The notes beneath the pieces are model-generated. The model searched no databases, had not been told where the DNA came from, and was given only the letters and a program-made list of their open reading frames with translations. Position numbers and translations under genes: made by a program. This document shows positions 1 through 64,000 of a DNA stretch of 64,000 nucleotides, one piece after another; within the stretch, counting starts at the first letter, position 1, and the number at the start of each line of letters is the position of its first letter. Where the stretch lies: contig RPGP01000001.1 of NCBI GenBank assembly GCA_004193555.1, positions 586,156 to 650,155 on the forward strand. Reading direction: 5' to 3'. This DNA comes from Desulfobacteraceae bacterium Eth-SRB1. GTDB taxonomy: Bacteria; Desulfobacterota; Desulfobacteria; Desulfobacterales; ETH-SRB1.

Positions 1-1706
1 AAAATCCCATGAACGCAAAACTTGTGGGATTCTCCTTTGCGCTAAAACCTGACGAAGCATTCTACATTCCATGCTGCCATGATTATCCGGACGTGCCGGA
101 TCAACTTGATCTTGCGGATGTTTTAACTTTGATAAAACCTGTGCTTGAAAACCGGGCCATTAAAAAAATCGGTCAGAACATAAAATATGACTGGATAGTT
201 CTTTCGCGTCACGGAATAAACCTTGCGGGAGTGATGTTTGATACAATGCTGGCCTCCTATCTTCTTAACCCATCAAAGCGCGCGCATAATCTTGACCAGA
301 TAGCTCTTGATTTCCTTGATCACAGGACAATTACATATAAGGAGGTTGTGGGCACAGGCGATAAATCCTCCGGTTTTGCCGGAGTTTCCCTGAAAAAAGC
401 AGCGCCATATGCTTGCGAGGACGCTGATATTACGCTTATGGCTTACAATGTATTGAAACCCATGCTTAAAGAAACGGGCCTTACAGAGCTTTTTGAAAAG
501 GTGGAAATGCCGCTGGTTCCTGTTTTGATGAAAATGGAAATGACAGGAATATGTGTGGACAGGGAAAAGCTCAGCTCTCTTTCAAAATCCTTTGAGCATC
601 AGCTTGAAGCGCTTAAGGACAGTATATATTCAACTGCAGGAGAAGAATTTAACATCAATTCATCACAGCAGCTTGGCCGGATACTTTTTGAAAAGCTCAA
701 TCTGCCGACACAGAAAAAAACTAAAAAAAAGACAGGCTATTCCACGGATGTTGATGTTTTAACCGTGCTTGCAGACCAGCATGAACTGCCGGCCATAATC
801 TTAAGATACAGAACTCTGTCAAAACTGAAATCAACATATACCGATGCCCTGCTTGAGCTTGTTCATCCTGAAACAAGACGGATACACACCTCCTTTAATC
901 AGACCGTTACTGCCACAGGCCGTCTCAGCAGCTCTAACCCGAACCTTCAAAATATTCCTGTCCGCATCGATGAAGGCAGGGAAATCCGCAAAGCATTCAT
1001 CCCTAAAAAAGGGTGGTCTATGGTTTCAGCCGATTACTCGCAGATTGAACTTCGCATACTGGCACATTATTCCGATGACCAGATTCTGATAAAAGCTTTC
1101 AAAAATGATGAGGATATCCATACACGCACTGCAGCCGAAGTATTTCAGGTTTTTCCCTCTTTTATTACTTCTGAGCTAAGGCAACAGGCCAAGGTTATAA
1201 ACTTCGGTATTGTGTACGGCATGAGCGCTTATGGTTTATCAAAAGAGCTTGGCATAAGCCGGAAGATGGCGACAACATATATAGAAAACTATTTTGCAAG
1301 GTACAAAGGGGTTAAAAAATTTATTGATCACGCGATAGAAGATGCAAGACAAACAAAGAAAACATCCACTCTGCTTGGCCGCATCCGTCTTCTGCCTGAT
1401 ATTAACAGCCCAAATAAGAACGTGAGAGAATTTGCCGAACGCACAGCCATTAATACCCCCATCCAAGGATCTGCCGCGGACCTTATAAAGGTGGCAATGA
1501 TAAATGTGAATTCCGCATTAAGGGCTAAAAATCTTAAGACCGCAATGCTTCTTTCCGTGCACGATGAAATCGTTTTTGAAGCGCCCCATGATGAAATCGA
1601 TTTGGTCCAAGAACTTGTCAAAAATATCATGGAAGGGGTCTGGGACCTCAAAGTGCCCCTGAAGGTAAATATTGCATCCGGTATTAACTGGGCGGAAGCT
1701 CATTAG
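1..1706 (+). CDS. polA: DNA polymerase I, C-terminal part (partial at window start)
   Basis: This is the 3' part of a family A DNA polymerase, which fills gaps and removes primers during repair and lagging-strand synthesis. The reading frame is open to the window edge, and the first ATG (base 9) lies inside the 3'-5' exonuclease fold, so the true start is upstream. Visible exonuclease motifs are GQNIKYDW and YACEDAD (acidic residues retained). Polymerase motif A is DYSQIELRILAH, motif B is RQQAKVINFGIVYGMS, and motif C is SVHDEIVFE; the NPNLQNIPVR segment is also present. All catalytic residues in view look intact, so the enzyme should proofread. The 5' nuclease domain, if present, is outside the window. 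Confidence 0.95.
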   Translation, partial: NPMNAKLVGFSFALKPDEAFYIPCCHDYPDVPDQLDLADVLTLIKPVLENRAIKKIGQNIKYDWIVLSRHGINLAGVMFDTMLASYLLNPSKRAHNLDQIALDFLDHRTITYKEVVGTGDKSSGFAGVSLKKAAPYACEDADITLMAYNVLKPMLKETGLTELFEKVEMPLVPVLMKMEMTGICVDREKLSSLSKSFEHQLEALKDSIYSTAGEEFNINSSQQLGRILFEKLNLPTQKKTKKKTGYSTDVDVLTVLADQHELPAIILRYRTLSKLKSTYTDALLELVHPETRRIHTSFNQTVTATGRLSSSNPNLQNIPVRIDEGREIRKAFIPKKGWSMVSADYSQIELRILAHYSDDQILIKAFKNDEDIHTRTAAEVFQVFPSFITSELRQQAKVINFGIVYGMSAYGLSKELGISRKMATTYIENYFARYKGVKKFIDHAIEDARQTKKTSTLLGRIRLLPDINSPNKNVREFAERTAINTPIQGSAADLIKVAMINVNSALRAKNLKTAMLLSVHDEIVFEAPHDEIDLVQELVKNIMEGVWDLKVPLKVNIASGINWAEAH

Positions 1707-1820
1707 GGACTCGGCTGAAAAAGCGACTTTCGGGATGTCCGTTGGTAAGTCAGCAGATCATTCGAGCGACTGACAGTTTCTCTCTTTTGTTATCCTTTCC
1801 TTTTTTCACCTTTTCCGTCC

Positions 1821-1849
1821 TTGACACGGCTTTTGTCATTTGTCATAGT
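1821..1849 (+). promoter_or_regulatory. possible sigma70-type promoter for the CoA-disulfide reductase gene
   Basis: TTGACA at 1821-1826 is followed after 17 bases by CATAGT (1844-1849), about 50 bases before the start codon. The -35 is perfect and the -10 matches four of six. A GAAAGGAG ribosome-binding site follows just before the ATG at 1901. Prediction from sequence only. Confidence 0.4.
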
Positions 1850-1900
1850 CCCCTTCTGTGAAAATGAATATCTATCAATATAGAAAGGAGAAGTATTACC

Positions 1901-3604
1901 ATGAGTGAACACGTTGTCGTTATCGGGGCGATTGCCCTTGGCCCTAAGGCGGCTTGCAGGTTTAAGCGACTTCATCCCAAGGCGAGGGTAACGATGATCG
2001 ACAAGAACGATACGATTTCATACGGCGGTTGCGGCATCCCATACTTTGTTGCAGGTGAAGTGTCTGAGCCCATGCAATTACGCACCACGAGTTTTAATAT
2101 GGTCCGTGACAAGAAGTTTTTCAAGGAAGTGAAAGGCGTCGATGTTTTTCCTATTACGGAAGCCATTCGGATAGATCGTGAAAAAAGGCATGTTCATATC
2201 CGTCGGCTTGTCAGTGGCGAAACAGATGTCCTGCCCTATGACAAGCTTGTTCTGGCTACAGGGTCGACGCCAAGAAAACTTTCCTTGCCGGGCGAGAATC
2301 TGAAAGGTGTTCATTACGTATCAAGTCCTTATGATGCCGTTAGAATTCGCGACGCTATAACCAAAGGCATTGTTAAAAAGGCCATAGTAGTGGGAGCTGG
2401 TTTTATCGGGCTGGAAATGGCTGAGGCTTTTGCCGACATGTGGGATGTTGAGACTACGGTGATTGAAATAGCCGATCAGATCATGCCCCGATACTTGAGC
2501 AAAAAGTTGGCCAGGATGGGACAACGACATATGGAGAAAAACGGTGTTTCTTTTCATCTAAATGAAACTGTTGATCGGTTTGAGGGTGAAGGCCGGGTAA
2601 AAAGAGTCGTAACCAACAAAGGTATTGTGGACGCTGATATAGTTGTCATTTCAGTTGGTGTTACACCGAACGACGATCTGGCAAAAGAGGCCGGGCTCCA
2701 GCTTTCTGAACGCGGCGGCATAGTGGTTGACGAACACATGCAAACCTCAGACCCTAATATTTACGCCGGCGGCGACTGTGTTGTCATCAAGAATCTGGTA
2801 ACAAACCAGCCTTTCTACTTACCTATGGGATCGATGGCCAATCGTCAGGGGCGCGTTATCGGCACAAATCTGGCCGGAGGCAATGCCCGTTTTGATGGAG
2901 CTACAGGCTCTTTTGTATGCAAACTCTTTGAGAGCTCTGTGGCCGGCACCGGCTTGTGCCGGAATGTGGCCGAGCAGATGGGATACGATGTTCTCAGTGT
3001 TCTTCTCGTGCAATTTGATCGCGCCCATTTCTATCCCACCAAGGAGCTCATGACTCTGGAGCTGGTTGTCGACAAGTTCACCAGTCGCATCTTGGGTATT
3101 CAAGGATTTGGCAGCTATGGAGACGCCATGGTCGGGCGAATTAATGCAGTGGCGGGTCTCCTTAAAAATCAACCAAAAGTCGAGGATATCAGCAATTTTG
3201 AAATGGCCTATTCGCCGCCTTTTTCTGCTGCAATGGATATCTTGAATACTCTGGGCAATATGGCGGACAATGCTCTGGCCGGCATGAATCGGGGTTTAGG
3301 GCCGGCAGAATTCGAAACCTTTTGGGAACAACACAAGGAAAGCAACTTCTTCCTGGACTGCCGTGAACCGGCCGATGCAGAACCGTATCTCAAAAAATAC
3401 CCTGAAGACTGGCACAACATTCCTCAGGGAAAGATCAGCCAAAGACTTGCGGAAATCCCCATGGATAAGACAGTCGTACTCATTTGTAATACTGGCGGGC
3501 GGTCTTATGAGGCCCAGATCACATTAGACGAAAATGGTTTTGATGATGTCATTAATTTGCACGGAGGCATTGCAGGCTTGAAAAGTTGGGGGATGGATAT
3601 ATAG
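1901..3604 (+). CDS. CoA-disulfide reductase / NADH-dependent persulfide reductase with C-terminal rhodanese domain
   Basis: A 567-residue FAD-dependent pyridine nucleotide-disulfide oxidoreductase fused to a rhodanese domain. The N-terminal part carries the single active cysteine of CoA-disulfide reductases (SYGGCGIPYF, Cys44) and an NAD-binding glycine motif (VVGAGFIGLEMAEAF, about residues 163-177). The FAD-contact segment DPNIYAGGDC follows. The C-terminal rhodanese has an active-site loop CNTGGRS (Cys529). In characterised relatives such as Shewanella Npsr this architecture reduces CoA persulfide or polysulfide with NADH. That fits a sulfur-metabolising anaerobe. The first dinucleotide motif reads GAIALGPKAA rather than the usual GGxAxG, a variant in the FAD site. 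It appears monocistronic, with a good ribosome-binding site (AAAGGAG) before the ATG. Confidence 0.88.
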   Translation: MSEHVVVIGAIALGPKAACRFKRLHPKARVTMIDKNDTISYGGCGIPYFVAGEVSEPMQLRTTSFNMVRDKKFFKEVKGVDVFPITEAIRIDREKRHVHIRRLVSGETDVLPYDKLVLATGSTPRKLSLPGENLKGVHYVSSPYDAVRIRDAITKGIVKKAIVVGAGFIGLEMAEAFADMWDVETTVIEIADQIMPRYLSKKLARMGQRHMEKNGVSFHLNETVDRFEGEGRVKRVVTNKGIVDADIVVISVGVTPNDDLAKEAGLQLSERGGIVVDEHMQTSDPNIYAGGDCVVIKNLVTNQPFYLPMGSMANRQGRVIGTNLAGGNARFDGATGSFVCKLFESSVAGTGLCRNVAEQMGYDVLSVLLVQFDRAHFYPTKELMTLELVVDKFTSRILGIQGFGSYGDAMVGRINAVAGLLKNQPKVEDISNFEMAYSPPFSAAMDILNTLGNMADNALAGMNRGLGPAEFETFWEQHKESNFFLDCREPADAEPYLKKYPEDWHNIPQGKISQRLAEIPMDKTVVLICNTGGRSYEAQITLDENGFDDVINLHGGIAGLKSWGMDI

Positions 3605-3714
3605 GCGGGGAATGCGCTTGCTGCCCATATTTTGCCACCCCTTTCTTTATCCATCCCCTTCCAACCATCAAGCTTTCAAAAGGTATTCTTTTTTTCTTCC
3701 ATTCTCTATCTGTC

Positions 3715-3876
3715 TCAAAATTTCCCGTCCATGCATCTATTATATATTGTAATAGCCGCCAGAGCTTGACCTGTTCTGACATTTAAAAGCCTGAGGTTTA
3801 TATCCCATTCCCTCCTTATCTCCGCATCCACAACGGCAATTGTTTTTTTGGGAATCTTTAATCTAACTTGACCCAT
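3715..3876 (-). CDS. small hypothetical ORF (53 codons)
   Basis: An open frame starting MGQVRLKIPKKTIAVV and containing INLRLLNVRTGQALAAIT lies downstream of the hydrogenase operon on the same strand. The peptide looks protein-like and resembles the tail of a larger domain, so it may be a gene remnant rather than an active gene. I do not recognise a family. It lies beyond the hydrogenase terminator. The rest of the 3605-4055 gap shows only AT-rich sequence and that terminator. Confidence 0.25.
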   Translation of the reverse strand: MGQVRLKIPKKTIAVVDAEIRREWDINLRLLNVRTGQALAAITIYNRCMDGKF

Positions 3877-3885
3877 CTTTTCGAA

Positions 3886-3908
3886 AAAATGCCAAAAAAC
3901 GGCATTTT
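3886..3908 (-). terminator. Rho-independent terminator of the hydrogenase operon
   Basis: On the minus strand, AAAATGCC pairs with GGCATTTT around a GTTTTTT loop, and the stem runs into TTTTTT. It lies about 150 bases downstream of hydA. Confidence 0.6.
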
Positions 3909-4055
3909 CTGAGCATATTTTATGGCACTACAAAATATTTTATTAGCAAAATCAATAGATTACAAGCCGTATTTACACAATTTTTCAATGTAGCGCCATG
4001 CCAAAACATAACTTGTTGACATTATTATAATAAAATTAAAAATGAAAAGGATGGG

Positions 4056-5342
4056 TTAATGCACAGAGCAGGAGATGCAAGGGTCGTAGGCCCTGACAAG
4101 CATCTGGGCAAGATGCCCGATCTCTTCTTCTCCCTTTCCCTGTGCGATCAATTTTTCAACAAAGCTTTGCAGATCATAATAAATATTGGCATGATTCTGA
4201 CTGGTAGGAATTACGCAGTCCGCTTCCTCAATTTTCCCGTCCTTATTTAGCCGGTAATAGTGATAAAGTATTCCGCGGGGCGCTTCAACCACTCCAACCC
4301 CTTCGCATTGCTCTGGTTTATAAGGAATCGAAAATTCAGATGTGTCTGAGTCTATTAATTCTGCGATCATATCTTTTGACTCATAAATTACATGGAAGCA
4401 CTCCACAAGTTGCGCGAGGTTATGAAAGAATGGGTTGAAGTCGCCCGGTTTAATATTCAGCATCCCGGCGACCTCTTTTGCTTTTGGGTGAAGCAGATCA
4501 TAATTATTGCTAAACCTTGCCAGCGCGCCCACAGCAAAAGATTCTCTGCTGAGCCTGGTAAATTTTGAGGTTGAAAAATCTACAAGGTACTCGTTTGTCA
4601 TGGCAAGATATTCATCTTCCTTTTTACGGACGCCGTCGCTTGAAACAAGATCCCCTCCGATAAAGGGATAGCAGTCGCCTCCCTTGAGGGATACAAATTC
4701 GGTTTCTCTCGTGAAATCAGGAAGTTCAAATTTCTTAAAGACATCGAGCGCTTCCCAGAGATACGGAATTGTAACATTGAGATCTTTGGCTAATTCTCTT
4801 AACTGTTTTTTGCGCGGGACCTGTGTTAAGCCGCCTATTTTGATGACAACCGGATGGGTCGTTCTTCCTGCAAAGAGATCGGACGCGTTGTTTGCGAAAC
4901 CTTTTATCATGGCCGCAAGTTCTACCAGCCGCTGGTTTGATTTTATTACATGAATTACACTAAGCGCATTGAGAAAATCCGGCGCAATTAGAAAAAAGAG
5001 ATGGAGGGTATGACTTTGCAGTGTTTCGGCATGCTTGGCAAGAACTCTTGCCTTTTGGGCGGCTTCCGGGATTTCAATCTGCATGGCGTTTTCAATGGCC
5101 CTGGCGCTTGCAAGGGCGTGTGAGATAGAACAGATGCCGCATATCCTCGACGCAAGGATCGGAGCCATTTCAATTGGAAGCCCTTTAAACATTACCTCAA
5201 AAAATCTTGGAGTTTCAACGATCTTCCAGACACATTCAGCTAGCTTGCCGTTTTCCACCCGTATCTTTATATCGCCATGCCCCTCTACGCGGGTCATATG
5301 CTTAATTTCTATGTTGATCGGTCTGTCAATTTTAATCTTCAT
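4056..5342 (-). CDS. hydA: [NiFe] hydrogenase large (alpha) subunit, group 3b sulfhydrogenase type
   Basis: A 428-residue catalytic subunit of a cytoplasmic NAD(P)-linked [NiFe] hydrogenase. Nickel ligands are visible in the N-terminal RICGICSISH motif (Cys68, Cys71) and the C-terminal DPCISCSVH motif (Cys422, Cys425). The reading frame stops directly after the histidine of this last motif, so there is no C-terminal extension for an endopeptidase to remove; most [NiFe] large subunits have one. It is the last gene of the hydB-hydG-hydD-hydA order typical of group 3b sulfhydrogenases (Pyrococcus type). Such enzymes couple H2 to NAD(P)H and may reduce sulfur or polysulfide. A 277-base gap containing a large inverted repeat separates it from hydD. 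Confidence 0.92.
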   Translation of the reverse strand: MKIKIDRPINIEIKHMTRVEGHGDIKIRVENGKLAECVWKIVETPRFFEVMFKGLPIEMAPILASRICGICSISHALASARAIENAMQIEIPEAAQKARVLAKHAETLQSHTLHLFFLIAPDFLNALSVIHVIKSNQRLVELAAMIKGFANNASDLFAGRTTHPVVIKIGGLTQVPRKKQLRELAKDLNVTIPYLWEALDVFKKFELPDFTRETEFVSLKGGDCYPFIGGDLVSSDGVRKKEDEYLAMTNEYLVDFSTSKFTRLSRESFAVGALARFSNNYDLLHPKAKEVAGMLNIKPGDFNPFFHNLAQLVECFHVIYESKDMIAELIDSDTSEFSIPYKPEQCEGVGVVEAPRGILYHYYRLNKDGKIEEADCVIPTSQNHANIYYDLQSFVEKLIAQGKGEEEIGHLAQMLVRAYDPCISCSVH

Positions 5343-5390
5343 TGTTTGTATTGCTTTAGCCTTTTTGAAACAAATCGATTTAAAACGAGC

Positions 5391-5586
5391 TTCAGGTATG
5401 ATTAAATTTTATACTGGAAACTGTTTGAGTAGATTATGGATCGTTATGAAAGAACTATAATCGATTTGCTTTAAAGATAAAACATTCCCTTAAAATAAAA
5501 AACTTTATTAATAGTTAGGGCAAGTTCTTTCATTACGAGCCGTTATCTACGAGTTTTTTCAGGATAAAATTTAATTATACCTGGAG
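5391..5586. repeat. foldback (MITE-like) element between hydD and hydA
   Basis: Two arms of about 65 bases (5391-5456 and 5523-5586) are imperfect inverted copies around a central segment of about 66 bases. The arm tips are CAGGTATGATTAAATTTTAT and, in reverse complement, CAGGTATAATTAAATTTTAT. The inner ends are ATGAAAGAACT and AGTTCTTTCAT. The outer tip sequence CCGCTCCAGGTATAATTAA recurs at 24049-24067, suggesting a mobile family. Confidence 0.7.
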
Positions 5587-5619
5587 CGGCTATATTTTCC
5601 AAAAGCTAACATGTTACCA

Positions 5620-6375
5620 TTATTTAAAAATTCCGCTAAACGTATTGAAAAAGTTTATCCTTTCTACAACCTGTTCCTCTGAAAACCCTCTTTTTATGTG
5701 TATTTCCATGAGTGATTCAAAATTTACCTCGTCCGAGGGGCCCCGGCAGCCCCAGCAGCCAAACCGGTTTCTTGGGCATACAGCATTGCAGCCTCCGCGC
5801 GTGATCGGCCCCAGGCAGATCATGCCCATATCGACCACACAGGAATTGAGCCGTTGTTTGCACTCAACGCAGACAGGATATGTTGGAAATTGCGGAGTTA
5901 TTCCAAGCACAAGATTCCGCACCAGCCATTCAAATTCATTCTTTGAAACAGGGCACCCGGGAAGTTCAATATCGACAGGAACAATGTCTTTTAACTTCCT
6001 GACCGGCCCGCTATCTATATGATGCTCGCCATAGACTTCCTTTATAGTTTCAGGCAGAGAAAAGCGGCTTCGCAGATTGTTCACACCGCCTGAGCATGCG
6101 CACGCTCCCATAGCCACAAGGATTTTGGCTTGTTTGCGAATCTTTTTAAGCCTTGCCGTTTCGCTGTCAGTGGTAATGCTCCCTTCCACAAAGGCAATCT
6201 CATAATCGTCGCGCCTTTCAGAAGATATTTCCCTGAAGTTTACAATCTCCACCAGGCCGAACAGATCCTTTAATGAGGCTTCATTATTGGCTATCTGAAG
6301 CTGGCATCCTTCGCAGCCGGTAAAATCAAAAATTCCGATCTTTGGCCTTTCAAGAGTTATTCCTAAATATTTCAT
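5620..6375 (-). CDS. hydD: [NiFe] hydrogenase small (delta) subunit
   Basis: A 251-residue hydrogenase small subunit that carries iron-sulfur clusters between the NiFe centre and the flavin subunit. The proximal cluster motif TGCEGCQ (Cys21, Cys24) is followed by GACACSGG and LPGCP. Additional cysteines appear in VCVECKQRLNSC and in the tail CPRNRFGCWGCRGP. This cysteine pattern and length fit the cytoplasmic group 3 small subunits, which lack a Tat signal; none is seen here. It is cotranscribed with hydB and hydG, but a 240-base repeat-filled gap precedes it. Confidence 0.9.
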   Translation of the reverse strand: MKYLGITLERPKIGIFDFTGCEGCQLQIANNEASLKDLFGLVEIVNFREISSERRDDYEIAFVEGSITTDSETARLKKIRKQAKILVAMGACACSGGVNNLRSRFSLPETIKEVYGEHHIDSGPVRKLKDIVPVDIELPGCPVSKNEFEWLVRNLVLGITPQFPTYPVCVECKQRLNSCVVDMGMICLGPITRGGCNAVCPRNRFGCWGCRGPSDEVNFESLMEIHIKRGFSEEQVVERINFFNTFSGIFK

Positions 6376-6393
6376 AAAAGTATATTGATTAAA

Positions 6394-6607
6394 TTAAGTG
6401 AGCTAAAGTGAGCTAAAGTATATTAAAGTGCCTAAAGTTAAGGAATGCGCCTTTGGCGCTGCCAATTTTAATTATTTTTCACCATACAACTTTGCTCACT
6501 TTGTTTCTATCTGAACTTATAACCAAGCCCTGAAAATCTATAGCACGCCGAAGGCGTACAACAACTTTAGGCATTTTAGGCACTTTAGCTCACTTTAGGC
6601 ACTTTTT
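6394..6607. repeat. inverted-repeat element with AAGTGAGCTAAAGT arms, between hydG and hydD
   Basis: The left arm (6394-6440) has iterated AAGTGAGCTAAAGT and AAAGTGCCTAAAGTT units; the right arm (6562-6607) has their reverse complements. The central 120 bases hold two small palindromes, GCGCCTTTGGCGC and CGCCGAAGGCG. Single units recur at 14673-14691 and 53316-53329, so this is a dispersed family. As RNA it could form a long stem inside the hydrogenase transcript. Confidence 0.65.
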
Positions 6608-6615
6608 TCAGTCAT

Positions 6616-7524
6616 CTATATTGCTTCCTTAAGATTCATTACAGTCCAGTAATCAAAAATCGGCCCGTCCAGGCATGTAAATGTGGAGCCGACATTACAG
6701 CGGCAGCATTTCCCCATGCCGCAGTGCATCCTGCGCTCCAGGGAGACAAACATCCGATGTCTGGGAATTCCCACATCGCTGAGATGCGCGCATACAAATT
6801 TAAACATAACAGGCGGCCCGCACACAATCGCAAAGGTGTTTTCAGGATCGATTGTAATCTCTTTAAACAGATCGGTGATCAGGCCGACCCTTCCTTTCCA
6901 ATTCTTTCCGGCATTCTGTACGATTGTCAGGAGTTTCAAGCCGTATATCTTTTTCCATTCTTCAAACTGGTAATCGAACAGAACCTGATCAGGATCCCTG
7001 GCCCCATACATGATTGAAATATCCCTGTATTTGGACCGGTGTTCATTTATCCAGTAAATGGGGGAGCGAAGCGGCGCTATGCCCAATCCTCCGGCTATCA
7101 AAAGAACATCGCATCCGGTCATTTTTTGAACAGGAAAGTGGGTCCCAAAAGGGCCTCTTATGCCAACGATAGCGCCAGGCTCCAACCTGTGAATCATTCC
7201 GGTAACCTTGCCCACCTTTCGTATGCAGAGCTCAATATACTCTTTGTTTGAGACGGAACTTGAAATCGAAATTGGGACTTCACCGCAGCCAGGCAGATGG
7301 AGCATTACGAATTGGCCGGGAAGAAAGGAGAAATTCTCTCTTTCAAAATGGTCTGATATCCTTATGTGAAAAAGTTTTTCCAGGGCTGTTAGTGTAATGA
7401 TATTGATGATTTCTGACTTGAAGCTCCTTTCTGTCTGCATGAGAATGGATTTACGGTTAAAATCCGGAGATTTTGACATGAAAGGCTCCAGGTTGATGTC
7501 ATGCTGGATAATCTTCGTGCTCAT
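6616..7524 (-). CDS. hydG: hydrogenase gamma subunit, FAD/NAD(P)-binding oxidoreductase
   Basis: A 302-residue ferredoxin-reductase-like subunit related to dihydroorotate dehydrogenase electron-transfer proteins and sulfite reductase AsrB. It binds FAD and NAD(P) and passes electrons to the hydrogenase. The FAD-binding barrel is about residues 40-130 (PISISS in place of RxYS). A nucleotide-binding segment follows ([14 protein letters not shown]). The C-terminal [17 protein letters not shown] supplies four cysteines for a [2Fe-2S] cluster. Its ATG overlaps the hydB stop codon (ATGA at 7521-7524), indicating translational coupling. Later in-frame ATGs (residues 16 and 29) are alternative starts, but the overlap favours the first. 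Confidence 0.9.
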
Positions 7525-8564
7525 TTTGTCTCCGTCTCGATTAAATCATCAATTACCGCTTTGGGATTGATACCCGCAAGGCACGCATTGCCGCACCTGT
7601 TGCATCCCACGCAAAGCGATTGATCAAACGCTTCCATAAATCCCCTGAACTGGTGATAATATCGATACTTCAATCGCACACCCGCATCAGGCCGGAAATT
7701 ATGCCCTCCGGCCACAGCGGCAAAATCAAGAAGATTGCATGAGTATAAAAACCTTCTCTTAACAGCTTTGGTAATACTGAGATCGATATCCTCTTCCATG
7801 CCGTAGCAATAGCAGGTGGGACATACCATTGCACAGGTGCCGCAGCTAAGGCATTTATCTCCCCATTTTTTCCAGACTTCTGATTCAAATTCCAGGTCCA
7901 TTAATTCAGGCAGGATAGTTATGTTAACCTGAGTTTTGAATTTTAATTCAATCTTCTTTTTTTCCGCCTTGAAAAGCAGCCGGTCTTCATCTGTTATTTC
8001 TTCGGCATCGAACCGGTTCAATATGATGAAAGCTGTATCGGAATTAATTGCCGCAAAATATTTATCCCCGATATCGGTTAAAAACATACCAAAGCCGTGA
8101 AAAGCCGTATCGGAATTCATTGACTTGCAAAAACAGTCTTCCAGCGGCTCGTGATCAAGCCCGATGATTAATGTGTTTTTCCTGCGGGCAAAATAATACG
8201 GGTTTGGGTAGGCGCTTTTAAGCATTACCTGATCAAGTTTCAGCAGGGCATTAATATCGCACGCCCGCATTCCGACGATGACACGCGGATGAATCGTATA
8301 ATTGATTTCCTGTTCCCAGCCTTTGTCTTGCAGGGAATAGGTGACAAGGTCTTCTTTAAAAGGCAGAAAATAGTTTTTTGGCGACAAATATGAGCGTGTA
8401 TAGTCCATCTCAAGTTCATCAAAGGAGTTGAGTTTTAAGAACCTGTATATTTTATTTCCCTCTATGTCACGATCCCTGGATTTCGGGCCGATGACCTCGT
8501 TCTCCTCCATGAGGGATTCGATCATTTTTTTAAAATTTTGTTTGGTAATTGTTCTAAAAAGCAT
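7521..8564 (-). CDS. hydB: hydrogenase beta subunit, 4Fe-4S dicluster protein
   Basis: A 347-residue iron-sulfur subunit related to anaerobic sulfite reductase AsrA. Two C-terminal ferredoxin-type clusters are visible: [16 protein letters not shown] (about residue 245) and [14 protein letters not shown] (about residue 325). It is the first gene of the hydB-hydG-hydD-hydA operon, so it is read from the predicted promoter at 8656-8684. It relays electrons between the flavin subunit and the hydrogenase module in the cytoplasm. The gene runs divergently from the PurN-like gene. Confidence 0.9.
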
Positions 8565-8655
8565 GGATGGAAGCGCCCAGGGTCGGCAAGAAGGATTTGT
8601 GGAAATGTTTTAAAACAGGTTCAAGTATGTGTGCACAGGGCCGACATACAAAAAT

Positions 8656-8684
8656 ATATTACAATATTATCGCATTATTGTCAA
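8656..8684 (-). promoter_or_regulatory. sigma70-type promoter of the hydrogenase operon
   Basis: Read on the minus strand, TTGACA (8679-8684) and TAATAT (8656-8661) are separated by exactly 17 bases. This leaves a leader of about 85 bases before the hydB start. A weaker plus-strand TTGACA at 8708-8713 may serve the divergent formyltransferase gene. Confidence 0.55.
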
Positions 8685-8783
8685 CCAAAAGCCGCTCAAA
8701 GCAGCAATTGACACATAAAGCCTGGTTTGTTACTCAAGAAATATTGATGAACCTGTAAAAAGTCTTTTATGGAGGAATTCTAA

Positions 8784-9593
8784 ATGAACAAAACAATACG
8801 TATTGGAGCGCTGATATCAGGAGGCGGCACAAACCTTCAGGCCATTATTGATGCCTGTGAATCAGGCAGGATAGATGGAAAAATGGTATTCGTAGGATCG
8901 GACAATCCTGAAGCACGGGGTCTTGAAAGGGGTGTTAAACACATGATTCCCACATTTGTTGTTAACTACAAATCGATAATACAGGGCTATAAGAAAAATC
9001 CGGAACAGGTTGTACTGCCGGATGATTTTGATATGGATGACATGTTAGCCAAACAGTCCATTTTCCCGGACAATACATCTGCTGAAAAGGTAAGATCTTT
9101 TTTAATCACAAGGGCTGTTGCCGAAGCAAAGCTTCTTGAAAAGATGAAACCTTATCCGTTTGACCTTCTTATTCTTGCCGGTTTTATGAGAAATTTTACC
9201 CCATATTTCATTGACAGGATAAATACAGATAGAGGAGTTCAGCGCATCATGAATATCCATCCTGCCCTGCTCCCATCATTTCCGGGAGTTGATGGATATG
9301 GTGATACATTCCGGTATGGCTGCAAAGTCGGAGGATGTACCGTGCACTTTGTTGATTATGGCGAAGACTCCGGTCCTATAATAGGTCAAAAGGCATTTCA
9401 GATTAATGAGGATGAGACATTGGATTCGATCAAGGCAAAAGGCCTAAAGCTGGAGTGGGAGCTTTACCCTGAATGCATTCAGTTTTTTGCGCAGGGCCGC
9501 CTGAAAAAAATCAGGATGTCGCATACATTACAAAAAGGCAAGATATATCAAAGGACGGTAGTAAAAATAGCGCAACCGGAACTCACCGCCTGA
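8784..9593 (+). CDS. purN: PurN-like phosphoribosylglycinamide formyltransferase with an insertion
   Basis: A 269-residue formyltransferase-fold protein. Glycinamide ribonucleotide formyltransferase uses 10-formyl-THF in purine synthesis. The N-terminal substrate loop SGGGTNLQAI and the catalytic set are present: NIHPALLPSFPG holds the Asn and His, and VDYGEDSGPII holds the Asp. It is about 55 residues longer than E. coli PurN (212 residues). The extra part lies mostly between residues 55 and 115 (VVLPDDFDMDDMLAKQ and flanks), where canonical PurN is short. A strong ribosome-binding site (GGAGG) precedes the ATG. Function as PurN is likely, but the insertion leaves a specialised substrate possible. 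Confidence 0.82.
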   Translation: MNKTIRIGALISGGGTNLQAIIDACESGRIDGKMVFVGSDNPEARGLERGVKHMIPTFVVNYKSIIQGYKKNPEQVVLPDDFDMDDMLAKQSIFPDNTSAEKVRSFLITRAVAEAKLLEKMKPYPFDLLILAGFMRNFTPYFIDRINTDRGVQRIMNIHPALLPSFPGVDGYGDTFRYGCKVGGCTVHFVDYGEDSGPIIGQKAFQINEDETLDSIKAKGLKLEWELYPECIQFFAQGRLKKIRMSHTLQKGKIYQRTVVKIAQPELTA

Positions 9594-9667
9594 TTCCATA
9601 AGTGCCAATTTAAGCTGGAAATCTATAGCACACAACAATGATGATGTCGCCTTTAATGCTGAAAGAA

Positions 9668-9700
9668 GACCTTTGCAAAACGCCCCCTTTTGCAAAGGTC
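9668..9700. terminator. strong hairpin between convergent genes, probable bidirectional terminator
   Basis: GACCTTTGCAAAA pairs perfectly with TTTTGCAAAGGTC (13-base stem) around the loop CGCCCCC. It sits between the convergent formyltransferase and cyclase genes. No long T-run follows, so efficiency is uncertain. Confidence 0.6.
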
Positions 9701-9711
9701 TCATTATCACT

Positions 9712-11955
9712 TTATTTTGAACTCATAGTAAATGAACTATCCCAATCTTTTGGAGGGGGATTGATTTTATATTCATCACACCTGATAAGCATGGTTTTAC
9801 TCGGACTGTCGTCAGGCGTCAGCTCCAATGCTGCTTTAAAAAAACTCCCGGCTTTTTCCCAATCCTGATTTCTGTATGCATGAAGGCCATCGGTGTAATT
9901 ATTTAGCGTCTTACTCATGCGTTCATCAATATCTTTTGGATAACCTAAAAGCTGATAAATTGTTACCGGTTCTTTTTTCCCCACAACATTTATTGAATCA
10001 ATTTCCCTTGCCATTATGTTATTGCCGGCGGCCATGAAAGTTGTTTCACTAATCAGCGTGTAAATTCCGTACATTTTGTTAACACCTTCCAGCCTTGCAG
10101 CAGTATTAACCGTATCACCCATCATTGTATAATCCATACGTGTTTTTGATCCCATATTGCCCACAACAGCCGGGCCTGTGCAAAGACCGATCCGCATCTT
10201 CAGCTCGGGCTTTTCTTCAGCTTTCCACTTTATCCTGAGTTCTGACAGCCTTTTTTGCATGTCAATGCAAGCCATGCATGCTATTTCTTCCTGATTCTCA
10301 AGCTCGTTAGGAGCTCCAAAAAAAGCAATGATGGCGTCGCCTTCAAATTTATCCACAGTTCCTTTATAGTTTAAAATTATATCTGTCATTTCTGTTAAAA
10401 ATTCGTTTAACAGCTCAACCAGCTCCTCTGGAGTCAGCCCTTCGGAAATACTTGTAAAACCCTGAATATCTGAAAAAAATGCTGTAATTACACGTTCTTC
10501 ACCACCTAACACAAGCTTTTCAGGAGACTCGATAAGCTGTTTGACAACCGTTGGAGCAAGATAAGTAGAAAAAGCATTTTTTATAAATCTCTTCTGCCTT
10601 GACTCTGTAAAATATTTGTATGCGGTTATACTGATATATACTAAAATTATTACAGTCAGAGGATAAACAAGGTTTAGGATTAAGCCTTTTTGAGAGAATA
10701 GATACTGGCATAGAAATATATGGCCGACAAACAATAAGAAAGTAGCTGTAGCGCCTGATATGCCGCCTGCTTTAGGGAGCACAAGCCCGAGGATAAGTCC
10801 GGCAACAATTATTGCCATGATGTCAAAAATAGCGGCCCAGGCCGGTTGATACATGAAATCCTTTGAAAGGATACTGTCTGCGACATTTGCATGGATTTCA
10901 ACACCTGGAAAAACAGTTCCAAATGGAGTGACCCTTAAATCATATATTCCGACAGCCGTGGCGCCCACTATTACAATCTTGTCTTTCACAAGAGTATCGG
11001 CTATATTGTTATTTAATATATCTGTAACCGGTATATGAGGAAAGGTTTTTCCCGCTCCTCTGTAGTTTATCAAAATTCGTCCCAGCTCATCCGTTGGCAC
11101 CGCTAATTTCCCGATCTGTAGCTTTTCCACGCCATAGTCACCAATATTCATTGAAATCGGGCTTTCTAAATAAGCGCTGACCGCAATCAGCGACAAAGGA
11201 GCATACAGCATCTCCTTACACTTAATAACGCCGGGCATCCATCGCACAACCCCGTCTTTGTCCGGCAACATATTGAAAAATCCACAATAACCGGTTGCGT
11301 TTGAAATAATTTCTATATTAGATTGAGGTGTTTTGGCTTCAATAAGCGGTATATTCTGAGCAGTTCCTGAAGCATAACGTATAAATTTATACTTGGACCC
11401 TGAAATATTATTCTTGTGAATGCTGATTTGGTTTTCGCTGATATGACTTGATTCAGTGGAATCTGTGTGGAAAAAATATCCCAGCACTATCCTGGCTGTG
11501 GAATTTCTTATAGCATCGGCAAGGACTTGATCATTGTTTGCATGCTTTTTTAGATTTTTCAGGTAGTTGTCAATTTCCTTTTTTCGAATATCGTGATCGT
11601 GAATTGTGCGTTGTATCTCATTTATGGTGTTTACAATCTTTTTATCATCAGGCTCCAAAAATCCGATATCAAATGCTATTACCCTGGCGCCGGCTTTTGA
11701 CAGTTTTGTAACAAGATTTGCGATTTTTGACCTTGGCCATACCCATTTCCCCTCTTTACTAATGCTTTTTTCATCAATGACTGCCAGAACCACATCAGGG
11801 CCTGGGGGAATTTGTCCTCTGGCTTCAAATCTTAAATCAATGGTTTTTAATTCCATTAGATCAAGAAAGGATATCCCTTGCAAATAGGCAAGGATTCCGA
11901 CAAATATGGCAAACACAGAAATGAGAAGAGGATAAAGTAAAGCGATTTTTTTCAT
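9712..11955 (-). CDS. CHASE2-domain membrane adenylate/guanylate cyclase
   Basis: A class III nucleotide cyclase with an extracytoplasmic CHASE2 sensor. The chosen start (MKKIALLYPLL) begins a membrane segment; a TTG 28 codons upstream at 12039 is an alternative with no better ribosome-binding site. Order: one N-terminal membrane helix, CHASE2 domain (about residues 30-330), three C-terminal membrane helices, cyclase domain (about 485-680), and a short TPR-like tail. Metal-binding aspartates are seen in FFSDIQGF (Asp496) and KFEGDAI (Asp540). The purine-recognition and catalytic region MDYTMMGDTVNTAARLEG is intact and of adenylate cyclase type. It is divergent from the Mla-type operon. Confidence 0.88.
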   Translation of the reverse strand: MKKIALLYPLLISVFAIFVGILAYLQGISFLDLMELKTIDLRFEARGQIPPGPDVVLAVIDEKSISKEGKWVWPRSKIANLVTKLSKAGARVIAFDIGFLEPDDKKIVNTINEIQRTIHDHDIRKKEIDNYLKNLKKHANNDQVLADAIRNSTARIVLGYFFHTDSTESSHISENQISIHKNNISGSKYKFIRYASGTAQNIPLIEAKTPQSNIEIISNATGYCGFFNMLPDKDGVVRWMPGVIKCKEMLYAPLSLIAVSAYLESPISMNIGDYGVEKLQIGKLAVPTDELGRILINYRGAGKTFPHIPVTDILNNNIADTLVKDKIVIVGATAVGIYDLRVTPFGTVFPGVEIHANVADSILSKDFMYQPAWAAIFDIMAIIVAGLILGLVLPKAGGISGATATFLLFVGHIFLCQYLFSQKGLILNLVYPLTVIILVYISITAYKYFTESRQKRFIKNAFSTYLAPTVVKQLIESPEKLVLGGEERVITAFFSDIQGFTSISEGLTPEELVELLNEFLTEMTDIILNYKGTVDKFEGDAIIAFFGAPNELENQEEIACMACIDMQKRLSELRIKWKAEEKPELKMRIGLCTGPAVVGNMGSKTRMDYTMMGDTVNTAARLEGVNKMYGIYTLISETTFMAAGNNIMAREIDSINVVGKKEPVTIYQLLGYPKDIDERMSKTLNNYTDGLHAYRNQDWEKAGSFFKAALELTPDDSPSKTMLIRCDEYKINPPPKDWDSSFTMSSK

Positions 11956-12085
11956 AATGGGAACCGTATAGGATAAGACATATTCAATTTTGTTGACCTG
12001 TACGATTTTTATATTGTAAGATTTGCGACAAGTCAACAACAGACAACCAATATGACCTCATCAATACCTTATAATATTAGCTGAA

Positions 12086-12862
12086 ATGTATCAAATAGCT
12101 GGTTACATAGGCAGAAAAACCTTAAAATCTGTCAGCCATATTCTGGACCTGTTTGCCTTTAGTTATAGAATATTCGAACTGATCTTTCAAAGGCCCAAAG
12201 AAGGTAGAGTCCTTGTCAGAAGAGTTATTCTGGAACAGATATATTTTACGGCTGTTCAAGCCCTTCCCCTGCTTATTCCGATTGCTCTTATTGTGGGAAG
12301 CATGCTTATTATACAATTTGCCAGGATCTCAAGTCAATACGACATAGGCACAACAATGGTGCTGTTAATTGTGAGAGAATTAGGCCCGGGAATTACAGCT
12401 CTTTTGGTGATATTGAGATCAGCTACTTCAGTAACTATAGAAATCGGCTACATGAAGGTTTTACATGAAATAGATACGATTGAAATGGCAGGGCTTGATC
12501 CCATACGAATAATTTGTCTGCCGAGATTGATAGGAATCACATCCGCCATACTTTGTCTTTTCATCGTTTTTGACCTGGTGTCTATTATCGGAGGTTATGG
12601 AGTAGTGTGGGTCTTTACACATATTCATTTAGGCGACTTTCTTGGACAGATTGCAAAAGCCGTAACTCCGAGAGATATTACTGTAGGAATTGTAAAAGCC
12701 CTGTGTTTTGGAATTATTATTACCGTAACATGCCTCTATCACGGATTCAGCATAAAAAAAAATATTACAGGCCTGCCCGCAGCAGCATCAAAAGCAGCCG
12801 TTGAGTGCTTTTTTTACTGTCTGTTGATAAATGTTGTTATATCGACAATATTTTACATGTAA
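12086..12862 (+). CDS. mlaE: Mla-type ABC transporter permease
   Basis: A 258-residue integral membrane protein of the MlaE family, which moves phospholipids between outer and inner membranes with MCE proteins. It has five or six hydrophobic helices and the family signature VRELGPGITALLVILRSATSVTIEIGYM split over about residues 90-125. It begins an operon with an ATPase-like protein and an MCE protein. It is divergent from the CHASE2 cyclase, with a gap of about 130 bases between the chosen starts. The following 93-base gap contains a copy of the AACACC repeat and a T-rich stretch. Confidence 0.85.
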   Translation: MYQIAGYIGRKTLKSVSHILDLFAFSYRIFELIFQRPKEGRVLVRRVILEQIYFTAVQALPLLIPIALIVGSMLIIQFARISSQYDIGTTMVLLIVRELGPGITALLVILRSATSVTIEIGYMKVLHEIDTIEMAGLDPIRIICLPRLIGITSAILCLFIVFDLVSIIGGYGVVWVFTHIHLGDFLGQIAKAVTPRDITVGIVKALCFGIIITVTCLYHGFSIKKNITGLPAAASKAAVECFFYCLLINVVISTIFYM

Positions 12863-12955
12863 ATAACACCTTAACACGTTTCGCAAAAAGTGGTTTTTGA
12901 TTTTTTTACTGAACAGATAACTTTATTCCGGTTAAATGTGAGAAGAACCTGAACA

Positions 12956-13630
12956 ATGAAATTAATCGAGCTTTCAGATTATACGCTTTCCCCAATAGGT
13001 CAAGGAAACGGCCTTAACCGATTCTATTTTGACCTGTCAAAAGGTGATGCATGCTCCGTTCAGGCCGATTCGCCGGATGACGCACACCTGCTTCTAAAGG
13101 CTATTGCTATGCTTGAGTATCCAACAGACGGCGCTTATCGATTTATGGGAGAAAAAATTAATTTTTCAGACCATAGAAATCTTCTTTCATATAAGAAAAA
13201 AATAGGTTATGTTACTATAGATGCATCGATGATCAGCAATATGAGTATCAGGGAAAATCTTTTATTAATGCGATACTATTTTGAAAATTCACTTTCCCTT
13301 GATATAAAGGATAATGTCAAAAATTTATGCATTCTTTTCGATATTTATGATAAGTTAGATGTTCGTCCAGGCGCTCTCAGGCCGACAGAGTTGCGAAGCG
13401 CCATTACAATCAGAGAGCTTACCAAGTCGCCCGACATACTGCTGTTTGAGCGGCCTGAAAATTTCGTCAGGCATACAAAATTTGATCTCTTTGTTAAGCT
13501 CCTTAAAGAAATGTTGTTAGCTGGACTCCCTCTTGTTTTTATTTCTTATGACGCACATTTTATTAAAGAATTTTCAAACAGACAGATACTTATTTCAAAC
13601 GGAAATTTAACAACGGTTAAAGAGGGGTAA
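12956..13630 (+). CDS. catalytically degenerate ABC ATPase-like subunit (MlaF position)
   Basis: A 224-residue protein with the overall outline of an ABC ATPase, located where MlaF normally lies between permease and MCE genes. Every catalytic motif is altered. The P-loop is replaced by ADSPDDAHL (residues 37-45), with no Gly-Lys-Ser. The Q-loop glutamine is absent (YVTIDAS). The signature LSGGQ is replaced by LRPTE (141-145). Walker B reads ILLFERPEN (161-169) in place of hhhhDEPT. The H-loop region is ISYDAHF (196-202). The frame is intact and the fold-like pattern (MSIRENLLL, LTKSPDILL) is kept, so it is probably expressed as a non-hydrolysing partner. A separately encoded true ATPase would be needed for transport. 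Confidence 0.75.
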   Translation: MKLIELSDYTLSPIGQGNGLNRFYFDLSKGDACSVQADSPDDAHLLLKAIAMLEYPTDGAYRFMGEKINFSDHRNLLSYKKKIGYVTIDASMISNMSIRENLLLMRYYFENSLSLDIKDNVKNLCILFDIYDKLDVRPGALRPTELRSAITIRELTKSPDILLFERPENFVRHTKFDLFVKLLKEMLLAGLPLVFISYDAHFIKEFSNRQILISNGNLTTVKEG

Positions 13631-13660
13631 GGATTAATCCTATAATCCTTTAGTGCACTT

Positions 13661-14659
13661 ATGGACTTAAATTTCAGCAAAAAAGAGAAAACAGTTGGAA
13701 CATTTATAATCTGCATCATAGTTATACTGCTGACTACAGTGGTGATTATCGGCAGGGGCAAGGACTGGTTTAAAACATATATTACATATTATACTACTTT
13801 TGATGAAAGCTATAATCTTCAAGACAATGCCTCTGTAAAACTATTCAAGGCTAATATTGGAAAAGTAAAGAAAATTACCCTTGACGGGAATAAGGTAAAA
13901 GTCAAGCTGGCTATTTTAGAAGAATACTCTTCCAGGATTAGAACCGATTCTATTGCACTTGTTGAAAGCCCGACATTTATTGGATCTGAATATGTTTCCA
14001 TACAGCCTGGAAGCCCTGATGCGCCACTTATTCCTGAAGGCGGAGAGATACAATCCGAGGCGAAAAAAAAGATATCTGATTTCATAGCGGAATTTCAGGT
14101 AGAAAAAACAGCTAAAATGGTTGTACAGGCTGCTCAGGACATATCAGAAATAACAAAAATAATGCGCGACCCCAACGGCCCTTTTTTTACAGCCGTTGAT
14201 AATATCAACAAAACAATTTCTCATCTCGAAGCGGTTGCCAGAGATATAAAAGCCGGCAAAGGCACTGTTGGAAGCCTGTTGAAATCAAGAACGCTTTTAG
14301 AAACCATCCAGAACAATATTGATAAAGTGGGAGCCATACTTGAAAACATTGCCGATGCCACTGTAAAGGCCCCTGAAACAATGGACAATGTCCGGGACAA
14401 CCTTGCTAAAATCAAGAAAATCGGAAATGAAGTATTGGATAGCATTTCAAGCATTAAAAAGATCCTGAAACAAGTTGAAGAGGGTATCACTGATATACCA
14501 AAAGTTACTAAATCTACTAAACGAGGTGTTCAAGAAATCAGGGATGGAGTAGAAAATATAGACAAGGTCGTTGAGTCTCTTCAGAAAAATTTTTTGATAA
14601 AACCAAATCTTCCGCCCCAGCCAAAAGGCAAAAATATTGATGCTGGTTTGCGGCAATAA
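13661..14659 (+). CDS. mlaD: MCE-domain (MlaD-like) lipid-binding protein
   Basis: A 332-residue periplasmic protein anchored by one N-terminal membrane helix (about residues 11-31). An MCE domain follows (about 38-120), with the typical GKVKKITLDGNKVKVKL and PTFIGSEYVSIQPG segments. A long helical C-terminal region (about 140-320) with heptad-like spacing probably forms the hexameric tube or barrel extension seen in MCE proteins. It is the last gene of the mlaE/ATPase-like/mlaD set, 30 bases after the ATPase-like gene. Confidence 0.87.
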   Translation: MDLNFSKKEKTVGTFIICIIVILLTTVVIIGRGKDWFKTYITYYTTFDESYNLQDNASVKLFKANIGKVKKITLDGNKVKVKLAILEEYSSRIRTDSIALVESPTFIGSEYVSIQPGSPDAPLIPEGGEIQSEAKKKISDFIAEFQVEKTAKMVVQAAQDISEITKIMRDPNGPFFTAVDNINKTISHLEAVARDIKAGKGTVGSLLKSRTLLETIQNNIDKVGAILENIADATVKAPETMDNVRDNLAKIKKIGNEVLDSISSIKKILKQVEEGITDIPKVTKSTKRGVQEIRDGVENIDKVVESLQKNFLIKPNLPPQPKGKNIDAGLRQ

Positions 14660-14716
14660 TGGCAATCAAAAGTCCCTAAAGTGAGCTAAAAAAGGGGGGA
14701 TCTGTATGTAAAAACC

Positions 14717-15136
14717 ATGAAAGCATCAGGAAACTATTATGAAAATATGCAGGCTGCAAAGGCTGCGGATAAATTGGGTAAAGCGATTGCCGATGCTTTA
14801 ATTGAAGATACACTGGCTTATTTTGAACGCGCTGTTCACGCAGGAACCCGTTTTGATGTATGGTTTAGAAACTTTTCAGAACGGGAAACCTATGTAATCG
14901 TTGATGTTATTGAGCAAATGAACGGTTTTAAGGATAAGCATGTTAGAAATGAATCGCCTGGAAATTTTCAGCTCGATGTAAATTACCAGGGAAGAAAATT
15001 TGATTTTAAGCGGGAACTTTACAGGGGTTTGAAAGCCCAGGGCATCCTGTTTGATACCCAGCAGGCCAAGGGGAACCGTTTCCTGCTTTTCAAAAAAGGA
15101 AGCGACAATCCATTTGGCGCAATCAATATAAATTAG
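14717..15136 (+). CDS. hypothetical protein related to the neighbouring decayed lipoprotein gene
   Basis: A 139-residue protein of unknown function. It has no signal peptide. The helix followed by beta-rich segments (TRFDVWFRNFSERETYVIV, then FQLDVNYQGRKFDF) resembles the layout of the decayed gene on the opposite strand at 15324-16184. It may therefore be the C-terminal piece of a related periplasmic protein that has lost its secretion signal. It is 57 bases after mlaD; a copy of the AAAGTGAGCT repeat lies between, so cotranscription is uncertain. Confidence 0.5.
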   Translation: MKASGNYYENMQAAKAADKLGKAIADALIEDTLAYFERAVHAGTRFDVWFRNFSERETYVIVDVIEQMNGFKDKHVRNESPGNFQLDVNYQGRKFDFKRELYRGLKAQGILFDTQQAKGNRFLLFKKGSDNPFGAININ

Positions 15137-15147
15137 CTTTAAAAAAA

Positions 15148-15288
15148 TCTGACAGGATTAACAGGATATTCAGGATTGATAAATTTGTAAAAAGTCGTCA
15201 CTCCGGTAAAAACCGGAAAAACCACACTCTTTTGTCATTCCCGCGAAAGCGGGAATTCAATATCTTGTTTATCTTGTTAATCCTGTCA
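15148..15288. repeat. nested inverted-repeat element
   Basis: Outer arms are TCTGACAGGATTAACAGGAT (15148-15167) and ATCTTGTTAATCCTGTCA (15271-15288). Inside are two more hairpins: CCGG-TAAAAA-CCGG (15203-15216) and TTCCCGCGAAAGCGGGAA (15238-15255). It lies between convergent genes and could act as a transcription stop or be a mobile palindrome. Confidence 0.6.
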
Positions 15289-15323
15289 AAAAAGTTTCTT
15301 TAGGCCTTTTTACGACGCCATCA

Positions 15324-16184
15324 TTATCGCAGATTACAGTCGACTCTGTCCGGAGCAAAATCCACTACCTCCAAGCTGTGATTGCCGAACTTCAATCCAT
15401 CCAGAAGTTCGGCAAGCTCCTCGCTCGTGCCCTTAAAACGCAGAGCCAGCGCCAGCAGCCCCCCGGTTTTATTTTGTCCTGAAAAACCTGGTCCTTTGGG
15501 CCAGGATTTTTTACTCCATCCATCCTTTTTGCTGCTTACAACTTTGTCCATAATTTCAATATTAGATACGACCAATCTGTATTGTTGAAAGGATGTTACG
15601 CCGGTTATCTGCAGTTTAAGCGGGGCTCCATTATTCAGATATTCCTGGAAGGAGTTGGTGATAGTATCCAGCAGATATTCGTTAACCGCTTTTTGTGCCG
15701 ATATACGCAATGCCTTGCTGGCGCCGGTCAGGGGACTAATATGGGCTGCGGCAATATTTCCGTAAAGCCTGTCTGCCCTGATCAAGGCTCTTTATTTTTT
15801 CTGTCTGTGCTTTGTCAACTACATCAAAACCTTTGGCTGTGAGCAAAGAAGAGATCTCGGTTTCTGCGAAACACATGCCTACATTGCTCATGCCGATATA
15901 TTCTTTTTCTATTAAAATCATAAGCCTGGGCCGTTCCATACTCTCAAGCAGAATTTTTATGGCCAAAAGATCGTCTTTTATTTTGTCCATTGAAACCGTT
16001 GCGTTTAACCTGACAGTGTAAAGGGACTTCAGGCTTTTTGACAAGATAATCCTGATAGATGGCTATGGCCTCGTCGTACTTCTTCTGGCTCATTTTTATA
16101 TCAGCCTTTATAAGTCCGCAGCCTGTCAGCGATAAAACACCGATAAGACATGATGCCCCATAAAAGATGCTTTTTCATAGTCAT
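15324..16184 (-). pseudogene. decayed lipoprotein gene with frameshifts, a deletion and an inserted palindrome
   Basis: On the minus strand an ATG at 16184, preceded by AAGAGGCGG, opens MTMKKHLL. The rest of the lipoprotein signal is in another frame (CLIGVLSLTGCGLI, lipobox LTGC), followed by a TPR-like piece KYDEAIAIYQDYLVKKPE. A further shift leads to RPRLMILIEKEYIGMSNVGMCF, and another near 15785 leads to SPLTGASKALRISAQKAV, with material apparently missing between. Near 15490 the frame carries an in-frame copy of a palindromic repeat. At least three frame changes make this a pseudogene. The ancestor was probably one or two periplasmic lipoproteins of unknown function. Confidence 0.7.
15466..15514 (-). 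repeat. palindromic repeat unit (CCTGGCCCAAAGGACCAGG family), copy 1
   Basis: On the minus strand the unit reads AGTAAAAAAT, then CCTGGCCCAAAGGACCAGG, then TTTTTCAGGACAAAATAAAA. It interrupts the decayed lipoprotein frame. Its left flank matches the copies at 20524 and 54182; its right flank matches the copy at 20797. Confidence 0.7.
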
Positions 16185-16217
16185 AATGCCGCCTCTTTTT
16201 TTTTGTCAGGAAATTGT

Positions 16218-16781
16218 TTATTGATTATGACGTGGCGCTACCTTCAGGAATGATTTGACGCTTCGCGCTCCCGGTACGCTTTTAGCATGTGCAATGACCT
16301 TCTGCATTTCCTTTTTTGAACCAACAACTCCGCAGAGGACTATATTGCATTGAACTGTCTTTATATCGATGTTCGTTGACCAGATATCGCCATCTTTTAC
16401 GAGCTTTGCTTTAACTTTAGCGGTCATAGCAATATTGTCGGTTGTTCCGCAAGGATCACTCTCTTTCTTTTGAAGAAGATATGCCGTTACATTCTTTACG
16501 CCTTCTATATTCCTGGCAAGCTCAACAGCTCTCTTTTTCTGCTTTTTTGTATCGTACACGCCGATGAGATATACATGTCCATAATAGCAGTATTTGGATA
16601 TATCAAAAGTCTTTACAGTATCATCTTGAAGAAATGCATCTAATAGCAAAGCTTTAATCTTTGCATCACTGGAAATTGTGCGAACATTACGTTCATCTAC
16701 GGCCGTACCATATATCGTAGTACATCCGGAAGCCATCGCCAAAAATATAATACATAATATTGCTGCAAAATAATTTTTCAT
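16218..16781 (-). CDS. BON-domain lipoprotein
   Basis: A 187-residue exported lipoprotein. The signal peptide MKNYFAAILCIIFLAMASGC ends in a lipobox cysteine (Cys20). Two BON domains follow (about residues 38-105 and 115-180), with the typical pattern of a short helix and then VYLIGVYDTKKQKKRAVELARNI. Such OsmY/DolP-like proteins bind phospholipid at the outer membrane. It stands alone; the decayed lipoprotein gene lies downstream on the same strand. The upstream gap to carB (about 540 bases) is AT-rich and contains only the carB promoter that I can recognise. Confidence 0.8.
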   Translation of the reverse strand: MKNYFAAILCIIFLAMASGCTTIYGTAVDERNVRTISSDAKIKALLLDAFLQDDTVKTFDISKYCYYGHVYLIGVYDTKKQKKRAVELARNIEGVKNVTAYLLQKKESDPCGTTDNIAMTAKVKAKLVKDGDIWSTNIDIKTVQCNIVLCGVVGSKKEMQKVIAHAKSVPGARSVKSFLKVAPRHNQ

Positions 16782-17248
16782 ATTAACATTTCCTTATATA
16801 TAAGTTAAGTCACACTATCTCCAAACTTACTCTTTTTTTAGCATTCAACTCAGGTTCAAGAATCGTGTTTTAAAAGCTCCATTAATGCAATTTTGATCTG
16901 CTAATTTTTTTCAGTCAAGATAATAATATAAAAAAAAGTAAAATATCAACTAAAATCCACCATCTAAAATATGGATATTTTGGTTGTTGTAAGAGGCATC
17001 TTCTCCAAACGGTCTCAAATGACAAAGATATTTCCTTCCTGAAAAAAACTTTAAGCCGCTGATGCTTGAGGGCCGCAGCAAATATTTTTCAATAAGCTAC
17101 AATGTTACGTTTTATTAACATAAAGCGCTTTGAAAATCAATTCATCAGGTGATAACTTTTAGAGTTATATAGTTTGGGATCACGAAGAGTGAGGGTATTA
17201 ACCTGAATTTATTAATAAATATTTCCTGTTTGACGACCAACTGATTTG

Positions 17249-17276
17249 TTGACAAAAACAAGATTGCAAGTATAGA
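17249..17276 (+). promoter_or_regulatory. sigma70-type promoter of carB
   Basis: TTGACA (17249-17254) and TATAGA (17271-17276) are 16 bases apart, about 45 bases upstream of the ATG. The leader is short, and no attenuator-like stem is visible in it. Confidence 0.5.
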
Positions 17277-17319
17277 TTGTTTGGAGAAAATAAAAGGTAA
17301 TTCAACAAAAGGAGTTATT

Positions 17320-20300
17320 ATGCCCAAACGCGACGACATTAAGAAAATATTAATTATCGGATCAGGCCCAATCATCATCGGCCAGGCATGTGAATTTGAT
17401 TATTCAGGCACACAGGCCTGCAAGGCTTTGCGAAGCCTTGGATATGAAATAGTGCTGGTGAATTCGAATCCTGCGACCATTATGACCGACCCGGGCACAG
17501 CCGATATTACATATATTGAACCGCTTAATCTTCGGGTGATGACGGAAATTATCAAGGCTGAGCGTCCGGACGCATTGTTGCCTAACCTTGGCGGCCAGTC
17601 AGCGCTTAATTTATCATCCGAGCTGGCAAATGCAGGGGTTTTAAAAAAATATAACGTCCAGGTTGTCGGTGTAAACATAGATGCCATTGAGCGCGGTGAA
17701 GACCGCACGGCTTTCAAGGAAACCATGGAACGGCTGGGAATTGAAATGGCCGAAAGTCAGACGGTAACCAGCGTGGAAGATGCCGAAAAGGTCGCTGAAA
17801 AACTGGGCTATCCTGTCGTTATCCGTCCAGCATATACTATGGGCGGAACCGGCGGAGGGCTGGTCTATAATGTTGAAGAGCTTCGAACAATAACCGCGCG
17901 CGGGCTTTCGGAAAGTATGGTGAACCAGGTTCTTGTGGAAGAGTCTGTGCTGGGCTGGGAAGAGCTCGAGTTAGAGGTGGTGCGCGATGCCAAAAACCAG
18001 ATGATAACCGTATGTTTTATCGAGAATGTAGATGCCATGGGCATACATACAGGAGACTCTTTTTGCACAGCGCCCATGCTTACCATAGATGATAAGCTGC
18101 AAAAGCGTCTTCAGAAATATTCTTACGATATTGTTGAGGCAATTGAGGTTATCGGCGGCACTAATATTCAGTTTGCCCACAATCCTGAAACCGGACAGGT
18201 GGTTGTGATAGAAATAAATCCGAGGACATCCCGTTCGTCGGCTCTGGCATCAAAAGCAACCGGTTTCCCGATAGCATTTGTTTCAGCTCTTTTAGCAGGA
18301 GGATTGACCCTGGATGAAATACCGTACTGGCGGGACGGAACACTTGAAAAATACACCCCTTCCGGCGATTACGTAGTCGTAAAATTTCCGAGATGGGCAT
18401 TTGAAAAATTTGAGGGGGTCGAGGATAAGCTTGGCACGCAGATGCGCGCGGTGGGCGAGGTGATGAGCATCGGCAAAAATTATAAGGAATCCTTTCAAAA
18501 AGGGATCCGCTCTCTTGAGATCAGCCGTCACGGACTGGGTTTTGCGAATGATTTTAATGACAAATCATTGAAAGAGCTTATGAGCATGCTTAGCATACCC
18601 ACAAGCGAGCGCCAGTTTCTCATGTACGAAGCTCTGCGTAAAGGCGCTGATATACAGGAGCTTTATGACAAAACACATATTAAACCATGGTTTATCGAGC
18701 AGATGAAGGAGCTGGTTGAACTGGAGGAGGAAATCCTTAAACACAAAGGCCGGATGCTTCGGGACGATCTGCTTGTTCGCGCAAAAAAAGACGGTTTTGC
18801 CGATAAATATCTTGCCTGGATTCTTGGGATTCCTGAAAAGGACATTCGCGAAAAACGGGCTTCTTTAAGTGTGGTTGAAGCCTGGCATACGGTGCCGGTC
18901 AGCGGCGTTGATAATGCCGCCTATTACTATTCGACATATAATGCTGAAAATAAAGTGGAAATAAGCGACCGGAAAAAAATCATGATCCTTGGCGGAGGCC
19001 CGAACCGCATAGGACAGGGAATTGAATTCGACTATTGCTGCGTGCATGCGGCATTTGCAATCCGCGATGCAGGGCTTGAATCAATCATGGTAAACTGCAA
19101 CCCGGAAACAGTTTCCACAGATTATGATACTTCCGACAAACTCTATTTTGAACCGCTTACTGTCGAGGATGTTTTAAGTATTTACGAAAACGAAAAACCG
19201 GAAGGCGTCATCGTCCAGTTCGGCGGGCAGACACCTTTAAATATTGCCAATGAGCTGTTTGAGGCCGGTGTAAAGATACTTGGCACAACACCTGAAGCCA
19301 TAGATATTGCAGAGGACAGGGATCGATTTAACAGCTTGATGCGTTCTCTTGGAATTCCCCAGCCAAAATCCGGCATGGCAAGCACCCTGGAGGAGGCCCT
19401 GTATATAGCGAAAGAGATAGGATATCCTTTGATGGTTCGTCCTTCTTATGTTCTGGGTGGTCGCGCAATGGAGGTTGTTCTGGATGAGGAGATGCTTCAC
19501 CATTATGTAGCCGCAGCGGTTGATGTGTCCCCTGACCGGCCGATTTTGATTGACAAGTTTCTGGAAAACGCTATTGAGGCTGAGGCAGACGCAATTGCGG
19601 ATGGAACCAGCGCTTTTGTCCCCGCTGTCATGGAGCATATAGAACTGGCTGGTGTGCATTCAGGCGACTCAGCCTGCGTGATTCCGCCTGTAAGCATTCC
19701 AATCAAACATATAGAAACCATCTGTGAATACACACAGAATATCGCTATCGAACTTAAAGTGGTCGGCCTTATGAATATCCAGTATGCCATTGCAAATGAT
19801 ACGGTTTACATCCTGGAAGCCAACCCTAGAGCATCCCGTACAGTGCCTATAGTATCCAAGGTTTGCAATATTTCCATGGCGCGGATAGCCACGCAGATCC
19901 TGATAGGCAGAAAACTCACGGAATTAGGGCTTGAACGGAAACAGATACCATATTTTGGAATAAAAGAGGCGGTTTTGCCGTTTAATATGTTTCCGGAAGT
20001 AGATCCGATTCTTGGCCCGGAAATGCGGTCCACAGGAGAGGTTTTAGGGCTTGCGGATTCTTTTGGCCTGGCTTTTTTCAGGGCTCAGGAGGCGGCTAAG
20101 TCAACGCTGCCGCTCGATGGGACTGTTTTGATAACTATCTCCGACAGCGAAAAATCAGGCATCCTGGAACCGGCCAGGCTTTTCAGGGAACTTGGCTTTA
20201 AAATCCTGGCAACGCCTGGAACTCGCCGGTTTCTATCGGAACACAGTATCGATTCAGATCCGATTCGAAAACTCGGTTACGGCCGGCCGGACATTGTGGA

Positions 20301-20526
20301 TGCAATTAAAAACGGTGAGATTCAACTGGTTATCAACACTCCAAGCGGGAAAGAAAGCAAAGAAGACGATTCATACATCCGCAAGGCAGCAATTCAGTAT
20401 AAGGTCCCGGACATTACGACAACAGCCGCTGCATTGGCGGCAGCAAAGGGGATTGCCGCTCGCAAAAAAGGAAAAACCAGGATAAAATCGCTGCAGGAAT
20501 ATCACGCATCCATTTTCCCTTCATAG
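17320..20526 (+). CDS. carB: carbamoyl-phosphate synthase large subunit
   Basis: A 1068-residue enzyme making carbamoyl phosphate from bicarbonate, ammonia (from the small subunit) and two ATP, for pyrimidines and arginine. Two ATP-grasp halves are evident: IGSGPIIIGQACEFDYSGTQ and FIENVDAMGIHTGDS in the first, then LGGGPNRIGQGIEFDYCC and MEHIELAGVHSGDS in the second. The C-terminal regulatory MGS-like domain begins near TVLITISDSEKSG. The start was placed at the ATG at 17320 because AAAAGGAG lies seven bases upstream. An in-frame TTG at 17281 lies close to the predicted transcription start and has no ribosome-binding site. carA is not in the window. Confidence 0.96.
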   Translation: MPKRDDIKKILIIGSGPIIIGQACEFDYSGTQACKALRSLGYEIVLVNSNPATIMTDPGTADITYIEPLNLRVMTEIIKAERPDALLPNLGGQSALNLSSELANAGVLKKYNVQVVGVNIDAIERGEDRTAFKETMERLGIEMAESQTVTSVEDAEKVAEKLGYPVVIRPAYTMGGTGGGLVYNVEELRTITARGLSESMVNQVLVEESVLGWEELELEVVRDAKNQMITVCFIENVDAMGIHTGDSFCTAPMLTIDDKLQKRLQKYSYDIVEAIEVIGGTNIQFAHNPETGQVVVIEINPRTSRSSALASKATGFPIAFVSALLAGGLTLDEIPYWRDGTLEKYTPSGDYVVVKFPRWAFEKFEGVEDKLGTQMRAVGEVMSIGKNYKESFQKGIRSLEISRHGLGFANDFNDKSLKELMSMLSIPTSERQFLMYEALRKGADIQELYDKTHIKPWFIEQMKELVELEEEILKHKGRMLRDDLLVRAKKDGFADKYLAWILGIPEKDIREKRASLSVVEAWHTVPVSGVDNAAYYYSTYNAENKVEISDRKKIMILGGGPNRIGQGIEFDYCCVHAAFAIRDAGLESIMVNCNPETVSTDYDTSDKLYFEPLTVEDVLSIYENEKPEGVIVQFGGQTPLNIANELFEAGVKILGTTPEAIDIAEDRDRFNSLMRSLGIPQPKSGMASTLEEALYIAKEIGYPLMVRPSYVLGGRAMEVVLDEEMLHHYVAAAVDVSPDRPILIDKFLENAIEAEADAIADGTSAFVPAVMEHIELAGVHSGDSACVIPPVSIPIKHIETICEYTQNIAIELKVVGLMNIQYAIANDTVYILEANPRASRTVPIVSKVCNISMARIATQILIGRKLTELGLERKQIPYFGIKEAVLPFNMFPEVDPILGPEMRSTGEVLGLADSFGLAFFRAQEAAKSTLPLDGTVLITISDSEKSGILEPARLFRELGFKILATPGTRRFLSEHSIDSDPIRKLGYGRPDIVDAIKNGEIQLVINTPSGKESKEDDSYIRKAAIQYKVPDITTTAAALAAAKGIAARKKGKTRIKSLQEYHASIFPS

Positions 20527-20600
20527 TAAAGAATCCTGGCCCAAAGGACCAGGCTTTGGCTAACCCCAGAGGGGATTTGCTTTGTTGGCAGTTCATTGAT
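20524..20600 (+). repeat. palindromic repeat, copy 2 (long form)
   Basis: It starts at the carB stop codon: AGTAAAGAAT, CCTGGCCCAAAGGACCAGG, then CTTTGGCTAACCCCAGAGGGG and further conserved sequence. About 75 bases are nearly identical to 54182-54262, which follows the TPR lipoprotein gene. The two hairpins may serve as a transcription stop. Confidence 0.7.
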
Positions 20601-20604
20601 TTAT

Positions 20605-20835
20605 CGAAATCCCAAATATCAAATTGCAAATTACAAACAATTTCCAATGACCGAAATTCGAAAATCCAAACCACGCCATAGTGTAGTTCTGGAGGGTTTT
20701 GGTCATTGAATATTGGAATTTGAGATTTATTTGAGATTTGGCGCTTGTAATTTGTGATTTTAGACACAAAAATCCAAGGCAAAGCCATCTATCTCTGACC
20801 TGGCCCAAATGACCAGGTTTTTCAGGACATAATAA
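20605..20835. repeat. AT-rich inverted repeat ending in a palindromic unit (copy 3)
   Basis: Segments such as AAATTGCAAATTACAAAC and TTCCAATGACC (left) face GGTCATTGAATATTGGAATT and TTTGTGATTTT (right), forming a loose inverted repeat. The right end (20797-20835) is CCTGGCCCAAATGACCAGG followed by TTTTTCAGGACATAATAAA, the same right flank as copy 1. No gene is visible in this gap of about 365 bases. Confidence 0.5.
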
Positions 20836-20891
20836 ATAAGATTAGAAGGAAGCAATGATCACCGTCAAAAATATCATAACTGCCAACCTGA

Positions 20892-21671
20892 TCACCTGTG
20901 TTTTAACACATAATCATGCGCCTGGCCTACTGCTTCTGTAATATTTTTTGATTGCGGAAGTGTTGCCTCAATCTGTTCTATATATCTTCGTTTTTGAACG
21001 GCTTGAAAAGAGGGTGTAAAATTAAGATCAAAAACCCAGCTTATCTGGAGCAGCTTAAAGTCATTTAGCGTATTTAAGTCCTGCATCCGGGCAATTCTGT
21101 GTTCGTTTAAAGCTTTTAAAATCTCTTGCGAGCAGTCAGGATTGTCCGGAAGGCCAAGTTCTATAGTTGAGTTTGGATTTTTGTCTCTATTCCGGTAGTA
21201 ATCTATGACCACTCTCCATATGTCAAGCTTGTCAGCGTCCCTGAGAAGCTGCATGAAAAAGAGTGTTTTTTCATCCTCATCTTTCGGAAGTTCGGCAGCA
21301 TTATGATGAGCTATAGCTTTTGCGATTAATCGTTTTTCCTGCTTTGAGCAAACAGACAGAATTTTATGTGTACATATCTGCCGCAATCCAAGCAGGGCAT
21401 GGTTTTCTGAAGCTATGTCGCTGAATGTGCCATATACAGCATACTGCTCAAACCTTCCGATATCATGAAACAGAGCCATGGTTTCCGCCAGTATCATGTC
21501 GTAATCAGTTAGGCCAAGCTCTTGTCCAAGCATGATAATATCCCGGCAGACCCGTTTTGTATGGTCTTCTTTCAGCCTTATTGCCCTGTTGTAATCCTGA
21601 TTATCGGTGTAAAAACCGGACACATAATCGGCAAACCATTTTTTCAAATCTATAAGATCGTTTTTGTTCAT
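20892..21671 (-). CDS. HD-domain metal-dependent phosphohydrolase
   Basis: A 259-residue HD-superfamily protein. The metal ligands are seen as His37 (DHTKRV), His69-Asp70 (ALFHDIGRFEQY) and a later Asp in LLRDADKLD. Family members hydrolyse nucleotides or cyclic nucleotides; no partner domain identifies the substrate here. The ATG overlaps the mobB stop (ATGA), so the two genes are translationally coupled. The nearby cyclase at 9.7-12 kb makes cyclic nucleotide turnover conceivable, but that link is speculation. Confidence 0.78.
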   Translation of the reverse strand: MNKNDLIDLKKWFADYVSGFYTDNQDYNRAIRLKEDHTKRVCRDIIMLGQELGLTDYDMILAETMALFHDIGRFEQYAVYGTFSDIASENHALLGLRQICTHKILSVCSKQEKRLIAKAIAHHNAAELPKDEDEKTLFFMQLLRDADKLDIWRVVIDYYRNRDKNPNSTIELGLPDNPDCSQEILKALNEHRIARMQDLNTLNDFKLLQISWVFDLNFTPSFQAVQKRRYIEQIEATLPQSKNITEAVGQAHDYVLKHR

Positions 21672-22150
21672 AAATATTTCTTTTCTATCAGGTCTGCCAG
21701 TTTTTCAATATCTTCCAGACCAAACCGCGGCACTTTCAGGTCGATATCTGTATCTGTAACAAAAGCTATAAGATTATTATCACCCTGACAAAGAGGCTTT
21801 TTGTGCCTCGTAGAACGAAAAACTTCAATTTTTGGCTTGCTTTCCTTCTTGTAACCTTCAACTATAATAAGATCCATATCGTCAAAATACTTTTCCAGAT
21901 GCGCCAGGGATTCGGAATTCTCATCCTTTATTAGGGCGATTTTGCCCGGGGAAGCAACAAGGGTCATATCTGCGCCGGCCTTCTTATGTCGCCAGCTGTC
22001 TTTCCCTTTTTTATCTATATCAAACCCATGATAGGCGTGCTTTATAGTTCCGATTTTGTAACCACGTTTTTTTAATTCCGGAATAATTTTTTCAATAAGA
22101 GTAGTTTTACCTGACTCGGACTTTCCTACAATAGATATTACTGGTGGCAT
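21668..22150 (-). CDS. mobB: molybdopterin-guanine dinucleotide biosynthesis protein B
   Basis: A 160-residue P-loop GTPase-like protein. The Walker A motif GKSESGKTT (residues 9-17) and the family segment GYKIGTIKHAYHGFDID are diagnostic of MobB, which supports attachment of GMP to molybdopterin. Expected downstream use would be in molybdenum or tungsten enzymes such as formate dehydrogenases, which are not in this window. It is followed directly by the HD phosphohydrolase (overlapping codons). Confidence 0.9.
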   Translation of the reverse strand: MPPVISIVGKSESGKTTLIEKIIPELKKRGYKIGTIKHAYHGFDIDKKGKDSWRHKKAGADMTLVASPGKIALIKDENSESLAHLEKYFDDMDLIIVEGYKKESKPKIEVFRSTRHKKPLCQGDNNLIAFVTDTDIDLKVPRFGLEDIEKLADLIEKKYL

Positions 22151-22212
22151 AATAGATGTTACCTGTCGGGATTATAAAAAAAATTAGATTATAAACAAAT
22201 TAATAGAAAAAA

Positions 22213-23868
22213 TCAATGGTCTGTAGCCAAAAAACTCAAATAGTACCTGATGATAGAGAGTTGTTCCGTATATTCAGAGCTTTTACTACTATTAATAATT
22301 GCTTCCATCAAATGCTCGGACACCGATCTGGCCATCTCTGTTTGTTCGCAATCCGCCAGCTTCCGGAAAAGATAGTTATAGATGGATGTTTGAGCAACAA
22401 TATCGCTATCCATAAACCTGGTTGCAGCATCCTCCCATCTGCCCTGATCAATCAGATAGCTTATCGACAGGGTCTGGAAGCTGAACCGGTCATACCGGTT
22501 ATTAAAATCCATTGAAAACGGAAGAATATTTTCAATATATGCTTTGAGCTTTAATGGGCTTTCAGGGGTGCAGTAATAGTAAGGCTCAAGATACCCTTCC
22601 GATTTTTTCCCATATAAATGACGGCAATCCACCAGTCTGTCAACAAAACTGCATAGCGGTGTTCCCTGATAAATTCGGCCGCCTATTGTATACTCATATC
22701 GCCTGGATATATAAAAAGGAAATTTTATCATTTCTTTCAGGGTATGATCAATAGTTTTGTAAGTTTCCCCTGGAAGGCCGAAAATAAGGTTTACAGTGCA
22801 ATCTATATCAAACTGTTCACAAAGCTCAAGAGCCCGGATGATATCTTTATTACGGTATGATGTTTTATTCATTTTCAGAACGCTGTCTGCAAAGCTGTCA
22901 CATGTTAAAATGATAGAAAATCCTGCTTCGGCAAGCAGGCCTGCGAATTCTTCATCAAACGGTCTGGGAAGAAATTGCGAGGTAAAACGAAAATGATCAT
23001 GCAGACCCGATTTCAGTATCTTCCTGACCAGGATTGAGCAATATTCAATGTCCGGGACATTAAACTCAGTATCAACAAAACAGATCTTTTGAATTCCATC
23101 ATATTTTTCAGAAATCTGATTTAATTCTTTAATAACATCATCATGATCCCTGAAAATAATGGTTCTACCTTCAATAATAGGCTCGACACAGTAAGAACAA
23201 TTCTGATTGCATCCACGTTTTACCTGTATCGGGATGCCTGAGGTTTCATAAGAATAGTTGAATTTAGATTCTCTTTTTATAATATCTCCGGCGACATTAA
23301 AGGAATATGGCTTTTTGGGATTTACCTGATAAGTATTTCCGCTTTTAAATACTAAGTTAGGTATTTTAGATATTTTATTTTTGTCAGGAAAGACTTCAAG
23401 AAACCGGCGCATCGGCTCTTCACCTTCTCCAACAATTCCGTATTCAATATCCAGCAGATTAAGTATGGCCGCCGGAGATATGGTAAAAGCGCCGCCTCCT
23501 GCAATGACAGGGACTTCCGGCTTTTGCTTTTTAATAATTTCAACAAGCTGTTTGACTTCCGGTAGAAAATAAAGAGCCTTATAACCGTTACCTTCATAAT
23601 TTCCATACGGTTCGCAGGCCATGCATGTATCAATGTTTCTTATTCCAATCCCTATCAGATCAGGGGCTGTACGTTCTAATATATCTTTTAGATTTGTTTC
23701 GAGATCCGGTTCCGTAAGAAAAGGAAAGTCTATCGTAACATCAAAAGAATGACGGCGGAGATAATCGGCAATTTTATCCAGACCAAACGGGTAAATCTGT
23801 TTGATAAGATAGTATTTATCGGTATATAAGAGCAACACTCTTTTAAGCTGTGATGATGGCATATGCAT
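22213..23868 (-). CDS. B12-binding radical SAM protein
   Basis: A 551-residue protein with an N-terminal cobalamin-binding Rossmann domain (about residues 8-150, with DLIGIGIRNID and VPVIAGGGAFTISP). A radical SAM barrel follows, with the cluster motif CNQNCSYC (Cys220, Cys224, Cys227). A C-terminal extension of roughly 120 residues is predicted helical. Related proteins methylate unreactive carbons or build natural products and lipids; the substrate is not evident here. An extra pair in DTCMACEPYGNYEGNGY (Cys82, Cys85) lies in the cobalamin domain. It sits alone, upstream of mobB by about 60 bases on the same strand, and may be cotranscribed with it. Confidence 0.85.
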   Translation of the reverse strand: MHMPSSQLKRVLLLYTDKYYLIKQIYPFGLDKIADYLRRHSFDVTIDFPFLTEPDLETNLKDILERTAPDLIGIGIRNIDTCMACEPYGNYEGNGYKALYFLPEVKQLVEIIKKQKPEVPVIAGGGAFTISPAAILNLLDIEYGIVGEGEEPMRRFLEVFPDKNKISKIPNLVFKSGNTYQVNPKKPYSFNVAGDIIKRESKFNYSYETSGIPIQVKRGCNQNCSYCVEPIIEGRTIIFRDHDDVIKELNQISEKYDGIQKICFVDTEFNVPDIEYCSILVRKILKSGLHDHFRFTSQFLPRPFDEEFAGLLAEAGFSIILTCDSFADSVLKMNKTSYRNKDIIRALELCEQFDIDCTVNLIFGLPGETYKTIDHTLKEMIKFPFYISRRYEYTIGGRIYQGTPLCSFVDRLVDCRHLYGKKSEGYLEPYYYCTPESPLKLKAYIENILPFSMDFNNRYDRFSFQTLSISYLIDQGRWEDAATRFMDSDIVAQTSIYNYLFRKLADCEQTEMARSVSEHLMEAIINSSKSSEYTEQLSIIRYYLSFLATDH

Positions 23869-24111
23869 TGTTTTTTCGGGAGTCAGGGTTCAGGGATGGG
23901 TTACGATATTTTTTATAGACAGGTGTGTCAAGCAGATTTTATGTTCCGCCTGTTGCGGTATTTAAAGAGGCTGAAAATGCTTTACAAGGGCAAGGTCATG
24001 TTTTAAGATTAATCCGGTTGTAATATTTGAGCTTTTTGAAACACATGACCGCTCCAGGTATAATTAACTTTCGCTCCCGGCAAATACGGGATGCAGATTT
24101 GTGAGGTTGAC

Positions 24112-24759
24112 ATGCAACATTCGATTACCATTGTAATTGCCACACGCAACAAAGGCAAGACATCTGAAATCAGGGATCTTTTAAAAGACTTTCCTGTAAA
24201 CATCAAAAATTTAGACGATTTTGGCCCTATTCCGGAAATCGAAGAGGATGGGGACACATTTGATGAGAATGCCTATAAAAAAGCAAGCTTTACAGCCAGA
24301 ATTCTGGGACTTCCCGCTATTGCCGACGATTCCGGCCTTTTAGTGGAAGCCCTTGGAGGCGCTCCGGGAGTACATTCTGCCCGGTATGCCGGTGAAAATG
24401 CTACGGATGAACAACGGCGCGACAAGCTACTTGACGAGATGAAGGGAAAAACAGACCGCATGGCTGCCTTTGAATGCGTTATATCGATTGCGGTTCCAAC
24501 AGGCGTCGCCCTGACATACGAAGCTCGCTGTGAAGGACTGATAACCACAGAGCCTTCAGGATCTAATGGGTTTGGATACGATCCTGTCTTTTACTATCCT
24601 CCCCTTAAGAAGACCTTTGCTGAATTGACAATGGAGGAAAAGAGCGCTGTAAGCCACAGGGGAAAAGCTCTCAGGGAAGTTCAGGAGGAGTGTGACAAGG
24701 TGTTGATCTGGATACGTCAAAATATGCCTGTTCAGGATAAATTTGTTTGTAAAGAGTAA
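24112..24759 (+). CDS. rdgB: XTP/dITP diphosphohydrolase (RdgB/HAM1 family)
   Basis: A nucleotide-sanitising pyrophosphatase removing dITP and XTP. The N-terminal ATRNKGKTSEIRDLL, the central DDSGLLVEALGGAPGVHSARYAG and the C-terminal GSNGFGYDPVF and KSAVSHRGKAL segments are characteristic. The ATG at 24112 is preferred because GAGG lies six bases upstream; the frame also contains an ATG at 24091 without such a site. The length (215 residues) is slightly above the usual 195-200. Upstream, at 24049-24067, is a copy of the tip of the foldback element found in the hydrogenase operon. Confidence 0.93.
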   Translation: MQHSITIVIATRNKGKTSEIRDLLKDFPVNIKNLDDFGPIPEIEEDGDTFDENAYKKASFTARILGLPAIADDSGLLVEALGGAPGVHSARYAGENATDEQRRDKLLDEMKGKTDRMAAFECVISIAVPTGVALTYEARCEGLITTEPSGSNGFGYDPVFYYPPLKKTFAELTMEEKSAVSHRGKALREVQEECDKVLIWIRQNMPVQDKFVCKE

Positions 24760-24891
24760 CTATTCAGCCACAGATTCACACAGACAAACGCAGATAGGTT
24801 TAAATACAAAGAAATCAACAGAACATTAAGAATTATAATAATCTTGGCACCCTGCTGTGGTTAAACTATTGCATATTTAGCGGAGAATAAA

Positions 24892-25485
24892 ATGATAGCG
24901 GATCTGATTAAAAAAAACAGAAGTTGCAGGAGATTTTACCAGAATCATAAAGTAAATATGAAAACCTTGAAAAATCTTGTTAATCTTGCAAGATTGTCGG
25001 CTTCTGCAGCTAATTTGCAACCCTTGAAGTATATACTCTCATGTAATCCTGAAAAAAATGCCCGGATATTCTCATGCCTTGCCTGGGCAGGATATATTAA
25101 CGACTGGCCAGGGCCGGCAGAAGGGGAAAGGCCGGCTGCGTATATAATTATTCTTGGCCATACTGTAATAAGCAAAACTTTTGGATGTGATTATGGTATT
25201 GCCGGCCAGAGTATGCTTCTGGGAGCCAGGGAAAAAGGGCTTGCAGGATGCATGATAGGAGCTGTAAACCGGAGAAAGCTGCGAAAACTGTTCGACATAG
25301 CGCCGGAGTATAAAATACTTCTTGTCATTGCAATCGGAAAGCCGAAGGAAAAGGTTAAGGTGGAAGCTGTTGATTCTGATAGTTCTTTGGATATGGCAGA
25401 TAACATCAAGTACTGGAGGGATGATAAGGGCGTTCATTATGTGCCTAAAAGAAAATTAAACGATATAATAATTGATTGCTACTAA
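24892..25485 (+). CDS. nitroreductase-family protein
   Basis: A 197-residue FMN-dependent oxidoreductase fold. The N-terminal RSCRRFYQNHKV and LARLSASAANLQPLKYIL segments match nitroreductase cofactor-binding motifs, as does GIAGQSMLLGAREKGLAGCMIGAV. The natural substrate cannot be told from sequence; relatives reduce quinones, nitro compounds or flavins. An AGCGGAG site precedes the ATG. The upstream gap contains CACAGAT-type short repeats. Confidence 0.82.
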   Translation: MIADLIKKNRSCRRFYQNHKVNMKTLKNLVNLARLSASAANLQPLKYILSCNPEKNARIFSCLAWAGYINDWPGPAEGERPAAYIIILGHTVISKTFGCDYGIAGQSMLLGAREKGLAGCMIGAVNRRKLRKLFDIAPEYKILLVIAIGKPKEKVKVEAVDSDSSLDMADNIKYWRDDKGVHYVPKRKLNDIIIDCY

Positions 25486-25528
25486 CCCCCATGAATGGAA
25501 GTCACAACGAACCATGGAAATGTCAACC

Positions 25529-25597
25529 ACAGAGAGCACAGAGAACACAGAGATTTTTTTGTTTTTTCTCTGTGCGCTCTGTGAACTCTGTGGTTAA
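25529..25597. repeat. inverted repeat of CACAGAG units
   Basis: CACAGAGAGCACAGAGAACA on the left faces TGTGCGCTCTGTGAACTCTG on the right across a T-rich loop. The spacing is periodic, but there are no CRISPR-like spacers. Similar CACAGAG arrays are widespread in bacterial intergenic DNA. Confidence 0.6.
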
Positions 25598-25625
25598 AGA
25601 TACTTTCATATAAATTACAACGAAA

Positions 25626-26861
25626 GTGTGCAGCCTGAAAAATCAAAAACCCATAATTAAAACCATTTGCAGCGGCCGTATGCTTGTAGCTCTTCTTATG
25701 GGTTTTGCATGTGGCCTGCCGCTGCTTCTGACCATAACTGTGCTGCAGGCATGGATGAAAGAAGAAGGCGTGGATCTGACCGTGATCGGAATGATGGCGC
25801 TTGTTGGTCTTCCCTATACTTTAAAGTTTCTGTGGGCGCCTTTCCTGGATCGTTTTACAATTCCTTTTCTGGGCCGCCGGAGAGGATGGCTGCTTATAGC
25901 TCAGGCAGCCCTGTTTTTTTCCATCGCAGGTCTTGGCTTAACAGATCCTAAAGACAATCCATGGATGGTTGCTTTTGCCGCATTTCTTGTAACCTTTTTT
26001 AGCGCTTCCCAGGACATTGTAGTTGACGCATATCGAAGAGAAGATCTTTCTGATGAGGAGCTTGGGCTTGGCTCTTCTTTATATGTCAATGGTTACAGGG
26101 TAGGAATGCTTCTGGCTTCCGGCGGCGGATTAATTATGGCCGATCATATGCAGTTTTCCATGGTTTATTTAATAATGGCATTTTGTTTGGCGCCAGGCAT
26201 CATCACAACTTTTTTTGCGCCGGAACCAGCGACCGAGTCAGGGACTCCAAAGACAATAAAAGAAGCTGTTTTTGAGCCGATGGTGGAATACTTCAGCCGA
26301 CAGGGAGCATTATGGATACTGGCATTTATTCTTTTATACAAAATTGGCGACACCATGGCCAGCGCCATGACCACGCCTTTTTATCTTGATATTGGATTTA
26401 CAAAAACCGAAATAGGAACGATTGTTAAACTGTTTGGTTTCTGGGCAACCATTGCCGGCGCTTTTGCCGGAGGAGTGCTTATGCTCCGCCTGGGGATCAA
26501 ACGCAGCCTCTGGTATTTTGGTTTTCTTCAAGCCGTGTCAACTGCAGGCTTTGCTATCCTGGCGCGAATAGGTCACAGCGTTCCTTTTCTGTCTGCTGTA
26601 ATTGCGTTTGAAAATCTCAGCAGCGGCATGGGAACGGCTGCTTATGTCGCATTCATGGCCAGCATTACAAACAAGAAATTTACAGCCACACAATATGCTC
26701 TTCTCAGCAGCCTCATGGGGGTTCCCAGGGTTCTGGCTTCGGCTCCCACAGGCTTTTTGGCTAAAACCATGGGCTGGGAAGGATTTTTTATTGGATGCAC
26801 ACTGATTGCTGTGCCGGGAATGTTGCTTTTGATTAAGTTTGCATCGTGGGATACAAAGTAA
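25626..26861 (+). CDS. ampG: AmpG-like MFS transporter
   Basis: A 411-residue major facilitator protein of the AmpG type. AmpG imports anhydro-muropeptides for cell-wall recycling. Diagnostic sequence: GFACGLPLLLTITVLQAW and VGLPYTLKFLWAPFLDRF near the N-terminus, and FSASQDIVVDAYRREDL (the intracellular loop). About 12 membrane helices are apparent. The start is a GTG at 25626; no strong ribosome-binding site is seen, so the exact start is uncertain. The gene stands alone between repeat-rich gaps. Confidence 0.85.
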   Translation: MCSLKNQKPIIKTICSGRMLVALLMGFACGLPLLLTITVLQAWMKEEGVDLTVIGMMALVGLPYTLKFLWAPFLDRFTIPFLGRRRGWLLIAQAALFFSIAGLGLTDPKDNPWMVAFAAFLVTFFSASQDIVVDAYRREDLSDEELGLGSSLYVNGYRVGMLLASGGGLIMADHMQFSMVYLIMAFCLAPGIITTFFAPEPATESGTPKTIKEAVFEPMVEYFSRQGALWILAFILLYKIGDTMASAMTTPFYLDIGFTKTEIGTIVKLFGFWATIAGAFAGGVLMLRLGIKRSLWYFGFLQAVSTAGFAILARIGHSVPFLSAVIAFENLSSGMGTAAYVAFMASITNKKFTATQYALLSSLMGVPRVLASAPTGFLAKTMGWEGFFIGCTLIAVPGMLLLIKFASWDTK

Positions 26862-26885
26862 AAGAGGTCGGAGAAGAGAAAAAAA

Positions 26886-27013
26886 TGAACATCGAACATC
26901 GAACGTCCAACGTCGAATTTTGAATAAGGTATTCTGCCAATTTATAAACTGGCGAAGCGCAGCGACATCATTATTCGACGTTCGATGTTCAATGTTCGAT
27001 GTTGGACGTTCAT
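26886..27013. repeat. inverted repeat of ATCGAACATCGAACGTCCAAC units
   Basis: The left arm has GAACATCGAACATCGAACGT; the right arm has TTCGATGTTCAATGTTCGAT followed by GTTGGACGTTC. A further copy of the GAACGTCCAACATCGAA unit occurs at 49610-49625. A GCTGGAGCATGGGAACCAGG sequence just downstream (about 27056-27075) belongs to another dispersed palindrome, also seen at 29587-29613. Confidence 0.6.
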
Positions 27014-27118
27014 CTTTTAATATGTTCGATGTTGCATACCATATGGGTTTCCGCGCTGGAGCATGGGAACCAGGCAAGCAATTTTATCAATCCAAAGTCG
27101 GGGAAAAACTATAAAAAC

Positions 27119-28900
27119 ATGAAGAAAAACAACCGGACAAAACAGGATATAGAACGGGCCGGAAAAGTGTTCGAGCAGAGAAAAGAAATACTTTCTCTGC
27201 CGGCTGACAGGGCTCTGGAACAAATCTTAGATTCAAAACATCCTGCTGCTGTTGTGCATTCATTCCCGGAACAGGACCTTTATTTCCTGATACATGACAT
27301 AGGGCTTAAGGATTCTATGCCCCTGTTATCCCTGGCTTCATCCAGGCAGTGGGAATACATGCTTGATGCAGAAGCATGGAAAAAGGACAGAATTAATATT
27401 AAGTCTGCTGTTAAATGGCTTGATTTGCTTTTCAGAGCAGACTCTAATCGCTTTATCAAGTGGTTTCTAAATAAAAAAACCGAATTTATTGAATTTTGCC
27501 TGTTTAAAAACGTTGAGGTAAAAATAAGAGAACATGACCAGGATCCATCAGATTTTGGTGATGATTTTTTCACACATGATGAAACTTTTTATATCAGGAT
27601 AATCGATAGTGCTTTGATACCGGAATTTAAAAATGCAGATGAAGATATTCGCAAAGAATTCCTCGCAGCATTTATCAAGCGTCTTGCAGCCTATGACCAC
27701 ATCATGTATCAAAAGGTATTGCTTGAGTTCCCAGCCGTTATTCCCGCTGAAACAGAAGAAGAAGCCTATAGATTGCGAAATGTCCGGCTTGCGGAAAAAG
27801 GATTCCTGCCATTTGATGAAGCAATCGGCATATACCAGCCTTTAAAACCAGGGGATTTTGATAAGCGCAGCACAAAGAATATTTCCGTACTATCTAATCA
27901 GAATTCTATTCTTCCGGTTTCTTTTTATTCCATCAGGATGCTGAAACAAGATAATCTTTTTACCGGCAGCCTGCAAATGATTGAAGCTGCTGATGTTTTA
28001 CTGCAAATTCAATCCGAGTTTGCAGGACTGGCCAACCAGATAATATCTGCCGATCAAAAGCCGATAAGAGACAGGAATGAACTTAATAATGTAGTCAGAA
28101 AGGCGTGTGGGTATATCAGCATAGGGCTCGAACGCTTAACCGGAGAAGACCGAAAACCTGATAAAAACCGTTGCGCCGTATTGCTGCAGAAACATCTACT
28201 TTCTCAGATTTTCAGACTGGGCTACGGTTTTGCTCTTGAGCTGAAATGGCGCGCCGAAAAATGGCGCACAAGAAGCTGGTTTGCAAAACAGGGACTGCCT
28301 CTAAGTTTCTGGGGGGAAAAATGGCTCGGTGTGCTGGGCGGGCTCCTGATAAAAAAACCTTTATTTTATGACAATTATAAAACAGGTGTTCTTTACAGAG
28401 AATTTTTTTCAATCAGCGATATAAAAAAAACAGAAAATATATTAGATGAAATTATTGCCTTTGACGATCTTTTTTCTTTGATGGCAATAGAGTTTAAACC
28501 GCTTTCCGGCAGGATGCTTACATATAAAAATTTTATTCTGACTCTTTGGGCCAGGCATTATATGGGTTTATCAGATGAGCTTATACCGCTTACAATCGAT
28601 GAACTCAGGATATTATTCGACGATCTGTTTGCCGGTTTGCCGGAATCAGGCCCGGAATCAGAGCTGGAATCAGAGCTGGAATCAGACGGGGGCAAATCGA
28701 ACAAAATAAGCATATCCATGAAAGAGTCTTTTTTAGACTGGCTTGCAGAAAAGACAGAAACTAAGCATTACGATATTACCCAAAGACTGGGGCAAACCCT
28801 GGAAAATTTATTTTATGAAATAGAAAACGAATATGGGCATGTCTCAAAAAAGGATCTTGATCCAAGATATATATACCTTTTTCTGATTAAACAAAACTAA
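27119..28900 (+). CDS. DUF6178-like protein of unknown function
   Basis: A 593-residue soluble protein. The sequence pattern (DLYFLIHDIGLKDSMPLL, QWEYMLDAEAWKKDR, DFFTHDETFYIRI) resembles the uncharacterised DUF6178 family common in Desulfobacterota. No catalytic motif, signal peptide or membrane helix is seen. A short acidic repeat (ESELESELES, near residue 517) sits before the C-terminal helical region. The start was placed at 27119 because earlier in-frame codons lie in intergenic repeat DNA and encode no family-like sequence. Its function is unknown. Confidence 0.7.
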   Translation: MKKNNRTKQDIERAGKVFEQRKEILSLPADRALEQILDSKHPAAVVHSFPEQDLYFLIHDIGLKDSMPLLSLASSRQWEYMLDAEAWKKDRINIKSAVKWLDLLFRADSNRFIKWFLNKKTEFIEFCLFKNVEVKIREHDQDPSDFGDDFFTHDETFYIRIIDSALIPEFKNADEDIRKEFLAAFIKRLAAYDHIMYQKVLLEFPAVIPAETEEEAYRLRNVRLAEKGFLPFDEAIGIYQPLKPGDFDKRSTKNISVLSNQNSILPVSFYSIRMLKQDNLFTGSLQMIEAADVLLQIQSEFAGLANQIISADQKPIRDRNELNNVVRKACGYISIGLERLTGEDRKPDKNRCAVLLQKHLLSQIFRLGYGFALELKWRAEKWRTRSWFAKQGLPLSFWGEKWLGVLGGLLIKKPLFYDNYKTGVLYREFFSISDIKKTENILDEIIAFDDLFSLMAIEFKPLSGRMLTYKNFILTLWARHYMGLSDELIPLTIDELRILFDDLFAGLPESGPESELESELESDGGKSNKISISMKESFLDWLAEKTETKHYDITQRLGQTLENLFYEIENEYGHVSKKDLDPRYIYLFLIKQN

Positions 28901-28903
28901 TGA

Positions 28904-28981
28904 AGGTGTTAAGTGTTAAGAATATGATTAAACAGGCAATTGCTTTAATCTAACACCTGACACCTAACACGGTTCGCAAAG
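28904..28981. repeat. inverted repeat of the GGTGTTA/TAACACC family, copy before rsmD
   Basis: GGTGTTAAGTGTTA faces TAACACCTGACACC, followed by TAACACGGTTCGCAAA. Related copies with the same TTCGCAAA tail are at 12866-12886 and 53193-53276; partial copies are at 29620-29652 and 47411-47466. Confidence 0.6.
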
Positions 28982-29536
28982 ATGAGAGTAATCGGCGGCA
29001 ATTTAAAAGGCAAGAAACTATATTCTGTTCACGGGAAAGCTGTAAGGCCTACTGCCGATCGATTACGGGAAGCTGTTTTTAATATACTTTCCTTTAGAGT
29101 TGAGGGAGCGGTTGTTCTTGATCTGTTTGCAGGAACAGGAGCCTTTGGCATCGAGTCTTTAAGTCGTGGAGCCCGATCAGCGGTATTTATAGATATTAAT
29201 AAAAAAGCGGTATCTGTAATAGAGAAAAATATCAAAGAATGTGCTTTGAATGACAAAGCAAAAATAATAAAATGGGATATAATAAAAAATTTATTCTGCA
29301 TAGGAGCGATCCTGCCGGCCTTTGATCTCGTTTTTATGGATCCGCCTTACAACATGCATGCGTTAAAACCAGCCCTGATTAATCTTCATGCAGCCAAATC
29401 CATTAATGATGAGGCTGTTATCATTGTTGAGCATGGTCATTTAGAAATGATCCCGGATGATATAAAAGGGTTTGAGCTTCGAGATCAAAGAAAATACGGG
29501 AAAACCCTTGTTTCGTTTTTAAATTATATTGTATAA
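28982..29536 (+). CDS. rsmD: 16S rRNA (guanine966-N2)-methyltransferase
   Basis: A 184-residue SAM-dependent methyltransferase. The N-terminal RVIGGNLKGKKL and VRPTADRLREAVFNIL, the SAM loop VLDLFAGTGAFGIESLSRG and the catalytic DPPY (residues 120-123) identify RsmD, which modifies 16S rRNA in the small subunit. rsmD and coaD are frequently adjacent, as here, although a repeat-filled gap of about 140 bases separates them. Confidence 0.93.
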   Translation: MRVIGGNLKGKKLYSVHGKAVRPTADRLREAVFNILSFRVEGAVVLDLFAGTGAFGIESLSRGARSAVFIDINKKAVSVIEKNIKECALNDKAKIIKWDIIKNLFCIGAILPAFDLVFMDPPYNMHALKPALINLHAAKSINDEAVIIVEHGHLEMIPDDIKGFELRDQRKYGKTLVSFLNYIV

Positions 29537-29677
29537 TTATTCAGGTGGATAGGCTGAAGACTGTTAGGAAAAAGCGCATTTGCCTAGTTCCCACGCTCCA
29601 GCATGGGAACCAGGCAAACTCTTAACACCTGACTCTTAACACTTAACACCTTTATTTACATAAGGACATATTTATCT

Positions 29678-30163
29678 ATGCAAAGAGTAGCTGTATATCC
29701 TGGTTCTTTTGATCCCATTACTAATGGTCATGTTGATATTGTTGAAAGGGGGCTTAAACTTTTCGACAAAATTATTGTTGCGATATTGCATAATTCTTCC
29801 AAGGAGTTTCTTTTTCCGGTAGAAGAACGGATAGAGATGATTGAGACAAGTTTCAAAAACATTCCAAATATCGAAGTGGACACATTTGACGGGCTTCTCG
29901 TAGATTATGCAAAAAAAAAGAACGCTCAAACAATACTGCGCGGGATGCGTGCTGTATCCGATTTTGAATATGAGTTCCAGTTAGCGCTTATGAACCGCAG
30001 GTTAGCGAGGGAAATTCAGACGGTTTTTCTTATGACCGGTTTGAGATGGATATTTACCAGTTCATCTATAATTAAGGAAGCGGCGCGTTATGGCGGCAAC
30101 ATTGAGGGTATGGTGCCGCCTGTGGTTAACAAGAGATTAAAGGAAAAGTTTGGTAAGAATTAA
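29678..30163 (+). CDS. coaD: phosphopantetheine adenylyltransferase
   Basis: A 161-residue enzyme forming dephospho-CoA from 4'-phosphopantetheine and ATP. It has the nucleotidyl-transfer motif GSFDPITNGH (residues 9-18), RGMRAVSDFEYEFQLALMNR, and the C-terminal FTSSSIIKEAARYGG, corresponding to the ISSTxxR-type motif with a Lys. Length is standard. A threefold GGGATTGA tandem follows the stop codon. Confidence 0.94.
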   Translation: MQRVAVYPGSFDPITNGHVDIVERGLKLFDKIIVAILHNSSKEFLFPVEERIEMIETSFKNIPNIEVDTFDGLLVDYAKKKNAQTILRGMRAVSDFEYEFQLALMNRRLAREIQTVFLMTGLRWIFTSSSIIKEAARYGGNIEGMVPPVVNKRLKEKFGKN

Positions 30164-30207
30164 GGGATTGAGGGATTGAGGGATTAAAATAAATTACGGT
30201 GAAAATA

Positions 30208-32376
30208 ATGGCAATATCAATTTCAAAAAACGCTATGGTTGTTTTAGAAAAGCGGTATCTAAAAAAGGACCGCAACGGGAAAGTAAAGGAGACTCCGGAA
30301 AATCTGTTTGTTAGGGTGGCTAAAGCTATAGCTGCTGCTGACACAATATTTGAGCCCAAAGCCGATGTTAGAAAAACAGAGGAAAAATTTTTCAAACTCT
30401 TATCGAATTTCTGGTTTTTGCCCAATTCACCAACCCTTATGAATGCAGGCAGACGTCTCGGACAGCTTGCCGCCTGTTTTGTGCTTCCGGTTGAAGATTC
30501 CATGGAAAGCATCTTTGAATCCTTGAAAAATACTGCGATGATTCATAAAAGCGGAGGAGGCACAGGATTTTCCTTTTCGCGAATACGTCCCAAAAAGGAT
30601 ATGGTTTTATCTACAGCAGGTATTTCAAGCGGCCCTATTTCATTTATGTCTGTTTTTGATGTGGCCACCGAAACCGTCAAACAGGGAGGCACACGCAGAG
30701 GTGCAAATATGGGTGTTTTACGTGTGGATCATCCTGACATTGAGGCTTTCATCAATTCAAAAAATGATCCTGGCAAATTAAATAATTTTAATATTTCAGT
30801 GGCCCTGACAAAAAAATTTATTGATGCGCTTAAGAAGGATTCTGATTTCGATCTCATAAACCCGCGAACTGGTGAGGTTGTCAGATCTGTTCCTGCCCGA
30901 TTTATTTTCGACATGATCGTTAATTCTGCCTGGCAAACCGGTGAACCCGGAGTAATATTCATCGATCGAATAAATGAGAAAAATCCAACTCCTCAACTTG
31001 GAGATATTGAAGCAACAAATCCCTGCGGAGAACAGCCTCTCCTGCCTTATGAATCATGCACACTTGGTTCTATAAATCTGTCCAGAATGGTTATCGGCAA
31101 TACCTTGAACATGAACCGGCTAAAAGGAACAGTGCATGATGCAATTCACTTCCTTGACAATGTAATAGATGCAAACAAATATCCCCTTTCTCATATTGAA
31201 AAAATGAGTAAGAAAAGCAGGAAGGTAGGCCTTGGCGTAATGGGCTTTGCCGATATGTTGTTAAAAATGGGCATACCTTACGACTCTGATAAAGCGGTTT
31301 CCCAGGCAGAAACCATTATGTCCTTTATTTCAGAGGAATCTCGAAAGGCATCTGCCGCACTTGCCGAAAAGCGCGGGAATTTTCCATGTTACAAGGAAAG
31401 CGTCTTTGATGATCCATCATCTCCATATATGAGGAATGCTACTACCACTACAATTGCCCCCACAGGCACTATAAGTATAATTGCAGCCGCCTCAAGCGGT
31501 ATAGAGCCGATTTTTGCCGTAGCATATTCAAGGCATGTGCTTGATGGGAAGTCTCTTCCTGAAATACATCCATTATTTATTAAAATTGCTAAAAAAGAAG
31601 GGTTCTACAGCAAAAAGCTTATCAAAGAAATTGTGGAAACCGGTTCTGTCCGGTCTATTGACGCTGTTCCTGATAATATTAAAAGACTTTTCAGAACATC
31701 CCATGATATTTCAACAAAATGGCATGTTAAAGTTCAGGCTGCATTCCAGAAATTTACGGATAATGCTGTTTCAAAAACGGTAAATTTTCCTGCAGAGGCT
31801 ACAGCTAAGGATGTTGAAAAGGTATATCTTTTTGCTTATAAAAGTGGCTGTAAAGGCGTGACAATCTACAGATACGGAAGCCGTGATAAACAGGTTTTAA
31901 CTATTCGCAAGGAAGAAGAGAAGTCAGTTAAGATTGCGCCCAGGCCAAGACCTGAACGCACCCATGGTATTACAGAACGTATAAGCACCGGGTGTGGCAA
32001 ACTTTATGTGACCATTAATTATGATGATAAAGGTATGTGCGAAGTTTTTGCTCAGATGGGAAAAACCGGTGGATGCGCATCATCTCAAATAGAAGCTGCC
32101 GGCCGCCTGATATCCCTTGCATTGCGGTCAGGCGTAAAGATCGATTCGATTATTAAACAGCTTATCGGTATCCGCTGTCCTTCTCCTGCATGGCAGAATG
32201 GGAAAATAGTTCTTTCCTGTCCTGATGCAATTGCCCAGGTATTGAAAGGATTGACCAATTCAGATTTTGCCGAAAGAGGAACAATGATGTGTGTATGCCC
32301 GGAATGCGGCTCTGTCATGTCACACGAAGAAGGATGCCTTATCTGTCATGCATGTGGATTTTCAAAATGCAGTTAG
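30208..32376 (+). CDS. nrdJ: adenosylcobalamin-dependent (class II) ribonucleotide reductase
   Basis: A 722-residue class II reductase making deoxynucleotides with a B12 radical, without needing or fearing oxygen. The active site NPCGEQPL holds Asn271, Cys273 and Glu275. The phosphate-binding loop PTGTISIIAAASSGIEPIF is intact. The C-terminal zinc ribbon has CVCPECGSVM and CLICHACGFSKC. The ATG at 30208 is favoured by GGTGA a few bases upstream; a GTG at 30199 is an alternative. It depends on cobalamin, as does the radical SAM protein at 22-24 kb. Confidence 0.93.
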   Translation: MAISISKNAMVVLEKRYLKKDRNGKVKETPENLFVRVAKAIAAADTIFEPKADVRKTEEKFFKLLSNFWFLPNSPTLMNAGRRLGQLAACFVLPVEDSMESIFESLKNTAMIHKSGGGTGFSFSRIRPKKDMVLSTAGISSGPISFMSVFDVATETVKQGGTRRGANMGVLRVDHPDIEAFINSKNDPGKLNNFNISVALTKKFIDALKKDSDFDLINPRTGEVVRSVPARFIFDMIVNSAWQTGEPGVIFIDRINEKNPTPQLGDIEATNPCGEQPLLPYESCTLGSINLSRMVIGNTLNMNRLKGTVHDAIHFLDNVIDANKYPLSHIEKMSKKSRKVGLGVMGFADMLLKMGIPYDSDKAVSQAETIMSFISEESRKASAALAEKRGNFPCYKESVFDDPSSPYMRNATTTTIAPTGTISIIAAASSGIEPIFAVAYSRHVLDGKSLPEIHPLFIKIAKKEGFYSKKLIKEIVETGSVRSIDAVPDNIKRLFRTSHDISTKWHVKVQAAFQKFTDNAVSKTVNFPAEATAKDVEKVYLFAYKSGCKGVTIYRYGSRDKQVLTIRKEEEKSVKIAPRPRPERTHGITERISTGCGKLYVTINYDDKGMCEVFAQMGKTGGCASSQIEAAGRLISLALRSGVKIDSIIKQLIGIRCPSPAWQNGKIVLSCPDAIAQVLKGLTNSDFAERGTMMCVCPECGSVMSHEEGCLICHACGFSKCS

Positions 32377-32537
32377 ATTATCAAAAAATACGCCTGAGAC
32401 AACGGGCCAAAGACCTTGGATATCTTAAAAGGGACTTCTCTCTAAATCTTTCCGAACTGGTACGTCGTGCCACTCAAAATGTGCAATGTCCCTCAGTTGA
32501 CGGCAAGTTTGCTCATGGGCTTACAATAGAAAAATAG
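32367..32537 (+). CDS. small hypothetical protein overlapping the nrdJ end
   Basis: A 56-residue frame (MQLDYQKIRLRQRAKDLGYL start) begins inside the last codons of nrdJ, so it could be translationally coupled to it. It is basic (several Lys and Arg) and contains LSELVRRATQNVQC. No family is recognised; it may be a real small protein or a chance frame. Confidence 0.3.
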   Translation: MQLDYQKIRLRQRAKDLGYLKRDFSLNLSELVRRATQNVQCPSVDGKFAHGLTIEK

Positions 32538-32598
32538 CCTAATAAAATCTGTAGAACAAAAAGCTATAGCTAATGCTTTTCAACGCATTCCGTCCCGG

Positions 32599-33092
32599 TT
32601 ATATTTCAATGTCATTGATTGGAATGCCATCCTTTTTTATTTCCCAGACCAGAGGATCATCTTCAACAAAACTGCCTGGCGTAAATGGAATCGGTTCAAT
32701 GCGGTTATCGATCTGCCCGGCAATCCTGGCCAGTTTTATTCCTTCTACAAAACGGTCCTCAGAAAAATCAGATGATATAACGGCTACGTCTATATCGCTA
32801 AACTTGCTGCCGCTACGCTTTGCATATGAACCAAAAAGATAAGCAGAATCAACAGACACACCGCTTTGCTTTAGTTTAACCTAAATTGAGCGATTTTTGA
32901 CTCGATCTGCACTGATCTCTTGCGCATCAAGGATTCGCGAAAATCCTCGACATATCCACGGGTATGCCTGCGGTTTTCGCAAACCCTTATGCATCAAGAT
33001 TTCAGCACATTTCTTCCCCAAAAATCGCTCAACTTAGGTTTAAATAGAAACATTTTAACTTTCTTAACTATCAAATAATCGATTTCAGCCAT
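32599..33092 (-). pseudogene. MNT-type nucleotidyltransferase (MntA-like antitoxin), interrupted by a MITE
   Basis: The N-terminal piece MAEIDYLIVKKVKMFL begins at 33092. After a MITE (32874-33044) the frame resumes with LKQSGVSVDSAYLFGSYAKR and the catalytic pattern GSYAK...SDIDVAV. Removing the MITE rebuilds a normal minimal nucleotidyltransferase of the HEPN/MNT toxin-antitoxin type, which AMPylates the HEPN toxin. The active-site region is intact, but translation could only begin at a GTG inside the gene, so it is probably inactive. The start overlaps the HEPN relic. Confidence 0.7.
32874..33044. mobile_element. MITE-like element with 25-base terminal inverted repeats
   Basis: The left end is AACCTAAATTGAGCGATTTT and the right end is its near-perfect inverse AAAATCGCTCAACTTAGGTT. 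The element is about 171 bases, has no gene, and contains an inner hairpin (GGATTCGCGAAAATCC). It is inserted in the mntA-like gene. Confidence 0.75.
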
Positions 33093-33254
33093 TTAAAAAT
33101 ATCCTTTATTTTCTTAAGTTCATTTTCAGTAAATTCTTTTGTGCATTTTTTCATAAAGATGATCGGCAACGTTCAGCGCTTCCAATGCTTCTTCAAGCCA
33201 GTATTTTTTAATCTCCTGAACATTGATTTTCTTTTTTTCATCGTTACTCATCAT
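33072..33254 (-). pseudogene. HEPN-domain toxin relic with internal deletion
   Basis: The frame starts MMSNDEKKKINVQEIKKYWL and continues LEEALEALNVADHLYEKMHK, the first helix of a HEPN (HepT-like) protein. It stops at 33126. The next frame supplies CTKEFTENELKKIKDIFKWL, the usual C-terminal helix. The middle of the domain, including the Rx4-6H RNase motif, is absent. With the MNT gene it formed a HEPN/MNT toxin-antitoxin pair. Confidence 0.65.
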
Positions 33255-33418
33255 CACCTATCAATATCAGTATATGTTTCAAGTAAAATTACCATTACCT
33301 ATAATATGGAATAACAAAAGATAATTAAACCGCACACTATAGCCGGTCAGTATATTCCTCCTTATTTTTAATGGCTGTTCCCGTGGGTTTCCTTCCTGAC
33401 GATATAAATTAAGCTACT

Positions 33419-33742
33419 TTAATACCCTAATCTAACAAGTTTAAAAGTTGAGAACGTCCCCAAGGTTTCCTTAATGTCGATAGTTAAATTTCCACCCCTG
33501 GCCTCTGCAAACACAATCCAAGGCGGATTGTTCCCGCTGCCGCACTCGAACCTGGGATAAAACTCACCAGTTTTCCCATTGTGCCAGGACAGCAGCATCG
33601 GATCCTTACAACGTTCTCTGGCTTTTTCCTGCGCCAGGTCCTTTGCTTTCGAAAAATCCAAATCTGGAACATCTACTCGCAATTTTATATTATCCACAGG
33701 ATATTTGTCGGACAAAGTCACCAATACCATCACCATTTCCAT
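33419..33742 (-). CDS. AF1514/DUF5619-like small protein
   Basis: A 107-residue protein. The segments DLDFSKAKDLAQEKARERC, PMLLSWHNGKTGEFYPRFEC and EARGGNLTIDI resemble the AF1514 (DUF5619) family of unknown function. It lies between a HEPN/MNT relic and a BrnT/BrnA pair on the same strand. The family assignment comes from pattern memory and is moderate. Confidence 0.5.
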   Translation of the reverse strand: MEMVMVLVTLSDKYPVDNIKLRVDVPDLDFSKAKDLAQEKARERCKDPMLLSWHNGKTGEFYPRFECGSGNNPPWIVFAEARGGNLTIDIKETLGTFSTFKLVRLGY

Positions 33743-33884
33743 AAACTAATGTTCCGCAAATCTGGCCCGTCCCCGCGTCTAACTCTGTAAACCAATAATC
33801 CAATGGACGTGCCTAACTGCCCCCCCAAGAAATTGGTTGCAGACCGAGTGAAAAATCGTTTAATTTGGGTATTAAAAAAGTTAG

Positions 33885-34157
33885 TTAACAGGAAGGGCTT
33901 TCCTCATGAATATGCTTAGTCACCCATCGATTAACAAGTGTAGCAGTATTTAACTTTTTTTGATCTGCGATTTTTTTTAATTCATTATATTCTTTAGGCT
34001 TTAGCATTACAGAAATAACCTTGCCGCTTACCAGTTTAAATATCGGTTCTTTTACCTCTTCCATTTCATTCTCAAAATCAGTTAAATCATGATTGTCCCA
34101 AAATTTTGCCATTTCTTCTAATGTCTTAAACTCTGGTATACCTATTTGTTTTTCCAT
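33885..34157 (-). CDS. brnA: BrnA-like CopG-family antitoxin
   Basis: A 90-residue protein. The C-terminal half (ISVMLKPKEYNELKKIADQK, then LNTATLVNRWVTKHI) is a ribbon-helix-helix DNA-binding domain; the N-terminal half (LEEMAKFWDNHDLTDFENEM) is typical of antitoxins paired with BrnT-like toxins. It overlaps the toxin gene by 16 bases and presumably binds the toxin and represses the pair. Confidence 0.72.
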   Translation of the reverse strand: MEKQIGIPEFKTLEEMAKFWDNHDLTDFENEMEEVKEPIFKLVSGKVISVMLKPKEYNELKKIADQKKLNTATLVNRWVTKHIHEESPSC

Positions 34158-34423
34158 TTTGTATATCTCCTTTTTTCATTTTTTGTCATATCACGGGCTG
34201 TAACGGCATAACCTCTGGATTTGCCAAAATATATTATTACAGAAAAAAGATATCTTCCAGCAAAAGTTTGTCCTAAAACATAATATACCGGATTCTGTCC
34301 TTTTGAAGGGGCTTTCAAAATTAATGGTTTTTTGCCGCAAATTTCTTCAACCTCCTCAGGTGTTACATCATGCTTTGTTATATGCTCAAGATTTTTACTG
34401 CTCCAAATCAATGAATAAATCAT
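34142..34423 (-). CDS. brnT: BrnT-like toxin
   Basis: A 93-residue RelE-fold-like toxin of the BrnT type. The family hallmarks are the early WSSKNLEHITKHDVTPEEVEE and the C-terminal AVTARDMTKNEKRRY. Such toxins act as ribonucleases that stop growth until the antitoxin is restored. The toxin gene comes first, followed by the antitoxin, the usual brnTA order. Confidence 0.72.
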   Translation of the reverse strand: MIYSLIWSSKNLEHITKHDVTPEEVEEICGKKPLILKAPSKGQNPVYYVLGQTFAGRYLFSVIIYFGKSRGYAVTARDMTKNEKRRYTKWKNK

Positions 34424-34647
34424 TATTAAACTCCAGCAAAAAATGGTAATGAGACTTGTATTATGACGATGATTATATCAGCTTAATCAGATACCACAAA
34501 CCATGTTATCAAATCAAAATTTTCCTCAGCTCGATAAGTCAATAGTTAATATTTAAGATGTGACCCCATTGTTTTCCCTGTGAATTTTGAGCGGTTCACT
34601 TTATGAGGGGCTTTCATATACTCCCGTAAATGTCAAACATTGATAGT

Positions 34648-34666
34648 CCACCGGCATAGCCGGTGG
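34648..34666. repeat. CCACCGGC hairpin resembling an IS200/IS605 end
   Basis: CCACCGGC-ATA-GCCGGTGG followed by TTTACC, in a 480-base stretch without an intact gene. Such hairpins mark IS200/IS605 ends, but no transposase is next to it. Confidence 0.35.
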
Positions 34667-34682
34667 TTTACCTTTGATTTAA

Positions 34683-34899
34683 TTATAATTTTTTAAGATC
34701 GGCCAGAAGCTTTTTGCTAATTAATTCTCTGGTAGTGTCTTTCACCTCTGGAAAAAGATAAAAGAGGAGATTGAAATACTCCTCAAAGAAATATTTCTTT
34801 GTCTGTTGTTTCTTTAATTCTAAAAGAACGTCACCATGACATTTTCTAAGATTTGTTGAGCCACCGCAGGGGCAGTCCAGATGCCCTCTATAATATACA
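34683..34899 (-). pseudogene. 3' remnant of a SEC-C-like metal-binding protein gene
   Basis: A frame read on the minus strand directly after the IS110 fragment encodes YYRGHLDCPCGGSTNLRKCH, then ELKKQQTKKYFFEEYFNLLF and about 25 more residues before a stop at 34683-34685. The CPCGxxxxxxKCH pattern is a SEC-C-type zinc motif. The 5' part is missing, replaced by the insertion sequence fragment. Confidence 0.45.
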
Positions 34900-34904
34900 C
34901 TAAA

Positions 34905-35207
34905 TTATAGGTTGGGAAGTGTCTCACTTATATTGGCACAGAGGGTTGGTTCTAAACCAAACACAGTTTTAGAAAGGCCGTTTTGGACTCTGATAGCCTC
35001 GGTTCGTGCAAGCAGCCTGGAATAACCATCTATGTTGTTTTCAAAGATCAGCCTTTTTAAAAGAGTTTTGCCGGTGGCTGTGCCCATAAACGCATGATGT
35101 TTATCTTTGGCCACATCAATGCCGACAATCATGTAGTCTTCCGATCCGCGGATTTCTTTTCTTAATTGACAATACTTCTCATACCTGATAATTTCTTCGT
35201 CGTTCAT
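34905..35207 (-). mobile_element. IS110-family transposase, N-terminal fragment
   Basis: A 100-residue remnant. The segments MIVGIDVAKDKHHAFMGTAT and NNIDGYSRLLARTEAI match the DEDD (RuvC-like) domain of IS110 transposases, with the first catalytic Asp in GIDVAKD. After VFGLEPT the sequence diverges and stops, so the rest of the catalytic domain and the C-terminal part are lost. The element cannot transpose alone. Confidence 0.75.
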
Positions 35208-35273
35208 AATAACCTCCTTTTAGCATAGTTAAGGGTTAAAAAATTTGTAACTTTATGCTATCAGGAGGTTATT
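35208..35273 (-). promoter_or_regulatory. leader hairpin that can hide the IS110 ribosome-binding site
   Basis: On the minus strand AATAACCTCCTGATAGCATA pairs with TATGCTAAAAGGAGGTTATT, which contains the AGGAGG ribosome-binding site directly before the ATG. Transcripts entering from outside would fold and block translation, a known self-limiting device of insertion sequences. Confidence 0.55.
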
Positions 35274-35360
35274 TTATTGCAAGGCGATAATAAATTTTCT
35301 TTATTCTACATGTTGCAGTATAACCTCTTCTTCTTTTAATATATAACGTTCGTCGGACCT

Positions 35361-35379
35361 ACGGGACGTTCGTGCAGAA
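35361..35379. repeat. left inverted end of the RAYT element
   Basis: ACGGGACGTTCGTGCAGAA, an exact inverse of 36422-36440. The pair flanks the Y1 transposase gene. Confidence 0.7.
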
Positions 35380-35382
35380 CGT

Positions 35383-36381
35383 TCACAACTCCAAAACAAT
35401 GTCATTAATATCCGGTTTTACCCCTGTTGACAGCATTCGTGTCACGCAAGAGTTTGTCACTCCAAGATATCTGGCCACATCAGCTCCGGAATAGCCGAGC
35501 TCTCTGACTCCGATCCATGATATTGCTCGTCTGGCCTGAACTACGGTATTCCTTCGGCTGCCGGATCTGAGTTCCATTTCAGAAACATCGTACTTTTTGC
35601 ACACTATCTTTGCAAGGGCTTTGATGGCTATACGCTGCCCTGACAGTCTTAAGTTCTTTTTAACAAGATCATCGAGTCCGGTGATGATCTGAGTAACAAA
35701 ATCACCGTCACCTAATATCCTCTGGTCAGCAGGCTCTCTTTCACCCCGCCTTCTACTTGCAAGAACCTCTGACCAGCCTCCCATGCTCCGGATTAATCCG
35801 CCACCGACCAGTTCCGGCCTGTGGCCCTTATCGATACCCTCTTTTACATAATGCATGTAGTTAGTTTGCGCATTGCTTTGGTTTCCGAAAAAGGAGAGCG
35901 CATACCCTGTATTCTGCCACGGTCTCTTGACTTTGCCCATAAGCGCTGAATGACCAGACCATGGACTTCGATTCAGTCCTTTAATATCTTTGACCATACC
36001 AGCTCTTAACAGATTCAAATGGATGTAACGCACCAGTTCTTTTAGATAAGCATCCTCCTGGCAGACAATCGACTTGTAGCGATTTTGAAAGAGGTGACCA
36101 TGCCTGCGGTGACGTCTGTTAAAATTTACGACATAGCCGGTTAGAAGCTTCCGCATACTCGATGCCAGAGGATAATTCTTTGTCTTGCAAAGCAGATGAA
36201 AATGATTCGGTATCAGCGCCCAGGCATAGATTTCCATAGCATTAGCCTGAGCCAGCGCTGACAGACGGTTTATAAAATCATTACGATCCGTATCGTTCAG
36301 GAATATCTCTGCCTTCTCAATTCCCCGACCCATCACATGGTGCAATACTTCAGTGGCATCTAATCTTGCTAATCTTGGCAT
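35383..36381 (-). CDS. REP-associated tyrosine transposase (Y1 family) with DnaA-like C-terminus
   Basis: A 332-residue RAYT-like protein. The HUH nuclease motif is IPNHFHLLCKT, after the family start MPRLARLDATEVLHHVMGRG. NRRHRRHGHLFQNRYKSIVC and LVRYIHLNLLRAGMV follow. The last 90 residues (ALAKIVCKKYDVSEMELRSG, then ARRAISWIGVRELGYSGADV) form a DnaA C-terminal-like DNA-binding domain found in many RAYTs. The gene is bounded by 19-base inverted repeats at 35361-35379 and 36422-36440. It looks complete, so the protein could still be active on REP-type hairpins. Confidence 0.85.
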   Translation of the reverse strand: MPRLARLDATEVLHHVMGRGIEKAEIFLNDTDRNDFINRLSALAQANAMEIYAWALIPNHFHLLCKTKNYPLASSMRKLLTGYVVNFNRRHRRHGHLFQNRYKSIVCQEDAYLKELVRYIHLNLLRAGMVKDIKGLNRSPWSGHSALMGKVKRPWQNTGYALSFFGNQSNAQTNYMHYVKEGIDKGHRPELVGGGLIRSMGGWSEVLASRRRGEREPADQRILGDGDFVTQIITGLDDLVKKNLRLSGQRIAIKALAKIVCKKYDVSEMELRSGSRRNTVVQARRAISWIGVRELGYSGADVARYLGVTNSCVTRMLSTGVKPDINDIVLEL

Positions 36382-36398
36382 AGTCTATAACTTTCATA

Positions 36399-36659
36399 TT
36401 GCAGAAAGAGAGTCAAGCACTTTCTGCACGAACGTCCCGTAAACATGGGTTTTATGACTCACCAGATTTTTTATCACAAATTGTATCAGACCATCCATCC
36501 AGGGATAAACTACCGAAAAATCAGGTGCTTGTTGTTGGAGGTCCCGGTTTTAAGAAATGGGCTTATCTAAAATGCCCTTGCGGTTGTGGTGATTTTATCA
36601 TGTTATCCCTATCTAAGAAAACAAAGCCAAGATGGTCTATTTCATTAGATTTTTTTTAA
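36399..36659 (+). pseudogene. DUF6527-like protein fragment
   Basis: An 86-residue frame that begins in the transposon end (TTG) and so has a borrowed N-terminus. The segment KKWAYLKCPCGCGDFIMLSL and then KTKPRWSISLDFF resemble DUF6527 proteins, which bind metal through a CPCGCG motif and are found near bacterial ubiquitin-like (E1/E2/JAB) genes. The usual C-terminal Cys/His part is absent, with a stop after a T-run. Probably a truncated remnant. Confidence 0.45.
36422..36440. repeat. right inverted end of the RAYT element
   Basis: TTCTGCACGAACGTCCCGT, exact inverse of 35361-35379. Confidence 0.7.
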
Positions 36660-36693
36660 TAGGCCAACCATCTATCCATCAATACGCCAAACA

Positions 36694-36900
36694 TCAAGAT
36701 GCAGGAGCCATTTTTGGATAAAAAAGGGGAATGTTAAGTGGTGTGAAGACACCGGGAAACTCCCTAAGATTGCTATAAATATATAAATCCTCATCAAACT
36801 TTCTTTGCCCACCGTATTTCCCTAATAAACCTTTTATGATTCTTAAAATATTCGCAACGTTGTCCTTCGTGAACCTTCGCTTGCCGCCGAACTTCTCCAC
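36694..36900 (-). CDS. hypothetical small ORF
   Basis: A 68-residue frame with two similar pieces, KFGGKRRFTKDNVANILRII and KYGGQRKFDEDLYIYSNLRE. No family is recognised and no clear ribosome-binding site is seen. It may be a remnant at the edge of the mobile region. A run of 11 C (about 36987-36997) and one of 6 C lie between it and hsdS. Confidence 0.22.
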   Translation of the reverse strand: MEKFGGKRRFTKDNVANILRIIKGLLGKYGGQRKFDEDLYIYSNLREFPGVFTPLNIPLFYPKMAPAS

Positions 36901-37022
36901 TTCCGTGGAAAATTTCGAAAAACCGCTATTTCATATATTGAGATGTCTAAAACAATTTATTGTAAAGATAGGATCGTCACGAAAATCCCCCCCCCCCTGA
37001 AATTCCCCCCGAATTGATTTCT

Positions 37023-38735
37023 TTAAGAAAAAGCTTCGTGTAGTACTGCCTGCATGAGCATTTCGCTGTCTTTTTTGGACTGGTTGAGTCTGGTTTCGAG
37101 TTCGTCGCAAAGGTTCATCAGTTGATCGACTTTGGCTACGATGCGTTTTTGTTCAGTAAGAGACGGAAGTGAAAACGGAACAAACCTTATAAACTCTCGT
37201 GGGACTCTTTTTTGACCGGCGCTTCCAGTCATTTTCTCTTTTGCATCGTTTAAGAACTTGGGACATTTGAAGAAAATCAACACATACTCAGGTAAAATCA
37301 GCTTTGGTTTTTGCCTAAAAATATGTAATTCAGTTGTACCCGCCCCAACTCCATTCAATAATCCTTTAAAGACTGTCGATTTTCCGTTTTCAAAGCATGG
37401 TGTAATTTTTGCGAGGCCAACATCATTATCCATAAAATAGGTAAATCCTTTTTTTACTTCAGCCCATTTTTTTCTTTCAAAAGAATGAGGTGTCCCATAC
37501 TTTTCAGAAATCATTTTCATTGGTATAAATGAGACGTCTATTTCATCATTATCAACATTTATCCGAGGATTTATTTCGCATAGTTCACCCAACCTCACCC
37601 ACTCCCACCTTTGTGGCAATTCATAAGGGATTTCATCCTCAGCAATAGGTGAAAGGGGTTTTTGTTTTTTTAGTTTTCCTTCGGCGATGAGCTTTTCTTT
37701 TTCGGCTTTGATGCGTTTCAGAAGTTCACTGGCTGGTTCGTCGTTAGGGTCTTGTGGCGCTAGTTTTCCTTGCACTGCTAATTGTAGAATGGCCTGGCGG
37801 AGTTTATTTACATGAGCAGGATCGTTGTAGATAAGATCGAAATTATTGCATAGAAATTGCCAATGATTAGCAAATTCATCAATGGTTTTGGAAGATAATA
37901 GCTTTTCCAGTGCCGCATCATTAAGCGATGTATATTTTGTGGAAGCTTTTTCCTGACAGGCATCCAACTGATCACAGAGCTGCATCAGTTGATCGACTTT
38001 AGCTACGATGCGTTTTTGTTCGGCAAGAGGGGGAAGAGGGAAAATTGTTGTCTCAATTCTTTTAATAGCCAATTTAGGTTGCGCCATTTGATTTGCTTTA
38101 AATAAAAATTGATTTTGTATAAATGCCGAACTCAATGAATATCTAAGGAATCTTTTATCAGCGATATGTATAATTATGCGTGCAGCATTCTCGGTTAAGT
38201 TCATATTATGGAACTTGTCTGGAACTTCGCCAACTTGTCCAATTGTGCCTGCTATAGTTATATATAAATCATTTTTTGTGATGATGTACTTTTTTATTTT
38301 TTCATACACATCGTTAGAAATATACTTCAGGTTGTTATTGTCAATAGTTCCCTTTTTCATGTCGGTTACTCTTATATAAATATGTTGTGTTCTTTGATCG
38401 AGTAATTGATAGCCCTTTGGAACACGTTTTCCACCTGTAACTGTACAAAGTTCGGCCAATCTGACCCACTCCCAGCCTGGTGGCAATTCATAAGGGATTT
38501 CCTCTTCGGCAACCGGTAGGAGGGGTTTTTGCTTTTTAATTTTTCTTTCGGCAATGAGTTTTTCTTTTTCGGCCTTGATGCGTTTCAGGAGTTCGCCGGC
38601 GGGTTCGTTGGTTGGATCCTGTTCAACCAGTTTGCCTTGGACGGCAAGTTGCAGGATCAGTTTCCGCATCTTTACGGTGCTGTTCGGTGAATCCATCAGT
38701 AGATCGTAATTATCGAATAAAGTATCCAGCTTCAT
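37023..38735 (-). CDS. hsdS: type I restriction-modification specificity subunit
   Basis: A 570-residue HsdS with two target-recognition domains and two related conserved helices. The repeated core is LQLAVQGKL, ELLKRIKAEKEKLIAE, and IPYELPPGWEWVRLAELC in the first half or IPYELPQRWEWVRLGELC in the second. Each half also ends in a LTEQKRIVAKVDQLM-type coiled coil. The protein determines the bipartite DNA target of the HsdM/HsdR complex. It is the last gene of the locus; the DUF1016 nuclease gene separates it from hsdM. Confidence 0.92.
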   Translation of the reverse strand: MKLDTLFDNYDLLMDSPNSTVKMRKLILQLAVQGKLVEQDPTNEPAGELLKRIKAEKEKLIAERKIKKQKPLLPVAEEEIPYELPPGWEWVRLAELCTVTGGKRVPKGYQLLDQRTQHIYIRVTDMKKGTIDNNNLKYISNDVYEKIKKYIITKNDLYITIAGTIGQVGEVPDKFHNMNLTENAARIIIHIADKRFLRYSLSSAFIQNQFLFKANQMAQPKLAIKRIETTIFPLPPLAEQKRIVAKVDQLMQLCDQLDACQEKASTKYTSLNDAALEKLLSSKTIDEFANHWQFLCNNFDLIYNDPAHVNKLRQAILQLAVQGKLAPQDPNDEPASELLKRIKAEKEKLIAEGKLKKQKPLSPIAEDEIPYELPQRWEWVRLGELCEINPRINVDNDEIDVSFIPMKMISEKYGTPHSFERKKWAEVKKGFTYFMDNDVGLAKITPCFENGKSTVFKGLLNGVGAGTTELHIFRQKPKLILPEYVLIFFKCPKFLNDAKEKMTGSAGQKRVPREFIRFVPFSLPSLTEQKRIVAKVDQLMNLCDELETRLNQSKKDSEMLMQAVLHEAFS

Positions 38736-38790
38736 ACTTTCTCTTGCCTCACGCCGCTAAGACGTCAAGTTTTAGCCCCTATATCCTGTT

Positions 38791-39891
38791 TTATGTCTCC
38801 AATAATTTCATAAAGTCTTCTTTGCTGGGCAACTCGACTAAATATTTTGATACAAACAGTTGATTATCCAGTCCTGCCGTGGCGTATTCAACTTTCGTTT
38901 CTTCTTTATCAGTACAAAGGATTATGCCAACCGGTGGGTTATCCCCGGCCTCCATAATATTTTCTTTAAAATAATTCAGATAAAAATTCATCTGTCCCAC
39001 ATCAGCATAGGAAAAGGCACGAACCTTCAAATCGATCAGGATATGGCATTTAATGATGCGGTGATAAAAAACAAGATCAACCCTGTCATGTTCATTTCCT
39101 ATAGTTATTCTTTTCTGACGAGCTTCAAAACAAAATCCATGACCAAGCTCAATCAAAAAATCCTGTATCTTGTTTAACAATGATGTTTCCAGATCATTTT
39201 CAGAATAGACCGGCAACTCTTTAAACCCTGTAAACTCCAGAACATACGTATCTTTGATGGTATCTTCTATGCTGACAACAGCTTGATTGTTCTGAACAGA
39301 TTTCAGCAGAGCTTCCTTATCTTTTGAAAGACCGGTTCTTTCTAACAGCAAGGACTCTATCTGTCTTTTTAACTGCCGGGAACTCCAATTGCCTTTGATG
39401 GCCTGCTGTTCATAAAATATACGCTTTAAGGGTTCCTTTATCTTGATTAATTCGGTGAAGTGTCGAAATGAGAAATGTTGTATTAATATTTGGGGGTCAA
39501 GAGATAAATCAGATTTTTGAACGGAATTGTCAGCCGCCGGCTGACCTTTTTGGTTCCCTAATTGTTCAGCCAGCTGCTGAATATTTTGAACTTTCAATTG
39601 GTCAGCCACTGGCTGACCAATTTGAGGATAGATTAGATAAAACAGTCTGAAAAGCTTCAGGTTGGTAAAAGAGAGGCCTTTGAGCTTTTTCTTTTCAAGC
39701 TCTTCAGCGATGGTTTTTAGAAGCCGCTGCCCATATTTTGCTCTATCATCACCATTTTGTTCGAATTCAACTATATAAAAACCTATTGACCAGTTTCTAA
39801 TAACGAGCAACTGATTGATCGAGGAAATCGCCTTTTTTTGTAGGCCTTGATTTGTTTGTTCAATTAAAGCGATTAATTGCTTAAATCTCAT
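38791..39891 (-). CDS. DUF1016 / YhcG-family PD-(D/E)XK nuclease
   Basis: A 366-residue protein with an N-terminal DUF1016 winged-helix region (about residues 1-160, LRNWSIGFYIVEFEQNG) and a C-terminal PD-(D/E)XK nuclease-like domain (HDRVDLVFYHRIIKCHILIDLKVRAF, split; the DLVF and IDLK core is visible). It sits between hsdM and hsdS, a common position for this accessory protein. The ATG at 39891 is used rather than the TTG two codons earlier. A linker (about residues 90-130) contains GQPVADQ/GQPAADN repeats encoded by two palindromes. TCTCTTGCCTCACGC occurs just outside both ends of the gene. Confidence 0.87.
   Translation of the reverse strand: MRFKQLIALIEQTNQGLQKKAISSINQLLVIRNWSIGFYIVEFEQNGDDRAKYGQRLLKTIAEELEKKKLKGLSFTNLKLFRLFYLIYPQIGQPVADQLKVQNIQQLAEQLGNQKGQPAADNSVQKSDLSLDPQILIQHFSFRHFTELIKIKEPLKRIFYEQQAIKGNWSSRQLKRQIESLLLERTGLSKDKEALLKSVQNNQAVVSIEDTIKDTYVLEFTGFKELPVYSENDLETSLLNKIQDFLIELGHGFCFEARQKRITIGNEHDRVDLVFYHRIIKCHILIDLKVRAFSYADVGQMNFYLNYFKENIMEAGDNPPVGIILCTDKEETKVEYATAGLDNQLFVSKYLVELPSKEDFMKLLET
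39529..39618. repeat. two palindromes within the DUF1016 gene
   Basis: GTCAGCCGCCGGCTGAC (39529-39545) and GGTCAGCCACTGGCTGACC (39600-39618) lie 54 bases apart. They encode the GQPAAD and GQPVAD copies in a non-conserved linker, suggesting inserted repetitive DNA carried in frame. Confidence 0.55.
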
Positions 39892-39980
39892 TATCAATAT
39901 CTCTCATAGTCTCTCTTGCCTCACGCAAAGGCACCAAGGTCTTAAAATTCCATTCTTTGCGCCTGCGTATTGGCGTGAGT

Positions 39981-41420
39981 CTATTGTTTTAGCGCATTCA
40001 TGAGTTCTTTCTTTAGCGAGTCACGGGTCTTCGCAATCTCCGTCAGCAACTTCTTATAATCCGCCAATAGTTTTTTAGGATTACCGATATTATTTTCTGC
40101 CTGATGGGGATTTTTAATATCCAGATTGTAATTGCGTTTTTTTATCTCTTCGATTGATACCCGCCATGCATATTGATTTTCTTCGCGGTTTTCCCACCAT
40201 GCTTTTTCGAGATCGAATTCTTCAATGCGGATCGGTTTGGTCTTGTTATATGTTTTATAGCCTTCAGGCAGGGGATGTTCAAAATACCAGATTTCTTTGG
40301 TCGGTTCACTCTTTGTGAAGAAAAGCAGGTTGGTCTTTATGCCGGCATACGGGTTGAACACTCCATTTGGCAGCCGCACAATTGTGTGGAGGTTACATTC
40401 TTCCAGCAATTTTTCTTTAATCCGTGTTTTAACGCCTTCGCCAAAAAGAAAGCCATCAGGGAGGACAATACCTGCCCTGCCGCCATCTTTCAGAAGGGCC
40501 ATGACAAGGACTAAAAAGAGATCGGCAGTTTCCCTTGTTCTGAAATTGACCGGAAAGTTTGATTCTATTCCATCCTCTTCCATCCCACCGAAGGGCGGAT
40601 TGGTTATGACAACATCAACGCGTGATTTGTTTGTAATGCTCCTGATCGGTCGTGAAAGGGAGTTGTCATGTTGGATCTGAGGAATATCTATATTATGAAG
40701 GATCAGGTTGGTCATTGACAACATATATGGAAGCGACTTTTTCTCAATACCCACAATGGAATCCTGAAAAATTAACCGGTCTTCGATATTTTTAACATCC
40801 TGTTTGCGGATACTTTCAAGGGCACATACAAGAAAGCCGCCGGTACCGCACGCGGGGTCTAAAACCTTTTCACCAAGTCTTGGGTTTGTCATATCGGTCA
40901 TGAATTGCGTGACGGCGCGCGGGGTATAGAATTCACCGGCATTACCGGCGCTCTGAAGATCCCGCAGGATTTGTTCATAGATATCATTAAAGATGTGCTG
41001 GTCTTCAGACTTGTTGAAATCTATCTGATTCATCTTGTTGATGACCTGTCTGAGCAATGTGCCGGACTTCATATAATTGTAGGAATCTGCAAAGACTTCT
41101 TTGACTATTACGCCCCGTCCATTGCTGAATTCATTAATGGAGAGTTCCTTTAAGGATTTAAACATATCATTATTGATGAAATCGAGGAGTTCATCGCCTG
41201 TTATTCCTTCTTCATCTGTTGCCCAGTTCCGCCAGCGCAGTTGATCCGGTATGGGCGATTTATAATTATCACCTATCATTTCGAGTTCGTATTCTTTGTC
41301 ATCAAATATCTTCAGAAAGATCATCCATACCAGTTGCGAAATTCGCTGGGCATCTCCATCGACACCAGCATCCTTTCGCATAATGTTCTGGATGGATTTA
41401 ACCACGTTTCTTATGCTCAT
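39981..41420 (-). CDS. hsdM: type I restriction-modification methyltransferase subunit
   Basis: A 479-residue N6-adenine methyltransferase subunit. The N-terminal HsdM helical bundle (residues about 1-130) precedes the SAM motif DPACGTGGFLVCALES and the catalytic NPPFGG (N-P-P-F). It methylates the host site, and with HsdS and HsdR forms the restriction complex. It lies 12 bases after hsdR in the same direction; the order is hsdR-hsdM-DUF1016-hsdS. Confidence 0.94.
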   Translation of the reverse strand: MSIRNVVKSIQNIMRKDAGVDGDAQRISQLVWMIFLKIFDDKEYELEMIGDNYKSPIPDQLRWRNWATDEEGITGDELLDFINNDMFKSLKELSINEFSNGRGVIVKEVFADSYNYMKSGTLLRQVINKMNQIDFNKSEDQHIFNDIYEQILRDLQSAGNAGEFYTPRAVTQFMTDMTNPRLGEKVLDPACGTGGFLVCALESIRKQDVKNIEDRLIFQDSIVGIEKKSLPYMLSMTNLILHNIDIPQIQHDNSLSRPIRSITNKSRVDVVITNPPFGGMEEDGIESNFPVNFRTRETADLFLVLVMALLKDGGRAGIVLPDGFLFGEGVKTRIKEKLLEECNLHTIVRLPNGVFNPYAGIKTNLLFFTKSEPTKEIWYFEHPLPEGYKTYNKTKPIRIEEFDLEKAWWENREENQYAWRVSIEEIKKRNYNLDIKNPHQAENNIGNPKKLLADYKKLLTEIAKTRDSLKKELMNALKQ

Positions 41421-41432
41421 ATTGATATTCCT

Positions 41433-43766
41433 CTACGCCGCCACTTCATATATCTGGTTTTCGAGTTCTTTTATCGCTTCAAGATATCGTTCCTTGCCGC
41501 CAAAGCTTTTGATAATCTCAACAGGAGACCCGAATTGATCAAATGGTTTGATTCTCAAAATTTCCATACTTTCTAAATTCTTTATACCCTCATCTGCATA
41601 TTTATCAAGCAGTGCATCTAAAACAGCTCTTGCATTATCGCCATACTTCGTGAAGTAGCTTTTCTTTTTAACATTGCTTGCCCGTTCTCTACGTGTCAAT
41701 GGGGGTTTGTCGAAGGCAACGTGACAAATGAGATCAAAGGGGTCAAAATCCTTCCCGACTTCTTCCTGAAGTTCATAGAGCAAAATGCCCTGTTCCATCA
41801 ATTCTTCAATAATGGCATTCTTTTTTTCTGATGCCTTCCACTGACGCAGAAAATCATCAAGGCTTGTATATTCCTTCAAGATTTTCTTTTTCGTGAAATC
41901 TTTTAATGATTCGGTGATGAGTTTGCCATCGTCTCTGTAATACTGGACCTGCTCCCTCTCGACAAAAACTTCAACATCATCAACGTATAATTTACGTTGA
42001 AGTTCATGAATTTCCTGGATAGAATTATTAATTAAAACATAATCATCAACATCCCCATTACTCGAAAGCGGATCAGGCGGCTCGATAGGATCATCTTCTC
42101 CCGGTTCATAAATCTGAACCGGTTCACCATCAAACGTCGGCTCAGCAAAGTTATTTGTTGCCTGCCTGAAATCCATAATTGTGAAATAATACTTGTTAAA
42201 CTCTTCATTGATACGGGTACCGCGTCCGATTATCTGCTTGAACTCTGTCATGGAATTGATGCTCTTATCCAGGACAATCAGCTTGCATGTCTGGGCATCG
42301 ACACCGGTTGAGAGCAGTTTTGAGGTTGTGGCAATCACAGGATATCGGCTTTCCGGCGTGATAAAATTATCGAGTTCCATTTTTCCTTCGTCATTATCAC
42401 CGGTAATTCGCATGACATATTTATAATTCTTTTCCACCTCGTCATTGTTTTCATTGACAATGGCTTTGCGCATCCGTTCGGCATGATCGATATTTTGACA
42501 GAAAATAATAGTTTTATCGAAGCGATTTGTCTTCTTCAAAAACTCCGAAACCTTTTCGGCCACTCGTTCTGTCCGCTTTTCAAGAACAAGATTGCGATCA
42601 AAGTCTTTTATGTTATATATCTGGTCAGGAATTTCATAACCATACTTATCCTCTTTGCCATCTTCAGGACGCCACCCTGAATCTTTGTCCATACCAATAC
42701 GAATCACTTTATATGGCGCAAGAAATCCATCTTCAATCCCCTGTTTCAATGAATAAGTATAAACAGGGTCTCCAAAATAATGAATATTGGAAATGTATTT
42801 AGTTTCCCTTGGAGTGGCCGTCATTCCAATCTGTGTCGCGGATGAATAATATTCCAGTATTTCACGCCAGGCAGAATCTTCCGCCGCGCTTCCACGGTGG
42901 CATTCATCAACAATGATAAGGTCGAAGAAATCACGCGAAAACTGTTTGTAAATGTTTTTCCATTCTTCTGGTCCGGAAACCCCTTGATACAATGCCATAT
43001 AAATTTCATACGACTTGTCCACCTGGCGTTTTTTGATTTTTGTCATCTTATCGCCAAACGGTTTGAAGTCATTAACAACAGTCTGATCTATCAAAATATT
43101 TCGATCTGCCAGATACAGAATTCTCTTTTTTGCTCGGGCTTTCCATAAACGCCAGATAATCTGGAAGGCGACATAAGTCTTTCCCGTGCCGGTGGCCATG
43201 ACCAGCAAAATTCGATTTTGAGCTTTAATAATAGCTTCGACGGCCCTGTTAATTGCAACTCTCTGATAATATCGAGGGGTTTTGCCGCCAGCCTCGTAGT
43301 GATAGTCCTGCGTGATAATCTTTTCCTGTTCCGGCTCAATGCCTTTTGAAATGTTCAGCCGATTCCATAATTCCTCCGGTGTAGGGAATTCGTGTAGTAC
43401 GAGTTCTCTTTCTTTTCCCGTTGTTTTATCATGTTCGACAAATCCATAACCATTGGAACTATAGACAAACGGCAGATCCAGGATCTCTGCATACTCCAAC
43501 CCCTGCTGCATTCCAGTACCGATAGAATGAGTATTATCTTTTGCCTCAATTACGGCAATTGGTTGGTTTGGTTTGGAATAGAGGATGTAATCTGCTCTCT
43601 TGCCTTTACCGCGGCTGACTAATTTACCACGCACCTTTATTCTACCGGCTGTAAAATAAACTTCCTCACGAAAATGGTGAGGATTTTCATTCCATCCGGC
43701 ATCACTGATGGCCGGAGTAATATATTTTGTACAGATATCTCTTTCGGAAAGTTTTGATTTTATCAT
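41433..43766 (-). CDS. hsdR: type I restriction-modification endonuclease/translocase subunit
   Basis: A 777-residue HsdR. The N-terminal nuclease region has [20 protein letters not shown] (PD-(D/E)XK). The SF2 motor has [14 protein letters not shown] (Walker A), IIVDECHRG (DECH) and GMTATPRET. HsdR cuts and translocates unmethylated DNA. The length is typical of this shorter HsdR branch. It begins the locus, about 190 bases downstream of the truncated HigA/ImmA gene. Confidence 0.94.
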
Positions 43767-43958
43767 TATTCAATCTTATTAAAATATCAAAGCATTGAAC
43801 ATGCTTCAGTGCCTTTTAAAATTGATCAAACAGTGTGTAAGCCTGGTTCATTTGTGAAAAATGTAGTGTCCGTAATCATATATTTCTTTTTCCTGTATTT
43901 GAACTTTTATACCTTTGTTCCCTCTGATTGGATGTCCAGATACTTTTTAATTACCTCA

Positions 43959-44813
43959 TCATTTATTGGTAGCCACCCACTCAAATCTGCGTTTAAGCCC
44001 GTTGAAGTAGTTCCATTTTTTGGTCAGACGCTGGAACCGCCCTGCTACAATTCCTGGTGAAATTTTAAGCTTATGCGCAAGACTAATTACATCCGCTTTA
44101 GCCCGCAACAATGAAATTTCAGTATCTCGGTCACGCGGTATGAGGGTTTCAACGGCAAACTCGCCTGCTTTATGCTCAAGCGAATCATCGCTGCTTCCAT
44201 CGTTGATGTAGAGATGTTTTTTGCTGTCATTAAGGACATGTCCTGCTTCGTGAAAAAAAGAAAACCAGAACTGATCCTCCATCTTGCCTCGAAGATTCAG
44301 CAAAATCATAGCCTTGGACGCTGACAACCATCTTGTTGCGCCATGCCAGGGCACTTTTTTCATTTCTGGAACCAGAGACAAGGCAACGCCTGATTCTGCG
44401 CATAGCGAAACCATTTCAGGAATAAATTCTTCAGGATTCTTTACTGTCAATAGACGAATTGCCATTACGGCCTTGTAAAAATTGTCCTTATCAAAATGAT
44501 TACAATCAATCTGATATGCCTGAATTTCACCAAGTCTGATCCACGCAGATGCCGGGCCAGGACAAGTCTCAAAACAGTGTGAACGCCGTGCTGCCACTGC
44601 CGGTTGCAACCAAATATCCCGCCAGGCGGCAACACTACTGACCCCATAGAACTTTAATACTTCCCTTAGGAGTAACGCCTTATTCTTTTGGTTCTCAATT
44701 ACTTCACGCTGGATAAGCTCATGTGCGGGAATTGTCTTCAGCCAGTCAAGGTCAGCCTCAAGCAGTTTACGCTCCTTAATTTTTGTTAACTGCTCTCTAT
44801 ATTGAGATTCCAA
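43959..44813 (-). CDS. HigA-like antitoxin/ImmA-IrrE metallopeptidase, N-terminally truncated
   Basis: A 284-residue protein with an ImmA/IrrE zinc-peptidase domain (FSFFHEAGHVLND, HExxH; later EFAVETLIP). Its N-terminus (ESQYREQLTKIKERKLLEAD) corresponds to the segment after the HTH of HigA antitoxin-peptidases. Reading upstream in frame gives NKLELATSVPAHI, then a TAG where these proteins usually have Trp (IWNNLESQY). The DNA-binding HTH region is therefore lost and a nonsense codon blocks it. The peptidase part could be translated from the TTG at 44813, but this is probably a decaying gene. It lies upstream of hsdR. Confidence 0.6.
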   Translation of the reverse strand: MESQYREQLTKIKERKLLEADLDWLKTIPAHELIQREVIENQKNKALLLREVLKFYGVSSVAAWRDIWLQPAVAARRSHCFETCPGPASAWIRLGEIQAYQIDCNHFDKDNFYKAVMAIRLLTVKNPEEFIPEMVSLCAESGVALSLVPEMKKVPWHGATRWLSASKAMILLNLRGKMEDQFWFSFFHEAGHVLNDSKKHLYINDGSSDDSLEHKAGEFAVETLIPRDRDTEISLLRAKADVISLAHKLKISPGIVAGRFQRLTKKWNYFNGLKRRFEWVATNK

Positions 44814-44945
44814 ATTATTCTATATGTGTGCCGGAACACTGGTGGCCAATTCAAGTTTGTTGGAGGTATCATATGTAATTAGATCTTTTTTATACCACCT
44901 TGTCAGATTTTGATATCCTTTGGAATTATATGCTACCTGTAAAAT

Positions 44946-45527
44946 TCAAAACAGATATTTGATAATCACAAACCCGGCAACAAGCAGAATAGTAAATGCA
45001 ACAGCCAGCGCATTAAAATATTTATTAATAAATGATTGAATTGCAGGCCCAAAGATATATATCAGCCCGGCGACAAGAAAAAAACGTAAAGAGCGGGAAA
45101 CAAAAGATGCGATTACAAATACAGGGAAATTGATACCAAAAGCTCCTGCTGAAATTGTAAACACCTTGTAAGGTATGGGAGTAAATCCGGCCACACCGAT
45201 AGCCAATGCATCATATTGCATATAGAGAGTTCTGATATAATCGATCTTCTGCGACATGCCGTAAAGGTTGATAATCTTTTCGCCTATACTGACCATAAAC
45301 TGCCACCCGATAAGATAACCTAAGCATCCGCCAATCACGGATCCGGCCGAACATATTAAAGCATATTTTAAAGCTTTTTTAGGGGTGGCTACGGAAAGAG
45401 CTATAAGAAGAACATCAGGGGGTATTGGGAAAAAAGAAGATTCACAAAAAGCTAAAAAAAATAGCGCCCAGGAACCATAAGCCGTTTCCGCCCAGTGGAG
45501 AACCCAGGAATAAAGGCGTTTAAGCAT
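44946..45527 (-). CDS. YqaA/DedA-family membrane protein
   Basis: A 193-residue integral membrane protein with the VTT/SNARE-associated fold. Family signs are FFLAFCESSFFPIPPDVLLI near the N-terminus and GFTPIPYKVFTISAGAFG in the middle, plus about five membrane segments. DedA-family proteins influence membrane lipid flipping and charge. It begins where the pcm stop codon ends, so the two genes form an operon. Confidence 0.83.
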   Translation of the reverse strand: MLKRLYSWVLHWAETAYGSWALFFLAFCESSFFPIPPDVLLIALSVATPKKALKYALICSAGSVIGGCLGYLIGWQFMVSIGEKIINLYGMSQKIDYIRTLYMQYDALAIGVAGFTPIPYKVFTISAGAFGINFPVFVIASFVSRSLRFFLVAGLIYIFGPAIQSFINKYFNALAVAFTILLVAGFVIIKYLF

Positions 45528-46202
45528 TTATTGATTTCTCCATCCATATTCACCTATAAGCTTAACAAATCTGCATCCACCAAGAGCTGTTTTATGAACA
45601 TCATTTTCATCCCTCGTCAGCTTAATCAACTCTTGTGAATACTGGGTTCCGACCGGTATCACCATGCGTCCGCCAACTGCAAGCTGGCTTACAAGTGTCT
45701 CAGGGATTTCCGGGGCGCCGGCGGTAACTATTATGGCGTCAAAAGGGCTTTCATCCTTCCACCCTGAAGTGCCATCAGAATATTTGGTTACAATATTATG
45801 ATAATGAAGTTCATCAAAGAGTTTTCGTGTTTTGATAAAGAGTGAACGTATTCTTTCTATGGTATAAACCCGAAATACGATTTCAGCTATAATAGCTGCC
45901 TGATATCCTGAGCCTGTTCCGATTTCAAGCACACGGTCTTCTTCTCTGAGTTGTAATGCCTGTGTCATCTCGGCCACGATATATGGCTGTGAAATTGTTT
46001 GCTGTTCTCCAATGGGAAGCGGAAAATCACCATAAGCCTGATCCATTAAAGCCTCACTGACAAAAAGATGCCTTTGCACTTTGCTCATGGCTTCAAGAAC
46101 GTTTAGATCGGTTATCCCGCGTGATGCGATCTGTTTGCTAACCATTTTTTCCCGCATCCGTTCAAATATTATAGAATTCTTTGTCATAAATTTTTTTATC
46201 AA
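45528..46202 (-). CDS. pcm: protein-L-isoaspartate O-methyltransferase
   Basis: A 224-residue SAM-dependent repair methyltransferase that restores isomerised aspartyl residues in aged proteins. Diagnostic: FPLPIGEQQTISQPYIVAEM, the SAM loop RVLEIGTGSGYQAAIIAEI, and VTAGAPEIPETLVSQLAVGG. Directly upstream of and coupled with the DedA/YqaA gene (45528/45527). Confidence 0.92.
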   Translation of the reverse strand: MIKKFMTKNSIIFERMREKMVSKQIASRGITDLNVLEAMSKVQRHLFVSEALMDQAYGDFPLPIGEQQTISQPYIVAEMTQALQLREEDRVLEIGTGSGYQAAIIAEIVFRVYTIERIRSLFIKTRKLFDELHYHNIVTKYSDGTSGWKDESPFDAIIVTAGAPEIPETLVSQLAVGGRMVIPVGTQYSQELIKLTRDENDVHKTALGGCRFVKLIGEYGWRNQ

Positions 46203-46347
46203 ACCAGCACACTTACGTCAAGAATTTAGAAACTCGCCAGAAAATTCGATAGCATAAAAAAACCACTTGATTTTTCAGTGAAAAGTTTCGTAATTATGTT
46301 AATAATTATTACAAATTCATCACCATTAACTTTTTCTGAAATCTGTT

Positions 46348-47346
46348 ATGGACAATACAAAACATCTAACAATATCTGTTTTGCTGACTATATTTATCAT
46401 TAGTTTCGGCACGGCAGGATATATGATAATCGAGGACTGGGGGATATTTGATGCTGTGTATATGACGGTTATAACTATAAGCACTGTCGGATATGGCGAG
46501 GTGCATGAAATCAGCAAAATCGGGCGTGTGTTTACTGTTTTTCTTGTCTTTGCCGGCGTTGGTTTTTGTATCTATGTAGCAGGAAGCGTTGTGCAGTTCA
46601 TGGTTGAGGGGCAAATAAGAACCATATTAGGGAGGAGAAGATTGGATAAAAAGATTGACCATTTAAAAAACCATTATATTGTCTGCGGATATGGTCGTAT
46701 TGGGAGAGTTCTTTGCAAAAATATTACAAGAAAACCGATAGACCTGGTCATTGTTGAGAAAAACCAGGATATGGCTCATATAATGGATGAAGATGGGGTT
46801 CTTTATATAACTGGAGATGCGACCGATGAGGCAACTTTAATCAAGGCCGGCATAAAACAGGCAAAAAGTCTGATAGCAGTTCTGGCTACAGATGTTGACA
46901 ATGTCTTTCTTGTGTTGACCGCGAGACAGCTCAATCCGGATCTTTATATTATTGCGAGAGCAATCCATGAAGAGGCAAAGTCAAAGTTGCAGGCAGCCGG
47001 AGCAAACAAGGTGGAATCACCCTATGATGTCGGAGCGGCAAGTATGGCACAGAGAATACTCCGCCCAACTGTAACGAATTTTCTGGACCAGGCATTTGAT
47101 TATAAACGGAAGGACATTCATATGGAGGAAATATTTGTAAGCGCTTCTTCCAATTTTGTGAATGTATTGTTGAAAGATTCTGGTATCAGGCAGGATTACA
47201 ATCTGATAATAATTGCGATAAAAAAATTTGATGGCGATATGTTGTTCAACCCGTCTTTTGAAAGTGTCATTAAGGCTGGAGATACACTTATAGCGGTCGG
47301 AGAGGATGCAAACCTTCAAAAACTGGCGAAAATTCTGAATCCTTAG
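46348..47346 (+). CDS. potassium channel with TrkA-N and TrkA-C regulatory domains
   Basis: A 332-residue channel subunit. Two membrane helices flank the selectivity filter TVGYGE (about residues 46-51). The cytoplasmic RCK domain starts with HYIVCGYGRIGRVL (NAD-binding) and continues to ATDVDNVFLVLTARQL. A TrkA-C domain follows after about residue 245 (MEEIFVSASSNFVNVLL). Likely a ligand-gated K+ channel of the MthK type. Divergent from pcm. Confidence 0.9.
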   Translation: MDNTKHLTISVLLTIFIISFGTAGYMIIEDWGIFDAVYMTVITISTVGYGEVHEISKIGRVFTVFLVFAGVGFCIYVAGSVVQFMVEGQIRTILGRRRLDKKIDHLKNHYIVCGYGRIGRVLCKNITRKPIDLVIVEKNQDMAHIMDEDGVLYITGDATDEATLIKAGIKQAKSLIAVLATDVDNVFLVLTARQLNPDLYIIARAIHEEAKSKLQAAGANKVESPYDVGAASMAQRILRPTVTNFLDQAFDYKRKDIHMEEIFVSASSNFVNVLLKDSGIRQDYNLIIIAIKKFDGDMLFNPSFESVIKAGDTLIAVGEDANLQKLAKILNP

Positions 47347-47464
47347 GTTAAAAAGAAGCCATAAGCAAAGTAAAAAGTCCAAAAATTGCTATTTGCAAAA
47401 TGCTCCAAATCAAGTGTTAACTATTTGATATAACAGCTAAATATTTTATCCTAACACTTAACAC

Positions 47465-48052
47465 CTATATCTTATAGATTATCCGTTTTTCGGTAATAAC
47501 AATATCTACATACCTGTCATGGGATTCCAAAGGAACCTGCTGAATGATCTGGCTTTCAAAGGCAAGAGCTACCTTCCTGGTAGTTGCCGACAGCTTTGGA
47601 ATAAGCCTGTCATAATATCCCTCTCCTGATCCTATCCTTCCTCCTTTTTCATCCAGCGCTACTCCCGGAATGATTGCTATGTCGATACAGTCAATTGGCA
47701 CAACATTACAATGGACAGGATCAGGCTCAAGAATACCTTGTGGCCCGGGCTTCATATCAGCATTAAGATTGTCAACTTTCATGAATTGCATAGTATGTTT
47801 AATTATATCAAAAGCCGGCAGAACAACAATTTTGTCGTGTTCAAAGCATCTTTCGATTATTTCCTGTGTTATAACCTCGCCGCTGCGCTGCATATAAAGT
47901 AATACAATTTTTGATTCAATAAAGTTGGCAAATTCAAAAAGCCGATTTTCTATGCCCTTGGTTTTTTTTGCAATTTCATCGGCGGAGAAAGCAGCTAACT
48001 TATCTGCCATACTGCTACGTATTTCACGTTTTTTCTCCTGAATTTCTTCCAT
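47465..48052 (-). CDS. 5-formyltetrahydrofolate cyclo-ligase
   Basis: A 195-residue enzyme converting 5-formyl-THF to 5,10-methenyl-THF with ATP. The phosphate-binding and catalytic region is DEKGGRIGSGEGYYDRLI, followed by ALAFESQIIQQVPLESHD. The ATG at 48052 has GGAGAA upstream; the frame also has an ATG at 48082 with no such site. The enzyme feeds one-carbon folates, as used by the PurN-like protein. The downstream gap carries a copy of the AACACC repeat. Confidence 0.87.
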   Translation of the reverse strand: MEEIQEKKREIRSSMADKLAAFSADEIAKKTKGIENRLFEFANFIESKIVLLYMQRSGEVITQEIIERCFEHDKIVVLPAFDIIKHTMQFMKVDNLNADMKPGPQGILEPDPVHCNVVPIDCIDIAIIPGVALDEKGGRIGSGEGYYDRLIPKLSATTRKVALAFESQIIQQVPLESHDRYVDIVITEKRIIYKI

Positions 48053-48212
48053 ATGTGTTCTCCGGAATAAATATTCTTTCATTTTATGTTAACATACCAG
48101 ATTAACCAACTTAAGTCAACTTCCAATAACACAACTTCCAATAATCATTGACTAAATTGGCCGACCATGATATGTTTTTATTTTTTAGTAGCTGCTAAAA
48201 AAGTGATGCTTT

Positions 48213-48241
48213 CGTAAAAAGTCAAAAAACTACTTTTTACG
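48213..48241. repeat. hairpin upstream of serS
   Basis: CGTAAAAAGT and ACTTTTTACG pair across CAAAAAACT. It lies within the 5' region of serS, about 50 bases before the start codon. It could fold in the leader or be an intergenic repeat; shorter GTAAAAAGTC pieces occur at 8755 and 15186. Confidence 0.5.
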
Positions 48242-48289
48242 AGTTCGCCAACTATAATATAATTTAAACCTTAAAACATAGGTATTGTT

Positions 48290-49567
48290 ATGCTGGAAAT
48301 CAAGTTTGTGAGACAAAATATTTCAAAAGTGCAAAGAGCACTATTAATGCGTGGAGAAACAGCCGATATTGAGATTTTTTCAAATTGTGATGATGAGCGC
48401 AGGGCTATTTTGCTTGAAAGTGAAGAGCTGAGGCACCGCCGCAATCTGGTTTCGCAGCAAATAGCAAGCATGAAGAAAGAAGGTGATGATACAAGCGCCA
48501 TCGAGATCGATATGCGTGAAGTTTCAAAGAAGATCAAAGACCTGAATAAGTTATTGTCTGAAACTGAGGAAAAACTATATGCCATCCTTATGGCGCTGCC
48601 TAACATTCCCAATGAATCGGTTCCAGTTGGAAAAGACAGTTCTGATAATTCTGTTATAAAACAGATTGGTAAACCTCCGGAGTTTGAATTTACGCCGGCG
48701 GCTCACTGGACTTTAGGTGAAAATCTTGGGATACTCGATTTTGACAGGGCTTCAAAGATTGCCGGCGCTCGTTTTCCGCTTTATTTTGGGGCGGGAGCAA
48801 GGCTGGAAAGAGCTTTAATAAATTTTATGCTGGATGTTCAGACTAAAGAACATGGTTATAAAGAAGTTCTTCCGCCTTTTATTGTAAACAGGAAAAGCAT
48901 GACCGGCACAGGCCAGCTTCCGAAGTTTGAGGAAGATCTCTTTAAAATAGAGGGGCGGGATTACTTTATGATACCCACTGCCGAAGTTCCGGTTACTAAT
49001 ATTTATCAGGGTGAAATATTAGATGAAGATATGCTGCCGATTAAGTATGCGGCTTATACACCATGTTTTCGCAGCGAAGCCGGTTCTTATGGAAAGGATA
49101 CAAGGGGTTTAATCAGGCAGCATCAGTTCAACAAGGTTGAGCTGGTAAAATTCTCAAACCCGGAAACTTCTTATGATGAACTTGAAAAACTCTTAAACGA
49201 TGCTGAGTCAATACTGCAAATGCTTAAACTTCCATATCAGGTTATTATTTTATGCACAGGGGATTTGGGCTTTTCAGCGGCAAAAACCTATGATATTGAA
49301 GTCTGGATGCCTTCGCAGGATATGTACAGGGAGATTTCATCGTGCAGCAATTTTGAGAATTTCCAGTCGAGACGCGCTGATATCAGGTTCAGGAGAAAAG
49401 GGGAAAAAGGGACCGAACTTGTCCATACATTAAACGGCTCAGGTCTTGCAGTTGGACGTACGTTTGCAGCCATACTTGAAAATTACCAGCAGACTGACGG
49501 AACGATTTCCATCCCTGAAGTTCTGCGGCCTTATATGGGTTGTTCTTTGATTACAAAAGAAAGATAA
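48290..49567 (+). CDS. serS: serine-tRNA ligase
   Basis: A 425-residue class II aminoacyl-tRNA synthetase. The N-terminal coiled-coil tRNA arm (about residues 25-105) contains [18 protein letters not shown]. Motif 2 is [20 protein letters not shown]; motif 3 includes [20 protein letters not shown]. The length is normal. The ATG lies after the hairpin described above. The following 170-base gap is repeat-rich. Confidence 0.96.
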
Positions 49568-49721
49568 GTCAGGTGGATAGGCTGAAGTCTGTTAAGAAAA
49601 AAAGACGAACGTCCAACATCGAATGTTGTTGTCGCTTCGCTCCTTCGTTTGGGAAAACAACAACCGTTGAACCGTTGAGCCGTGAACTGTGAACTGTGAA
49701 CCGTTGAACCGTGAACTGTAA
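49568..49721. repeat. mixed block of dispersed repeats between serS and thrC
   Basis: TCAGGTGGATAGGCTGAAG (49568-49586; also 29541-29559, and inverted at 63001-63019 and near 63867-63885), then a GAACGTCCAACATCGAATGT copy, then runs of AACCGTTGAACCGTGAACTG-type units. The last type returns after thrC (51240-51366). Confidence 0.6.
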
Positions 49722-49739
49722 TAAATAAAGAAGTGAATT

Positions 49740-51239
49740 ATGAAGATTGAAGATTTTCCAGAAGAAATCAGACCCTATATTATTCCCAGCCAAAAAGGAA
49801 AGATTGTTTACCGATGTCTTGGCTGCGGCCATGAATTCGGCATTGAGAAGCTGCTTTATACATGTCCGGATTGCGGCCAGGTTCTACTTATTTATGACCT
49901 GCAATTTGACCGGCTGAAAAAAATATCCGGAAAATTGTGGCGCAGCATTTTCGATTATCGCAGGATGCTCACAATCCCTGCTTTAAAAGGGATCTATCTA
50001 TACCATGAATTTATCGGTCCGGTTATGCCTCTTGACTGCGTGGTCTATCTTGGCGAGGGGCATACTCCTGTTATAGAAGCCAATTCTTTTATGCAGGAAA
50101 AAGCGGACATTAGATTCTTCTTTAAAAATGACGGCCAGAACCCAAGCGCTTCCTTTAAGGACAGGGGAATGGCAAGCGCTCTGAGCTATATCAATTTTCT
50201 TATCAAAAAAGGGCACATTTCCGATGTGCTGGCAATCTGTGCTTCCACCGGTGATACATCAGCTTCAGCAGCGCTGTATGCTTCCTTTCTTCAACCCCAT
50301 GTCAAGTCTGCGGTGCTCCTTCCGCACAAAAAGGTAACCCCCCAGCAGCTTTCCCAGCCTCTGGGAAGCGGAGCCTCTGTGTTTGAAATCCCGGGTGTAT
50401 TCGACGACTGCATGAAGGTTGTTGAAGCTATGTCGGAAAAATATAATGTGGCTCTTCTAAATTCCAAGAATGCCTGGAGAATACTTGGGCAGGAATCATA
50501 TTCATACGAAATTGCTCAGAATTTCGAATATAATATGAAAGACAAAGTAATGGTATTGCCGATCGGCAATGCAGGTAATATTACCGCTGTTATAAACGGA
50601 TTCCTGAAATTTTATGAAACCGGCGTAATAGACAGCCTGCCGAAAATTATCGGGGTTCAGTCAAAACATGCAAACCCTGTTTACCGGTATTATCTCGAGC
50701 CTGACGCAAAAAAACGAAAATTTATTCCAGTAACGGTAAAGCCCAGTGTGGCCCAGGCAGCCATGATCGGAAATCCTGTTTCAATGCCAAGGGTAATATA
50801 TCTCGTAGATCTGTATAACCGACTGTCCGGCAAAAAGAATGTTTTTTTTATAGAGGTTTCTGAACAGGCCATAATTGACTGGGAACTTGTGGCTAATCGC
50901 AACGGGCATATTGCCTGTACCCACGGGGGAGAATCTCTGGCTGGTCTTGTCGAGGCAAAAAAACAGAGAATTGTTAACAACAACGATATTGCCGTTGTCG
51001 ATTCAACCGCTCATTCACTGAAATTTTCCGGTTTCCAGGAGATGTATTTTGAAAACAGATTCTCCGGGGAATTTGAAATTACCCCTGATCCAAATCTTAT
51101 AAATTCTACTGTTTTAATACATCCAAAGGATTTAAAAAAAGTCCCGGCCCCTGGAAAACCAATAAAAGGGGATGATTTTGAGCAATTTGTCAAACGTGTA
51201 TCAGAAGAAATCGCAGCAAAGTTGAATCTTAAAACGTAA
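49740..51239 (+). CDS. thrC: threonine synthase, long form with zinc ribbon
   Basis: A 499-residue PLP enzyme converting phosphohomoserine to threonine. An N-terminal zinc ribbon (CLGCGHEF and CPDCG, Cys26, Cys29, Cys42, Cys45) precedes the fold. The PLP lysine is Lys140 in NPSASFKDRGMA; the phosphate loop is LPIGNAGNITAVI. The zinc-ribbon form is common in archaea and deltaproteobacteria. Flanked on both sides by CCGTGAACTG repeats. Confidence 0.92.
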   Translation: MKIEDFPEEIRPYIIPSQKGKIVYRCLGCGHEFGIEKLLYTCPDCGQVLLIYDLQFDRLKKISGKLWRSIFDYRRMLTIPALKGIYLYHEFIGPVMPLDCVVYLGEGHTPVIEANSFMQEKADIRFFFKNDGQNPSASFKDRGMASALSYINFLIKKGHISDVLAICASTGDTSASAALYASFLQPHVKSAVLLPHKKVTPQQLSQPLGSGASVFEIPGVFDDCMKVVEAMSEKYNVALLNSKNAWRILGQESYSYEIAQNFEYNMKDKVMVLPIGNAGNITAVINGFLKFYETGVIDSLPKIIGVQSKHANPVYRYYLEPDAKKRKFIPVTVKPSVAQAAMIGNPVSMPRVIYLVDLYNRLSGKKNVFFIEVSEQAIIDWELVANRNGHIACTHGGESLAGLVEAKKQRIVNNNDIAVVDSTAHSLKFSGFQEMYFENRFSGEFEITPDPNLINSTVLIHPKDLKKVPAPGKPIKGDDFEQFVKRVSEEIAAKLNLKT

Positions 51240-51366
51240 CCGTTAACGGTTTACAGTTATCGGTTCACGGTTGAAAAAAACAGAAGGTAGATGAGAATTT
51301 TAGTAACCGTTAACGGTTGATCAAAACATAAAACTGTGAACTGTAAACCGACAACCGTAAACTGTT
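51240..51366. repeat. CCGTTAACGGTT-type palindromic repeats
   Basis: CCGTTAACGGTT occurs twice with AACTGTGAACTGTAAACCG and TCGGTTCACGGTT units. Similar units precede thrC. No gene is visible. Confidence 0.55.
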
Positions 51367-51391
51367 ACTAAAAAGATAAAAGGTATAAGAT

Positions 51392-53188
51392 TTGCGCAGA
51401 CTATTTATTACAGTATTATTAATCTGCATCACTGCTACTTATTCCGCGGGTAGCGCTTTACTCTCTAAAAGCTATGTTGTTCGTTATGATAAAGGCAGGG
51501 ATATATTATGCGATCCTTATGTTGTTCAAAAGGGTGACTGGGTCTTTAAAATCTTCAGGCAAAAAGGAGAAATCTCTAATAAGGATTTTCCGGAATTCTT
51601 AGATATATTTAAACGTATAAATCCGCATATACGTGATATCGACAGGATACGTCCTGGTCAGCATATTCTTATTCCTTTAAAGAAATTAAAAAAGGATTCT
51701 CTTCCAGGTCAATCTTCGGGAATCGTTACCATTCCGTTTGTAACAATTTCCAACCTGCCTGATATTATCAAACCCTGCTCAAGCGAACATATTGTGCAAG
51801 AGGGGGAGTTCATCTCAAGGCTTATTGCGCGGGGCTATGATACTAAATACGGAACAAAACCATACAACGAGGCGATCAAGCTGTTCAGGCTCATCAACCC
51901 GGATGTTGTTAGTCTGGATCGAATTTATATAGGGCAGAAACTATATATCCCTGATTCATCGCTTCGCAAAAAGCCGTGGTACAAATCCATGTTTGACTCG
52001 TCCGGCAATATCATAATGAAGGCAGATCAAAACAACCCTGATACAAAGGCTCTGACATCTTTTGTTCCAACAGATAAATGTGATAATGCACCATCCCATT
52101 TTGCGGCAATTGCTTCAATTTTAGATGCAACACTTTTAAATAAAGGCATATACTCTTTTCCAATGCAGGGACAAAACGATTATAATCTCGACCTCTCCAG
52201 TTTCCCTGTAATAGAACTCAAAAATAAGACAAAAATTCTGCTGTCCCTGTCCACAAAAAAAGACAGAAAAATAAATACGCATGATTTAAATGCAATAAAA
52301 TCATACTGGAACAATGTGAAAATTGTTTCAATTGCAAACAAAGCTTCGACAGAGCAGGCGATTGATGCTGTTATGGGATCGCTTGAAAAGAAGGCATTTA
52401 AAAATAAAATATCATTTTCTGATCAGGGCATTAAGGTAGAGGTCCGCGGGAAATGGATATTTGAGCAGCCGTATTTTGCAGGTGAAGAGGCAAGCAACCT
52501 TTGTATTACCCCTGTCAATGACCAGGATGAGCGTACCCCCAACTCAATTGTCCGTTATCTGGGACAACACAATATAATAATAAAGGATTTTCTCAAAAAC
52601 TTTACCAAAGATTTTAATGGCACAAAACAAAAATCCAAAAAAGCGGAAAACAAAAACACAGCAGAGGATACGAGACCTTTGAAAGATGATGCTGTTGCCA
52701 TAGATTTTTCAGACCATAAAACCGTTGTCAATAAGCTGCTGACAACAATGGGTTATAATTATACGGAAAACGTCGCCATTACATTCCCGTACGCCGGAAT
52801 CCAGATAAAGGCCTTGTCAAATCTCGTATTAACCGGGGATGGAAAGTCGCTGCTTGTTGATTTTGGAGATATTTATGGCGATGCAATTTTTTCTATAAAA
52901 AAGACAGGTCTCGGCATAATACAGATAAACAATAAAGATAATGCACATGATGTAATAAGAAAGATTCTTGATGCATTAGAGTCTTCTTATACAAAGCACC
53001 CAACCTTCCTGGCGGCAAAAAGGCCGGATGTCTATAATACCTCTTTAACCATTCCAGGCTATCTGATTTCAAATAAAAAGCAGAATAAAATACTTCTTGC
53101 AACAGCACCTGTGAACGATGATGTAGTTCAGTTTTTGACCGATCAGGGTATAAAGGTAATTCAGCCACTAAGGCACAAAGGAAATTAA
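51392..53188 (+). CDS. exported protein with two LysM-like segments
   Basis: A 598-residue protein with an N-terminal signal-like helix (RRLFITVLLICITATYSAG). The start is TTG (51392) with AAAGG upstream. Two LysM-like units follow: YVVQKGDWVFKIFRQKGEIS with RPGQHILIPL (about residues 43-102), and HIVQEGEFISRLIARGYDTK with IYIGQKLYIPD (about 140-195). LysM domains usually bind peptidoglycan. The long C-terminal part (about 250-598) has mixed secondary structure and no family I can name. It may work with the TPR lipoprotein downstream. Confidence 0.65.
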   Translation: MRRLFITVLLICITATYSAGSALLSKSYVVRYDKGRDILCDPYVVQKGDWVFKIFRQKGEISNKDFPEFLDIFKRINPHIRDIDRIRPGQHILIPLKKLKKDSLPGQSSGIVTIPFVTISNLPDIIKPCSSEHIVQEGEFISRLIARGYDTKYGTKPYNEAIKLFRLINPDVVSLDRIYIGQKLYIPDSSLRKKPWYKSMFDSSGNIIMKADQNNPDTKALTSFVPTDKCDNAPSHFAAIASILDATLLNKGIYSFPMQGQNDYNLDLSSFPVIELKNKTKILLSLSTKKDRKINTHDLNAIKSYWNNVKIVSIANKASTEQAIDAVMGSLEKKAFKNKISFSDQGIKVEVRGKWIFEQPYFAGEEASNLCITPVNDQDERTPNSIVRYLGQHNIIIKDFLKNFTKDFNGTKQKSKKAENKNTAEDTRPLKDDAVAIDFSDHKTVVNKLLTTMGYNYTENVAITFPYAGIQIKALSNLVLTGDGKSLLVDFGDIYGDAIFSIKKTGLGIIQINNKDNAHDVIRKILDALESSYTKHPTFLAAKRPDVYNTSLTIPGYLISNKKQNKILLATAPVNDDVVQFLTDQGIKVIQPLRHKGN

Positions 53189-53192
53189 AACA

Positions 53193-53276
53193 GGTGTTAG
53201 GTGTTAGGTTAAAACAATTATCTGTTTAATCATATACTTAACACTTAACACCTAACACTTAACACGATTCGCAAAA
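53193..53276. repeat. GGTGTTA/TAACACC repeat, copy after the LysM gene
   Basis: GGTGTTAGGTGTTAGG faces TTAACACTTAACACCTAACA, followed by ACACGATTCGCAAAAAC. Same family as 28904-28981. Confidence 0.6.
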
Positions 53277-53353
53277 ACTAGTTTTTTAAACTTGTTACGA
53301 GCTCATCAAAGTTACAAGTGAGCTAAAGTCAATAATTCGAGGTATCTTAAAAT

Positions 53354-54115
53354 ATGAAAATAAAAATAAATAATTTTATGTGGGCAGTATTTGTCTTGCT
53401 GGTATTTTTTCTTGTTTCATGCGCTGCAAATCTGGAAGTTAGAAAGAAACAGGAAGAAGCATCAAGAAATCTTGGCGAAGCATATATGGGGCAGGGAGGT
53501 TATACAGCAGCGTTAAGAGAGTTTCTTGAGGCAGAAAAGCTTTATGACGGGGATCCATATCTTCAAAATGACCTGGGGCTGATTTATATGGCAAAGGGAA
53601 AACCGGACATTGCCATTGATCACTTTAAGAAAGCCATAAAAATAAAACCGGACTATACACCGGCAAAAAATAATATGGGGACAGCCTATCTTGCAAAAAA
53701 GGACTGGGACAGAGCTATTGCCTGTTTTAAGGAAATCACAGGAGATTTACTCTATGCCACTCCACACTTTCCTCTTTCAAACCTGGGATGGGCATATTAC
53801 AATAAAAAACAATTTAAGCTTGCGGAAAAGTATTATCAGGACGCTCTCAAGATAGAACCTGAGTTTGTAATTGCTTTGCAGGGCCTTGGCAAAACATATA
53901 TTGCAATGGGAAAATTTAAGGAAGCAGTAGCTATGCTTGAAAATGGCGCAAAAAATGCGCCAAATCTTGCGCCATTGTATTTTGATCTGGCCAATGCCTA
54001 CACACTGTCACATGAATATAAAAAAGCGATCAGCGCTTATAATAGAGTTATTGAGCTTGTTCCAAACAGTCCTATTGCTGTCGACGCTCAAAAAAAGGCG
54101 GAAAAGATACAATAA
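53354..54115 (+). CDS. TPR lipoprotein
   Basis: A 253-residue lipoprotein (signal MKIKINNFMWAVFVLLVFFL then VSCA, lipobox Cys). About six TPR units cover residues 35-250 (for example DPYLQNDLGLIYMAKGKPDI and PEFVIALQGLGKTYIAMGKF). The layout resembles PilF/PilW pilotins of type IV pili, but no pilus gene is nearby, so only the TPR lipoprotein call is secure. It is about 165 bases after the LysM protein gene; the gap holds repeat copies. Confidence 0.8.
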   Translation: MKIKINNFMWAVFVLLVFFLVSCAANLEVRKKQEEASRNLGEAYMGQGGYTAALREFLEAEKLYDGDPYLQNDLGLIYMAKGKPDIAIDHFKKAIKIKPDYTPAKNNMGTAYLAKKDWDRAIACFKEITGDLLYATPHFPLSNLGWAYYNKKQFKLAEKYYQDALKIEPEFVIALQGLGKTYIAMGKFKEAVAMLENGAKNAPNLAPLYFDLANAYTLSHEYKKAISAYNRVIELVPNSPIAVDAQKKAEKIQ

Positions 54116-54181
54116 AGGATGACCATATACATTAAACCACATCAATTCATAACCATTTATTAAAAATGGCAACACTGCCAA

Positions 54182-54262
54182 ATTTAGTAAAGAATCCTGG
54201 CCCAAAGGACCAGGCTTTGGCTATCCACAGAGGGGATTTGCTTTGTTAACAGTTTATTGACC
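54182..54262 (+). repeat. palindromic repeat (CCTGGCCCAAAGGACCAGG), copy 4
   Basis: Nearly identical to 20524-20600 over about 75 bases, including the second hairpin region (GGGATTTGCTTTG). Lies between convergent genes. Confidence 0.7.
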
Positions 54263-54281
54263 GGTATATTGAGCGCTTCTG

Positions 54282-56831
54282 CTACTGTTTTGTTAAATGA
54301 TACGCGCCGTTACAGTCGTCATACGACCAGTTGCCTTCGATACGAGTATGGTCTTCACTTATCTGACCCACCGACCAGGTCGATCCATCATTCATGAAAG
54401 TCACAGTTGAATCGGATATTGAAACCGTCGTTCCATAATCCGGATATCCCCACCAGGTTGCATTTGTATCGGTTACAGTCATAGTCATCTGTCCATCGTT
54501 TTCACCGCAACTGTCAGTAAACGTACCGTTCCAGATGCCTTTCAGCCATTCCGGATTGGGTACAGGGGGTGTACAACCGGATGTAGTAGAGAACAGGGCA
54601 TTTGCGTCCTTGATATTGTTGTTGTTGCGGAGCGTATCCTCCTCATCGTACCCCTTTGCGCAGGTCGCATTCTTTATATTGACCGATCCCGCAACAGCGC
54701 CATAGGATTCCAGGTAAAAGGAATATGACCCATTGAACGATAATGTGTCGTTCTCCATGGTTGCCATCCCATTAAGCGTGTCCGTTTTCATGGTGGTAAT
54801 ATAAGTTTCGCTGCGTTTTTGATAAAATTTTGAGCTTTCCAGGCTGTTGGTCGATCGGTTGTATACCGCCGAGCCTTCATAGGATGCACTCAATGTCTGA
54901 ATGTTATTAGTATATTCCTTTACCGATTCCTCAAAAATCATATTGGTCAGATTCTCAGATGCATTGCTGAACGTACAGGTTGAGCTGCAGGTAGAGCCGG
55001 TTTTTGTCACATCCGTAGAGTTTTTCGTATAGACTCGCTCCACTGAGTTCGGTGCAAAACTCCACTTCACAGAGATTTCAGCATTTGTTTCCACAGGAAG
55101 TACTTCGATTGTGTGATTGTCTGCGTCGATCGTCACACCGGAAAGATCTTCGCTTCCACTGTAAAACACTGGATCGATGTCTTCGAGATAGCGATCAATA
55201 TTCTCGGTAATGATATCCTTCACATCATTGTCGATATTCAGCCCGAGAAACATCTCAATTCCGCTATAAACAATTTTCGTGTCAATATACCCGCGGACAC
55301 CAGGAAAATCCAGGCTGCCATCTTTAAGAATGGAGTACAATGTCTCATCCAGGATCATTTCCGTAGCGCCATCAGAGATAGTAATCTCCTCGGAATCGGT
55401 CACAGGCAGCGACAGGGACGGCATGCCGTCGGCGCTTACGTTTGACAGATCACTGTCCACGACAACAACTTCGGAAATGACGAAGCCTGCGGGTATCTTC
55501 ACGGTGACAGTATCGGATGCGGGAACTACAGTGAAGGCATCAAGAGTCATCACACCTTCTGCAGGGTCAGAGTCCATGTATCCCTTGATAATAACCGTCG
55601 GTCTGTCGAGCTGGCTCAGGCCTTCGATAGTTAATGTCTTTTCGGTAATATTATTGGTTTTGACAATTACAAAGGGCGCGGTCCAGATATTCATGTCAGC
55701 CGACACCGCGCCGCTGTTGATCCACACAGTGCCGTCGAAATAATAATAGACCAGACCGGTAAAGGAATTGTCCGGATCCGAAGTAACTGAACAGGTAAGC
55801 GACTGATCGGTTTTTTTAACACCGCTGTCTTTCGCAGTGACGTCCGCACCAAGAACGACCACATCGCCATTGTCTCTTATGCCTGAAAACTCCGGGATTT
55901 CAAGAATGCTCTGATAGGGTGTCACTGAGACCTCATAACCCGTCAGCGAGCTCGGTTCCACTGTAAATGTCAGAATCTGGTCTATTCCCGCGGAATTAAT
56001 ATTTGTAAGGATCACATCCTCGGCAGTTGCATCGTTTAGCGGGGTGGACACGACCATATCGCCTATAACCGAAACAGTCTTGCCTTGATAGGCGAGGGAG
56101 TCTGACAAGTCCTGGGTGCCGTCAGTGAAATCCAGGGCTGAACCTGACGGTATTCCCAGATCATCCCCGACCGACTCCAGGTCTTTCCGGGTGTTTTCAG
56201 CATCTATGATCTCTCCAACATTTGCTGCAACGGCTTGCAAGTTAGTCTTGTTACTGTTGGTCCCATCATCTAAAATACAAGTCTGAAATAACGTCACAGA
56301 ACCATCTGTGTTGCCAATGATGTTCGTAACATTAATATTGTCAATCCCTCCTACCACCTTTTCGTTAAGCTCTGTCAGATAATCTTTAAACGTGTCCGGT
56401 GTCGCATTCACCTGGTAAGAACTGGCCGAGGGAGCGCTGCTGCGGCTGCCGGCCGATGTCAGGGGGAAAAACATGGTGAACTCAAGAGAAACGCCCGGAT
56501 TGTCTACAGGATCGGATGTGCCCAGGGCGGTCGATCCCTCCACGACAATCATATACTCGGTGCCTGGATCAAGGATATATTCTATCCGGTATTCGCCATC
56601 TGCGTTGGTAATGCCGAATGGTTCTCCAGGGTTATATTTTCCGTCGTGGTTCAAGTCCAGAGAGACACGGGCATTAGCTATCGGTCCATCGCTCACCGTG
56701 CCTGAAATAACACTCATCACCGATGACGATCCGAATATCCCACCTCCACCTCCACCTCCGCATCCGGCAAGCAATACGAATATCCCAAAGAATGTCATCA
56801 TCGCCTCTAAAAACGCCTTTTTTCTATTCAT
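54282..56831 (-). CDS. large exported lipoprotein with carboxypeptidase-regulatory-like domain
   Basis: An 849-residue lipoprotein. The signal peptide ends in FVLLAGCGGGGGGG (lipobox LAGC followed by a Gly run). The first domain (about residues 38-110, ISGTVSDGPIANARVSLDLN then HDGKYNPGEPFGITNADGEY) is a carboxypeptidase-regulatory-like beta sandwich with a Ca-binding DxNxDG loop. The middle is beta-rich. The last 90 residues (WLKGIWNGTFTDSCGENDGQ) look like a small beta barrel. It follows the SecA paralogue by about 50 bases on the same strand with a GGAGGA site, so it is probably cotranscribed. It could be a substrate or a partner of the export cluster. Confidence 0.72.
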   Translation of the reverse strand: MNRKKAFLEAMMTFFGIFVLLAGCGGGGGGGIFGSSSVMSVISGTVSDGPIANARVSLDLNHDGKYNPGEPFGITNADGEYRIEYILDPGTEYMIVVEGSTALGTSDPVDNPGVSLEFTMFFPLTSAGSRSSAPSASSYQVNATPDTFKDYLTELNEKVVGGIDNINVTNIIGNTDGSVTLFQTCILDDGTNSNKTNLQAVAANVGEIIDAENTRKDLESVGDDLGIPSGSALDFTDGTQDLSDSLAYQGKTVSVIGDMVVSTPLNDATAEDVILTNINSAGIDQILTFTVEPSSLTGYEVSVTPYQSILEIPEFSGIRDNGDVVVLGADVTAKDSGVKKTDQSLTCSVTSDPDNSFTGLVYYYFDGTVWINSGAVSADMNIWTAPFVIVKTNNITEKTLTIEGLSQLDRPTVIIKGYMDSDPAEGVMTLDAFTVVPASDTVTVKIPAGFVISEVVVVDSDLSNVSADGMPSLSLPVTDSEEITISDGATEMILDETLYSILKDGSLDFPGVRGYIDTKIVYSGIEMFLGLNIDNDVKDIITENIDRYLEDIDPVFYSGSEDLSGVTIDADNHTIEVLPVETNAEISVKWSFAPNSVERVYTKNSTDVTKTGSTCSSTCTFSNASENLTNMIFEESVKEYTNNIQTLSASYEGSAVYNRSTNSLESSKFYQKRSETYITTMKTDTLNGMATMENDTLSFNGSYSFYLESYGAVAGSVNIKNATCAKGYDEEDTLRNNNNIKDANALFSTTSGCTPPVPNPEWLKGIWNGTFTDSCGENDGQMTMTVTDTNATWWGYPDYGTTVSISDSTVTFMNDGSTWSVGQISEDHTRIEGNWSYDDCNGAYHLTKQ

Positions 56832-56882
56832 GATTCCTCCACCCCGCCGCCTCGCCTGAACTCACGATGGCGGGCAGGTGTT

Positions 56883-58811
56883 TTAATGTTTTGTAAACGA
56901 TAGCATTTTATTGAGTTTCAAATCCTGGTACAGTATCTTTTTCCGCAGACGCGATCTCGATCTTTCGGCGCGATACTGAAAAAAAACATAGAAAAGCAAG
57001 GCCACCTTTTCTCCCAACCGGGTATCCATATTTTTTTTCAGCAACGCGACCAGCCAACTCGGAGAAAACCTGCAAATGACTTCATCATCCAGACTGGAGA
57101 TCATTTTGGCGCTTCCAGGCAATCCCTGACGCGCAGTACGACCAAAGAGCTGCATATCTACCCGGCGCGATTCATGTCGTTCCGTCGCAATCACATGCAG
57201 GCCACCGGCTTCAACCACATCACTGTCAAGCAGGATGTCGGTTCCGCGTCCCGCCATGTTGGTAGCAATTGTTATCTCTCCCTTCTTTCCCGCATGAGCG
57301 ATAATCATGGCTTCTTCTTCATGATGGAGGGCATTGAGTACGGTGGTTTCTACACCTGTTTCAACCAGCTTCCCATGCATGATTTCACTATCCTTGATGC
57401 TTCGTGTCCCCACCAGTACAGGTCTGCCCCTGGTTCGCTCACGCAAAATTGCCTCTATTACCGCATCCCATTTATGCTCGCTCGACGCAAACACCCTTTC
57501 AGGATAAAATTTCAGCACCTTGGTAACATGTGTCGGCAGTTCAACCATAACCAGCCTGTAAATACTCCAAAGCTCTTTTCCGATGTTCTGAAGCGTCCCG
57601 CTCATTCCGGCAAGATGTTTATATAACCTGAAAAACAGCTGAAAACTCATCTGTATATGCGACTCGGTCACATCGGTAAGTTCCAGGCCTTCTTTGGCTT
57701 CGACTGACTGATGAAGTCCGCCGCTCCAGTTCCGCCCTTCCATCATTCGTCCCGTTTTTTCATCGACAATAACAATCTTCCCCTCATGCACGACATAATG
57801 AACATCTTTGAAGTAAAAATGGCGCGCGATAAGCGCCTGTTTAATAAGATATTCCGAACGTTCATAGGAACTCCATATTGATGGCAGTGTTTCCAGCTCT
57901 TCCTCGATTTTTTTTTCACCCTTCGGGGTTATGGTGATATCAGATCGACTTTCCTGAACAGTATAATCCGTTCCCGAAGAAAGGGTACGTGCCAGAGACA
58001 GGGCCATCATAACTGCCTCTTTTAAAAGTCTGTTCTTGCCGGCTACCGAAATAATCAGAGGCACAGTCGCCTCATCAACCAGAACACTGTCGGCCTCGTC
58101 GATAATGGCCGTATGAAGTCCCCTCATGACCTTTTTATCCGGTCCGTTCATCGCCGCAATCTTATGGATTAATTCACTCCTTTCGGACGTTGCGGCATCC
58201 CCCACGGCAATCTTGTCCCGTAAAAAATCAGCTAACAATTCCTTGCTGGTCGAGTAGGTAATATCGCAATCATACGCTGCCTTACGCTCGCCCGGCTGCA
58301 TACCCGCGATGACATATCCCACGGATACGCTGCATCTCGTATATAACGGCCTCATAAGTTCGGCATCTCTTCTGGCGAGATAGTCATTGGAGGTAACAAC
58401 ATGACACGGGGATCCTTTCCATCCCGCCAGAATTGCCGCCACCGCCGCCGTTATTGTTTTTCCCTCACCCGTCTGCATTTGCATTGCATAATCCCCCTGA
58501 ATCAGGAGAGAACCCATAATCTGCTCGATATAGGGACGGATAGCAATACTTCTGACTACAGCTTCACAAATAAAACCTGTCGCTTGTAAAAGATCTGTTC
58601 CTTTTTTTCCGAGGCGTATTGACGTTCTATACTGCACAAGTTTATCATTCAGTTCTTTGTCGCTCAACACAGCCGCTGACAAGGAAACATCATATGCAAA
58701 TGTCGCCTTCCTTCTCAGCCGGGTGAGGGGAAAGGTTTTTCTTTTTAAAAAGCCATGTACATCATCCAAAAAACTGTCAAAGCCCTTCAAAATTTCCTGT
58801 TTCGCGATCAT
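56883..58811 (-). CDS. SecA-paralogue ATPase, short form
   Basis: A 642-residue SecA-family motor, shorter than housekeeping SecA (about 840-900 residues). Walker A is MQTGEGKTI (residues 112-120), the DEAD box is in IIDEADSVLVDEA, and the second motor domain has NMAGRGTDILL and LFGRTARQG. The N-terminal region begins with basic residues. The C-terminal zinc finger that binds SecB and lipid in SecA1 is missing. It follows the M50 protein gene by 3 bases. The likely role is a dedicated protein-export motor, similar in spirit to accessory SecA2 but in an unrelated context. Confidence 0.85.
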   Translation of the reverse strand: MIAKQEILKGFDSFLDDVHGFLKRKTFPLTRLRRKATFAYDVSLSAAVLSDKELNDKLVQYRTSIRLGKKGTDLLQATGFICEAVVRSIAIRPYIEQIMGSLLIQGDYAMQMQTGEGKTITAAVAAILAGWKGSPCHVVTSNDYLARRDAELMRPLYTRCSVSVGYVIAGMQPGERKAAYDCDITYSTSKELLADFLRDKIAVGDAATSERSELIHKIAAMNGPDKKVMRGLHTAIIDEADSVLVDEATVPLIISVAGKNRLLKEAVMMALSLARTLSSGTDYTVQESRSDITITPKGEKKIEEELETLPSIWSSYERSEYLIKQALIARHFYFKDVHYVVHEGKIVIVDEKTGRMMEGRNWSGGLHQSVEAKEGLELTDVTESHIQMSFQLFFRLYKHLAGMSGTLQNIGKELWSIYRLVMVELPTHVTKVLKFYPERVFASSEHKWDAVIEAILRERTRGRPVLVGTRSIKDSEIMHGKLVETGVETTVLNALHHEEEAMIIAHAGKKGEITIATNMAGRGTDILLDSDVVEAGGLHVIATERHESRRVDMQLFGRTARQGLPGSAKMISSLDDEVICRFSPSWLVALLKKNMDTRLGEKVALLFYVFFQYRAERSRSRLRKKILYQDLKLNKMLSFTKH

Positions 58812-58814
58812 GGG

Positions 58815-60974
58815 CTAAATTTTGTATCTTTTTTGAATTGTCTGTTTGACCAACCTGTACCCTTGTACAGATAAAGGCTCCGGTGGCAGTGTTAATCGCA
58901 AGACACCTGAACGACCGTGCAATAACGTCAAAAAAGTCGGGCTATCCGATGCCACTATTCTACCATTTATCTCAAAAAATGGCTCTGTTACCTTCTTACC
59001 GGTTTTTTCACTTGAAGAGACAGAGATATCACCTCCTCCAAACCATCCGAGCGCGGCGGAAGGCAATTCTTCCCTTTGATATGGAATCACAACTATTTCA
59101 TCAATCTTCAAATTCTTGTTCGCGTTACCATAGAGTTTTATTTCGTTTTTAAACTGTCTTTCTCTAAACAGGTCAAAGGCCTGTTTCTGGGAAACAATAG
59201 CATAAAATCTGAAATCGTGGTCAGTAATCAGCGAACCAATCTGCGTTTGCCGTCTAAGCCACCTCCCTTTCAACAACTCAATATCGGGTGAGACAAAGAC
59301 TCCTGAACTCTGCGCGCTCACGGTCAGATCTTTTTTTCTCTGCTCCAAAACCTTCAATTCTTCATTTAATACTTTCTCCCGTTCCAGAAGAGGTTTTACA
59401 TCGGCTACCGCATTTAAGATAGCCTTTTGCTTTAAGATTCTGGTTTGGAACAATCCTTCATCAACTACTTTTATTTGCAGGGTTAATTCGTAATTGGAAA
59501 GTCTGGCGATAACGTCGCCTCTTTGCACAAAGTCACCACTCTCGAAATATATATTCTCCAATTTTCCTTCCGTTGTCGCATAAATTTTAGAATACTCCCC
59601 GGATTCTACGATACCGGGGGCGCGAATGGTATAAGAGACAGGATACAATCCGATAAACCCGCATAAAGTAACCGCGATAACCGCTGAAATGATAACCGCC
59701 CTTTTTCGGGTTTTTGAAAGTTCCGGACTGGTGGCAAGATAGACAATAAGCTTTTTTAAGGGTATCAGTATTCCGGCAAAAATAGAAATAATCGCTATTA
59801 TAAAACCAAGAACAAAGAGCTTATCGGCAACAAACAGGACAATGACTATCGTCAGAAAAATTCGGTAGATTAAACTACATACTCCATACAGAGCAAGCCA
59901 TGCGGCTTCTTCAGGTTTTTCCGATGGACTCACAGCATATTCGACATGAAACAAATATTTTTCCGCCCAATACATCCACTGCTGGCGTGCCCGCTGGTAG
60001 AGATTTGGAATTTCCAACACATCGGATGCAATATAATAGGCATCGAAACGTATAAGGGGGTTGCCGTTGAACAACACACTTGATACCGAACCGACAATCA
60101 TTATATTGAACGCCAGACTGTGAAGCAGACCGTCACCGGTATGTGCCCACACCATCGCCGCGATGGCGGCAAAAAAGAGATCAGCCATCATGCCGGCGGA
60201 ACCTACCAGAACACGCTTCCATCGATCTTGAAAAAACCAGCTCGTGGTGGCATCCATATATGGCAATGGAGTGAAGACCAGAAACATGACGCCCAGGGTG
60301 GGGACGGAACCACCAAAACGTTTGTTGGTCATTGCATGCCCCAGTTCATGAAAACACTTTAAAAGCGCAAGCGCAAGATAGACAAAGATAAGGTTGGAAG
60401 GGGAAAGAATGCTCTGCGTCTGGTCATATACCTCACCAAAGTTTTCAATAACCGCCTTCGCCCCGAAAAGAACGACAATTGACCAGAGGCATAATCCCTT
60501 GACATTGAATATTACTTTAATAAACGGTAAGATTCCGGTCAGCCATCTATTCGGATTCCACAGGGGAATTTTAATGGCAATAATCGAAAAAATCTTGCTC
60601 TTCAATTCCTTTTGCTTTTTTTCGCGGTGCCTTTCAAAAACAAATTCGTTATTGGGAGGGTTTTTTAAATACAACAGGTTATTGGCATGCAGTTGAGATA
60701 AAAGGCCTATGATATCATCTTGCGAAGGGGCTTTATCTTTATGGATTTCCAGGCATTCTTCCCACACATCCTGCACCGTTTTGTAGGGTGTCATCCTGGC
60801 GACAAAAAAATATGTCGCCGGGTTAATTCGAAAGTAGTTGCTATTGAATGAATCCTGCAAAACATACCACAGATCTCCTCGATAATACTGTTTTTGCACA
60901 TCGACGGTATTGAGCAGACCGGCCCGAATATACGCCACCTTATACCAGGATTCACTGAAGAGATTGCCTCTCAT
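58815..60974 (-). CDS. M50-family membrane metalloprotease fused to a HlyD-like adaptor domain
   Basis: A 719-residue membrane protein. The N-terminal 110 residues resemble a PqqD-like winged helix (LWYVLQDSFNSNYFRINPAT). An M50 site-2-protease-like core follows, with zinc motif HELGH (209-213) and the second motif NGNPLIRFDAYYIASD, where the Gly after Asp is Ala but Asp311 is kept. Several membrane helices surround it. From about residue 440 it continues as a HlyD-type adaptor (lipoyl-like segment IRAPGIVESGEYSKIYATTE, then a coiled coil and barrel). Start and stop are nearly contiguous with both neighbours, so the operon is tight. The combination suggests processing or anchoring of an exported protein. 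Confidence 0.8.
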   Translation of the reverse strand: MRGNLFSESWYKVAYIRAGLLNTVDVQKQYYRGDLWYVLQDSFNSNYFRINPATYFFVARMTPYKTVQDVWEECLEIHKDKAPSQDDIIGLLSQLHANNLLYLKNPPNNEFVFERHREKKQKELKSKIFSIIAIKIPLWNPNRWLTGILPFIKVIFNVKGLCLWSIVVLFGAKAVIENFGEVYDQTQSILSPSNLIFVYLALALLKCFHELGHAMTNKRFGGSVPTLGVMFLVFTPLPYMDATTSWFFQDRWKRVLVGSAGMMADLFFAAIAAMVWAHTGDGLLHSLAFNIMIVGSVSSVLFNGNPLIRFDAYYIASDVLEIPNLYQRARQQWMYWAEKYLFHVEYAVSPSEKPEEAAWLALYGVCSLIYRIFLTIVIVLFVADKLFVLGFIIAIISIFAGILIPLKKLIVYLATSPELSKTRKRAVIISAVIAVTLCGFIGLYPVSYTIRAPGIVESGEYSKIYATTEGKLENIYFESGDFVQRGDVIARLSNYELTLQIKVVDEGLFQTRILKQKAILNAVADVKPLLEREKVLNEELKVLEQRKKDLTVSAQSSGVFVSPDIELLKGRWLRRQTQIGSLITDHDFRFYAIVSQKQAFDLFRERQFKNEIKLYGNANKNLKIDEIVVIPYQREELPSAALGWFGGGDISVSSSEKTGKKVTEPFFEINGRIVASDSPTFLTLLHGRSGVLRLTLPPEPLSVQGYRLVKQTIQKRYKI

Positions 60975-60975
60975 G

Positions 60976-62853
60976 TTACCACCAGAAATACATTCGAATA
61001 AATTCCGTGAAACGATGGGTTAGAATCCAAATGATTTTTCTTTCTCCTGCGTTGAATTTTGCAATACCGCTCATTCCCGGACGCCACCATGACTGCGGCT
61101 CGTCATCGATGATGGTCTTTATGACAAACACATTTCCCTCACGCTGATCAACTTCCGCCATGGGTATAAGTTTATCGAATGTAATATCAAAGGTGTCATT
61201 CGGCTTGCTCAGTAATATCAGATGGCCCTTAGCCCCCTGGGTAATCTGATCGATATCACGTTCGCTAACTTTGACGCTTGCATACATCGCATCGACCTTT
61301 GCAATTTTTAACAGAATATCCCCTTTGGAAACCGGTGAGCCTAACAACTTTCGTTTGTCCCCCTCAACCACAATGCCGTCAAACGGCGCTTTAATACCGG
61401 CCTGTTCAATATAATACCGCACCTTATCCAACCCGGCCTGTGCTTCATTAAATTTTGACTGCGCAATCTGCATATCCGCAAAGGTTTCGTTTGCCCGGTG
61501 TTTTTCAACTTCGCGCGCGTAAGAAACCTTTTTCGCCGACTCCTGTGTCTCTTTCAATACAAGTTCCTGTGTATCCAGTTTCAGGAGCAAATTCCCCTTG
61601 GCAACTCTATCACCTTCATGTACTTTTACATCGGAAATCAGCCCGTCATAGGGCGCAGATATATAACGTACCGCGTCGGTTTTAAGTACAGCGCTTCCCT
61701 CGACTTTGTAATCCCACACCCCGATAATACTGTAAAGAAAGACCATCGATATAACAATTGCCATTGCTTTTAAGAGACTATGTTCCACTCCCAGCAAAGA
61801 GTCCAACGTTTCCCTGCATCGCAGAACGACGCGACTGCCCACCCAGCGATCGTTGAAATATAATACGTTCATCCAGGGAACAATTTGATTGAGTATTAAT
61901 TTGATTGTATCGATCTCGGTGGCGGTCAGGCTGGAGTCTTGTTTCTCGCAGGTCACAACGGCAACAATCGTACCATTTAAAAACACGGGGATTGTCACAA
62001 CCTGGTGTAAACTGAGTTTTCTCAGATAATTTTGATGTGTTCTGTCGACTATGAAATGATTGTCGATTTCAGGACAGGCCACTGTTTCGTTCTGTTCATA
62101 AGCTTCTTCAAACAATCCTTCCAGCGTGTGCACCTCTTCGCTATGCTCCTTGAAATCCTCCAGATTGCTGATTGCCACCATTCGAATATAGGAACCTTTT
62201 TTCCACCCCATACTCACTTGAGAACAATTAAATCGAGAGGCAATTTCATTGACCAGCGTCATGCAGGACAACAGAAATTTCTCTTTATCCATTATCCTGC
62301 CGGCAACTTCCAGAGCATTGACCAGCAGTGGATTTGCTGCGTCGCTCCCTTCAACATTTGATTGTTGTTTACGGATATAATAGTGTAAAGGAATATCGCT
62401 GATAAGCTGTGCTCGAACAACCACATCGTTAAACTGCCGGGCGTTCTCCCTGTCGGCAACTAAAAGAAGGGCCGCCTCATCATCATGAGTATTACCGGCA
62501 TCTATTTTAATAACCAGGGCAACAGGAAGAGAGATACGGGGAAGAGCCATATCTAACCGCTCATAGGCAAAACCGTTTTGACAGGCCCTCTCCACCAGAT
62601 TGAGCGCCGCCGCGAAAAAACTTTCTTTATCCGATGTCATGGCTTCGTTGCTGTAAAATTCCTGGCGCACACGCCAGTCGTTACTCCTTTTTGTCATAAA
62701 AAACACAGCCGGAGATTTACACAAAACAGAGACGTCGGAGAGCAGAATCTCCCAGAATTCAGTTTCATCCCCTTCATGAAAGCGCAATGACTTGAGATTT
62801 TCTAATATTGCCCTTCCGTTTTCCTGAGGACCTTTTTGATTTGTTTCAACCAT
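60976..62853 (-). CDS. GAF-domain protein fused to a HlyD-like membrane adaptor
   Basis: A 625-residue fusion. The N-terminal half is cytoplasmic, with a GAF-like domain (about residues 190-340, FLLSCMTLVNEIASRFNCSQ and TIPVFLNGTIVAVVTCEKQD). One membrane helix (about 368-388) leads to a periplasmic HlyD adaptor: a lipoyl half ISAPYDGLISDVKVHEGDRV, a coiled coil, and a second half IKAPFDGIVVEGDKRKLLGS. The GAF part could sense a small molecule or bind the SecA or M50 partners. It ends one base before the M50 gene start. Confidence 0.8.
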   Translation of the reverse strand: MVETNQKGPQENGRAILENLKSLRFHEGDETEFWEILLSDVSVLCKSPAVFFMTKRSNDWRVRQEFYSNEAMTSDKESFFAAALNLVERACQNGFAYERLDMALPRISLPVALVIKIDAGNTHDDEAALLLVADRENARQFNDVVVRAQLISDIPLHYYIRKQQSNVEGSDAANPLLVNALEVAGRIMDKEKFLLSCMTLVNEIASRFNCSQVSMGWKKGSYIRMVAISNLEDFKEHSEEVHTLEGLFEEAYEQNETVACPEIDNHFIVDRTHQNYLRKLSLHQVVTIPVFLNGTIVAVVTCEKQDSSLTATEIDTIKLILNQIVPWMNVLYFNDRWVGSRVVLRCRETLDSLLGVEHSLLKAMAIVISMVFLYSIIGVWDYKVEGSAVLKTDAVRYISAPYDGLISDVKVHEGDRVAKGNLLLKLDTQELVLKETQESAKKVSYAREVEKHRANETFADMQIAQSKFNEAQAGLDKVRYYIEQAGIKAPFDGIVVEGDKRKLLGSPVSKGDILLKIAKVDAMYASVKVSERDIDQITQGAKGHLILLSKPNDTFDITFDKLIPMAEVDQREGNVFVIKTIIDDEPQSWWRPGMSGIAKFNAGERKIIWILTHRFTEFIRMYFWW

Positions 62854-63000
62854 GTATTCTTTCGCTGTAATAAGTAGTCAGGCTGAAGCTGTTTAGGCTG
62901 AAGGAGTCAGAAAAACATGATTGCTCGTACGTTGGCGGAAATACCTGATTCTTGCACCAAACATGGCTTTAAAATGCGCTTTTCCCTATCAGTCTTCAGC

Positions 63001-63019
63001 CTTCAGCCTATCCACCTGA
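63001..63019. repeat. inverted copy of the TCAGGTGGATAGGCTGAAG repeat
   Basis: CTTCAGCCTATCCACCTGA, the reverse complement of the copies at 29541 and 49568. Another near-copy is at 63867-63885, so two of the same type flank the HlyD gene. Facing it at 62878-62910 are CAGGCTGAAG units. Confidence 0.6.
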
Positions 63020-63023
63020 ATAG

Positions 63024-63827
63024 TTACTTAAAACTTATAGTTGCCAGCCCCCCGGGGATAACCTTGCCGCTCTTGTTTTCAAATTCAACCTTGACCTTGA
63101 CCAGTCCGCTCGCTTTATCCGCAACAGAAGAAACAAACACAACCGTCCCTTTCTTGATGCTTATACCCTCGCCTTCACTCACACCGATCGACACAATGTC
63201 TCCTTTTCTCAGAGTGCGCGCATATTGTTCGTCAATATTAAAATCAACATAACAATCCGACGTATCGACCACAGTTACAATCATTTCACCCGCTTTAGCC
63301 CACTCACCCTCTTCACGTTTTATGACCGTCACCATACCGTTAATAGGGGAAGTCAATACATATCGGGCCAGAACCTCCCTGGAAATTTCATATTCAATAT
63401 GTTCCTGTTTTTTTTTAGCTTCAGCGACATTTATTTTGCCGCTCAAACTGTGATACTGCATCTCAAGATTTTTTACTTCATCATGACTGACAGAAGCTGT
63501 TTCTTCATAAAGCCGCCTGGCGGAATCGAGCAGTGATTTAATAATAACGAGATTTTCTTTGTTCGATTCAATTTCGGCATTGTCATAATAAATCTTTTTT
63601 CTCCGTTCAACTTCCAGTCGTTGCAGCGTATTGTCAAGCTTGAGAAGCTTGTCTTTGCTACGCACGCAATCTCCCTCTTTTACAAATATTGTTGATATGA
63701 TGCCATCAATGGACATCACAAGTTCAATCTCGTAAACGGGGATAACAATCCCCTCATATCTGACAGAAGCAACTGCCTGATTTGCTCCCAGAAAAATAAA
63801 CAGGAATAGAATGATCAGTTTCTTCAT
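63024..63827 (-). CDS. HlyD-family periplasmic adaptor protein
   Basis: A 267-residue exported adaptor. The signal peptide is MKKLIILFLFIFLGANQAVA. The lipoyl-like half (VIPVYEIELVMSIDGIISTI), a helical hairpin (about residues 75-135) and the barrel follow. ATG 63827 is favoured by AAGGAA upstream; a frame start at 63845 is possible. It is the first gene in view of the adaptor/protease/SecA cluster, with a 170-base repeat-containing gap before the GAF-HlyD gene. An outer-membrane channel gene, if any, would be outside the window. Confidence 0.82.
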   Translation of the reverse strand: MKKLIILFLFIFLGANQAVASVRYEGIVIPVYEIELVMSIDGIISTIFVKEGDCVRSKDKLLKLDNTLQRLEVERRKKIYYDNAEIESNKENLVIIKSLLDSARRLYEETASVSHDEVKNLEMQYHSLSGKINVAEAKKKQEHIEYEISREVLARYVLTSPINGMVTVIKREEGEWAKAGEMIVTVVDTSDCYVDFNIDEQYARTLRKGDIVSIGVSEGEGISIKKGTVVFVSSVADKASGLVKVKVEFENKSGKVIPGGLATISFK

Positions 63828-63970
63828 ATGGTTTCCTTGTTGCATGATGAGCTATTCCGGCCACGGCTTCAGTCTATCCACCTGAGTAGTTAGTGCCTGA
63901 ACGAAAAGTCACTTATTCAATTTTGTTGGGTTTTGCTTCATTATTTTATGAATTGTAAATTCTTGATCTT

Positions 63971-64000
63971 GTAGGTTGGGTTGAGCGCAGCGAAACCCAA
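63971..64000. repeat. GTAGGTTGGGTTGAGCGCAGCG-type palindromic repeat (partial at window end)
   Basis: GGTTGGGTTGAGCGCAGCGA runs into AACCCAA at the window edge; the two ends are complementary. This type of unit is widespread in bacterial intergenic DNA. Confidence 0.55.

Follow-up and report, generated by a model that had tools for sequence, protein, structure and literature searches.

Pseudo-MlaF, encoded at the mlaF position of a three-gene Mla-type unit in Desulfobacteraceae bacterium Eth-SRB1, has the modelled fold of an ABC ATPase, has lost the catalytic residues of one, and is maintained by purifying selection in a fixed three-gene order. Across the phylum the same loss has proceeded stepwise, and there are relatives in which the gene itself is missing. 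The interpretation preferred here, with moderate confidence, is that pseudo-MlaF is catalytically dead and has a structural role, holding together the MlaE dimer of an MCE lipid conduit that is ATP-free.

The three genes lie on one strand of the window, the 64,000 nucleotide stretch of DNA that was analysed. They encode a 258 aa MlaE-family permease of a distinct 'pseudo-ATPase' clade (12086-12862, +; PF02405, 1.6e-51), the 224 aa ABC-ATPase-like pseudo-MlaF (12956-13630, +), whose frame runs uninterrupted from the ATG at 12956 to the stop at 13630, and a 332 aa MlaD-like MCE protein (13661-14659, +; PF02470, 2e-15). Through PF02405 and PF02470 the locus has the gene content of an Mla transporter, an MlaE permease and an MCE protein. 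The latter comprises a transmembrane helix (residues 7-33), an MCE domain (residues 40-133, approximately) and a long helical C-terminal part. Its AlphaFold model (mean pLDDT 67.9) is confident for the transmembrane helix and MCE domain only; the helical part is modelled with low confidence, and the length of any bridge is therefore left unclaimed. Upstream of the trio, and divergent from it, is a CHASE2-adenylate/guanylate cyclase gene (9712-12039, -); a homologue is found upstream in 16 of the 85 loci with examined flanks, the window included, making it a recurrent rather than a constant neighbour.

The similarity of pseudo-MlaF to ABC ATPases is well above chance in profile, PDB-sequence and fold searches, establishing its ancestry. 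The best profile match was NCBIfam FtsE (residues 6-216, 1.2e-16), and PDB chain sequences were matched with E-values down to 3.6e-11; the Pfam ABC_tran match was sub-threshold, at 22.1 bits against a cut-off of 25. The AlphaFold model (pLDDT 94.2, pTM 0.90, 222 of 224 residues at 70 or above) is predicted to contain the RecA-like core and helical subdomain by which the ABC ATPase fold is recognised. Foldseek matched this model to FtsE, MetN, MacB and MlaF (2.7e-18 and weaker), and VIA-align gave a best Z of 24.2 over 221 residues, with MlaF (6xgz) at Z 22.8. A frame or annotation error was set aside, as the frame is open and copies exist in 13 of 17 family genomes, with relatives 55-89% identical. 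The insertion of another ABC family into the operon was likewise set aside, despite FtsE being the best profile: a former MlaF is favoured because of the gene's position, its permease partner and the graded relatives with MlaF-like motifs. No ATPase tree, in which branches would be long, stands behind this ancestry.

Alignment to the intact MlaFs of the same genome located the altered catalytic motifs. Walker A, GRSGGGKS in the intact proteins, is ADSPDDAH in pseudo-MlaF (former P-loop ADSPDDAHL, residues 37-45; 13064-13090, +), and the Q-loop FQD is TID (within GYVTIDASMI, residues 84-93; 13205-13234, +). The LSGGM signature is replaced by LRPTE (residues 141-145; 13376-13390, +), the Walker B/D-loop FDEPTTGLD by FERPENFVR (former motif ILLFERPEN, residues 161-169; 13436-13462, +), and the SHD of the H-loop by SYD, the histidine being now Tyr198 (13547-13549, +).

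None of 12 key catalytic residues is kept in the window's protein, which fails on this count as an active ABC ATPase. Among 85 sequences from the order, 47 keep none, 25 one, ten two and three three. The Walker A Lys (0/84), each of the two signature Gly (0/85) and the catalytic Glu (0/85) are absent throughout; the Walker B Asp (18/85), Q-loop Gln (5/84) and H-loop His (5/85) are retained in a minority. Pseudo-MlaF is therefore an MlaF orthologue by position, as an ATPase-type gene inside an mlaE-mlaF-mlaD unit, and not one by catalytic competence with an LSGGM signature, neither Gly surviving in any of the 85. As a control, all 12 residues were present in each of 29 distinct canonical mlaF loci from genomes bearing a permease of the pseudo-ATPase clade (31 rows, with two loci represented twice); L295, a truncated canonical locus, was excluded, and further canonical loci of those genomes were not read. 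That pseudo-MlaF is catalytically dead is strongly supported, in the absence of biochemical data.

Conservation has been retained elsewhere in the protein and acquired at the dead sites. R153 and P167 are each found in 85/85 order sequences, and K80, Y85, N95 and N101, close to the Q-loop, are kept at 94-99% in the family. Relative to canonical MlaF, the biggest drop in conservation is at the signature (-0.44), with differences of +0.19 before the Q-loop and -0.02 after it. The replacement motifs, DSxDDAHLL at the P-loop and ERPEDF at the Walker B/D-loop, each have a conservation of 0.62, against a mean of 0.53. Permease-facing residues were inferred from general knowledge of ABC proteins, with no measurement.

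Copies of pseudo-MlaF, 55-100% identical, are present in 13 of the 17 genomes of the organism's own family; the four genomes without one (G003, G005, G007 and G010) are 74-89% complete. A profile built from these 13 copies detected the gene, at E<=1e-20, in 85 of 291 genomes and 47 of 138 genera of the order, including 56 of the 173 good-quality genomes, with the other 206 genomes giving no match at this threshold. The family is consequently widespread, if patchy, in the order, and does not represent decay in a single strain: the matched frame is free of stops in 84 of 85 copies, the exception being G268, in which a TAA occurs close to the C-terminus. Gene order is similarly fixed across the order. 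The permease adjoins pseudo-MlaF in 79/85 loci and the MCE gene does so in 83/85, and the misses (six and two, respectively) all lie 2-671 bp from a contig end; all or part of the permease was located on another contig in G052, G063, G079 and G268. No constant partner was found among the genes neighbouring the trio in 73 loci, the commonest neighbour family being common to only 25 of them. A contig scan with two peptide patterns returned 30 loci, 20 of them titled Desulfobacteraceae, Desulfobacterales, Candidatus Desulfaltia or Deltaproteobacteria; the other ten, from Clostridium and bacilli, matched weakly (1e-9 to 2e-6, 21-25% identity) and are taken to be ordinary ATPases, their motifs being unread.

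Pseudo-MlaF is under purifying selection, with constraint weaker than that on its partners: median dN/dS within the own family was 0.24 (range 0.13-0.37), compared with 0.19 for the permease and 0.15 for the MCE protein (Nei-Gojobori, own script; 31 of 78 own-family pairs usable for all three genes). It also evolves faster than both and is the least conserved of the trio, with an order-wide median identity over 77 loci of 0.37, versus 0.535 and 0.477. Between the window and six family relatives (L005-L010), synonymous distances were 0.85-1.17 for the MCE gene and only 0.16-0.31 for the adjacent permease, as if the two might have had different histories.

A sequence-only reading of the locus had described an ABC-ATPase outline, in an open and uninterrupted frame between an mlaE-like permease and an mlaD-like MCE gene, with the P-loop, Q-loop, signature, Walker B and H-loop all altered. 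Each of these points held: the gene context and outline through PF02405, PF02470 and the modelled fold, the altered motifs through the alignment to intact MlaFs and the 12 missing residues, and the frame with its coordinates exact. The accompanying argument against simple decay is supported by the order-wide open frame (84/85), purifying selection and the confident ABC fold. Intact Walker motifs in relatives, which would have counted against this description, occur in none of the 85 order relatives; beyond the order, Walker A and Walker B survive in some relatives, which nevertheless lack the first signature Gly and the H-loop. A dN/dS of about 0.24 and a stop in only one of 85 copies (G268) do not give a picture of relaxed decay. 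The suggested structural or regulatory role is borne out to the extent that a functional, non-catalytic subunit is supported; the ABC fold is predicted confidently for the monomer, and its binding to MlaE is only inferred.

Outside the order, the loss of catalytic residues is graded. The partner permeases form a single clade apart from canonical MlaE (SH-aLRT 100; 64 versus 28 rows), in a tree obtained by quick search, with SH-aLRT support only, and rooted on canonical MlaE. A permease of this clade was found at 1e-48 in 48 of 395 genomes of the phylum, 43 of them outside the order; the pseudo-ATPase profile, searched at 1e-18, was no guide by itself, since it also picks up ordinary ATPases (353/395 genomes). 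The ATPase partners of 37 of these 43 were scored for motifs. In the remaining six, three (G386, G439 and G497) have no adjacent ATPase, the loci of G309 and G460 run into a contig end, and G378 is cut off. Families f104 and f111 keep 10 of 12 key residues, f84 and f92 between nine and seven, f89 six and f123 five, and f90, f132, f156 and f158 none or one. No MCE gene directly follows the pseudo-ATPase in f79 and f122. Of the 38 rows of the phylum census, among which L201 comes from the order, none has the first signature Gly and only one the H-loop His, even when Walker A is intact; nine retain the second signature Gly and seven the catalytic Glu. Parsimony on the permease tree gave one change for the signature GG, two for the H-loop, three for the P-loop GK and four for the Walker B DE, and an AU test rejected holding all P-loop-less rows together (p-AU 0.018). 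This test used a group picked after seeing the quick tree, and long branches can mislead. From the parsimony and the AU test it is deduced that the signature and H-loop were the earliest losses, with repeated loss of the P-loop following later. ATPase loss across the phylum has thus been stepwise, with Walker A persisting in some families, f92, f104 and f111 among them.

In E. coli MlaE, a coupling helix between TM2 and TM3 mediates contact to MlaF (PMC7790496). The corresponding region of the window's permease (EIGYMKVLHEIDTIEMAGLDPIRIICLPR, residues 119-147; 12440-12526, +) is the expected contact to the ATPase-like subunit, the actual contact residues being inferred. Among clade permeases outside the ATPase-less set, E128 is found in 55/56 and G136 and R147 in 56/56. 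In one locus of family f65 (L204), 26 bp separate the permease stop from the MCE start, with no ATPase gene between them; in a second f65 genome (L202) a 28-base run of N lies between the permease and MCE genes, which is merely consistent with absence, and clean absence within f65 is accordingly shown for one genome only. In the three genomes of f50 (L203, L205 and L206), the permease has neither an ATPase nor an MCE partner in the examined stretches. The coupling-helix region is scrambled in the permeases of both f65 and f50, and its retention elsewhere is consistent with docking of the pseudo-ATPase wherever its gene exists. By contrast, the coupling helix is kept in the orphan permeases of G497 and of two f98 genomes, with no adjacent ATPase. 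The best pseudo-MlaF profile matches in these eight genomes of f65, f50, f98 and G497 were 9.6e-21 to 7.5e-29, and no other pseudo-MlaF was found in them, all 16 loci read having an intact Walker A and signature.

Two further observations concern these loci. In L204 (354-3886), a lipid A-type acyltransferase and two beta-ketoacyl synthases are followed by the permease and MCE genes, neighbours that possibly hint at a lipid-synthesis context in f65. The orphan clade permeases at L252, L257 and L260 keep the coupling helix and have no ATPase or MCE gene directly adjacent; the gene after the permease in L252 and L257 is taken, by eye, to be fructose-1,6-bisphosphatase.

Under the conduit interpretation, the three genes would specify an Mla-derived lipid transporter composed of an MlaE permease dimer, an MCE ring with a helical extension and a dead ATPase subunit. 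Having kept the ABC fold, pseudo-MlaF would still bind the coupling helix of MlaE and serve as a structural clamp. With no ATP being hydrolysed, lipid would move down its gradient between the inner membrane and the MCE conduit, which may be passive or gated by something other than ATP. The oligomeric state, MlaE binding, stabilising role, ATP-free phospholipid transport and direction of that transport are all inferences, lacking both biochemistry and a model of the complex. An outward direction is suggested solely by the in vitro finding that, in E. coli Mla, ATP hydrolysis prevents spontaneous MlaD-to-MlaC transfer (PMC10212509). Nor does a dead ATPase automatically make a working clamp, since the E. 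coli MlaF Walker A and B mutants K47A and E170Q fail to complement (PMC7367683) and Walker B mutants of the mycobacterial ATPase MceG fail to stabilise Mce complexes (PMC9947336). The non-complementation by the MlaF mutants means that the pseudo-MlaF system must work differently or have another task. The rapid evolution of pseudo-MlaF relative to its partners, and the system's patchy distribution in the order, also weigh against the conduit.

The rival that survives best, and which remains possible, is that an intact MlaF encoded elsewhere energises the permease in the manner of MceG, with pseudo-MlaF acting as a regulatory or asymmetric partner. In its favour, intact MlaF is encoded at two other loci of the own genome, and MceG is shared between several Mce permeases in Mycobacterium (PMC9947336). 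At least one further MlaE is encoded by 57 of the 64 distinct order carriers scanned for this family, in which a trans-acting MlaF is possible, and this counts against the conduit. Against the rival, the other seven carriers (G008, G049, G188, G197, G201, G224 and G273), 90-97% complete and in the case of G197 on one contig, have no second MlaE. No MlaF-grade ATPase was detected in these seven either: their best MlaF-profile matches (9e-46 to 9e-58) are comparable to the third-best match in the own genome, whereas true MlaF scored 1.1e-96 to 1.1e-119 with the same profile in five control genomes. Three of these controls had loci in the profile; G009 (8e-117) and G021 (4e-116) did not. A trans-acting MlaF is therefore not general. 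Furthermore, neither composite site could be complete in a mixed dimer, because the pseudo subunit has neither Walker A nor signature. It remains possible that an ATPase from a different ABC family acts in trans. The sequence-only reading had offered two energy options, a separate MlaF or passive transport. A second intact mlaF is indeed present, at two loci, but the first option is weakened by the 7/64 carriers without an MlaF-grade ATPase; passive transport remains the better of the two, without having been shown.

A second rival, considered unlikely, is that hydrolysis was lost and the subunit senses a ligand, a nucleotide or other metabolite, at the remodelled site and gates the permease. 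The replaced P-loop and Walker B/D-loop do have a conservation of their own (0.62 each, against the mean of 0.53), but the Walker A Lys, the Walker B pair and the signature have all gone in the order, and divergent lineages carry differing replacement motifs. Least plausible of all, and very improbable, is a slowly decaying functionless relic on its way out, for which the lowest conservation of the three genes, the gene's absence from f50 and at least one f65 genome, and the G268 stop near the C-terminal end can be cited, and against which stand the 84/85 stop-free frames, the dN/dS of about 0.24, the invariant R153 and P167, the new motifs conserved at the dead P-loop and Walker B positions, and the confident ABC fold.

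A bolder extension of the conduit interpretation proposes that the motor died stepwise across the whole phylum, that the transporter is now an ATP-free conduit, probably feeding phospholipid outward alongside ordinary ATP-driven retrograde Mla, and that the dead motor was later discarded in some lineages; as a joint proposition this is judged less likely than not. Retrograde transport is favoured for Mla itself in a review (PMC10212509). The way in which phospholipids reach the outer membrane is disputed, as is the ability of Mla-type machines to run outward without ATP. A natural family in which the ATPase passes from nearly intact, through fully lost, to deleted opens this question of direction and ATP to direct test, and shows which components an ABC transporter still requires once its motor is dispensable. 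It also provides an ordered series of motif loss, with the signature and H-loop going first and the P-loop later, more than once.

The pseudo-MlaF system differs from each known system compared with it. E. coli MlaFEDB has the same gene types, with an MlaE-family permease, an MCE protein and an ABC fold (6xgz, Z 22.8), whereas the window's ATPase is without any catalytic motif and its genome without an MlaC match: the shuttle's PF05494 gave no matches in this 98% complete genome, the control set being positive in 2/14. Mycobacterial Mce1 and Mce4 similarly combine permease and MCE genes with no active ATPase in the operon, but their common MceG is active, while the window's operon holds a dead ATPase-like gene and 7/64 pseudo-MlaF carriers have no MlaF-grade candidate partner. 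LetAB and PqiABC are likewise MCE lipid transport systems without an ABC ATPase, although they use LetA/PqiA-type membrane proteins instead of an MlaE permease. Heterodimeric ABC transporters, such as TAP, TM287/288 and MsRv1273c/72c, work with degenerate nucleotide-binding motifs; one site stays active in these, whereas in pseudo-MlaF, the sole ATPase-like subunit of its operon, neither half of the site survives. The open-access literature searched, which leaves out most subscription papers and preprints, yielded no description of an inactive MlaF family. The minimal MlaEFD of the Veillonella type, with an elongated MlaD (PMC10665443), is also a three-gene mlaEFD unit; it differs in having a predicted complex similar to E. 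coli MlaDEF, and the relevant sections of that paper make no mention of an inactive MlaF. The own genome's L162 locus looks closer to the Veillonella type than the pseudo-MlaF locus does. This canonical mlaEFD locus (L162, 4969-6468) encodes a 499 aa MCE protein with a long C-terminal part, which, by analogy, is perhaps like the elongated MlaD of Veillonella.
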